A stretch of 37,045 bases of DNA from Phycisphaerae bacterium (GTDB taxonomy: Bacteria; Planctomycetota; Phycisphaerae; Sedimentisphaerales; Anaerohalosphaeraceae): assembly GCA_029858345.1 (NCBI GenBank), contig JAOUFG010000015.1, positions 1 to 37,045 on the forward strand, written 5' to 3'. The translations under genes and the position numbers were made by a program. A model generated the notes under the pieces. It saw nothing but the letters and a program-made list of their open reading frames with translations, did no database searches and was not told the origin of the DNA. Positions 1 to 37,045 of this stretch are shown one piece after another. Position 1 is the first letter of the stretch. Each line of letters starts with the position of its first letter.

Positions 1-96
1 GATGGTGACAATGCCGAATCCATAATGGCGATTGCAACTGTCTACTATACCGGCCAGTGGGAAAAATACTGGAAAACAGAGCGAAAGGCTGCATAG
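1..96 (+). CDS. C-terminal end of an unidentified protein (partial)
   Basis: An open frame enters from the left edge and ends at the TAG at 94-96, giving the last 31 residues of a protein. The peptide (ending TGQWEKYWKTERKAA) is rich in Trp, Tyr and Lys and reads like a genuine soluble C-terminus. It is too short to assign to a family. The next gene starts about 150 bp downstream on the same strand, with its own promoter-like sequence between them, so the two are probably separate transcripts. The open frame could also be chance, since only 96 bases are visible. Confidence 0.45.
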   Translation, partial: DGDNAESIMAIATVYYTGQWEKYWKTERKAA

Positions 97-152
97 CATG
101 CCACCAAATAAACTCGCTCACCTGTGCCGATAATAGAAATAATTCTTTGTAC

Positions 153-181
153 TTTCAGTAAAAAACAGGTTATAGTATAAT
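153..181 (+). promoter_or_regulatory. Candidate sigma70 promoter for the PIN/TRAM gene
   Basis: A perfect TATAAT lies at 176-181. It is preceded at 17 bp by a weak -35 (TTTCAG, 153-158). The site lies in an AT-rich stretch about 65 bp upstream of the ATG at 245. The -10 is convincing and the -35 is poor. Confidence 0.4.
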
Positions 182-244
182 CTTATATATACATGACTTA
201 TCTTTTGTAGAGTTTTATTGTCTTTTATACTGAAAGGGGTTACC

Positions 245-1360
245 ATGCTATTATTGTATTTTTTGCGATTCTTATTCCTTGTTACCTCAACCGCGTTTTT
301 GCTCGTTGGATTGAATGAAACAGCCAAAACAGATCAGGATATTACTGTCTTTATTGTTGCTTTATCCTTAACTGTATTGGCTATTGCGGTCGAGTGGCTC
401 ACGCCTAAAAAATCCCTGTTTACCCTGACCGGTGTTTTCTTTGGCCTGCTGATTGGTATGTTCGCCAGTTGGACGCTTAATCGCATCGTCATTATGATGA
501 ACGATCTGTATTGGCAATTGCCAGAAGATACCCTTCAGATGGGGATTTGGTTTGTGGATTTATGCATTTGTTATTTATGTATCAGTATTGTAATCCGAAC
601 CAAAGATGATTTCCGGTTCCTTGTTCCCTATGTCGAGTTTACGCGGCAGACCAGGGGTCTGCGCCCGCTGGTATTGGACACGTCCGTGATTATTGACGGT
701 CGAATCGCGGATATCGCCCAGACCAAGCTCTTTGACGCCCCGCTGATTGTCCCCCGTTTCGTTCTGAACGAGTTGCAGCTCATCGCCGATTCCGCTGACA
801 AAGTCAAACGCAACCGGGGCCGCAGGGGCCTGGATATGCTCAATAAACTCCAGCACAGCCCCGTTGTCGAAGTGACGGTTGACGACACACCTCCGCCCGG
901 CGTAGATGAAAAAACCGAGGTTGATCAGAAACTGGTGGCTTTCTCGAAAAACTGCGACGGACGACTGGTTACAAACGACTTCAATCTGAATAAAGTCGCA
1001 ACATTACGAGGGGTTGATGTGGTGAACATCAATGACCTGGCCAATGCCTTAAAAACAGTGACCCTGCCGGGCGAAGCAATGACTGTCAAAGTTCTTCGTC
1101 TGGGAGAGGACCCGCACCAGGGGGTAGGCTATCTTGAAGACGGCACCATGGTCGTCATTGAAGGCGCTAATGATAAAATCGGCAAGACCGTGACTTTTAC
1201 GGTTACCAGCGCGCTGCAGACGTCTGCCGGACGGATGATTTTTGGGAAATACGATGATTCCCCCGCCTCAAGGGCCAACGGCAACAGCGACAGACCAACC
1301 GGAAACCGACAGGACTCATCGGACTCCTACCGGAATAAGCGGTATAATAAGTCATCATAG
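245..1360 (+). CDS. PIN/TRAM-domain membrane protein (YacL-like putative RNase)
   Basis: The protein has 371 aa. Residues 1-118 hold about four membrane helices. Residues 141-256 form a PIN domain with the expected acidic residues: D145 in LVLDTSVIIDG, E176 in VLNELQ, D227, and D245 in TNDFNLNK. Residues 276-336 form a TRAM domain, a small RNA-binding beta-barrel. A polar Asn/Ser/Arg-rich tail follows. This order and length match Bacillus YacL. PIN domains are metal-dependent RNases, so a membrane-tethered RNA nuclease is likely, with unknown target. The ATG at 245 is preferred because AAAGGGG stands just upstream; an in-frame start at 218 lacks a ribosome-binding site. All PIN acidic residues appear present, so activity is plausible. 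Confidence 0.9.
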   Translation: MLLLYFLRFLFLVTSTAFLLVGLNETAKTDQDITVFIVALSLTVLAIAVEWLTPKKSLFTLTGVFFGLLIGMFASWTLNRIVIMMNDLYWQLPEDTLQMGIWFVDLCICYLCISIVIRTKDDFRFLVPYVEFTRQTRGLRPLVLDTSVIIDGRIADIAQTKLFDAPLIVPRFVLNELQLIADSADKVKRNRGRRGLDMLNKLQHSPVVEVTVDDTPPPGVDEKTEVDQKLVAFSKNCDGRLVTNDFNLNKVATLRGVDVVNINDLANALKTVTLPGEAMTVKVLRLGEDPHQGVGYLEDGTMVVIEGANDKIGKTVTFTVTSALQTSAGRMIFGKYDDSPASRANGNSDRPTGNRQDSSDSYRNKRYNKSS

Positions 1361-1487
1361 GAAACGGCTTTCGCCGCTGAAAACCGAAAATACGCTTGGA
1401 TGGAATCCGGATCGCCCCCGGCATAGGTGTTACATCCGGGATGACAGACTATCAATCAATGTCCGCCCAGTTCCGAAAAAGTAACAC

Positions 1488-1517
1488 TTGACAGTTGTCA
1501 CGTTCGGCAGATAACAT
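1488..1517 (+). promoter_or_regulatory. Candidate sigma70 promoter for the ACT/UPF0210 operon
   Basis: A perfect TTGACA at 1488-1493 is followed after 18 bp by TAACAT (1512-1517, four of six matches). It is about 60 bp upstream of the ACT-gene start at 1577 and downstream of the preceding stop codon, as expected for a promoter driving the two-gene unit. Confidence 0.45.
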
Positions 1518-1576
1518 ATCCCAATGGACCGTAAATGAAGGTCCATTTAAATAAATCAATAAAACCGGAGGCCTCA

Positions 1577-1885
1577 ATGGCGAAGAAAGCCCCCAAAAAA
1601 ACTGTCAAAGAACCGCAAATATGCATTGTTACCGTAACCGGTAAGGATAAGGTCGGCATTATCGCACGGTTGAGCGTTGCGATGGCGAAAAACAACATAA
1701 ATATCGTCGATGTCAATCAGAAAATTATGGAAAACTACTTCGTGATGACCATGGCGTGTGATATGGCTGAAGCCACGGTGGCAATCAATGAAATCAGCGA
1801 AAAACTCAGCCGGATCGGCAAAGAAATGGATCTGCAGATCACCTTCCAGCACGAAAATATTTTCAAGGCCATGCATCGGGTGTAG
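1577..1885 (+). CDS. ACT-domain protein, UPF0237 family
   Basis: This is a small 102-aa protein. A Lys-rich N-terminus is followed by one ACT fold (about residues 13-95), recognisable from VTVTGKDKVGIIARLSVAMA and NINIVDVNQKI. ACT domains usually bind amino acids or other small ligands and act as regulatory modules. The family resembles the stand-alone GcvR-type ACT proteins. The ATG at 1577 is chosen because GGAGG sits 5 bp upstream; a longer frame from 1535 has no ribosome-binding site. The next gene, UPF0210, starts 24 bp downstream. UPF0237 and UPF0210 genes are neighbours in many Firmicutes, so ligand-sensing control of the UPF0210 protein is a reasonable but unproven inference. Confidence 0.85.
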   Translation: MAKKAPKKTVKEPQICIVTVTGKDKVGIIARLSVAMAKNNINIVDVNQKIMENYFVMTMACDMAEATVAINEISEKLSRIGKEMDLQITFQHENIFKAMHRV

Positions 1886-1909
1886 ACACACCCTGACAGG
1901 ACAGATACT

Positions 1910-3271
1910 ATGCGAATCTCTGTAGAAGAAGTTTTTGAAACGGTCCAGATGACAATGGATCAGCATTTTGACGTCCGTACCGTCACGCTGGGCATCAATC
2001 TCAAAGACTGTATGGATCGCAATCTCAATCAATTCTGCAAACGTATAGAGCATCGCATTGTCACCATGGGCCAAAAGCTCAACGCCGCTGCCGATGCGAT
2101 GGAGCAGAAATACGGCGTGCCGGTGATTAACCGCCGCATTTCGGTTACCCCCGTTTCGCTGCTGCTGGAGCCGCTGCCGCGAACAGTTGCCACGGCGGTC
2201 AAAGTCGCTAAAACCCTGGACCGGGCCGCCACACGGGCTAATATCGATTTCATCGGCGGGTTCGGGGGATACGTCCAAAAGGGCCTGACCGCCTCGGACG
2301 AAAACCTGATGAACGCCCTGCCGCAGGCCTTGTCACAGACCCAACGAGTCTGTTCGTTCTTCAATCTCGGTTCGACGCTGGCCGGGCTGAACATGACCGC
2401 CGTGGAACGGTTCGGCCACATCCTCAAAGATTTGGCCGTCAAGAGCAAAACCGGCATCGGTTGCGCCAAAGTCGCGGTTTTTGCTAACGTTCCCGGTGAC
2501 AACCCGTTCATGGCCGGTGCCCATCATGGTATCGGCGAACCGGACCACTCGCTGAACATCGGCATCTCCGGCCCCGGCGTTGTCAAAGTCGTTGTCGAAA
2601 AAAATCCGGACTGCGACCTGACCGAACTGTCCGAAATCATCAAGCGAACGGTCTTTAAGATCACCCGCGCTGGCGAACTGATCGGGCGCGAAGTAGCGGA
2701 CATGATGAGTGTAGAATTCGGGATTGTCGATATTTCGCTAGCCGCCACACCTGCTGCAGGCGATTCCGTAGCGGAGATCATTGAGGCCATGGGGGTTGAC
2801 CGCATGGGCGTACCCGGCACGACCGCGGCACTGGCTTTGCTGATTGACGCCGTCAAGAAAGGCGGCGCCATGGCTTCGGGCCGCGTTGGCGGTTTAAGCG
2901 GAACCTTCATTCCTGTCAGCGAAGATGCCGGCATGATTCGCGCCGTCAAAGAAGGTGCTCTGAATCTGGAAAAACTGGAAGCCCTGACCAGCGTCTGCTC
3001 GGTCGGCATGGACATGTTCGCCATCCCCGGCTCGACTCCACCGGATGTGATCAGCGCCATCATCGCCGACGAACTGGCCATCGGTATCGCCAATAATAAG
3101 ACCACCAGTGTACGGGTAATACCCGTCCCCGGCAAACGCGCTGGCCAAAGCGTCCACTTCGGCGGCCTGCTGGGAACGGCCCCGATTATGGCGGTGACGA
3201 AAAATGCCAGTTTGGGCTTCATCAACCGCAAGGGCCGCATGCCCGCCCCCCTCAAGGCCCTGAGGAATTAG
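1910..3271 (+). CDS. UPF0210/DUF711 (PFL-like) family protein
   Basis: The protein has 453 aa, the usual length for this family. It begins MRISVEEVFETVQMTMDQHF and shows the typical long, Gly/Ala-rich globular sequence, including GGFGGYVQKG, MAGAHHGIGEPD and GRVGGLSGTFIPVSEDAGM. UPF0210 members have a fold related to pyruvate formate-lyase-type enzymes, but the reaction is unknown. The gene follows the ACT-domain gene closely with a CAGGACAG ribosome-binding region and is almost certainly co-transcribed with it. Nothing looks truncated. It is not a true glycyl-radical enzyme, since no C-terminal glycyl-radical motif was seen. Confidence 0.88.
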   Translation: MRISVEEVFETVQMTMDQHFDVRTVTLGINLKDCMDRNLNQFCKRIEHRIVTMGQKLNAAADAMEQKYGVPVINRRISVTPVSLLLEPLPRTVATAVKVAKTLDRAATRANIDFIGGFGGYVQKGLTASDENLMNALPQALSQTQRVCSFFNLGSTLAGLNMTAVERFGHILKDLAVKSKTGIGCAKVAVFANVPGDNPFMAGAHHGIGEPDHSLNIGISGPGVVKVVVEKNPDCDLTELSEIIKRTVFKITRAGELIGREVADMMSVEFGIVDISLAATPAAGDSVAEIIEAMGVDRMGVPGTTAALALLIDAVKKGGAMASGRVGGLSGTFIPVSEDAGMIRAVKEGALNLEKLEALTSVCSVGMDMFAIPGSTPPDVISAIIADELAIGIANNKTTSVRVIPVPGKRAGQSVHFGGLLGTAPIMAVTKNASLGFINRKGRMPAPLKALRN

Positions 3272-3322
3272 TCATTGTGTTTTTCAGCAATTCTTAAATG
3301 TCACAAATATAATTCGGCTTTA

Positions 3323-3421
3323 GGGCACCTCTAAAAATTCAAATTCCACAATGCCAATGCCGCGTTTTTATCCCGTCACTGTCGTTCCGGGCTTTTGTTT
3401 TCCACATTTTTAGAGGTTGCC
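3323..3421. repeat. MITE-like element with terminal inverted repeats
   Basis: GGCACCTCTAAAAAT (3324-3338) and ATTTTTAGAGGTTGCC (3406-3421) are inverted copies differing by one inserted base. They bound a 99-bp stretch with no reading frame. TTTA stands directly outside both ends (3319-3322 and 3422-3425), which fits a target-site duplication. The rest of the 296-bp gap between UPF0210 and DUF1015 is AT-rich and shows no gene. A stem-loop with a long loop is an alternative reading. Confidence 0.5.
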
Positions 3422-3567
3422 TTTAATAAAAAAATCTCGTATTTAAATTGATTCTATAAATTTTTTTGATATATTCCAATTTCTGTTTTTTTTACCTTAA
3501 CATCGTTTTTTTGTGAAACCGAGAACAATAACCGCCATTTATTAACTTAAAAGAAACCACTGAAGTT

Positions 3568-4929
3568 ATGGACATCAAAGCATTTAAGGCATACCGCTTT
3601 AATAACGATGTTGTCGGCGATCCCGGCGACTGCATCGCCCCGCCGTATGACGTCATCGATTCATCCATACAGGATGATCTTTATGGTCGAAATGCCTACA
3701 ACATCGTTCGTGCCATTAAGGGTAAGGCCGATGCGGGAGATTCTTCCGACAATAACGTTTATACCCGTGCCGCGGAATATCTGGAGGGTGCCATCGCATC
3801 CGGTGCGTTGGTTCAGGAAGACAGCGACGCGATCTATGCGTATGTGCAGGATTTCGAGATCGCCGGACAAACATTCCAACGTAGCGGGATTATTGCCTGC
3901 GGCAAGTTGACAGCATTTGGTGAAGGCGTTCAGCCGCATGAAAAAACACTGGAAGGCCCCAAGGCCGACCGATTGAATCTGACGCGAGCGACGGCCTGTC
4001 AGTTGGGCCAGGTTTTCATGCTGTACGACGACCCGAAAAACGTGGATCGGCAGATTATCTCCAAAGCCATGCAAAACAAACCTGTTATCGATGCGACCGA
4101 TGAGCATGATGTTCGGCATCGTTTATTCGTAGTTGATCGAACCGAATCCATCGATGCCTTTATTATGATGATGGCCGACAAACAGGCCGTGATCGCCGAC
4201 GGGCACCATCGTTATGAAACGGCGCTGAATTATTGGGCCGAAACACAAAGCGAACAGGCATCCTACCAAATGCTGACGTTTGTGAATATGCGAAACGAGG
4301 GATTGGTGATTCAACCCACGCATCGACTGCTGGTCGATATGGAGAATTTTGATCTTACCGCCCTGCTGGATGAGTTGAAAGCGGAATTTGAGATTGCTGA
4401 ATTTCCCTTCTCAGATCCGGCGACACAACAGCAGGCACGCAAGCAGATGTTTGAAATGATGCAAAACAATGCGAATCAGAACATTTTTGGTCTATACGCC
4501 GGAACAAAAGCGTTTTACGCAATCCAGCTAAAAGATACAAAATTCATGGCCGAGTTGTATCCGGACATGAGCGACGCGGCACAGCAGTTGGATGTCAACG
4601 TGCTGCACAATCTGATTCTCGAAAAGCATCTGGGCATCTGTGATGCTAAACTGGCCAGTGAAAGCCATTTGGAATATATCAAGGACTTAGGCGATGCCAT
4701 CGATCAATCCATCGCCAAAGTCGATTCCGGCGAAAGCCAGGGTGTGTTCTTTATGAACGCCACGCGCATTGAACAAGTACAGGCGGTCGCCGCGGCAGGC
4801 GAAAAGATGCCGCAGAAATCGACCTTTTTCTATCCGAAAATTTTCTCAGGACTGACAATCCGGAAACTGGACATTGCAAAAAAATCGATCTTAGAGGCTG
4901 TTACGCAACCCCATTCCCGGACAATTTGA
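3568..4929 (+). CDS. DUF1015 family protein
   Basis: The 453-aa soluble protein opens with the family signature: MDIKAFKAYRFN and then IAPPYDVID. It has the hallmark ADGHHRYETA with D211-G-H-H-R-Y216. DUF1015 proteins are widespread in anaerobes and planctomycetes and often lie beside serine-pathway genes. The DGHHR motif resembles that of the ParB-like free serine kinases (SerK, SbnI), so a role in serine metabolism is plausible but unproven. The gene heads a three-gene run with a sulfatase and a class V aminotransferase, closed by the terminator near 7600. The ATG at 3568 fits the family start, although its ribosome-binding site is weak. Confidence 0.88.
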   Translation: MDIKAFKAYRFNNDVVGDPGDCIAPPYDVIDSSIQDDLYGRNAYNIVRAIKGKADAGDSSDNNVYTRAAEYLEGAIASGALVQEDSDAIYAYVQDFEIAGQTFQRSGIIACGKLTAFGEGVQPHEKTLEGPKADRLNLTRATACQLGQVFMLYDDPKNVDRQIISKAMQNKPVIDATDEHDVRHRLFVVDRTESIDAFIMMMADKQAVIADGHHRYETALNYWAETQSEQASYQMLTFVNMRNEGLVIQPTHRLLVDMENFDLTALLDELKAEFEIAEFPFSDPATQQQARKQMFEMMQNNANQNIFGLYAGTKAFYAIQLKDTKFMAELYPDMSDAAQQLDVNVLHNLILEKHLGICDAKLASESHLEYIKDLGDAIDQSIAKVDSGESQGVFFMNATRIEQVQAVAAAGEKMPQKSTFFYPKIFSGLTIRKLDIAKKSILEAVTQPHSRTI

Positions 4930-5039
4930 CCGCTATTTTTGAAGCAAAAATAAGGTTTTGTTGTTGCGTTTTGGGTATTATGAAACAGGCTCCTCAGGGA
5001 TTAATTTATAATCATTTAAGATTAGGAAAGGAAGTGACA

Positions 5040-6395
5040 ATGCGATTAGACAGGCGTAATTTTCTTAAGGCAGCCGGCTGTGCCGCTGCCGGTATTGTCA
5101 GCAATGGTTGCTGGAGACAGACCAGTCGCTCAGCAACAAAAAAACCGAATTTCATTATCATTATGGCTGATGATCTGGGCTATGGTGACTTATCCTGTTA
5201 TGGCTCCACGCTTGCCAAGACACCCAATATTGATGCTCTGGCTGCAGGAGGACTGAAGTTTACGGATTATCACTCCAACGGGGCCGTATGTAGCCCGACG
5301 CGTGCAGCCCTGGTAACCGGACGCTACCAGCAGCGATCCGGAATCACCGGTGTTGTGACCGCCCAAAGCCATCGTCATACCGGCATGGATTTAGCAGAAA
5401 CCACATTTGCAGAGGTGTTGCGTTCCAGCGGTTATGCGACGGGCCTTTTTGGCAAATGGCATCTCGGCTACTCGAAGGACTACAATCCTATTCATCAGGG
5501 TTTCGATGAATTTACCGGTTTTGTCAGTGGGAATGTGGATTACCACTCACACATCGACCAGGAAGGATACGAAGACTGGTGGCAAGGCACCGACCTGAAA
5601 CCCGAAGAAGGGTATTCAACTTATTTGATCGCGCAGCACGGGCTGGCTTTCCTGGAAAAACACAACACCGGGCCTTTCTGTCTGTATCTGGCCCATGAAT
5701 CGCCCCACTATCCGTTGCAGGGTCCGGACGACCCGCCTGCTCGCACAGCAGGCAAAGGCCGCTCAGCCGACAAAAAGCCCAAAGAACCGCAGGCCGTTTA
5801 TCGCACTATGATCGAAGCACTGGATAAGACCGTAGGTGACCTTGTCACCAAAGTCAAACAGCTTGGTCTTGAAGAAAATACTTTCATCTTTTTCTGCTCT
5901 GACAATGGAGCCAATCGCACCGGATCCAATGCTCCCTTGAGAGGTTATAAATGTGAAATGTGGGAAGGCGGCCATCGGGTTCCGGCAATTGCCTACTGGC
6001 CGGGGAAGATTGCAGCAGGAACGGTGACCGACGAGACGGCGCTGGGTATGGACCTGTTCGCGACCATGAGCGATTTAGCGGGAGCACCGCTGCCGGCAGG
6101 ATTGAAATTGGACGGTGTCAGTCTGGCACCGCTGATGCTCAAAAACCAGAAACTGCCGAAGCGGAGTTTGTTTTGGCAATGTCAAAACCAAAAAGCCATT
6201 CGAAAAGGGGATTGGAAACTGGTTGTGAATCCGGAAGGCAAAGAATCAAATGACGTCTATTTGTTTAATTTGAAAGATGATCTGTCTGAAAAAAATAATC
6301 TGACAGAGCAATACCCCGACATCGTAAAGGAATTGACCGAAGCACTTGAAAAATGGGAAAAGGATGTGTCTGCCGGTGTGCAGAACCGTTCGTAA
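5040..6395 (+). CDS. Type I sulfatase, Tat-exported
   Basis: The protein has 451 aa and belongs to the arylsulfatase (alkaline phosphatase superfamily) group. The N-terminus MRLDRRNFLKAAGCAAAG is a twin-arginine signal. Cys24 after VSNG could be a lipid anchor, though the lipobox is poor. D44-D45 (IMADDLGYGD) bind metal. C84 in CSPTR with downstream TGRY is the formylglycine site. GKWHLG and CSDNGA supply further active-site residues. It should hydrolyse a sulfate ester outside the cytoplasm, probably on a sulfated polysaccharide; the substrate cannot be read. The start at 5040 is chosen for its AGGAAAGGAAG ribosome-binding site and for the intact Tat motif. TATAAT at 5007-5012 may give it its own promoter. 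No maturase (FGE or anSME) gene is in view. Confidence 0.93.
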   Translation: MRLDRRNFLKAAGCAAAGIVSNGCWRQTSRSATKKPNFIIIMADDLGYGDLSCYGSTLAKTPNIDALAAGGLKFTDYHSNGAVCSPTRAALVTGRYQQRSGITGVVTAQSHRHTGMDLAETTFAEVLRSSGYATGLFGKWHLGYSKDYNPIHQGFDEFTGFVSGNVDYHSHIDQEGYEDWWQGTDLKPEEGYSTYLIAQHGLAFLEKHNTGPFCLYLAHESPHYPLQGPDDPPARTAGKGRSADKKPKEPQAVYRTMIEALDKTVGDLVTKVKQLGLEENTFIFFCSDNGANRTGSNAPLRGYKCEMWEGGHRVPAIAYWPGKIAAGTVTDETALGMDLFATMSDLAGAPLPAGLKLDGVSLAPLMLKNQKLPKRSLFWQCQNQKAIRKGDWKLVVNPEGKESNDVYLFNLKDDLSEKNNLTEQYPDIVKELTEALEKWEKDVSAGVQNRS

Positions 6396-6449
6396 TACGA
6401 TGGTTATTAAATGAATATATCACAAATTTAATGAAACAGGAGTTTAAAA

Positions 6450-7541
6450 ATGACAGACTGGAAAAACCCGCCGAAATTGTTCATCCCGGGGCCGGTACAT
6501 GTGCTGCCGGAAGTCTTGCAGCAAATGGCACGCCCGACGCTGGGGCATCGTTTAAAAGAATACAGCCAGCTTCACGGCGAAGTGGCCGAAATGCTCAAGA
6601 AAATCCTTTACACCAACCAACATATCTTTCTGAGTACCTCATCGGCATCCGGCATCTGGGAAGCCAGCATCCGCAACTGCGTGCAGAAGGACGAGACGGT
6701 TCTCTGCTGCATGTGCGGTGCGTTCAGCGACAAGTTTGCCTCAGTCGCCAAGGCGTGCGGCCGGAAGGTCGAAGAATTCAAGATCGAATGGGGACAGGCC
6801 TTTACCGCTGAAATGATCGATGAAAAACTGGCCACCGGCAAATATCCCATCGTTACGCTGGTGTATAACGAAACCAGTACCGGCCTGGCCAACCCCGTCT
6901 ATGAAATCAGCAAGATGATGAAGGAAAAGTACCCGGACGTGCTGGTGTTTGTTGACGTGGTCAGCGGTGTGGTGGGCCTGCCGCTGCATTTTGACGAGTT
7001 GGGCTGGGATGTGGCATTTGCCTCGGTTCAGAAGGCGTTCGCGATCCCGCCGGGATTCGCGATTGCCGCCGTGAGCAACCGGGCCGTTGAAAAGAGCGCT
7101 ACTGTTCCCGAACGCGGCTATTATTTTGACTTCCAGCAGTTTGTGAAAACCGCTGCAAAAGATCAGACCCCGACCACGCCGTCAATTCCGCATATTATGG
7201 CACTGCATTATAAGTGCAACATGCTGCTGGAAGAAGGCATGGAAAATGTTTGGAAACGGCATGAACAATTGGCGAATTATGTTCGCGGATGGGGTAAGGA
7301 AAACGGCTTCGAGCTGTTCCCACAGGCCGGATACGAATCTAACACGCTGACGGCGTTTAAGAACACCCGCGGCATTGATGTTGCGGCTGTGAACAAGGGC
7401 CTTCAGGAAAAGCATAACATCGTCTTCGGCAACGGCTACGGCAAACTGAAAAACGAGACCTTCCGCATCGCACACATGGGTGATGTGACCATCGATGACC
7501 TGAAAGAACTGCTCGGCTGGATCGAAGAAGAGATTAATTAA
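6450..7541 (+). CDS. Class V aminotransferase (serine/alanine-glyoxylate or SerC-like)
   Basis: This is a 363-aa PLP enzyme. The N-terminal LFIPGPVHVLPEVLQ is the substrate-binding start typical of alanine-glyoxylate and serine-pyruvate aminotransferases. VFVDVVSG holds the PLP-contacting Asp. K195 in FASVQKAFAIPPG is the Schiff-base lysine. Relatives in several anaerobes act as the phosphoserine aminotransferase of serine synthesis, which would fit the nearby DUF1015 gene; glyoxylate transamination is the alternative. The ribosome-binding site AACAGGAG lies upstream of the ATG. The gene follows the sulfatase by 54 bp and is followed by a strong terminator, so it ends the transcription unit. 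Confidence 0.88.
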   Translation: MTDWKNPPKLFIPGPVHVLPEVLQQMARPTLGHRLKEYSQLHGEVAEMLKKILYTNQHIFLSTSSASGIWEASIRNCVQKDETVLCCMCGAFSDKFASVAKACGRKVEEFKIEWGQAFTAEMIDEKLATGKYPIVTLVYNETSTGLANPVYEISKMMKEKYPDVLVFVDVVSGVVGLPLHFDELGWDVAFASVQKAFAIPPGFAIAAVSNRAVEKSATVPERGYYFDFQQFVKTAAKDQTPTTPSIPHIMALHYKCNMLLEEGMENVWKRHEQLANYVRGWGKENGFELFPQAGYESNTLTAFKNTRGIDVAAVNKGLQEKHNIVFGNGYGKLKNETFRIAHMGDVTIDDLKELLGWIEEEIN

Positions 7542-7549
7542 AACGTAAC

Positions 7550-7566
7550 GCCGGCTTCCAGCCGGC
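7550..7566 (+). terminator. GC-rich stem-loop after the aminotransferase
   Basis: GCCGGCT and AGCCGGC pair perfectly around a 3-base TCC loop, 8 bp after the stop codon. There is no T-run after it. It probably protects the 3' end or acts together with the true terminator that follows. Confidence 0.45.
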
Positions 7567-7579
7567 AGTTGAAAAATAC

Positions 7580-7615
7580 AAAAAGGCCCGTGAGGTGATT
7601 CCTACGGGCCTTTTT
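7580..7615 (+). terminator. Rho-independent terminator
   Basis: AAAAAGGCCCGT (7580-7591) pairs perfectly with ACGGGCCTTTTT (7604-7615). This makes a 12-bp stem with a 12-nt loop and a built-in T-run. The A/T symmetry means it could stop transcription from either strand. It closes the DUF1015-sulfatase-aminotransferase unit. Confidence 0.93.
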
Positions 7616-7633
7616 ATTTGTATTGCACTATTT

Positions 7634-7676
7634 ACATAGCCGCACAGGAACGAGAAATTTCAATCGTGATCAGTAT
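7634..7676 (-). repeat. R1 repeat, truncated copy (R1-a)
   Basis: On the minus strand this reads ATACTGATCACGATTGAAAT, then a CGTTCCTG stretch and GTGCGGCTATGT. It matches the first 45 or so bases of the copy at 22389-22502. The second half is missing. It lies directly after the terminator and inside a spurious N-terminal extension of the beta-propeller frame. Confidence 0.75.
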
Positions 7677-7757
7677 GAAAATCAGATTTTCCTCGACGCA
7701 ACGGACTTTTGCTTTTATGATAAAATGGATTGGTTGGAAATGTTAGGGGTATGCTGT

Positions 7758-8999
7758 ATGGAACAGAAAGGCAAAGGAAACATCCACCTCGTACGGCGGG
7801 TACTCGTTCCGCTGCTGATCGTCGCGTTGCCGATTGCCGCGGCGATCGCTTACCTGCTTTATTACGAACATGCACATCGTAAAGAAATGTTAACTTACCA
7901 ACCAACGTCACAATCCGCTTCATTTGGTAATGAAAACTGGGCGGTCTTTCGGGGCAACGCGGCTCTGACCGGCCGGGCCGCCGGCAACCTGCCGGACAAA
8001 CTGACACTTGCATGGCAGTTCCAGACCGCCGATGCCGTGCGGTCGGCGCCGATCATCGTAAACAACACCGTCTTCGCTGCGTCAATGGACAAACATGTGT
8101 ACGCAATTGATCTGGTGAAGGGAATCGAAAGCTGGAGGTTCCAGGCCGATGACGGACTGGAAGCCGCCCCGCTGTATCATCAGGAATGTATCTACATCGG
8201 CTCCAACAGCGGCGTCTTTTTTTGTATTGACGCCCGGACCGGTCAAAAAAAATGGTCCTTCAAATCCGATGGGAAAATCACCGGCTCGGCCAATGTCGCA
8301 AAGCATTCCGAGACCAACAGATCTGTTGTTTTGTTCGGCTCTTATGACAACAATCTTTACGGCCTCGATGCCGAAACGGGCACTCCGGTCTTTAAGTATC
8401 CCGCCGAAAGTTACATCAATGGCTCAATCGCTGTCATCGACAATGCCGCGGTCTTTGGTTCCTGCGATGCCAATATCTACCAGGTGCCGATTGCCGACCC
8501 GAATACCGTAAAAACGATTGACGCCGGTTCCTATGTCGCAACCAATCCAGCCATTGATGCCGGGGTTATCTTTGCCGGTAGCTATGAAGGAACTTTTTTG
8601 GCCGCGGATATGAAAACACAAAAGACCCTCTGGCAGTTCAATGAATCCGAGGATGCCTTCCTGTCGGCACCGGCGGTGAATGAGACGGTGGTGGTCGTCG
8701 GCTGCCGCGATCAGAACGTGTATTGCCTGAACCGTTCCAACGGCAAAAAAATATGGACTTTCTCGGCACAAAACAATTTCGACAGCAGCCCTGTCATTTG
8801 CGGCGATAAAGTTACCATCGGCTGTGATGATGGACGCCTGTACCTGCTGGATATCCACACAGGCAAAGAAATATTCTCCTACACCCTCGGCGCCCCTGTC
8901 CTGTCCTCACCGGCCATCGCAAAAAACCACCTCATCATCGGCTGCGACAACGGGACCATCTACGCCTTTATACAAGCTTCTTACAGCCCTAAAAACTGA
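7758..8999 (+). CDS. Membrane-anchored PQQ-like beta-propeller protein
   Basis: The protein has 413 aa. One membrane anchor lies at about residues 15-35 after a basic N-terminus. A WD-like propeller with repeated PQQ-type blades follows, with recurring patterns such as VYAIDLVKGIESWRF, FCIDARTGQKKWSF and VYCLNRSNGKKIWTF. Such propellers (BamB-like) act as protein scaffolds on the outer face of the membrane. No quinoprotein dehydrogenase cofactor residues could be identified, so enzymatic activity is not claimed. The start at 7758 is preferred because TAGGGG precedes it by 8 bp; the upstream in-frame extension is encoded by the R1 repeat. Its 3' end overlaps the convergent transporter gene by 19 bp. 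Confidence 0.85.
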   Translation: MEQKGKGNIHLVRRVLVPLLIVALPIAAAIAYLLYYEHAHRKEMLTYQPTSQSASFGNENWAVFRGNAALTGRAAGNLPDKLTLAWQFQTADAVRSAPIIVNNTVFAASMDKHVYAIDLVKGIESWRFQADDGLEAAPLYHQECIYIGSNSGVFFCIDARTGQKKWSFKSDGKITGSANVAKHSETNRSVVLFGSYDNNLYGLDAETGTPVFKYPAESYINGSIAVIDNAAVFGSCDANIYQVPIADPNTVKTIDAGSYVATNPAIDAGVIFAGSYEGTFLAADMKTQKTLWQFNESEDAFLSAPAVNETVVVVGCRDQNVYCLNRSNGKKIWTFSAQNNFDSSPVICGDKVTIGCDDGRLYLLDIHTGKEIFSYTLGAPVLSSPAIAKNHLIIGCDNGTIYAFIQASYSPKN

Positions 9000-9691
9000 A
9001 TCGCCAGCCCGGACAGGCAAATCGCCGCTCCGGCGAGAGCGTGCATATAGCGTTCAAAACGCCCCAACTTCGCGAATGAGACACCCCATGCCGAAAGCAG
9101 GACGATGACCAGCATGGTCCCAATTGTTGCCACAGAAAAAACCCCTGCCACGAGAAACGTCCCAAGAATACTGCTTTCGGCGGCCGGGTACATCAGCAAA
9201 GGGATCAGCGGCTCACACGGACCGAAAACAAAGATGGTAAACAGAATCCACGGGGTAATATTCGCCTTTTTACCATCATGCACATGCGTATGGTCTGAGG
9301 TATGGGCATGCTCGTGTTCATGTTCGTCACGGTGGTCGTGTTTATGCAGATGGCGATGCGGCCGGTTCCGGATGGCCCGATGAACGCCCCACACAAAATA
9401 CGCGAAGCCAAATCCGATGAGCAGCCACGCAGCAATCGAACCGCGGAACGCCTCAAACGTCTCCAGTTTCATCACCTGGATTCCGACAAAAACGCCGATC
9501 AATCCCAGAATCACCGAACTGCCGACATGCCCAATGCCGCACAAAAAGGTGATCCATGCCGTCTTGGTTATGGACCATTGCCGCGCCCGCGCCATCACAA
9601 TAAACGGCAGGTAATGATCCGGACCCAACGCCGTATGTATAAACCCCAGCGAAGCCGCCGTACCGCATAAAAGCATAATTTCTGAATTCAT
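8981..9691 (-). CDS. UreH/NicO-like nickel (cobalt) transporter
   Basis: The 236-aa membrane protein has about six helices. Helix 1 carries HTALGPDHYLPF (H19, D25, H26), comparable with the metal-binding motif of nickel/cobalt permeases and UreH-type proteins. A cytosolic loop at residues 104-138 is extremely His-rich (HRHLHKHDHRDEHEHEHAH), as in metal transporters that buffer Ni or Co. The neighbours are an OprB porin and nikR, which strongly favours nickel as substrate. GGGAG precedes the start at a good distance. The gene follows the porin by 24 bp on the same strand and is probably co-transcribed with it. TauE/SafE-type export is a less likely alternative. Confidence 0.82.
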   Translation of the reverse strand: MNSEIMLLCGTAASLGFIHTALGPDHYLPFIVMARARQWSITKTAWITFLCGIGHVGSSVILGLIGVFVGIQVMKLETFEAFRGSIAAWLLIGFGFAYFVWGVHRAIRNRPHRHLHKHDHRDEHEHEHAHTSDHTHVHDGKKANITPWILFTIFVFGPCEPLIPLLMYPAAESSILGTFLVAGVFSVATIGTMLVIVLLSAWGVSFAKLGRFERYMHALAGAAICLSGLAIQFLGL

Positions 9692-9715
9692 CGCTAACTC
9701 CCTATGTTTCGTAAT

Positions 9716-10969
9716 CTAAAATGTTACCAGTGCCCGCAGGCCGAGAATAACCGCATCGCTGACACTGCTGTCGCCGCCGGGGTTGGTCACATACTGCACC
9801 GACGGGCTGAGTGTCATCCACTTAGTCACTTGGGCGCTGTAATACAACTCGGTCGCGCTTTCGTAATCTTCTGTATATGTGCTGTCCGCCCTGTCACTAA
9901 AAATGCCGTTGGCGTAGCCAAGTCCGAGCACATCATCGTCCCGACCGTCCAACAACCCTTGGTACTGGATGCCGAAACTGTAGAAATGGGTGATATCGTT
10001 TGTTCGAGCGTGAGCATAGCCATATCGGAAAAAACCGCCTAATCCCTGCATATCTTCAGGGTCATTGCTCTCATTGGACAGCTTTTGATCACAACTGACG
10101 TACAAACCGGCGTCATCACGATAGTCTTTTGACGCATCTGAATGGGCCTTGGGCTGAGGATCGTACCATGCACCTACCCGATATGCGCCCGGCAAAATGC
10201 CTTTGCCAGAATGCAAATGCGGCGTAACACCGGTTTCGGCCATATAGACAAAATAATCCTCATCATGGAAAGTGGTATTGAAGCCCGTTTCGCGTCCATT
10301 GGCCTGGGCATCGGCAACGCCGACCGACAAATACCAATCCTCAACCGGATTCCAGTGGACGATGGCTCCCAAACCATAATCCGGAAACGGAATGGTGGGA
10401 TTGTTGACCAATGCCGAGTTTAGAAACTGCGTATTTTCATCATTGGCGTACATGTTCCCATCAAAAGATACCGGACACCCGCGGCATTCAAAACCGCCGG
10501 TCATGTCCAGTTTGCCGATCCGGAGTTGAAAAGTATTATCCCAAAATGCCGTTTCATAATAGAATTCAACTATATCCATAGACCGGTTTCCGATGGCATC
10601 GGCATTAACACCGAACGCACTGCCCACGGAAACACCGTCGATGCCTTCCGAATCGGTCCATCCGCCCTCGCCATGCAAAAACAGGATGCCGTCCATTTCC
10701 AGCATTCGCTGCAAATCAAATGTCACTTCGAGATCATAACTGCCGGCAAACTCGCCTTTGCGACTGTCAGTACTCAGGCCTCCTTTGATGTTTCGCTGAT
10801 AGGCCGAGGTTGCACTAAACGCTGTCTCGATACCGGTCGGCTCCAATGCCTCATTCAGCCCCCAAAAGCCATTTGTTAAGGACTCCTGCTGCCAAACATG
10901 CTCATGCTCAGCATAGGCGCATATACTCATTAATATCATCCAGAAACCCAAAAATCCTGTTCTGTTCAT
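9716..10969 (-). CDS. OprB-type outer-membrane porin
   Basis: The protein has 417 aa with a classical signal peptide, MNRTGFLGFWMILMSICAYA, cleaved before EHEH. Alternating beta-strand patterns run throughout, including GYDLEVTFDL-like strands, FQLRIGKLDMTGGF and ATELYYSAQVTKWMTLSPSV. It ends in Phe, as outer-membrane barrels do. The family is the carbohydrate porin OprB. Its place next to nikR and a nickel transporter suggests uptake of a nickel chelate rather than sugar. The start at 10969 is chosen for the signal peptide and the GAAAGG ribosome-binding site; a 17-residue upstream extension in frame lacks both. Its presence shows that the organism has an outer membrane. Confidence 0.85.
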   Translation of the reverse strand: MNRTGFLGFWMILMSICAYAEHEHVWQQESLTNGFWGLNEALEPTGIETAFSATSAYQRNIKGGLSTDSRKGEFAGSYDLEVTFDLQRMLEMDGILFLHGEGGWTDSEGIDGVSVGSAFGVNADAIGNRSMDIVEFYYETAFWDNTFQLRIGKLDMTGGFECRGCPVSFDGNMYANDENTQFLNSALVNNPTIPFPDYGLGAIVHWNPVEDWYLSVGVADAQANGRETGFNTTFHDEDYFVYMAETGVTPHLHSGKGILPGAYRVGAWYDPQPKAHSDASKDYRDDAGLYVSCDQKLSNESNDPEDMQGLGGFFRYGYAHARTNDITHFYSFGIQYQGLLDGRDDDVLGLGYANGIFSDRADSTYTEDYESATELYYSAQVTKWMTLSPSVQYVTNPGGDSSVSDAVILGLRALVTF

Positions 10970-11010
10970 TTCGGCCTTTCTTTGCGAGAGTGCATAAAAA
11001 TTAAAATTTC

Positions 11011-11048
11011 GTGCTACCAATACATAAAAATATTTAATTTGTGCTACC
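11011..11048. promoter_or_regulatory. Direct repeat GTGCTACC, candidate NikR operator
   Basis: GTGCTACC occurs at 11011-11018 and 11041-11048, exactly 30 bp apart (about three helical turns). TTTC or TTT stands before each copy. The copies flank the -10 of the predicted porin promoter. The 162-bp space divides nikR from the porin gene. Known E. coli NikR half-sites are inverted, so assigning these direct repeats to NikR is inference. Confidence 0.45.
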
Positions 11049-11055
11049 CAGTCAA
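11027..11055 (-). promoter_or_regulatory. Candidate sigma70 promoter of the porin-transporter unit
   Basis: On the minus strand TTGACT (11055-11050) is followed after exactly 17 bp by TATTTT (11032-11027). One GTGCTACC copy lies inside the spacer and the other just downstream of the -10, which suits repression. Confidence 0.5.
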
Positions 11056-11131
11056 GAGTATTTTTGTTATAAATAAAAAAATAGTTCAGAGTATTTCATA
11101 TCGAATAACTTATTTATATGGAAACGAGCAA

Positions 11132-11539
11132 ATGAGCAGTTTAGAACGGGTTGGTGTATCATTGGATCAGCATTTACTGGCAGAGTTTGATCAACTGACT
11201 GCCAAGCAGGGGTATACAAATCGGTCGGAAGCAATTCGGGACTTGATCCGGGATCGGTTGTCGGCCGAGCAACTGGAAAAACCGACAGCGAACGCTGTCG
11301 CGGGAATTTTTTTGGTCTATGACCATCATTCCACGGCACTGACCAACAAATTGCTGCATTTGCAACATGACCATGTGCTGAACATCGTGGCTTCTACGCA
11401 TATTCACCTGGATCATCACAATTGCCTGGAGATCATCATCGTCAAAGACAAGGTTCAAAAAATACAGGCACTCGCTGACAAGATGGGATCGCTGAAAGGT
11501 GTCAAACTCAGCAAAACCAATATGATCAGCATCACTTGA
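11132..11539 (+). CDS. nikR: Nickel-responsive regulator NikR
   Basis: The 135-aa protein has the NikR architecture. A ribbon-helix-helix DNA-binding domain covers residues 1-48 (RVGVSLDQHLLAEFD, TNRSEAIRDLIR). An ACT-like metal-binding domain follows. The four high-affinity nickel ligands are all present with the correct spacing: H79, H90, H92 and C98 (THIHLDHHNCLEI). The protein should bind DNA when loaded with Ni(II) and repress nickel uptake. It is divergent from the porin-transporter pair, its likely target. The start at 11132 is chosen because the family begins there; the frame runs 50 residues further upstream through AT-rich leader that carries the operator-like repeats. Confidence 0.95.
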   Translation: MSSLERVGVSLDQHLLAEFDQLTAKQGYTNRSEAIRDLIRDRLSAEQLEKPTANAVAGIFLVYDHHSTALTNKLLHLQHDHVLNIVASTHIHLDHHNCLEIIIVKDKVQKIQALADKMGSLKGVKLSKTNMISIT

Positions 11540-11564
11540 CGTGAAGAATCCGAAAAACGTCAAG
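11535..11564 (+). terminator. Stem-loop at the end of nikR
   Basis: CTTGACGT (11535-11542, overlapping the nikR stop) pairs perfectly with ACGTCAAG (11557-11564) across a 14-nt loop. It lies between convergent nikR and trxB. There is no T-run, so its role as a terminator is uncertain. Confidence 0.3.
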
Positions 11565-11608
11565 ATTCAATCGCGTTGCTTGCTTTATCGATTTCAACAG
11601 ACCTTTTC

Positions 11609-12607
11609 TTACCAGCCCGCCGGAGACAGTACATCGGACAGCGGCTCGTTCCACCATTTGGAGTCGCGGAGGTAGTGCTTCATCCACATCGCAGCGTTGA
11701 CCCCGTCGGCCACGGCTGTCACGAGCTGCATCGCCGCCCCGATCCGGCAATCTCCCGCCACGAACACACCCGGCACCTTTGTTCGCAGATAGGCCGTATC
11801 GCACTGGATAAATCCGTGCTCGGTCAGATCGACAAACCCCTTCAAAAAACCGGTATTAGGAATCATGCCGACAAAAATGAAGACTCCCTCGCAAGCGATT
11901 GTCTCGCTCTTGTCTGTTTTGACATTTTTCAAAACGGCCTTTTCGACCTTACCCTCGCCCTCAATCGAAGTAACAACGGCGTCCAATTTCAGCTCGATAT
12001 TGCTGCCCGGTTTGTTCACGTAGTCCATCAACTCCTCGACCAGCACCTGCGTGGCCCGAAATTCCTGCCGGCGGTGAACCATATAGACCTTCTTCGCATA
12101 TTTAGCAACATGGAGCGTATCTTCGACCGCCGTATTGCCTCCGCCTACACAGATAACCACCTTGTCCTTAAAGAACGGCGCATCGCACGTCCCGCAATAG
12201 CTCACCCCGGTCCCGGCCTTGCGGAATTCATCTTCTCCCGGCACCCCCAGCGGACGATAGGAACTGCCCGGGGTCAGAATGACAACTTTTCCGATAAATG
12301 TCTGCTTCGACGCAGCAACCTCAATCTGTCCGTCATCGCGGCGAACAATCGATTTAACTTCGGCATTGTTCTTGAATTCGGTCCCGAAGCTCTTGGCCTG
12401 TTCGAGCATTTTTTCGATCAGCTCCGGCCCGCCGATATTCTTGTAGCCGGGATAGTTCTCGATTCGGTCGGTATTATTGATCTGCCCGCCGGGGTAGAAC
12501 TTTTCCAGTACAAGCGTTTTTTGGCGATCCCGCGAGGTATACAAAGCCGCACCTAATCCCGCCGGGCCGCCGCCTACAATAATGCAATCATACATGTTCT
12601 CTGACAT
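11609..12607 (-). CDS. trxB: Thioredoxin reductase
   Basis: The 332-aa flavoprotein has an FAD-binding GGGPAG (residues 12-17). The redox-active pair is C138/C141 in SYCGTCDAPFF. The NADPH-binding site is GGGNTA (155-160). A C-terminal FAD motif, GVFVAGDCR, is also present. It transfers electrons from NADPH to thioredoxin in the cytoplasm. CGTC is a slight variant of the common CATC. GAGGG lies 6 bp before the ATG. The upstream gene on the same strand ends only 9 bp before, so the two are probably co-transcribed. About 20 residues follow the usual C-terminus (ending LSPAGW). Confidence 0.93.
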   Translation of the reverse strand: MSENMYDCIIVGGGPAGLGAALYTSRDRQKTLVLEKFYPGGQINNTDRIENYPGYKNIGGPELIEKMLEQAKSFGTEFKNNAEVKSIVRRDDGQIEVAASKQTFIGKVVILTPGSSYRPLGVPGEDEFRKAGTGVSYCGTCDAPFFKDKVVICVGGGNTAVEDTLHVAKYAKKVYMVHRRQEFRATQVLVEELMDYVNKPGSNIELKLDAVVTSIEGEGKVEKAVLKNVKTDKSETIACEGVFIFVGMIPNTGFLKGFVDLTEHGFIQCDTAYLRTKVPGVFVAGDCRIGAAMQLVTAVADGVNAAMWMKHYLRDSKWWNEPLSDVLSPAGW

Positions 12608-12616
12608 TTTAATCCC

Positions 12617-14023
12617 TCATATTTTTAGACTGATGCTACTACCTACAAGTGAAAAATCCCGTTCCTGCGCAGCGATGGCGGACTGTCCCGATATATCGGG
12701 GTAAACTGCGGGACCACAAGCAGATGTTTCCTCGGGCATCTGAAACATCTGCCGCAGGTCATCCATCGAAACCGCCTCCCAAATACGCCCGCTCTGACGC
12801 GGCAGTTGCTCAAACCGCCCCTGTAAATTCTGAGACCGGTCGAATAACAATTCCTCAAAAGAGCCGCGGGTGTGAAGATAAACCATCCGAACCACGGAAT
12901 CCGTATCCCCCGATTTTGCTTTCGCCTCCTCCGGGGAAATCTTCTCAAGCAAAACCGGCACCAACTGTCCCTGGAACCCAAGCACATCAACCACAACCGC
13001 GCTGCTGTCATTTTGCAGAAAGCAGCGGGCCAATTCGGGCAAAAGCGGTTCCGGCAGGAAAAACGACCCTCCGGCAAACGTCCTTGGTTCTCTGACATTG
13101 CTCGTTTCCGTAATCACGCCGTCCGGGTCGGCTTCAATCTCATAAACCTGGGCTTCCTTCGTCCCGGGAAAACGCAATTCCGTTTTCCAGCGATAATCGG
13201 TTGTCGAAGGATGAAACCAAAGAGACGAATCCAATGTCAGATGTCTGTATTGAAGCTGCCGGATGTGACTTCGCCGCAAAGTCTGTTCGTCACCGTCATC
13301 CAGTGAATGGGTCGCCGCATAATAGCCCAACGTCGCCCCTGTCAGGGCGTCCTTGATTAAAAACGCCTCATCAGGAAACGCGGCCTTTTCCCGCGGTTGC
13401 GACTGGCTTTGCAGGAAGGTGGCCATTAAGGCGTGTCCGTCCGCCAGTTGTCTCGGCACCTGATACTGAATGCTCGCCGCCAGTGATTTGAAAATCGTCT
13501 CTTCATAGAAATTGTTCATCCCCGACGATTTTACGAGCAGTTCAATCGAACGGTTATAATCCAGCCGCATAACGCCCAGATAGAACTTTTCAACCTTTTC
13601 GGCGGCCCCAGAGAACATCTCGGCATAGGTCATCGGATGCGCTCCGCTGACCGTATCAACGTTCGAAATAGCTGCTCCGGTATCTATCGCCCGCTGTTTT
13701 AAAAGATCCTGCGCCGACCCTTGCGGCGTACTCAAAACATACCGCCACCGCACCTCGATACCCCCCCGCCCCGGACTGCGGTACTGCGCAATGAGCGTCA
13801 TACTGCTTTCAGATTCCTCATATTGCCAGGCGGAGGTCTGTTCCCAGCCGGGGTTGGCGGGCATGGACACCGACAGACCGGAGCCAGGCACCGAAACCGG
13901 ATCGGACAAAACAACGTTGGCACGTCGCTTCACGATCAGCGCGGCAATCAGCAGGCCCATCATAAAAACAGCCAGAAGCACGATTTCAATCAACGAATAG
14001 CGTTTTATTGTTTCAATATCCAT
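12617..14023 (-). CDS. Unknown membrane-anchored protein; C-terminus formed by a repeat
   Basis: I do not recognise this 468-aa protein. It has one membrane helix near residues 11-30 (IEIVLLAVFMMGLLIAALIV) and then a large, presumably extracytoplasmic region of mixed composition with no known motif. The last 25 or so residues (YPDISGQSAIAAQERDFSL) are encoded by an R1 repeat copy read in antisense, so the native C-terminus was probably changed by that insertion. It precedes trxB by 9 bp. The ribosome-binding site is weak. The reading frame is intact and its third-position GC resembles the neighbours, so I take it as a real gene. Confidence 0.75.
   Translation of the reverse strand: MDIETIKRYSLIEIVLLAVFMMGLLIAALIVKRRANVVLSDPVSVPGSGLSVSMPANPGWEQTSAWQYEESESSMTLIAQYRSPGRGGIEVRWRYVLSTPQGSAQDLLKQRAIDTGAAISNVDTVSGAHPMTYAEMFSGAAEKVEKFYLGVMRLDYNRSIELLVKSSGMNNFYEETIFKSLAASIQYQVPRQLADGHALMATFLQSQSQPREKAAFPDEAFLIKDALTGATLGYYAATHSLDDGDEQTLRRSHIRQLQYRHLTLDSSLWFHPSTTDYRWKTELRFPGTKEAQVYEIEADPDGVITETSNVREPRTFAGGSFFLPEPLLPELARCFLQNDSSAVVVDVLGFQGQLVPVLLEKISPEEAKAKSGDTDSVVRMVYLHTRGSFEELLFDRSQNLQGRFEQLPRQSGRIWEAVSMDDLRQMFQMPEETSACGPAVYPDISGQSAIAAQERDFSLVGSSISLKI
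12645..12715 (+). repeat. R1 repeat, partial copy inside a coding end (R1-b)
   Basis: Forward reading gives AGTGAAAAATCCCGTTCCTG, then CGCAGCGATGG, then TGTCCCGATATATCGGGG and TAAACTGCGGGA. These align in order with the copy at 22389-22502 over about 70 bp with scattered mismatches. It carries the internal CCCGAT-ATCGGG palindrome. It lies within the 3' coding part of the preceding gene. Confidence 0.65.
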
Positions 14024-14365
14024 AAGCTCTTAATCATACGAGTTGAGGCGATAGATTTCAACTCCCGTTGTCCGAAAAAACAACGATCCCGTCAAAATTG
14101 CTCCTGAAACCATTTTTGTACGCCCCCAAAAAGACGCATCTCTATACCATAAAAAAGGTTACGAAAACCCCCACAGCACCGTGACTCCACTCAAACGTCA
14201 GGCGGCCCTAAAACGGAATAAACGAAAAACTTCAAGGTAGCCGCGTGAACATGCCGATTCACAATAAAGAATCCGCGCGAATCGGCATTATTTGGTAAAC
14301 TATAACAGGCGGCGGACCTTCGGAATAACAGATGCCCTTTATGACGCTGCCCCTAAGGGTACAGA
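14024..14365. other. 342-bp divergent intergenic region
   Basis: This space separates the leftward 468-aa gene from the rightward PilZ gene. No gene is evident. It holds a stem-loop at 14251-14288 and TATAAC at 14301-14306, about 60 bp before the PilZ start, which could be a -10 element without a clear -35. Confidence 0.5.
14251..14288 (+). promoter_or_regulatory. 10-bp perfect inverted repeat upstream of the PilZ gene
   Basis: ATGCCGATTC (14251-14260) and GAATCGGCAT (14279-14288) are exact reverse complements with an 18-nt spacer. They lie just before the candidate -10 of the PilZ gene. The site could be an operator dyad or a stem-loop in an RNA. No T-run follows. Confidence 0.4.
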
Positions 14366-15097
14366 ATGGTTCAAAAAGAATTGCTCAGTGGCTCCGAAAT
14401 AAAAGATGTCCTGACAGAGGCCTGTCAGGATAAGGCCCCTGTTATCGCCAGTTTTATGGTCGAAGGAAAATGGCGGATTCTCGAATTGAAAGTGGCGGAT
14501 TTTTCCGACGACGCCATCACGATGACCACCGAAACGCCTTGCGAAAACCTCAAAAAAGAAAAACCCATCGGAATCTGCATCCATTTAGGATATTTTAAGT
14601 ACCTGTTTGATTCAACGGTTCAGGCAGTGCAGTCAAAGGGCCAACTCACGCAAATCCTGCTGGATATCCCCCACCGAGTTGAATGCGTTCAGCGCCGCAT
14701 GTACCACCGTCAGCCCGTCCCCGCTGAAATGAAAGTGAAGGTTCTGTTCTGGCATCGGGGCTATCTGGATGACTCGGACACAAGCCCCGAAGAACTCTAT
14801 TGGCAGGGACGCCTGTTGAATCTCTCCGCCGGCGGCGCACAATTTGAAATTGAAATCGAACAGAAAGAGCATTTTAAGGTCGGCCAACTCCTCGGAATCC
14901 AGTTTACCCCCATGAGCTACCAAAAACCCCTCCTGCTCGAATCCCACGTCAAATACCTGAAAGAGCAACCCGATAATTTACAATTCAAAATCGGCGTCGA
15001 GTTTCTGGGCCTGGAGGCCGGCCCTGAAGGAAGAGAACTTCTCAGCCGCCTTCTCGAAGTCGTCGCTGAATACGAAGAAATGAACCAAGAGAAGTAA
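14366..15097 (+). CDS. PilZ-domain protein (YcgR-like c-di-GMP receptor)
   Basis: The protein has 243 aa. Residues 1-105 form a YcgR-N-like beta domain. The C-terminal PilZ domain has the c-di-GMP-binding R111-x-x-x-R115 (RRMYHR) and N152-x-S-x-x-G157 (NLSAGG) motifs, both intact. Such proteins bind c-di-GMP and then alter motility, secretion or polysaccharide output. TAAGGG precedes the ATG. A GAF-GGDEF protein at 22.5 kb could make the ligand. The gene stands alone, convergent with pabB. There is no sign of flagellar genes in the window, so the target process is unknown. Confidence 0.88.
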   Translation: MVQKELLSGSEIKDVLTEACQDKAPVIASFMVEGKWRILELKVADFSDDAITMTTETPCENLKKEKPIGICIHLGYFKYLFDSTVQAVQSKGQLTQILLDIPHRVECVQRRMYHRQPVPAEMKVKVLFWHRGYLDDSDTSPEELYWQGRLLNLSAGGAQFEIEIEQKEHFKVGQLLGIQFTPMSYQKPLLLESHVKYLKEQPDNLQFKIGVEFLGLEAGPEGRELLSRLLEVVAEYEEMNQEK

Positions 15098-15115
15098 CTG
15101 CCCATTGAAAGGGAA

Positions 15116-15134
15116 CGCAGGCGTCCTGCCTGCG
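15116..15134. terminator. Stem-loop between convergent pilZ-type gene and pabB
   Basis: CGCAGGC and GCCTGCG pair perfectly around GTCCT. The hairpin is 18 bp after the PilZ stop and about 45 bp before the pabB stop. There is no T-run, so it may stop transcription weakly or just stabilise 3' ends. Confidence 0.45.
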
Positions 15135-15179
15135 CTGCAATCCATCCTGCGTTAATCAATGTTCATCCGCATCAAAAAA

Positions 15180-16592
15180 TCAGCCGACCGCGTTGATCCC
15201 CGCTATCAATGCGCGGGCCTTAGTAATGGTTTCCTGCCATTCCGCCTCCGCATCAGAATCGGCGACAATCCCCCCGCCGGCCTGAATGGCGGCCCCTTGA
15301 CCTGCAATCAGAATCGTACGAATGGCAATATTCCAGCAAAGCTCGCCATTCAGACCAATCCATCCAATCGAACCGGTATAGACACTGCGTGCCGTCGGTT
15401 CCAGTTCGTCAATAATCTCCATGGAACGGATCTTCGGCGCGCCGGTAATGGAACCTCCGGGAAACGTCGCTTTCAAAATATCAATCACACGCTGCGGGCC
15501 TGCGGGTGCCGAAAGTCGTCCCTGAACAACCGCCGCGGCATGATAGACCGTCGGAAATCTCTCTATCTTTCGCGAGCACAAAACCCCCCGTGTTCCCGGC
15601 ACACAAATCCTTGCTAAGTCGTTACGCTCCAGATCCACAATCATCGCCAGCTCCGCCTGATCCTTTTCGCTGAGAACCAGATCGTGAAAATATCCGCTGT
15701 TTTCCGGCGACTCATCCGGTAATAACGGATTTCGCGGCCGGGTTCCTTTGATCGGCCGGGTCGTGATCACATCTTTGGCCACCTGCAAAAACAACTCCGG
15801 CGACGCGCTGACAACCGCTTTATCGTCCCATGCCAGATACGCCGCAAATGGGCTGGGATTAAACCGGTTCTGCCAGTGAAACACGTCAATAGGCCGCCCG
15901 GTAAACGGCGTTTCAAACCGTTGTGAAAGATTGATCTGATACGTATCGCCCTCAATAATATAATACTTGATTCGCGCGACAGCGTCCAGATAAACGTCCT
16001 TCGTCATGTTGCTGTCAATCGCGTCTGTGTCAATCGCATCAATATCCGCACTCGCAGGAACAGAAACGCCAACATTCTTTGCTTCGTCAAGCCAATTATT
16101 CAGGCGTTGAAATTTCTCTTCCGGCAACGGATTCCGCCCGTCTATGCTCAACGCCGTCAATGTAACTTGCCCGCTCTGATGGTCGTACAGGATGGCCTTG
16201 TCATAAAACGCCAGCCGTATCACCGGAAAGCCCCCATCATCGACCGCCTGAGCCGGCAGTTTTTCAATAAACCGCCCCAGTTCATACCCGAAATACCCGA
16301 TCCATCCGCAAGAAAACCCTGAAAAGGTGTCTGACCCCTTTTCTTTTAGTTGGTATTTCGAAAGAACGGTCAGCAGTTTTTCAAACGGTTGATCTTCGTG
16401 CAATGAAAACTCAAACACCTCCGCCGGTTCGGCAGCAAAAATACTATATCCTTCGACGGACCCGTTACCCCCTAAAATCGCCGGAAGTGATTTACCCACA
16501 ACCACCTCGGCAAGCGAAAGTAAAGAAATGCCGCACTCAATTTGACGGAAATGAGGTATACAGAAAACAGTTTGTTGCGAATGAATCGTCAT
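15180..16592 (-). CDS. pabB: Aminodeoxychorismate synthase component I
   Basis: The 470-aa chorismate-binding enzyme makes 4-amino-4-deoxychorismate, the precursor of p-aminobenzoate and folate. The decisive residue is Lys in RPIKGTRPR; anthranilate synthase has Ala there. The C-terminal signatures FPGGSITGAPK, QAGGGIVADSD and EWQET are complete. The N-terminal region is of TrpE/PabB type. No pabA or pabC is in view. The start is taken at the ATG at 16592 (MTIHSQQTVF). The frame extends seven codons further only because it runs into an R2 repeat. No Shine-Dalgarno is visible, since the repeat forms the leader. deoC lies upstream on the same strand. Confidence 0.92.
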   Translation of the reverse strand: MTIHSQQTVFCIPHFRQIECGISLLSLAEVVVGKSLPAILGGNGSVEGYSIFAAEPAEVFEFSLHEDQPFEKLLTVLSKYQLKEKGSDTFSGFSCGWIGYFGYELGRFIEKLPAQAVDDGGFPVIRLAFYDKAILYDHQSGQVTLTALSIDGRNPLPEEKFQRLNNWLDEAKNVGVSVPASADIDAIDTDAIDSNMTKDVYLDAVARIKYYIIEGDTYQINLSQRFETPFTGRPIDVFHWQNRFNPSPFAAYLAWDDKAVVSASPELFLQVAKDVITTRPIKGTRPRNPLLPDESPENSGYFHDLVLSEKDQAELAMIVDLERNDLARICVPGTRGVLCSRKIERFPTVYHAAAVVQGRLSAPAGPQRVIDILKATFPGGSITGAPKIRSMEIIDELEPTARSVYTGSIGWIGLNGELCWNIAIRTILIAGQGAAIQAGGGIVADSDAEAEWQETITKARALIAGINAVG

Positions 16593-16672
16593 TTTTTTAA
16601 CCACGGAATGCACAGAAGTACACGGATATTTTTATTCTTCAGTGTCATTCCGTGATTTCCGTGGTTAAATTT
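16593..16672. repeat. R2 palindromic repeat without cargo (R2-a)
   Basis: TTTAACCACGGA at the left and TCCGTGGTTAAA at the right are exact inverted copies. Imperfect pairing continues inward (ATGCACAGAAGTACACGG against GTGTCATTCCGTG), with a short T-rich centre. The 80-bp unit fills the deoC-pabB gap. It extends into deoC, where it encodes the last residues (NLTTEITE) and the stop codon. Confidence 0.8.
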
Positions 16673-17364
16673 TTACTGCTGGATATTGTCTCAAACTGTT
16701 TCAAGATTTCTACCGACGCCGAGGCACCGATGCGTGAGACGCCCGCTTCGATGAAGGACAGGGCCTGCTCCAATGTTTTGATGCCGCCGGCGGCCTTGAT
16801 TCTGCATCGCGGTGCGGCTTCGGCCATGAGTTTGACATCTTCAATCTTGGCTCCGCCTGCTTTGTGGAAGCCGGTGCTGGTTTTGAGAAAATCTACGCCC
16901 GCACCCTGAGCTATCTCACAGACAAATCGAATCTGTTCGTCCGTCAGGGCAGCCGATTCGATAATCACCTTCAACGGAACAACCGGTTTTAGGGATTGGC
17001 ACACCTGAACGACTGCCTTAAAATCCGTTCTCAGGTATTTAGCATCTCCTGCAAGGACCGCGGCCAGATCCGCCACGATATCCACCTCATCAGCGCCGTC
17101 CATAATGACCGCTTCGGCCTCGTAGGCCTTCACTTTTGACAGATTCGTCCCGTATGGAAAACCCGCCACTGAAACCACTTTCACCCCCGTTCCATGCAGA
17201 ATCTCCGCACACAGCGCCACCCACCGCGGTTGCACACACACCGCGTAAAACCCATACTCAACCGCCTCCTGGCAATGCCGCCGAATATCTGATTCCGTCG
17301 CCATACAATCCAGCAGCGTATGATCAAAATACTTCGCTAATTGTTCCTTATTTTGTATTGTCAT
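16645..17364 (-). CDS. deoC: Deoxyribose-phosphate aldolase
   Basis: The 239-aa class I aldolase splits 2-deoxyribose 5-phosphate into acetaldehyde and glyceraldehyde 3-phosphate during deoxynucleoside breakdown. FDHTLLDCMAT near the start, FLKTSTGFHKAGG with the Schiff-base Lys, and KAAGGIKT with the proton-relay Lys are all present. The last eight or so residues (NLTTEITE) come from the R2 repeat, so the original C-terminus has probably been replaced; the catalytic core is untouched. It overlaps the small membrane-protein gene by an ATGA, which indicates translational coupling. Confidence 0.93.
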   Translation of the reverse strand: MTIQNKEQLAKYFDHTLLDCMATESDIRRHCQEAVEYGFYAVCVQPRWVALCAEILHGTGVKVVSVAGFPYGTNLSKVKAYEAEAVIMDGADEVDIVADLAAVLAGDAKYLRTDFKAVVQVCQSLKPVVPLKVIIESAALTDEQIRFVCEIAQGAGVDFLKTSTGFHKAGGAKIEDVKLMAEAAPRCRIKAAGGIKTLEQALSFIEAGVSRIGASASVEILKQFETISSSKNLTTEITE

Positions 17365-17594
17365 ATGCCTTTATTGTCTCTTATTTTTTTCTTACAATAC
17401 CCAATATTGACAAGATCACCAACCAAGCCAAACAAACCTCCCGATAGGATAACCAGATAAACCCACCAAGCTGGATTCCATATAATCCAAACTATAAATG
17501 CGAAAGTGATGCTAACCGAGGCAAATATAATATTACCGAGCATTGCTTTCTTTGACTGGATAAGATATTTCTCTGCATCCTTCATGGTCTTCAT
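17361..17594 (-). CDS. Small membrane protein of unknown function
   Basis: The 77-aa protein has two predicted membrane helices (about residues 18-40 and 43-62) and a basic tail (YCKKKIRDNKGI). I know no family for it. It is visibly more AT-rich than deoC and scpA on either side. Its stop overlaps the deoC start as ATGA, which argues for a real, coupled gene. Its first codons (MKTMKDAEK) lie next to a repeat-like stretch at 17591-17633, so the exact start is uncertain. The combination of low GC, a flanking repeat and no known homology resembles the orphan gene at 24.6 kb. Confidence 0.6.
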   Translation of the reverse strand: MKTMKDAEKYLIQSKKAMLGNIIFASVSITFAFIVWIIWNPAWWVYLVILSGGLFGLVGDLVNIGYCKKKIRDNKGI

Positions 17595-17633
17595 GCTCTT
17601 TATGGTTGAACAATTCGCAATCCGTGGCTAATT
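17591..17633 (-). repeat. R2-type single arm (R2-b)
   Basis: On the minus strand this reads TTAGCCACGGATTGCG, then ATAAAGAGCATGAAG. It resembles the CCACGGA arms of R2 followed by the ATAAAGAGCATGAAG wording common in such intergenic repeats. It lies between the scpA stop and the small membrane-protein start. No matching opposite arm was found close by. Confidence 0.5.
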
Positions 17634-18768
17634 ATTGCAACGATTCTTCCACAGATTCCGGCGATGGTGCGGGTTGTTTTTGCGGCGGCAGTTCCATGAT
17701 CGGAATGCGGGGTTTTCGCGGTTTTTCGGGCACCTCGACGTTTACAGCTTCCTGCTCTGGTTCTTCCGCCTCAGCTTTCTGTTCTACAGATGGAATTTCC
17801 AAAATGGGTATGCGCGGCTTTTCCGGTTCATCCGAAGACACCTGAATCGAAGAAAGCTCTTTGGCAAATTCGTCATCATCAATGTCTTCGTCGTAGATTT
17901 GGTCGACTCCTTGCTCATCTTCGGCCACCTCAACTTCTTCCTGCAAAATCTGATCCGCTGCGTCCTGCTCCTGAGAAGCCATCTCCATAGCTTCCGGATT
18001 GGCATAGATCGCATTATGCACAGCTTCTTCGGCCGGTTCGGTTGTCAGGGATTTCAGATAGATCGGTCCCGTTGCATCCGGCTGCTCCACCCAGATCAGG
18101 TGATTCCGCATCAGCTCCAGCATGCCTAAAAACAGCCCGATCATCGCCAGCCGATTATTGCGGTCCTCGAAGGCCTTCTGCAACGACATCGGCCCTTCGG
18201 TCTGCAAACGATGCAGCAGTTCGATCTGATACAGATCAATCGGCGTGTCATCCTTAATGTGATCAAAGTCCTGATAGTGCCCGGTCGCCTGCAGGATCGC
18301 GTCAAATGCCTCCAGCAGCGTCCAAATACTGACCTGATCCAGGTCCAGTTCCGGTTCCTCGGTCGGCTTGACTTTTTCAAGAATCGTATCCGGCCGTGAG
18401 AATCGCAATTGCCTTTCCTCGGCGGCATCCTGCAGGAGATTGGCCGCGTCCTTGAACTTCTTATACTCCAGAAGCTGCCGCACCAGTTCGGCACGCGGGT
18501 CCTGAAGATCGCCGTCGCCCTGCTCATCCAGTTCCGGCTTGGGCAGCAGCATGATCGACTTGATTTCCATCAGCGTCGCCGCCATCACCAAAAACTCACC
18601 CGCCAGATCGATGTCCAGCATTTTCAGCATTTCGAGATACTGGATGTACTGCTCGGTAATATGCGAAATCGGGATGTCGTAGATATCGACCTCTTCCTTA
18701 CGCACCAGATACAGCAGCAAATCCAGCGGCCCGGCGAAGCTGTCAAGTTGGACTTTATACTCACTCAT
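17632..18768 (-). CDS. scpA: Segregation and condensation protein A, with long acidic tail
   Basis: The 378-aa kleisin subunit of the SMC-ScpAB condensin has an N-terminal SMC-binding region (residues 1-80, FAGPLDLLLYLVRKEEVDIYD) and a C-terminal winged helix ending near residue 240. Normal ScpA is about 250 aa. The extra 130 or so residues are acidic and hold two copies of a short motif, EKPRIPILEIP (316-326) and RKPRIPIMELP (351-361). The start overlaps the DUF2007 stop by ATGA. Upstream are DUF2007 and trpS. scpB is not in the window. The tail is probably disordered, and its motifs may bind a partner. Confidence 0.93.
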   Translation of the reverse strand: MSEYKVQLDSFAGPLDLLLYLVRKEEVDIYDIPISHITEQYIQYLEMLKMLDIDLAGEFLVMAATLMEIKSIMLLPKPELDEQGDGDLQDPRAELVRQLLEYKKFKDAANLLQDAAEERQLRFSRPDTILEKVKPTEEPELDLDQVSIWTLLEAFDAILQATGHYQDFDHIKDDTPIDLYQIELLHRLQTEGPMSLQKAFEDRNNRLAMIGLFLGMLELMRNHLIWVEQPDATGPIYLKSLTTEPAEEAVHNAIYANPEAMEMASQEQDAADQILQEEVEVAEDEQGVDQIYDEDIDDDEFAKELSSIQVSSDEPEKPRIPILEIPSVEQKAEAEEPEQEAVNVEVPEKPRKPRIPIMELPPQKQPAPSPESVEESLQ

Positions 18769-19028
18769 TCGTTTTCTTCATCCCTGGTGTCCTCGTCGCT
18801 GTCTTCAAGCGGCTCCATATGCGCCAGCACCTGCCTGGCCCGTTCCGCATCGGCCTCAAAGACCCTCAGTTCCACTTTGATTGCGTTAATGTGCGGCAGC
18901 ACCGCCAGCAAATCCTCGCCAAACACAACTGACTCAATCCCCGCGTTTTCCAGGGCCAGTTTGGCCAGTTCCGCGTCAAAACTGCCCTCAAACTCGGCTA
19001 TCGGCACCAATTTCTGATCGTCACGCAT
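18765..19028 (-). CDS. DUF2007-like small protein
   Basis: The 87-aa protein resembles the DUF2007 (putative signal-transducing) family. A beta-alpha-beta start (KLVPIAEFEGSFDAELAKLA) is followed by GIESVVFGEDL and a C-terminal EADAERARQVL segment, as in that fold. A very acidic tail (DSDEDTRDEENE) ends the protein. It overlaps trpS by 8 bp and scpA by 4 bp, so all three are translationally linked. GGAG precedes the start. Function in this family is unknown. Confidence 0.75.
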   Translation of the reverse strand: MRDDQKLVPIAEFEGSFDAELAKLALENAGIESVVFGEDLLAVLPHINAIKVELRVFEADAERARQVLAHMEPLEDSDEDTRDEENE

Positions 19029-19998
19029 TTCGCACTACTCCTAATCCGGTTGCATTCCGCACACGCTCCATCGTTCCGGATGCAACAGCCCTTGCTTTCT
19101 GCGCTCCCTTGCACAGCACTTCTTCAACGTAATCGGTATTCTCATCCAGTTCCGCACGCTTCTGACGGAACGGACGGAAGTACTCATGCAGCAATTCCAC
19201 CACGCGTTTTTTGACCGTGCCGTAGCCGGTTCCGCCAGCCCCATATTTTTGGTCCCACTCAGCCAGTTCATTCTCATCGGCAACCAGCTTGAGCAAAGCA
19301 AACACATTACATGTGTCCGGGTTCTTGGGGTCCTCGACCGGCGTGGAATCTGTCACAATCCGCATCACCTTTTTCTTGACCGCGTTTTCCGGTTCAAAAA
19401 TCTCGATGGTATTGTCGTAGCTCTTACTCATTTTCCGCCCGTCGATCCCCGGAACGACCGCCACGGATTTGAGGATATATTCTTCGGGAACAACGAATGT
19501 CTCGCCGTAGATGTTATTGAATTTATTCGCGATATCCCGCGTTACTTCGATATGCTGTTTCTGATCCTGCCCGACCGGCACCACATTGCTGTCGAACATC
19601 AGGATATCCGCCGCCTGCAGAACCGGATACGCAAACAACCCATGCACCGGCGACAGACCCTGCTCGACTTTGTCCTTGAAGCTGGTGCACCGCTGCAAGA
19701 GGCCCATCGGCGTCACGCAGGACAGAATCCACGCCAGTTCGGTCACTTCCGGCACATCCGACTGCCGCCAGAAAACCGTCTTCTCCGGGTCCAGCCCCAA
19801 TGCCAGATAATCCTTGGCCACATCGAACGTGCGTTCGGCGAAATGCTTGGGATCCGGGTTGGTCGTCAGGGCATGGTAGTCGGCAATAAAGTAAAAACCC
19901 TCGTTTTCGGCCTGCAATTGTAGATGCTGCCGCATGGCACCGAAAAAATTGCCAATATGAAGCTTGCCGGATGGCTGAATTCCCGAAAGTACTCGCAA
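19021..19998 (-). CDS. trpS: Tryptophanyl-tRNA synthetase
   Basis: The 325-aa class I aminoacyl-tRNA synthetase attaches Trp to tRNA-Trp. The HIGH-type signature is KLHIGNFFGA. KMSKS is intact in GRKMSKSYDN. GLLQRCTSFKDK and VPVGQDQKQHIEV are typical of TrpRS. The start is a TTG at 19998; AGGAG stands about 6 bp before it and the protein begins RVLSGIQPSG as expected, so the rare start is well supported. It leads the trpS-DUF2007-scpA run. The R1-c repeat lies in its upstream region in antisense orientation. Confidence 0.95.
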   Translation of the reverse strand: MRVLSGIQPSGKLHIGNFFGAMRQHLQLQAENEGFYFIADYHALTTNPDPKHFAERTFDVAKDYLALGLDPEKTVFWRQSDVPEVTELAWILSCVTPMGLLQRCTSFKDKVEQGLSPVHGLFAYPVLQAADILMFDSNVVPVGQDQKQHIEVTRDIANKFNNIYGETFVVPEEYILKSVAVVPGIDGRKMSKSYDNTIEIFEPENAVKKKVMRIVTDSTPVEDPKNPDTCNVFALLKLVADENELAEWDQKYGAGGTGYGTVKKRVVELLHEYFRPFRQKRAELDENTDYVEEVLCKGAQKARAVASGTMERVRNATGLGVVRNA

Positions 19999-20038
19999 AA
20001 TAATCTCCTGAATCTCAAATCCTTAAACGACCCTTTAC

Positions 20039-20131
20039 AACTGAAAATTCCCGTTTCTACGCGGCTCTGTAGAGTTATGACCGTAAGTTACGGATTCACT
20101 TGCGGGAACTTAATACCCTTAAGGGTATTAA
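20039..20131 (+). repeat. R1 repeat, full copy (R1-c)
   Basis: The blocks run in order: CTGAAAATTCCCGTTTCTA, CGCGGCTCTGTAGAGTT, GACCGTAAGTTACGG, TTGCGGGAAC. A perfect 20-bp palindrome ends the copy (TAATACCCTTAAGGGTATTA, 20111-20130). It lies between the coiled-coil gene and trpS. It lacks the internal CCCGATGCATCGGG segment seen in R1-d. Confidence 0.85.
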
Positions 20132-20198
20132 GGACAAAGCGTAGCAATTTTGAGCCGGAAAGTCAAGTACAGAAGGCAAAGAATGGAATTCAGTTTGT

Positions 20199-20897
20199 TT
20201 ACCCATTTACCATCAGCACGATTCCGATGACCAGGCCGACAATGGCTAAGAAGCAAATGCCGATGGCAATGCCGAAAATCCAGTAAAAACGTGTCTGCTG
20301 TTTGGCAAGGGTGTACTTCATATAGCGCTCGCTGGCCAGAAAGGTGCGGCTGATCTGCTGGAGCCATTCGGTCTGGCTGACGGTATCCTGATCCAGCCGG
20401 TCGAGTGTGTCGGAAAATTTAGTGAAATTGTCCCCCATTTTTGACTGAATTTCGGTCGAAACGGCCACTTTTTCATGGATTCCGGCCAGGTCTTCGGCCA
20501 CCTTTTCATCATGATCGACTTTTTGAACAAGCAGCTCGGCCACACGGGCAAACGCCTGCCGCTGCTCTTCGATAGCTTTGGGCATGGTCGCCAGCATATC
20601 CGGCAAGCCCTCCATCCGCTGGACAAGCTGCTGGTTTTCCTGAACCTGCCGGTCAAGATTGTCATTAATCCCCTCCAGCTTTTCAACCAGCTTTTCGACC
20701 GCCTCATTGAACATCTCGGCGGAGCTTTTCTTCCGGACCGCGGTCTGCGAACCATGCAGCGGCACCACGGAACTGTTTACGCCATCTTCAGACGTATAGG
20801 GAAAATCGTCCAATCCCGCCGTACCGCCGGAAACATTGGAGTAGCTGGGTTGTGGATCATTCTTTTTTTTGCCGATGCCGAAAATCCGTCTAAACAT
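20199..20897 (-). CDS. Coiled-coil protein with C-terminal membrane anchor
   Basis: I do not recognise this 232-aa protein. A basic start (MFRRIFGIGKKK) is followed by a low-complexity linker. A long helical, coiled-coil-like region covers about residues 60-195, with regular hydrophobic spacing. One C-terminal membrane helix (FYWIFGIAIGICFLAIVGLV) ends the protein. This resembles a tail-anchored structural or chemoreceptor-like helix bundle, but no signalling motif is seen. The ATG at 20897 is chosen because GAGG lies 5 bp upstream; a GTG two codons earlier is in frame. It is divergent from the next membrane-protein gene. Confidence 0.75.
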   Translation of the reverse strand: MFRRIFGIGKKKNDPQPSYSNVSGGTAGLDDFPYTSEDGVNSSVVPLHGSQTAVRKKSSAEMFNEAVEKLVEKLEGINDNLDRQVQENQQLVQRMEGLPDMLATMPKAIEEQRQAFARVAELLVQKVDHDEKVAEDLAGIHEKVAVSTEIQSKMGDNFTKFSDTLDRLDQDTVSQTEWLQQISRTFLASERYMKYTLAKQQTRFYWIFGIAIGICFLAIVGLVIGIVLMVNG

Positions 20898-21072
20898 GGC
20901 CACCTCGTTTCCTGTTGAAAAACACGGTTTTTATTGTGCCTATCATTAGACGCTTTTCGGCTTCTATTGCAAGAATTTTATGCTAAGCTATACGAAAAAA
21001 ATATTTTTGATTACCTCGGCCGCCCCGAATATTTATTATATTTTATTCGGAAAGCGTTATACGAGGTGAATT

Positions 21073-21690
21073 ATGCCGATACGAAGAGAAGATAAAGAGT
21101 TTATTCAGGCATTGTCCCTGCTGGGGGCTTTATGCGGGGCCTTCATCGGATTTTTTTCCGTGATCCATTTATCGGACCGTGCCCGCGAAACACATACTGA
21201 GCAGACTGAGTACACCCAAACTCAGGCCGCCCTGTTAAAACTCAAGACCACGATTGTCAATCCATCGAATCCTATCTCGAACGAAAATGTACTCAGCCAG
21301 GTCCAGCAGCATATTCCCCAAGGCCCCGCACCTGAGGTCGCACCCCGGAAAAGCTTCTGGTTGCGTCTTCCCCGCTGGGGCTATATCGGTCTTTGCAGCG
21401 GCGGCGGCATCGCAGGCGCGATCGGCGGATACTGTTCCATCTGGCTGGTCGGATGGGTCGGCTCAATTTTCGTGTTCTATCTCATTCGCGGCATGTACAA
21501 AGCTATTGGCAAGATCGCTCCGAACGCCCAGGCCGTTAAAAATACCCCCGCCGGCAGCACACAATCCTATACCGGGCAGTACCAGCGGAACGAGGAACGC
21601 ATTTTGCCAACATTGGTCAAGCTGTTTTTTCTTATCGCCTTTATCCTGTCCATCCTCGCCGCGGTCGTCTGGCGCCTAACAGCCATCTGA
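21073..21690 (+). CDS. Unknown multi-pass membrane protein
   Basis: The 205-aa protein has about four hydrophobic segments: near residues 13-33, 98-115 and 118-140, and at the C-terminus (LVKLFFLIAFILSILAAVV). A polar, Gln/Thr-rich region lies between the first and second. No family was recognised. CGAGGTG stands well placed before the ATG. A 7-bp inverted repeat (CCGAATA/TATTCGG, 21025-21050) lies just upstream and could be an operator shared with the divergent coiled-coil gene. The two membrane genes may be functionally linked. Confidence 0.75.
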   Translation: MPIRREDKEFIQALSLLGALCGAFIGFFSVIHLSDRARETHTEQTEYTQTQAALLKLKTTIVNPSNPISNENVLSQVQQHIPQGPAPEVAPRKSFWLRLPRWGYIGLCSGGGIAGAIGGYCSIWLVGWVGSIFVFYLIRGMYKAIGKIAPNAQAVKNTPAGSTQSYTGQYQRNEERILPTLVKLFFLIAFILSILAAVVWRLTAI

Positions 21691-21893
21691 GCATCCCGAT
21701 ACGTTTTGCTTCGCTGTAAGCTTCGGCCTCATAACAACCCGGTTATTCGGATAGACTCTTAGTTTGGCTGCATCTGTGTACACTGTCGTTTTGCCGGTCA
21801 ATTCCTGCTTGCTTCTGCGTATGAATCCCGATACAATCTTTACACTTTACAGAATTGAGTCGTAATGATTTCGTTACAAACCATCCGATACAA

Positions 21894-22370
21894 ATGAATG
21901 ACCTGTCAGTTGAAAAACAGTATATGAAAATGGCAATCGATCAGGCCTACATCGCCGAGGAAAACGGTGATGTGCCAATCGGCTGCGTCATTGTCTATCA
22001 GGACCAGGTCATCGGCAGGGCCTATAACCAGCGGGAACAACTGCACGACCCCACCGCCCACGCGGAAATTATCGCCCTGACCCAGGCGGCCGAGTACATC
22101 GGCAACTGGCGGCTGCACGGCTGTACGATTTACGTAACATTGGAACCGTGCCCGATGTGTGCCGGAGCGATGGTACTGGGACGACTGGACCGCCTTGTTT
22201 ATGGCACCGATGACCCCAAAACCGGGGCCGTCAAATCGCTTTATAATATCGTACAGGACGACCGGCTCAATCACCGACTGGATGTGACCTGCGGGGTGCT
22301 TGAAGATGAATGCCGCAAACAGCTTCAGGACTTCTTCCGGCGGCGCAGAGCGGAAAATTCATCACAATAG
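21894..22370 (+). CDS. tadA: tRNA-specific adenosine deaminase
   Basis: The 158-aa enzyme converts A34 to inosine in the anticodon of tRNA-Arg(ACG). The zinc site is complete: H56 and the proton-shuttle E58 in PTAHAEI, and C86/C89 in LEPCPMCAGAM. The length and the N-terminal alignment with E. coli TadA favour the ATG at 21894; an upstream TTG at 21855 in frame has no support. The ribosome-binding site is weak. It stands alone, convergent with the diguanylate cyclase gene, with R1-d between them. Guanine deaminase is a more distant alternative. Confidence 0.93.
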   Translation: MNDLSVEKQYMKMAIDQAYIAEENGDVPIGCVIVYQDQVIGRAYNQREQLHDPTAHAEIIALTQAAEYIGNWRLHGCTIYVTLEPCPMCAGAMVLGRLDRLVYGTDDPKTGAVKSLYNIVQDDRLNHRLDVTCGVLEDECRKQLQDFFRRRRAENSSQ

Positions 22371-22388
22371 CAGCTTGATATGTTTCAG

Positions 22389-22502
22389 ATACACCCTTCA
22401 GGGTAGTAAATTCCCGCGAGCAAAGTCGTAACTTATCCCGATGCATCGGGACAACCCTGCATAGCCGCGCAGAAACGGGAATTTTCAATCGTGATCAGTA
22501 TA
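22389..22502 (-). repeat. R1 repeat, longest copy (R1-d)
   Basis: Read on the minus strand: ATACTGATCACGATTG, AAAATTCCCGTTTCTG, CGCGGCTATGCAGGGTT, the palindrome TCCCGATGCATCGGGA, TAAGTTACGAC, CGCGGGAATTTACTACCC and TGAAGGGT. AATTCCCG and CGGGAATT can pair perfectly across the element. It fills the space between the convergent tadA and GGDEF genes. Confidence 0.88.
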
Positions 22503-22519
22503 GATCGACTCGCAGTCAA

Positions 22520-23602
22520 TTAGCGGGAAGAAACCTGCTCCGGTTCAAAGATATGTACCCGCCCTTTTCCGGCCTGCTTGGCGGTATAGAGAGCGCGGTC
22601 CGTGGTTTTTGTAACATCACCGGCAGTTTGTTCGCCGTTATATTGACCCACTCCAACACTGATAGACAACGTAATTCGATGCTGCTCCCAAAGCATCGGT
22701 GTTCCGTTAGTCATCGTAACCATACGCTCGGCAACGGTGACTGCGTCATTGAGCAACGTATTGGGAAGGATCACCGCAAATTCATCGCCGCCATAGCGGG
22801 CGGCAACATCGATCTGACGAATACAGGTACTGATACGGCGGGCAATTTGCTTGATCGCCATATCCCCGGCTCGATGGCCATAACGGTCATTAATCGGTTT
22901 GAGATTATCAATGTCAATCATCACGATAGACAGTTTGCCCCCATACCGCTGTGTACGGCGAAGTTCGACTTCAAGTGTCTCATAAAACATGCGATGGTTC
23001 AACATGCCCGTCAGGCCGTCCGTTTTGGCCTGACGCTGTGTTTTTTCAAATAAGCTGATATTCCCGATGGAAGCGCCAATCAACTGACGGAATAATTCCA
23101 CCACCGCGATTTCATCTTTCGTAAAGGGCGTTCCGTCGCTTTTGTCGCTTAAATTCAGAACGCCGACAACCCTGCCGTGACAGATTAACGGTGCAATAAT
23201 GCATCCGTTTGTTTGGTAGTTCTGTGAAAACACACGCTGGGTTTTATGAATATTTGGCGTCTTATGCGACTCCATATCATTAATAATCAGCAATTCCTTG
23301 CTGCGAACCGCCGCCACCATCGGTGAAGGAGGATTCTGGTTCAGGGAAACGATGTTATTAATCAGAAACGAATGATTGTTCTTTTCGAGATGCAGGATAT
23401 CGCTGTTTTCATCGAGAATATACAAAGAGGCAAGTTTAGCACTGACAAGCTTTGGAATCTCATAGATGCAAATTTCAGCGATTCGTTTAACGTCCAGACA
23501 ATTTATCTTCTTCGCAAGCGGAGTGATAATATCTAACTCGCAATTCTGAGGTACGGTTGTATTCGCTGTCTGACTTGATTCTTTCTGTATTTTTTTGCTC
23601 AT
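22520..23602 (-). CDS. GAF-GGDEF diguanylate cyclase
   Basis: The protein has 360 aa. Residues 25-185 form a GAF sensor domain (KLASLYILDEN, GCIIAPLICHGRVVGVLNL). Residues 190-355 form a GGDEF domain with the intact signature G271-G-D-E-F275 and the inhibitory I-site R262-x-x-D265 five residues before it. It should make c-di-GMP from two GTP, be regulated by a ligand or redox signal at GAF, and be subject to product inhibition. There is no membrane segment. The PilZ protein at 14.4 kb is a possible receptor. The gene stands alone. Confidence 0.93.
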   Translation of the reverse strand: MSKKIQKESSQTANTTVPQNCELDIITPLAKKINCLDVKRIAEICIYEIPKLVSAKLASLYILDENSDILHLEKNNHSFLINNIVSLNQNPPSPMVAAVRSKELLIINDMESHKTPNIHKTQRVFSQNYQTNGCIIAPLICHGRVVGVLNLSDKSDGTPFTKDEIAVVELFRQLIGASIGNISLFEKTQRQAKTDGLTGMLNHRMFYETLEVELRRTQRYGGKLSIVMIDIDNLKPINDRYGHRAGDMAIKQIARRISTCIRQIDVAARYGGDEFAVILPNTLLNDAVTVAERMVTMTNGTPMLWEQHRITLSISVGVGQYNGEQTAGDVTKTTDRALYTAKQAGKGRVHIFEPEQVSSR

Positions 23603-23920
23603 TGCCCGCTATCGCTTTGAGTTCTATCCTTGTCTTAGGTACCTGTGTTCGGTTCATTTCCTGCAATTATCTTTCTATATCGGAAGAAAAGAGCGATGCT
23701 TTAACCGGTCTTTCGGGATTTCATAGAAAAAGCTCATTATAGACCGAATCCATTCGGTGCAGGACAGGAGGACTTCCGGAAATCATTATATTTTATGCTG
23801 AAATCCCGCATATTATCAAACCCCGGCGGCATTTTTTGTGAAACACCGTACCGGATGAAGCGTCTTTAAAGTTGACGCGGTTCGATGTTTGAAGTATGGT
23901 TTGCCGAAAAGGCGATTTTC
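23603..23920. other. Intergenic region before the lemA leader
   Basis: No gene is supported. The stretch separates the leftward GGDEF gene from the rightward lemA unit. It holds the candidate lemA promoter at its right end and nothing else I could identify. Confidence 0.5.
23872..23900 (+). promoter_or_regulatory. Candidate sigma70 promoter of the lemA unit
   Basis: TTGACG (23872-23877), a 17-bp spacer and TATGGT (23895-23900) give a good promoter match. It is just upstream of R1-e, so the transcript would carry the whole R1 repeat as its 5' leader. Confidence 0.55.
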
Positions 23921-24022
23921 ATAGTGATCTTAATTGAAAATTCCCGTTGGGTCGCGGCTATGTAGGGTTTTGACCGTAAATGACAACTTCGCCCGCGAGA
24001 ATTTATTACCCTGAAGGGTATA
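23921..24022 (+). repeat. R1 repeat forming the lemA leader (R1-e)
   Basis: The blocks are ATAGTGATCTTAATTG, AAAATTCCCGTTGGG, TCGCGGCTATGTAGGGTT, GACCGTAAATGACAAC, CCCGCGAGAATTTATTACC and CTGAAGGGTATAA. The terminal hairpin (TACCC-TGAA-GGGTA) ends 4 bp before the AAGGAG that serves lemA. In-frame translation of the copy gives a false N-terminal IYYPEGY peptide. Confidence 0.88.
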
Positions 24023-24033
24023 AGGAGTTTATC

Positions 24034-24591
24034 ATGCCGCTTATCGTATTGATTGGGGTTTTGGTTATCGGGTTGTTAATACCGGTGATGATGTACAACA
24101 CGCTGGTGGGAAAACGCAACCAGATTCACAATATCTTCGGGACCATGGACGCCCTGCTGAAAAAACGCTGGGACCTGATCCCCAACCTCGTCTCGACCGT
24201 CAAGGGCTATGCCGACCATGAACGGGGGCTTTTTGAGGCCGTCACCGAGGCCCGGTCCAAGGCCCAGCAGGGCCAGCTCAACGAGGACCAGCAGGTCGGG
24301 CTGGAAAATTCGTTCATGCAGCTTCTGGGCGTGGTGTGGGCGACCGTGGAAAACTACCCTGACCTGAAGGCCTCGGATAACTTCATGCACCTGCAGCGGA
24401 CGCTGAACGAACTGGAGGAGCAGATCTCCGCCGCACGAAGGGCCTATAACGCCTCGGTCACCGACTATAATAACTCCGTCCAGATGTTCCCCACCAACAT
24501 CATCGCTTCCATGTTCAACTTCAAAGAAAAAACACTATTCCAGATCGCCGCCGCCGAACGCGAAAATCCAGAAGTCGGTAAACTTTTGTAA
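24034..24591 (+). CDS. lemA: LemA family protein
   Basis: The 185-aa protein has one N-terminal membrane helix (PLIVLIGVLVIGLLIPVMMY) and the four-helix LemA domain: NQIHNIFGTMDALLKKRWDL, IPNLVSTVKGYADHE, YNASVTDYNNSVQMFPTN. LemA proteins are common but poorly understood and often lie next to DUF3137 or TPM-domain membrane proteins. The start at 24034 is fixed by AAGGAG 6 bp upstream; the longer frame from 23980 is R1 repeat. DUF3137 lies downstream, separated by an AT-rich orphan gene flanked by repeat arms. Confidence 0.92.
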   Translation: MPLIVLIGVLVIGLLIPVMMYNTLVGKRNQIHNIFGTMDALLKKRWDLIPNLVSTVKGYADHERGLFEAVTEARSKAQQGQLNEDQQVGLENSFMQLLGVVWATVENYPDLKASDNFMHLQRTLNELEEQISAARRAYNASVTDYNNSVQMFPTNIIASMFNFKEKTLFQIAAAERENPEVGKLL

Positions 24592-24592
24592 A

Positions 24593-24609
24593 TTAACCAC
24601 AGAGGACAC
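24593..24609 (+). repeat. R2 left arm before the orphan gene (R2-c left)
   Basis: TTAACCACAGAGGACAC starts two bases after the lemA stop. It is the inverse of the arm at 25248-25278, allowing a few mismatches, and matches the CCAC-type arms at 16593-16672. Confidence 0.7.
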
Positions 24610-24648
24610 TATATTCACTGATAAAAGAAGAAGTGAAGGCAATAAAAC

Positions 24649-25248
24649 ATGGCAAGAAAAAAAAAGAAACCGAAGAAAAAGATTATAAAGAAAAAATACG
24701 ATTCGAAGTCGAAATATCTTGAAGAAAGCAGAAATAACATACCACATCAAAGAAAACTTTGTGTTTGTACAAAGCTAATCGGTAAAGGAATTTTAACATT
24801 ACTCGCAATATGGGGAGCTTGGGTAACATTAAATCCCCGTGTATTTGTATATCCTGATATTGCTCTCGACCCAAATAATCCTGCAAATACCTCCTTCGTT
24901 ATTCAAAACCAAGGGTATCTACCAATTTATGATGTCACATTTTCTTGTTCAATGAAGTATCTCACACTTCCGGGTGACATACATGTAATAGCTGAAGAAC
25001 CCTATGATAATAGTTTTTCTGACCCGAAACAAACTGCAAAAGTTATTGCTCCAGGAAAGCTGTATACAATACTTCTACCTATTATTTTTATGGAAAATAA
25101 TAAGATTGAAGAATCAGATATAGCAATTGAATTGACATTCAGACCAATCAAGTGGTTACCATGGCAATATGAAACAAGACATCGTTTCATATCAATCAAA
25201 GGAAAGGATGGACAGTGGCATTGGGTTCCACAAGTCATTGACAAATAA
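24649..25248 (+). CDS. AT-rich orphan gene between repeat arms; membrane-anchored
   Basis: I do not recognise this 199-aa protein. A very basic N-terminus (MARKKKKPKKKIIKKKYDSK) and one membrane helix (about residues 46-60) precede a probable beta-rich domain at 65-199 (FVIQNQGYLPIYDVTFSC), with sequence features reminiscent of immunoglobulin-like folds. Codon use is strikingly AT-rich, with many AAA and ATA codons, unlike lemA and DUF3137 on either side. It splits the usual lemA-DUF3137 pair and is bounded by inverted R2 arms, which suggests it arrived as an insert. GAAGG precedes the ATG. It could be functional cargo or a passenger. Confidence 0.7.
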   Translation: MARKKKKPKKKIIKKKYDSKSKYLEESRNNIPHQRKLCVCTKLIGKGILTLLAIWGAWVTLNPRVFVYPDIALDPNNPANTSFVIQNQGYLPIYDVTFSCSMKYLTLPGDIHVIAEEPYDNSFSDPKQTAKVIAPGKLYTILLPIIFMENNKIEESDIAIELTFRPIKWLPWQYETRHRFISIKGKDGQWHWVPQVIDK

Positions 25249-25278
25249 TCTGTGAAAATCTGTGTAATCGGTGGATAA
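25248..25278 (-). repeat. R2 right arm after the orphan gene (R2-c right)
   Basis: The minus strand reads TTATCCACCGATTACACAGA, then TTTTCACAGAT. It is inverted relative to the left arm at 24593-24609. It begins at the last base of the orphan stop codon and ends 7 bp before the DUF3137 start. Confidence 0.7.
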
Positions 25279-25285
25279 ATAATCA

Positions 25286-26242
25286 ATGAAGACACTTGAC
25301 GAACTGAAAGAGTTTTACACGAACGAGCTTTCAGCGGATCTGCAAGCGTTGGATCAAAAGCGGCAGCAGGTCATGCGAAATGTGATTATGTTTGTTAGTT
25401 TTATCGGGATAGTCGCCGTAGGCGGCGCCGGATTTATTGTCTCACAGGGGGCGCCGCCGATGGTGTTTGTTTTTGCCCTGATTGCCAGTGCGGTTATTGG
25501 CGCTCTTGCGTTCAAATTCATTGGCGGCGGCTACAAACGCGAATTCAAATGGCAGATCATCGGCAAGATCGTAAAATTTCTCGACCCCCAATTAAGCTAT
25601 CAACCTGACGGTCTCATCGATAAGTACACCTTTAAGGCCTCGAATCTGTTTAAGCACCGTATCGACCGCTATAAAGGCGAGGACCTCGTCCGCGGACAAT
25701 TCGGCAAGACGGACATTGTATTTTCCGAACTGCATGCCGAATACAAAAGCGGCTCCGGCAAAAATCAAAGCTGGCATACGATTTTTAAGGGTTTGTTTTT
25801 CATTGCTGATTTTAACAAGCACTTTCACGGGCAGACCCTTGTCCTGCCCGACAGTGCCGAAAAACTCTTCGGCGGCTTCGGCAAGATGCTGCAGGGATGG
25901 AACATCGGACGACCCGATCTGATAAAACTGGAGGACCCGGAATTCGAACGGGAGTTTGTCGTCTACGGCAATGACCAGATCGAGGCCCGCTATATCTTAT
26001 CCACCAGCTTAATGCAGCGGATTCTGGACTTCAAAAACAAAACCGCCCGCAAGATATACCTGTCCTTTACCGGCTCCAGGGTCTATGTCGCCGTACCGAT
26101 GACCAAAAATATGTTCGAGCCGAAATACTTCTCCAGCGTCAATGATTTTGAGCCCATCTTCGACTACTACCGCGACCTGACCTTCGCCACCGGCATCGTC
26201 GACGACCTCAACCTCAACACCCGCATTTGGACAAAACAATAG
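25286..26242 (+). CDS. DUF3137 family membrane protein
   Basis: The 318-aa protein has two N-terminal membrane helices (about residues 32-52 and 58-75). A cytoplasmic domain typical of DUF3137 follows: FTGSRVYVAVP, YDYYRDLTFATGIVDDL-like sequence and a long beta-rich body. Function is unknown; the family pairs with LemA. The ribosome-binding site is weak (GGTGG, supplied by the R2 arm). The sequence returns to the GC level of lemA after the AT-rich orphan, which supports the view that the orphan was inserted. Confidence 0.85.
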   Translation: MKTLDELKEFYTNELSADLQALDQKRQQVMRNVIMFVSFIGIVAVGGAGFIVSQGAPPMVFVFALIASAVIGALAFKFIGGGYKREFKWQIIGKIVKFLDPQLSYQPDGLIDKYTFKASNLFKHRIDRYKGEDLVRGQFGKTDIVFSELHAEYKSGSGKNQSWHTIFKGLFFIADFNKHFHGQTLVLPDSAEKLFGGFGKMLQGWNIGRPDLIKLEDPEFEREFVVYGNDQIEARYILSTSLMQRILDFKNKTARKIYLSFTGSRVYVAVPMTKNMFEPKYFSSVNDFEPIFDYYRDLTFATGIVDDLNLNTRIWTKQ

Positions 26243-26314
26243 ACATGCTTTGATTTGCTGATAACATCGAAATGATTTCCTGCAACCCCTTTTGAAGACT
26301 AAGGTTATAAAAAA

Positions 26315-26387
<73 letters not shown>

Positions 26388-26521
26388 TGATGGAACCGTA
26401 CCATTTAGCACAAAAAGGACCTTTCGGCAAGACAAACTTGGTGAAAATTATAAATTTTGAAACCCATTTACCCCCGTGGTCAATCCCAAACTCTCCGGTC
26501 GATAGGCCGGACCACCCGCGG

Positions 26522-27409
26522 TTAGAGTTGTTCCAGCCAGTTTTGCCAGATTTGTTTGTACAGTTCCGCGTTTTCGTAGAAGCCCTCGTTGTGGGTGCCT
26601 TTTAGCTCAGCGAATTGTTTGGGCTCGTTGGCCGCGGCGAAGATTTGCTGACCGAATTTGTAGGGAATAATCTCATCGTCCGGGCTGTGGATCACCAGCA
26701 CAGGACACGTCACCTGCTGAACCGCATCCACCGTATTATAATCGAACCGGCTGAACAACCGGACCGGCAGCCACGGATAATAATGCGATCCGACATCGTC
26801 GAATGAGGTAAAGCAACTCTCGATAACAAGCCCCGCGGGATTGACATCTTTGGCAATCATCGCGGCCACACTGCCCCCCAGCGACCGTCCGAACAGGACA
26901 ATCTGTTCAGGACTGGCCCCCTTTTCCTCAATGAGCCACTGGAACCCAGCCAGAATATCGATCTTCGTACCTATTTCAGTGGGTCTGCCGGCACTTTCGC
27001 CATAGCCGCGATAGTCAACGATCAGACAGTTCAACCTCAGTTCATGAAACATTTTCAGTGTGTCCAACCGGTGCGAGATATTACCCGCATTGCCGTGGCA
27101 GAAAAGAATCGTCCGCTCAGCCCCCTCAGCCGGAACAAACCACCCCGCCAGCGTCACCCCATCCGGCGCCGACAGCGAAACCTTTTCATAGCCCAATCCG
27201 TAATCGGCGGGGGTATAGTCATATCCTCGCATTGGCTGATAAAGAATGTGCGATTGCATCAGAAACAGCAGAACCGACAAACCGATATAAACCGCCGCGA
27301 TGATTGAAAGAATTGTAACGACGACGCCCATGATTTTGCCTTGTTTGTAACGCCGATAGCAGGTGATGCCAACAAAAACACACACCAACATCCACAGTAT
27401 CACACGCAT
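26522..27409 (-). CDS. Alpha/beta hydrolase, membrane-anchored (BEM46/ABHD13-like)
   Basis: The 295-aa serine hydrolase has two N-terminal membrane helices (about residues 3-18 and 28-50). The catalytic triad is complete: Ser in FGRSLGGSVA, Asp in HSPDDEIIP and His in KGTHNEGF. The oxyanion-region HGNAGN motif is typical of the BEM46/ABHD13 group. Substrates are probably acyl or thioester compounds, with none assigned. GAGGAAATATC precedes the ATG. speB lies about 110 bp upstream on the same strand, separated by the R3 repeat. The tRNA follows downstream. Confidence 0.88.
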   Translation of the reverse strand: MRVILWMLVCVFVGITCYRRYKQGKIMGVVVTILSIIAAVYIGLSVLLFLMQSHILYQPMRGYDYTPADYGLGYEKVSLSAPDGVTLAGWFVPAEGAERTILFCHGNAGNISHRLDTLKMFHELRLNCLIVDYRGYGESAGRPTEIGTKIDILAGFQWLIEEKGASPEQIVLFGRSLGGSVAAMIAKDVNPAGLVIESCFTSFDDVGSHYYPWLPVRLFSRFDYNTVDAVQQVTCPVLVIHSPDDEIIPYKFGQQIFAAANEPKQFAELKGTHNEGFYENAELYKQIWQNWLEQL

Positions 27410-27440
27410 GATATTTCCTCGTTACCGGATCGGACTACAA

Positions 27441-27509
27441 TTTTTTGACAGGATTAACGGGGTTTACAGAATAAAATCCGGGATATCTTGTAAATCCTGT
27501 CTAAAAAAT
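27441..27509. repeat. R3 palindromic repeat (GACAGGATT type)
   Basis: TTTTTTGACAGGATT (27441-27455) and AATCCTGTCTAAAAAA (27493-27508) are inverted copies. Between them stand degenerate copies of the same wording (AACGGGGTTTACAG, CTTGTAAATCC). It lies between speB and the hydrolase gene. Its A/T-rich ends could also let it terminate transcription in either direction. Confidence 0.75.
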
Positions 27510-27522
27510 ATTCTTGTACATC

Positions 27523-28407
27523 CTAGTGTTCATTTGTGGCTCCCAGGCAGAACTTATAGGTCAGCGTCTTATACAGCAGTTTAGCGGCCAGAAAATCACT
27601 GGCCCATAAATGTTCACGCGGGCACAGTTCTACAAGATCAAATCCAACCAGATTTCGCCGGCTGCAGACCGCGTGAATCAACGCAATCACCTCGTACCAC
27701 CCCAGTCCCCCCGGTTCCGGCGTGCCGGTCACAGGCATAATTGACGGATCAAACACGTCCAGATCGATGGTCAAATACACATTTTCCGTCAGCAACTCCA
27801 CCACCTCGGATATCCATGCACCTGCCTTCATGCCACAAAGTGTGTGGGCAAAAAATATCCGCTCATTTTCCAGGTTTGGTTTTTCACCTATATCCATACT
27901 GCGAATACCCACCTGAACAATTGGAACCAGTTCCTTGGCACGGGCCATCACGCAGGCGTGATTATGCGTGCTGCCTTCATAGGAATCCCGCAGGTCCGTA
28001 TGCGCATCAAGCTGCAGAACCGTCAAATTGTCAAAACGTTTCGCGACCGCTTGAATCGCCCCGATGCTCACGGAATGCTCGCCCCCCAGCACCACAGGAT
28101 ACTTTCCCCGTTCAAGAATACCGCCAACACGCCCTCGAACCGCCTCCGTCATACCTTCCGGCGAATCAAACCCTTCCACGGCCGGCTCGACAAAGATACC
28201 TTTGCGAAAAACCTCGCTGTCGGTCTCAATATCATAAAATTCAAGATTGTAGGATGCATCAAGAATGGCCTGCGGCCCCTTATCCGCCCCCTTGATCCAG
28301 GTACTGGTACCGTCATAGGGAACGGGCAGAATCGCAACTGCCGCGGTATCCGGATCAGTGTATTGCGATTCAAAATCACCAAATTGCCGGAGGGGATTAT
28401 TGAACAT
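27523..28407 (-). CDS. speB: Agmatinase / ureohydrolase
   Basis: The 294-aa enzyme of the arginase superfamily has all three manganese-binding signatures: GGEHS, LDAHTDLRD and TIDLDVFDPS. It also has the SpeB-type PEPGGLGWYEV. It most likely hydrolyses agmatine to putrescine and urea, feeding polyamine synthesis. Related guanidino substrates cannot be excluded. The ribosome-binding site is weak. No arginine decarboxylase gene is in the window. If it releases urea, the nearby nickel system could in principle serve a urease, though none is seen here. Confidence 0.92.
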   Translation of the reverse strand: MFNNPLRQFGDFESQYTDPDTAAVAILPVPYDGTSTWIKGADKGPQAILDASYNLEFYDIETDSEVFRKGIFVEPAVEGFDSPEGMTEAVRGRVGGILERGKYPVVLGGEHSVSIGAIQAVAKRFDNLTVLQLDAHTDLRDSYEGSTHNHACVMARAKELVPIVQVGIRSMDIGEKPNLENERIFFAHTLCGMKAGAWISEVVELLTENVYLTIDLDVFDPSIMPVTGTPEPGGLGWYEVIALIHAVCSRRNLVGFDLVELCPREHLWASDFLAAKLLYKTLTYKFCLGATNEH

Positions 28408-28691
28408 AAACGATTCCGCTACAAATTATTCAAACAAAAGATTCTCAGTAGTGATCATTATCACAAAAACCGAGACAAAAACAACATATTTCCCTCAAAA
28501 ATATCCGGCATTCCATCCGAGGCCAATAATGACAGAGAAGACAAAAAAAGATTTTTTTCTGAAATTTCCGACAATCCTGTTGCTAAAAATTAAGATAACC
28601 CTATAATTCCCGCGTTGTATTTGACCGGCCTGAGAAATTGATGAAAAATTTGTCTATTTTCGGCAACCGGCGGGACCGAATTATTGTATAT
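28408..28691. other. AT-rich divergent intergenic region
   Basis: No gene is supported between leftward speB and the rightward TraR/DksA unit. TATATT/TATTAT at 28687-28694 may be a -10 just before R1-f, but no matching -35 is seen. Confidence 0.45.
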
Positions 28692-28793
28692 TATAGTGGT
28701 CGCAATTGAAAATTCCAGTTGGGTCGCGGCTATGTAGAGTCGTGGCCGTAAGTTATGGCTTTACCCGCGGGAATCTACTACCCTGAAGGGTAT
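28692..28793 (+). repeat. R1 repeat forming the TraR/DksA leader (R1-f)
   Basis: The blocks are TATAGTGGTCGCAATTG, AAAATTCCAGTTGGG, TCGCGGCTATGTAGAGT, GGCCGTAAGTTATGGC, CCCGCGGGAATCTACTACC and CTGAAGGGTATAA. It ends 6 bp before the ATG at 28800. GAAGGG in its terminal hairpin is the only Shine-Dalgarno-like sequence available. The layout is the same as at lemA. Confidence 0.88.
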
Positions 28794-28799
28794 AATATC

Positions 28800-29414
28800 A
28801 TGGGAAAATCAATGAGCAAAAAACGACGGGCCGGCAAACTTTCGGCCAAACAGCTTGAGCATTACCGCGAGCTCCTGATTGAAAAATTACAAGAGATTAT
28901 CGGTGATATGGGCGCGATGGAAGAGTCCGTATTCTCCGGAAGCGGCGAATTGTCCAGTATGCCGGTGCATCTGGCCGATATCGGAACCGACAGCTATGAA
29001 CAGGAGTTCAGCCTGGGATTGATGGCGGAAGAAAAAAAACTATTAGGCGAGATTCTGGAGGCCCTGGAGCGAATCAAAGAGGGGACCTATGGTTTCTGCG
29101 AAGGTCTGGGAGTCCTGATCGAAGCCGATCGACTCGAAGCTATTCCCTGGACACGCTACAGCCTGCAATATGCCCGGCTGCTTGAAAGCGGCAAAACCAC
29201 CAATGTGAAAAATATCAAACTTCGTCCCATCGATATTCAGCGGGAGGATGAAAATGATGAAGAAGACGATGAAGAATTGGACGATCAGGACAAAGAACTG
29301 TCCACGGATGATATGGAACTGGATGGTCAAATGCTGTCACTGGATGAATTGGAGGACGAAGACGATGACGAGGGGGATGACGACAATCTGAATCGCCGCC
29401 GTAACTCCGCGTAG
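28800..29414 (+). CDS. TraR/DksA family protein with degenerate zinc finger
   Basis: The 204-aa protein has a DksA-like coiled-coil (residues 15-95) with DIGTDSYEQEFSLGL at the tip region. The zinc-finger segment that follows keeps only C100. The other expected cysteines are L103, S121 and Y124 (YGFCEGLG, PWTRYSLQYA). A long Asp/Glu-rich tail covers residues 150-198. DksA proteins enter the RNA polymerase secondary channel and adjust transcription with ppGpp. Zinc-poor variants exist, so function may persist. The ATG at 28800 is preferred; MSKKRR four codons later is an alternative. The in-frame stretch before it is R1 repeat. Confidence 0.85.
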   Translation: MGKSMSKKRRAGKLSAKQLEHYRELLIEKLQEIIGDMGAMEESVFSGSGELSSMPVHLADIGTDSYEQEFSLGLMAEEKKLLGEILEALERIKEGTYGFCEGLGVLIEADRLEAIPWTRYSLQYARLLESGKTTNVKNIKLRPIDIQREDENDEEDDEELDDQDKELSTDDMELDGQMLSLDELEDEDDDEGDDDNLNRRRNSA

Positions 29415-29450
29415 GGCAAACAAGAACAATTTCCTTGCGAAATCAGTAAA

Positions 29451-29494
29451 AGCTCCTAAAATATAACCTGTACTCGTCGATTATTTTAGGGGCT
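29451..29494 (+). promoter_or_regulatory. Hairpin that sequesters the ribosome-binding site of the DUF4405 gene
   Basis: AGCTCCTAAAATA (29451-29463) pairs with TATTTTAGGGGCT (29482-29494) in a 13-bp stem with one G-U and an 18-nt loop. The right arm contains AGGGG, the Shine-Dalgarno for the ATG at 29501. The structure could limit translation until it melts or is remodelled. It might instead end transcription of the TraR/DksA gene, but no T-run follows. Confidence 0.5.
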
Positions 29495-29500
29495 TCTTAC

Positions 29501-30352
29501 ATGAAACAGGTTAAAATATTTCAATTCAGGGCGTTTGTATCTCTTCTGGCCGCCTTTTCTTTTGCCACTCTTGCCGTAACAGGTGTTATCCTGTACATTA
29601 CCCCTCCCGGCCGCATTGCCAATTGGACAAACTGGACATTCTGGGCACTAAATAAACAGCAATGGATCGGGTTGCACACCTGCTTCGCAACCCTGTTTTT
29701 CATCGTCTCAGTCCTGCATATCTGGCTGAATTTCAAGCCGCTAATCAGCTATTTTGTCAATAAAGCCCAGGCCGCCTCAAAATTCAGGGTCGAATGGCTT
29801 TTAGCGATTATCGTCTGCGGGATTGTCTTTGCCGGAGCCATGAAGCCATTTGCGCCTTTCAGCTCGCTTTTGAATCTGAACGATCGCATCAAGTTTAGCT
29901 GGGAAGAACCCAAACAGCGTGCCCCCGTGCCGCATGCGGAACTTCTGACAATTGAAGAACTGGCAAAAGCCGCAGGGATGGAACCGGACATAATCCTTCA
30001 AAATCTCAACGCAGGCGGAATTGAGACGAACATTTCGGACATCTTTGGTACAATTGCCAAAGAGAACGGCTTCTCACCGAATGAATTATTCGCCATTGCA
30101 ACCGGAACAACACCCCAAACCCGGGGCTTTGGGTATCGCGGTGGGGACCATGCAGGTCAAGGTCAGCAAGGCGGCTTTGGACAAAAAACACTGCAGGTTG
30201 CCTGCGATGAAATGAACCTCAACATTCAAAAGGCAATCGATATCTTAAAAGCCGCGGAAATTGAAGCGGTTGCGGATAAAACGATCCGGCAAATCGCCGA
30301 CGAAAACGGGGTTCACCCCAGCCGAATTCGACAGATACTTGAAAATCAATAA
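29501..30352 (+). CDS. DUF4405 membrane protein with four C-terminal helical repeats
   Basis: The 283-aa protein has about four membrane helices, roughly residues 9-33, 53-76 and 98-116. H59 and H73 in GLHTCFATLFFIVSVLHIW are placed as heme-b ligands, as in cytochrome b-like DUF4405 proteins. The C-terminal half (148-281) holds four copies of a short helix-turn-helix-like unit, such as IEELAKAAGMEPDIILQNL and TIRQIADENGVHPSRIRQIL, with a Gly-rich spacer at 209-227. A role in membrane electron transfer is inferred. AGGGG lies 8 bp before the ATG within a hairpin. Confidence 0.8.
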   Translation: MKQVKIFQFRAFVSLLAAFSFATLAVTGVILYITPPGRIANWTNWTFWALNKQQWIGLHTCFATLFFIVSVLHIWLNFKPLISYFVNKAQAASKFRVEWLLAIIVCGIVFAGAMKPFAPFSSLLNLNDRIKFSWEEPKQRAPVPHAELLTIEELAKAAGMEPDIILQNLNAGGIETNISDIFGTIAKENGFSPNELFAIATGTTPQTRGFGYRGGDHAGQGQQGGFGQKTLQVACDEMNLNIQKAIDILKAAEIEAVADKTIRQIADENGVHPSRIRQILENQ

Positions 30353-30375
30353 ATCAGCAATCTTCGGAGAAAACA

Positions 30376-31785
30376 ATGGCTTGGAACATACGCATGGTCA
30401 GCACCTATCCCCCCCGCCGTTGCGGGATTGGGACCTTTTGCAGAGATTTATCCAACGCACTGTCGCAGTTAACCGGCGAAGTGGGACATATTCGCACCGC
30501 CGCGATTGATAATAACCACGGCCCTTATAATATCCCGGTGGATTTAGTTATCGATCAATACAATCCGCACTCATGGGAAGACGTAACACGAGAAATAATC
30601 AACCGGGCCAAAGAAAGCAACAATCCTACGGCCATCGTCCTGCAGCATGAGTTCGGCCTGGACCCTAACGATCAGGGCAATGACGGGGAGGGTCGTAACT
30701 TTGTCAATATCGCCAAAGCCTGTAAGGAAAACAACCTGACCTGCCTGATCTATCTGCACACAGTACTGGAACAGCCCAATGACCATCAGCGGCAAACCAT
30801 CATCGATTTGGCAGAACATTCCGACGGCTTAATCGTAACCACCGAAAGCGCCATTGACATTCTCGAAGGTCATGCTTATAGCATCAGTCATTTCAAACTC
30901 AAGCACATTGATCATGGTATTCGAATGCATCACCCCACGCAGTTTGACCGGTTTGGGATCAAATCCGAATTTGGCATGAACGATATTTTTCTGGTCACAA
31001 CGCTGGGCCTGCTCAGTCCCGGCAAAGGCATCCAGTACAGTATCCGCGCCTATGGGAAGTTTGTTCATGAATCCTGTACCCCCGCCCAGCGTCAGCACAT
31101 TGTGTATGTGGTCGGTGGCCAGTGTCATCCCGAGTTCATCAAAGCCGACGGTGGCTCATACTACCGTGATTTCATGAGTGAACTCGATACAGCATTGAAA
31201 GAAGCCGGTGTCAAGTGGTGCAAAGTCAATGACATCGACAACGTGGATTGGCACGCCAACGACATTGTCTTTCTGGATACCTTTTTTGATGAAAGCATGC
31301 TGTTGAAATTCTATGGCGCAACCAACGTAATGGTTCTGCCGTATCTGAATATGGAGCAGATTTCCAGCGGCATTCTGGCCGACACCATCGGTTCGGGCCG
31401 GGTGGCAATCTCGACCAAGTTTCGCTATGCACTGGAACTGATCTACTCTAATAAGTCATGTCGGCCGGGAGTAACCATCGGCCGATTTGCGCGGGGTATT
31501 CTGGTCGATCCGGCAGAGGCAAGTATTGAGCAGATCGCGCAGGCACTGGATTTTCTTGTCTTTGAAAAGGAAAACCGCCTGCGAATGGAAAAACAGGCCC
31601 ACCAGCGCGGCTACCAGATGCGATGGGCCAACAGCGCCTGGGCCATGGTGCAATATATTGATTTCGTCAGCGAGGAAAAAGAGATCACCACCGGCCGCGG
31701 CATGAAATTCCTGCGGGAAAAACCGTCTTCACTGACATTGAAAACCAAACGTCTTGGCAATTTACCAACAGATAAGAACCACTAA
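30376..31785 (+). CDS. GT4-family glycosyltransferase
   Basis: The 469-aa GT-B fold enzyme has MVSTYPPRRCGIGTF at the N-terminus, typical of GT4 acceptor domains. TTLGLLSPGKGIQYSIRAY marks the start of the donor-binding domain. The usual C-terminal nucleotide-sugar motif appears as QISSGILADTIGSGRVAIST. It should transfer a sugar from an NDP donor; mannose is suggested by the neighbouring GH130 gene but not shown. GGAG precedes the ATG at a good distance. The gene ends 7 bp from the convergent phosphorylase gene. Confidence 0.85.
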   Translation: MAWNIRMVSTYPPRRCGIGTFCRDLSNALSQLTGEVGHIRTAAIDNNHGPYNIPVDLVIDQYNPHSWEDVTREIINRAKESNNPTAIVLQHEFGLDPNDQGNDGEGRNFVNIAKACKENNLTCLIYLHTVLEQPNDHQRQTIIDLAEHSDGLIVTTESAIDILEGHAYSISHFKLKHIDHGIRMHHPTQFDRFGIKSEFGMNDIFLVTTLGLLSPGKGIQYSIRAYGKFVHESCTPAQRQHIVYVVGGQCHPEFIKADGGSYYRDFMSELDTALKEAGVKWCKVNDIDNVDWHANDIVFLDTFFDESMLLKFYGATNVMVLPYLNMEQISSGILADTIGSGRVAISTKFRYALELIYSNKSCRPGVTIGRFARGILVDPAEASIEQIAQALDFLVFEKENRLRMEKQAHQRGYQMRWANSAWAMVQYIDFVSEEKEITTGRGMKFLREKPSSLTLKTKRLGNLPTDKNH

Positions 31786-31792
31786 ACCCAAT

Positions 31793-33484
31793 CTACACAA
31801 AATAGGCCTTCAGGACGTACTGCTGCATCATCCGCTGGGTGTTGAAGAACGAACCGTTCAGAGCAATGGCGTGCAGCATCGTCGAACAGAATCGCGGGTG
31901 GTCATTATAGTACAAATCGACCACATGCTCCAGTTTCTCATAGAGCCACTGGGCATCCTGAGCCCGGTCGGGCTGCTCCTGCAGGCGGTGGTTGTGTCCA
32001 ATAGCCCAGCCGGTAACGCCTTCAATACAGCCCTCGATCCACCACCCGTCCAGAATGCTCAGCGACGGCACCCCGTTGACCGCCGCTTTCATGCCGCTGG
32101 TGCCCGATGCCTCCAGCGGCGGCTGAGGCGTATTGAGCCAGACATCCACTCCCCCTGTCATCAACCGGCCAATCGAGATGTCATAATTCGGCAAATAGGC
32201 AATACGGATCTCATCCCGCAAATCCCGTGCAGATGCGTAAATCCCCTTAATCAGTTCCTTACCCTCTGTATCCCGAGGATGGGCCTTACCCGCGAACACA
32301 ATTTGAAACCGCCCGATTTTCGAAGCGATCCTGCGAAGCCGATCCAAATCACTGAAGAGCAGATCGGCCCGTTTATAACTGGCCGATCGGCGGGCAAAAC
32401 CCAGCGTCAAGACATCGGCATCCATTCCGGTATTGCTGTATTGATTGACATGTTCGATCAGTTCACGTTTGGCCTCGGCATGGGCCTTTTGAACGTCTGC
32501 ACAGGAAATGCCCAGTGCATACCGCAAGCTGAAATTATCCTCCCGCCAGCCGGGAATGTGCTCGTCGAATAACTTTTGAAACGGTTCGGACGTCCATCGG
32601 CCGACATGAATGCCGTTGGTAATGGCATCGATTTTGTATCCGGAAAACATCTGCCGTGATACCTCACCGTGTTTTTTCGCCACACCATTGACATAACTGC
32701 TCAAACTCAGCGCAAGATATGTCATGTTCAAAACTTTATCGCAGCAAAACACCCCTTCCAGCGCAAAGGCATCATGTGCCCCAAAAACCTGATGGACCAA
32801 TTCCATCGGAAACTGGTCATGACCGGCAGCTACGGGCGTATGTGTCGTAAAAACGCACTGTCGTCGAACCGCTTCAATATCCTCTCCAGTAATCGTTGCG
32901 CCCTCGCTCTTCTTTTGAAGCTCTTCTTCGAGCAGTTCAAGCGTCAGCAGACCGGCATGGCCTTCATTCATGTGGAATCGCTCGATCTGGTTATACCCGA
33001 GAGCGCGAAGCATTTTGACGCCGCCGATGCCCAGAACGATTTCCTGGCACAACCGGTAATGGGCCTCATGGCCGTATAAGTGATCGGTCACCATGCGATC
33101 CGGCTTGGCATTTTCTTCCAAATCCGTATCCAGCAAATAAACGGGAACACTGTATCCCGAAAAGCCTTTGACCTCGTATTTCCATGCTCGAACCTTGACC
33201 GGCCGCCCTTCGATGTTCACAACGACTCTTTGAGGCAGTTCTTCTGCGTAATCCTGGGGCACCCAGGCAACCGGTTCCTCGGTTTGCCAGCCGTCGTCGG
33301 TGAGTTTTTGAAAAAAATACCCCTTGCGATGCAGCAGCGTCACCGCGACAATCGGCACCCCTAAATCCGCCGCCGATTGAATCGTATCACCGGCGAGAAT
33401 GCCAAGCCCGCCGCTATAGGTAGGCATCCCTTCTTCCAGTCCGATCTCCATCGAGAAGTACGCAATCCGTCTTTCGTTATTCAC
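31793..33484 (-). CDS. glgP: Alpha-glucan phosphorylase (GT35), short type
   Basis: The protein of about 563 aa is of the compact type found in Thermus and Thermotoga, shorter than the classic 800-aa glycogen phosphorylase. The PLP lysine lies in [27 protein letters not shown] and [10 protein letters not shown] are family signatures. It releases glucose 1-phosphate from alpha-1,4-glucan. A GTG at 33484 is chosen because AAGGA lies 6 bp before it; the TTG two codons upstream is too close to that site. It follows the GH130 gene by 20 bp and is surely co-transcribed with it. Confidence 0.92.
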
Positions 33485-33504
33485 AGTCAATCCTTAAATC
33501 AATG

Positions 33505-34440
33505 TTATTCAAAAGGACCGGAATCGGTTTCCAGTGCATCCAAAATCTGCTTGAGCCCGACGATCGCCAAACACACACAAGTATCCGCAGCGCCGTAATA
33601 AATCCACAGATCATCACCCCGCCGGATCATTCCGGTGGGGAATACCACATTCGGGACCAGTCCGCTGACCTCGTATGGCTCCATCGCTTTGAACAGGCAC
33701 CGCGGCGAGCGGGCAACGACCTTGTGCGGTTTATCCCGATCCAGCAGGGCCGCCCCAACCCGATAGACCATTTGGCCGGCATAGCCCTTGACACCGTGAT
33801 ACAGCAGCAGCCAGCCATGCTCGGTCAGCAGGGGCGGAGGTCCAGCTCCCACCCTGACCGCATCCCATGCAGGGCCGCGCCCTTCCGACAGCACACAATG
33901 GGGTTGACCCCAATGCACCAAATCCGGTGAATACGCCAGCCAGATGTTCTCAATCCCCCCGCCGGCATTGGGACGCTGCACAATCGCCCAGCGGTCCTTA
34001 AATTTGACAGGGAACAGGCATGCATCCTTGTTGTTGGGCGGAAGAATCAAGCCCGTCCGTTCGGCCTTGACAAAATCCTTGGTCTTGGCAAGCCCCACTG
34101 CCGCTCCCGCATGTGAATAGGCGGTATAGGTGATATACCATGACCGATCCTCCTGGATCCAGGTAATACGCGGGTCCTCACAACCCCACTGTTCATATTT
34201 CCATTGTTTCAGACCGCAGCCCAGGAAAGGTATAGGGTCTATCTGCCAGTTCGTAACGCCATTATCGCTGCGGGCGGTATAAATACTGGAAAAGCCGTTT
34301 GTGTCTTCCACACGAAGCAGAAGGACAATCTGGCCGTCCACTTTTACGGCACCGGGATTCAGAACAGCTTCAGAATGAAATGGCAAATCGCTGACCGTCA
34401 GGATTGGATTGAATTCGGAACGCTTGAATATCGGTTTCAT
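33505..34440 (-). CDS. GH130 family glycoside phosphorylase/hydrolase
   Basis: The 311-aa five-bladed beta-propeller enzyme has the general acid D89 in YEQWGCEDPRIT. NPGAVKVDGQIVLLLRVE at the start and PTGMIRRGDDLWIYYGAADT near the end are characteristic. Most GH130 members act on beta-mannosides, often by phosphorolysis. The start at 34440 is supported by GAGG 8 bp upstream and by the strong promoter at 34490-34517; a 63-residue upstream extension in frame crosses that promoter and is rejected. Together with glgP and GT4 it suggests storage-sugar turnover. Confidence 0.9.
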   Translation of the reverse strand: MKPIFKRSEFNPILTVSDLPFHSEAVLNPGAVKVDGQIVLLLRVEDTNGFSSIYTARSDNGVTNWQIDPIPFLGCGLKQWKYEQWGCEDPRITWIQEDRSWYITYTAYSHAGAAVGLAKTKDFVKAERTGLILPPNNKDACLFPVKFKDRWAIVQRPNAGGGIENIWLAYSPDLVHWGQPHCVLSEGRGPAWDAVRVGAGPPPLLTEHGWLLLYHGVKGYAGQMVYRVGAALLDRDKPHKVVARSPRCLFKAMEPYEVSGLVPNVVFPTGMIRRGDDLWIYYGAADTCVCLAIVGLKQILDALETDSGPFE

Positions 34441-34489
34441 CGGAAAAACCTCAAATTTCACAGAAAATCGTCTTGCCCTGTTCAATAGC

Positions 34490-34517
34490 ATCATATCCCG
34501 AAAACGACCCCTGTCAA
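34490..34517 (-). promoter_or_regulatory. Sigma70 promoter of the GH130-glgP operon
   Basis: On the minus strand TTGACA (34517-34512), a 16-bp spacer and TATGAT (34495-34490) match the consensus nearly perfectly. It lies 50 bp before the GH130 start. Confidence 0.7.
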
Positions 34518-34555
34518 GCACGGCTTTTTCTCTAAAAAATCTCCAAAAAGTCGGC

Positions 34556-34586
34556 TTGACAGAAAACAGTAAATGGATCATACTAT
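34556..34586 (+). promoter_or_regulatory. Candidate promoter of the winged-helix gene
   Basis: A perfect TTGACA at 34556-34561 is followed by CATACT after 17 bp or TACTAT (34581-34586) after 19 bp. It is divergent from the GH130 promoter, about 60 bp before the ATG at 34645. Confidence 0.5.
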
Positions 34587-34644
34587 AGATCGCTATTCGT
34601 GAAAACATGACAAAAGCAAAAAACTCCAATTAATGAGGTGAGAT

Positions 34645-34866
34645 ATGGCTCCTGAAAAAATCGGGCAAGCGGCAGGTCAAATTTGGCATATGCTTTCGAC
34701 CGCCTCAGAACAAGTCAACATCGCAGATGTCGCCAAAAAAACAAAACTGACAACTCCGCTCGCCTATCAAGGTCTGGGCTGGCTGGCGCGGGAAGGCAAA
34801 ATCGAGTACGAACAAAAGGGCCGTACGATTTATGTCTCCCTGGCGCCCTCTGAGTGCATCTGCTGA
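34645..34866 (+). CDS. Small winged-helix protein (DUF2582-like)
   Basis: The 73-aa protein is a single winged helix-turn-helix: IGQAAGQIWHMLSTASEQVN, then IADVAKKTKLTTPLAYQGLG as the recognition helix region, then a beta wing (EGKIEYEQKGRTIYVSL). It matches the DUF2582 type of predicted DNA-binding proteins. It may regulate a neighbour such as the divergent GH130 unit, but no operator was identified. GAGGTG lies before the ATG. The ending Cys-Ile-Cys is unusual. Confidence 0.82.
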   Translation: MAPEKIGQAAGQIWHMLSTASEQVNIADVAKKTKLTTPLAYQGLGWLAREGKIEYEQKGRTIYVSLAPSECIC

Positions 34867-35027
34867 AATTGCCCGAACAGAATCTACAAAGTATTAACCT
34901 GGACCTCGGCTGACACCGTGCTGAGAGGTATTTATTGTTGCTTTTTAAAAAGATTCCCTGTACATTCCCCCGTTCCGTATATTTTTCCATGATATCAAGA
35001 TGAATTTTCTTAACACAGGAACGATGC

Positions 35028-36893
35028 ATGTCACTGACAAGATATATCCGAAACATCGCTATCATTGCCCATGTGGACCACGGCAAGACGACGCTGGTGG
35101 ATCAACTGCTGTATCAATCCGGCATGTTCCGTGATGCCGAACTGGACAAGCTGGCCGGCGGTCAGCATGGACTGATTATGGACTCCAACCCCATTGAGCG
35201 GGAACGGGGCATCACCATTCTCAGCAAGAACTGCGCCATCCAGTACACAACCCCGGACGGCGACGAATACAAGATTAACATTATCGATACACCTGGCCAC
35301 GCCGATTTCGGCGGCGAGGTCGAGCGCGTCCTCAAGATGGCCGACGGTGTACTGCTGGTGGTCGATGCCTTTGACGGCCCGATGCCCCAGACACGATTCG
35401 TCCTCAGCAAGGCGCTGTACCATAAACTCAAACCCATCGTAGTCGTCAACAAAGTGGACCGCCCCGAATGCCGGCCCGAAGATGTTGTCAACGAGGTCTT
35501 TGACTTATTTGTGGCCCTGAAAGCCGACGACAACTCACTCGATTTCCCCGTCATCTATGCCTCCGGGAAAAATGGTTGGGCCACCACCGATTTGCATGTC
35601 AAAAACGACAATATGAAGCCCATTTTTGACGCTATCATCAACCATGTACCCACGCCCAAAGATGCCCCCGATGCCCCGCTGCAAATGATGGTCACTTCAT
35701 TAGATTATTCCGATTATGTCGGACGTATCGCCATCGGGCGGGTCTTTGCCGGGTCGGTTTCACAGGCCGAAAAAGTAACCGTGATTGACGCGGAAGGAAA
35801 GCACACCCTGCAAAAAGTGTTGCAGCTTTATACCTTTGACGGACTGGGCAAACGCCCGATCGAGCAGGTCATCGCCGGCGACATCTGCGCAATTGCCGGA
35901 CTGGATCCCGTCGATATCGGAAATACCATCGCCTGCGCCGATGAACCGGTTGCCCTGCCCATAACCACCATCGATGAGCCCACCATGAGCATGACCTTCC
36001 GCATCAATGACGGTCCTTTCGCGGGCCGGGAAGGAAAATATGTCACAAGCCGGCAAATCCGGGACCGGCTGGAAAAGGAACTGCAGGTCAATGTCGCCCT
36101 GCGCGTCGATCCGGGACCAACGCCGGAAGAGTTCATCGTGTCCGGACGCGGCCTGATGCACCTGGGGATTTTGATCGAAAATATGCGGCGGGAAGGATAT
36201 GAACTGTGCGTAGGCAAACCCAGCGTCATCATCCGCATGGTCAACGGCCTGCGGCATGAACCGATCGAGCAGCTTGTGATTGATTGCCCGGCCGAGTGCC
36301 AAAGTGCCGTGATGAGTTTACTGGGCGACCGCCGGAGCGAACTGACCAGCATGGATGCCAAGACCGGCGCCGATAACTATGTTCACATGGAGTTTTTGAT
36401 TCCCTCCCGCGGCCTGTTCGGCCTGCATGCCCGCATTTTGACCGCTACCCAGGGGCGGGCCGTCATGCATCACTCGTTTGAAAAATATGACCTGATGCGG
36501 GGCACAATTCCGCAGCGGCAGGCCGGCGTGATGATCGCAACGGAACCGGGAACTGTCACGGCATACGCGCTGGATGGACTGTATGACCGCGGCATTTTCT
36601 TCGTCGAACCGGGCGAGGCGGTCTATGAAGGTCAGGTCGTCGGTGAACACTGCAAAGACAAAGACATCCCCGTTAACCCGGCCCGGGCCAAACAGCTCAC
36701 CAACGTACGCGCCTCCGGCAAAGACGACGCCGCCAAGGTTCGGCCCGCACGAAAGATGTCGCTGGAAGCGACCATGGAATACATCCAGGAAGACGAACTG
36801 GTGGAGTTTACACCCAAATCCATCCGTATCCGAAAGCGATTCCTCAAAGAAAGCGATCGAAAACGAAACTCCCGAAAGGCCGAAAAAGAATAA
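35028..36893 (+). CDS. typA: Ribosome-associated GTPase TypA/BipA
   Basis: The 621-aa translational GTPase is full length. G1 is AHVDHGKTT, the switch I region is RERGITI, G3 is [14 protein letters not shown] and G4 is NKVDR. The EF-G-like domains follow, then the TypA-specific C-terminal domain ([20 protein letters not shown] and [20 protein letters not shown]). TypA binds the 70S ribosome and helps ribosome assembly and stress adaptation. The gene stands alone, 161 bp after the winged-helix gene. The last 152 bp of the window after its stop contain no recognisable gene. Confidence 0.96.
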
Positions 36894-37045
36894 CACCAGC
36901 ATCCTCCAGACCATGGACATGGGTGTTCGCTTAAGATAGTGTGCATCCGTGCCTCATCACATAACTCCAGAACTGTTGCCAGCGGCCCGTTGTTAACTTT
37001 AATGTTCGCAATGCAAGAACACAACTGGCGCCATCCTCTTTCCAC

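Follow-up and report, generated by a model that had tools for sequence, protein, structure and literature searches.

The window (the whole stretch of DNA analysed, 37,045 nucleotides) belongs to a 3.01 Mb genome of 198 contigs and includes an operon in which lemA and a DUF3137 gene stand on either side of an open reading frame for a 199-aa orphan protein (Table 1). The lemA start listed there is the likely one, judged from a dispersed repeat that ends at 24023. An earlier note had described the orphan as an AT-rich gene between inverted repeat arms, inserted in the lemA-DUF3137 operon, and this was borne out: local G+C content is about 0.35 (0.34-0.36) at the orphan vs roughly 0.5-0.6 in the adjoining genes. 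The arms also adjoin the stop codons as described, the left arm (TTAACCACAGAGGACAC) having its first base one after the lemA stop and the right, inverted arm beginning at the orphan stop and finishing 7 bases 5' of the DUF3137 ATG. A possible 5-bp target duplication, TAAAT, can be read from the sequence alone at the two ends of the arm-bounded segment. The dispersed repeat, a second one besides the arms, is about 100 nt long and occurs at five places in the window; one of its copies stops just 5' of the lemA start region.

Table 1. Features of the lemA-DUF3137 locus and related repeats (positions in the window).
Feature	Position	Strand	Evidence or description
lemA, upstream host gene	24034..24591	+	LemA PF04011, 5.6e-52; open frame from 23980
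Left arm, TTAACCACAGAGGACACTATATTCACTGA	24593..24621	+	CAC.. units at 9-10 nt spacing
199-aa orphan, putative cargo gene	24649..25248	+	open reading frame; profile searches, relatives, structure model
Right arm, inverted, TTATCCACCGATTACACAGATTTTCACAGA on the - strand	25249..25278	-	sequence and arm alignment
DUF3137 gene, downstream host gene	25286..26242	+	PF11335, 5.2e-46
Empty palindrome of the arm family seen at the orphan, between two minus-strand ORFs	16596..16669	.	31-nt arms
Copies of the ~100-nt repeat	20028-20130, 23921-24023, 28693-28795 (+); 22390-22501 (-); 7635-7676		ends TACCCTGAAGGGTATA

Each arm consists of some three CAC-containing units set 9-10 nt apart. The two orphan arms align with each other over 30 nt (p = 0.006-0.02, shuffling within the two intergenic gaps); when 160-nt flanks were scored, the pairing alone (p = 0.07-0.29) was not significant, nor was a 6-mer sharing test (p = 0.25). 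Local pairing is thus modest, and it is the genome-wide arm family, with 104 matches to the arm pattern vs 22 for a reversed-pattern control, together with the comparative evidence below, that places the bracket above chance. The palindrome without cargo that the earlier note had seen elsewhere in the window is real, and its arms are 81% complementary. As a correction to that note, its R2 arms represent a single flavour within a broader class of inverted arrays of short units. An Rfam search of the window returned a tRNA as its sole match and no family for the palindrome. Short repeats resembling CCACAGAG are dense in intergenic gaps of the genus, and in five gene clusters of genome G000 (L058, L060, L061, L062 and L063 on contigs C59, C177, C178, C52 and C148, respectively) many gaps carry CCAC-type arms or palindromes whose orientation is often constant from gap to gap.

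The orphan protein gave no significant match to Pfam or NCBIfam, and specifically none to PF13366 (GxxExxY) or PF05635 (the S23/IVP four-helix family). Its predicted features are a basic N-terminus, a single membrane helix and a beta domain at the C-terminus. Candidate PDB folds were rejected, as all had E > 1e-3 and low TM-scores with a model pLDDT of 72; PDB sequence searches matched neither the orphan nor GxxExxY. The gene was detected in 4 of 198 relatives, its own genome counted, and the other three carriers belong to the same order; 392 genomes drawn from the phylum yielded no additional carrier, and the plasmids searched yielded none. A contig database scan returned two contigs only, both identical to carriers already found, and the two named carriers are a Planctomycetota bacterium and a Sedimentisphaerales bacterium. 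One relative of the orphan (L026 in G104) has CACAGAG arms on both sides among unrelated neighbour genes, and no clear bracket was seen around two of the four orphan relatives (L025 in G158 and L027 in G124).

The earlier note had proposed to look for an empty junction in sister strains. No open reading frame lies between lemA and DUF3137 at any of the 17 relatives' junctions examined, which rules out conservation of the orphan with this gene pair; judged by sequence comparison, the orphan is foreign to the operon. In three genomes of the same genus (G001, G006 and G007) the junction is short and clean. In a fourth, G004, the 121-bp gap is an empty palindrome (TAATAACCACCGAGGACGCCGAGGACACTGAAG ... 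AATCTGTGTTAATCTGTGGCTG) placed right after lemA, and its left (GAGGAC) and right (AATCTGTG) flavours are those of the arms flanking the orphan. The G004 left arm (TAACCACCGAGGAC) is identical to the window arm at 13 of 14 nt (p=0.009) and the right arm matches over 33 columns (p=0.0018), with the proviso that the G004 palindrome adjoins a DUF3137 paralogue, so that a separate insertion event at a hot spot is conceivable. Four tandem DUF3137 paralogues adjoin lemA on contig C41 of G004 (L003, L020, L022 and L023).

For five loaded joints of the window's own genome, the ends of the flanking genes also served as queries against relatives, and the joints were then read. The purB-pyrE joint is clean in G008 (8 bp), holds an empty palindrome in G005 and G004, and is loaded in G000 with a 197-aa orphan; the sequence to its left and that to its right each align with one half of the empty palindrome. 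At gcvPA-gcvPB, G004 again has an empty palindrome, and the cargo elsewhere is an 87-aa gene (G000), a 188-aa DUF3841-like gene (G007) or a 105-aa membrane gene (G001 and also G031, of another genus), all of them bracketed. The leuA-leuC joint measures 18 bp in G008 and contains GxxExxY in G000 and an IVP gene in G007; in G001 (L257) a different, REP-like hairpin has inserted into the palindrome spacer at this joint. At gatC-gatA the gap is 18 bp in G004, G000 carries GxxExxY, and four genomes (G001, G006, G008 and G035) share an esterase-like gene that is conserved and older. The 105-aa membrane protein family recurs in G005, where it follows a GxxExxY gene at gatA-gatB and lies between near-perfect arms, and is thus bracketed at two unrelated joints. 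Set side by side, the orthologous sequences show empty vs loaded palindromes and exchange of cargo, differences that may reflect either gain or loss. The idea of loaded and empty states was therefore upheld, with different AT-rich cargo elsewhere and two joints, purB-pyrE and gcvPA-gcvPB, that vary by species. The core of the proposal of a transposase-less unit that inserts or swaps inside palindromes is likewise supported, the movement of the cassettes being what these differences between species would imply.

Composition follows arm orientation. Among sampled regions of the window's own genome, which were picked for carrying arms and are a sample and not a census, the six intervals longer than 250 bp in + ... 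- orientation have a G+C content of 0.34-0.42 and the twenty in - ... + orientation 0.50-0.60, with no overlap (U=0, p=0.0003). Examples of cargo in this genome are a GxxExxY gene, a HEPN-MNT pair, an 87-aa Zn-ribbon-like gene and two orphans, the one in the window and the 197-aa one. Because cargo includes the GxxExxY nuclease and HEPN-MNT genes, the suggested association of arms with orphan genes holds as an association and not as an exclusive one. A contrary explanation is that ordinary intergenic hairpin repeats (REP/MITE-like elements or terminators) coincidentally flank a gene brought in by unrelated horizontal transfer, as the density of family palindromes in the gaps of some gene clusters and the weak pairing statistics of the window arms alone would allow. 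This explanation is quite improbable and largely refuted by the disjoint G+C ranges of the two interval orientations, by orthologous joints that are empty, loaded or swapped, and by flavour-matched arms that bracket GxxExxY genes in several phyla. The orphan is probably cargo carried by a small cassette: an AT-rich gene, bracketed by inverted arms and codirectional with its operon, that lies between the stop codon of one gene and the start codon of the next.

Of the genes seen inside such arms, GxxExxY (PF13366) is the commonest. In the genus these genes are mostly bracketed by flavour-matched inverted arms, with flavours CACAGATT, CGCGGATT, ACAGGATT, CATGAAG, ACGCAAAAG and CACGAAT. Loci reaching p<0.05 in a strict 6-mer test numbered about 8 of 19 for the genus and 11 of 25 for the phylum, counts that call for caution because strict inverted-repeat scoring and the 6-mer test missed brackets visible by eye; the loci that failed (about half) had diverged arms, a wrong start codon or no bracket. 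On a Bacteroides finegoldii plasmid, GxxExxY lies between radA and a gene for an FAD-dependent protein and within CCACAGAGGACGCAGAGGACACGGAG ... CTCTGTGACCTCTGTGTCCTCTGTGG. Plasmid copies from Bernardetia and Treponema have similar arms, and those from Sphingomonas and Gemmatirosa have no similar ones. The unit period depends on the family, being 8-10 nt with a peak at 9 for GxxExxY and 7 nt for IVP, with none for DUF3137. The window shares with the GxxExxY-type bracketed cassette, a class defined here, inverted arms around a single gene, a CAC spacing (9-10 nt) within the 8-10 nt range of the class, and an empty orthologous site (G004, with clean sites in G001, G006 and G007); since the orphan lacks PF13366, it is at most a cargo variant of this class.

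Across 10 genomes, net arm density tracked the number of GxxExxY genes (rho=0.85) and of Y1_Tnp genes (rho=0.81) and did not track the number of IVP genes (rho=0.50). One genome, G001 (91% complete), has loaded cassettes and no GxxExxY match. The Y1_Tnp (RAYT-like) genes of the genus (L099-L124) are enclosed by pairs of inverted G+C-rich hairpins of their own, and no CCAC arms were found close by. RAYT transposases were considered as owners of the arms and set aside on this anatomy, even though the counts correlate. The orphan segment might alternatively be a conventional non-autonomous element, either with degenerate ends from a known insertion sequence or mobilised in trans by a RAYT-type (Y1) transposase, in the manner of MITEs, mobile insertion cassettes or REP sequences. 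Cargo units that have IS or Tn3 ends and lack a transposase have been described (PMC3913671, PMC4133298), and this precedent, like the Y1_Tnp correlation, speaks for such an element. We nevertheless consider it unlikely, given the different palindromes around Y1_Tnp genes, the lack of any transposase between the arms of the loaded units found, and the arm units, which differ widely in sequence among cassettes and match inside each one.

Genes of the IVP four-helix family had arms at p<0.05 in 16 of 28 cases (6-mer test). Outside rRNA (L149-L176) their flanks carry inverted arrays built from 7-8 nt units, and the unit differs from cassette to cassette (for example CAGTAGG, AGTCTTC and AAGAACAC). 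GxxExxY and IVP genes together are codirectional with their neighbours in 32 of 35 tandem contexts. An RNA route, by which operon versions of 23S rRNA intervening sequences would insert in the sense direction through an RNA or cDNA intermediate, could account for this bias and for the short-unit arms around IVP/S23 genes outside rRNA, and intervening sequences do have complementary ends and are cut out by RNase III (PMC4990558). Selection alone can produce a codirectional bias, though, and the GxxExxY family is DNA-nuclease-like, and we regard such a route as very unlikely.

If the orphan is the cargo of a bracketed cassette, as we favour, the arms would act as recognition sites, and cargo could enter or leave either as gene plus arms or by exchange of the spacer of a palindrome. 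The activity may be supplied in trans by a GxxExxY (PDDEXK_3) nuclease working on arms of its own flavour, a better guess than Y1_Tnp because the Y1_Tnp genes carry other flanking repeats. RNA folding predicts that the arms pair with each other across the orphan gene, and the fold as a whole is not more stable than those of shuffled sequences (z=0.10). The codirectional bias and the predicted arm pairing might make an insertion tolerable to the operon, and the mRNA might be cleaved at the arm stem, much as RNase III cuts 23S rRNA intervening sequences. More tentatively, and with somewhat less confidence than not, these cassettes may represent a widespread new class of exchange units made of single small genes, with a family-specific arm period, GxxExxY and IVP proteins as movers, other genes as cargo, and codirectional docking in operon joints.

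Transposase-less cargo units and intervening sequences are kinds already known. Searches of open-access papers by repeat sequence and family name returned nothing relevant on the short repeats, and no description was found there of many-flavour short-unit arms with a family-specific period or of joints in clean, empty, loaded and swapped states; there is a fair chance that the class itself is new. Repeats tied to a nuclease family, along with clean, empty and loaded joints, make this a testable gene-exchange system and point to a poorly described way of slotting single genes into bacterial operons. Such a system would account for the entry of orphans into conserved operons with no visible transposase and would supply a candidate role for GxxExxY and IVP proteins.

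Several known systems resemble the locus in part. GxxExxY genes (TIGR04256 / PF13366 PDDEXK_3) frequently lie inside the same kind of arms and are codirectional in operons, but their sequence is unrelated to the window cargo; no demonstrated role in mobility was found for them in the open-access literature searched, and no partner transposase is known for short-unit arms. The 23S rRNA intervening sequences are alike in being short, sporadic and low in G+C, with one small ORF and inverted complementary ends (PMC4990558), whereas they sit in 23S rRNA and carry an S23/IVP ORF, the window cargo is non-IVP and occupies an operon joint between protein genes, and IVP arm units are 7 nt long compared with 9-10 nt for the window. 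Mobile insertion cassettes and Tn3-derived TIME units also hold cargo between inverted repeats with no internal transposase (PMC3913671, PMC4133298), but their ends belong to a known transposon family and the arms here are many-flavour arrays of short units. REP/RAYT elements share the short, dispersed intergenic palindromes and have RAYT genes between copies, whereas the RAYT genes of this genus are flanked by G+C-rich hairpins without CCAC arms. Integron gene cassettes, which lie near an integrase, were also considered in view of the arm-rich gene clusters; they have attC at the 3' end of the cassette, in contrast to the arms on both sides of the cargo here.
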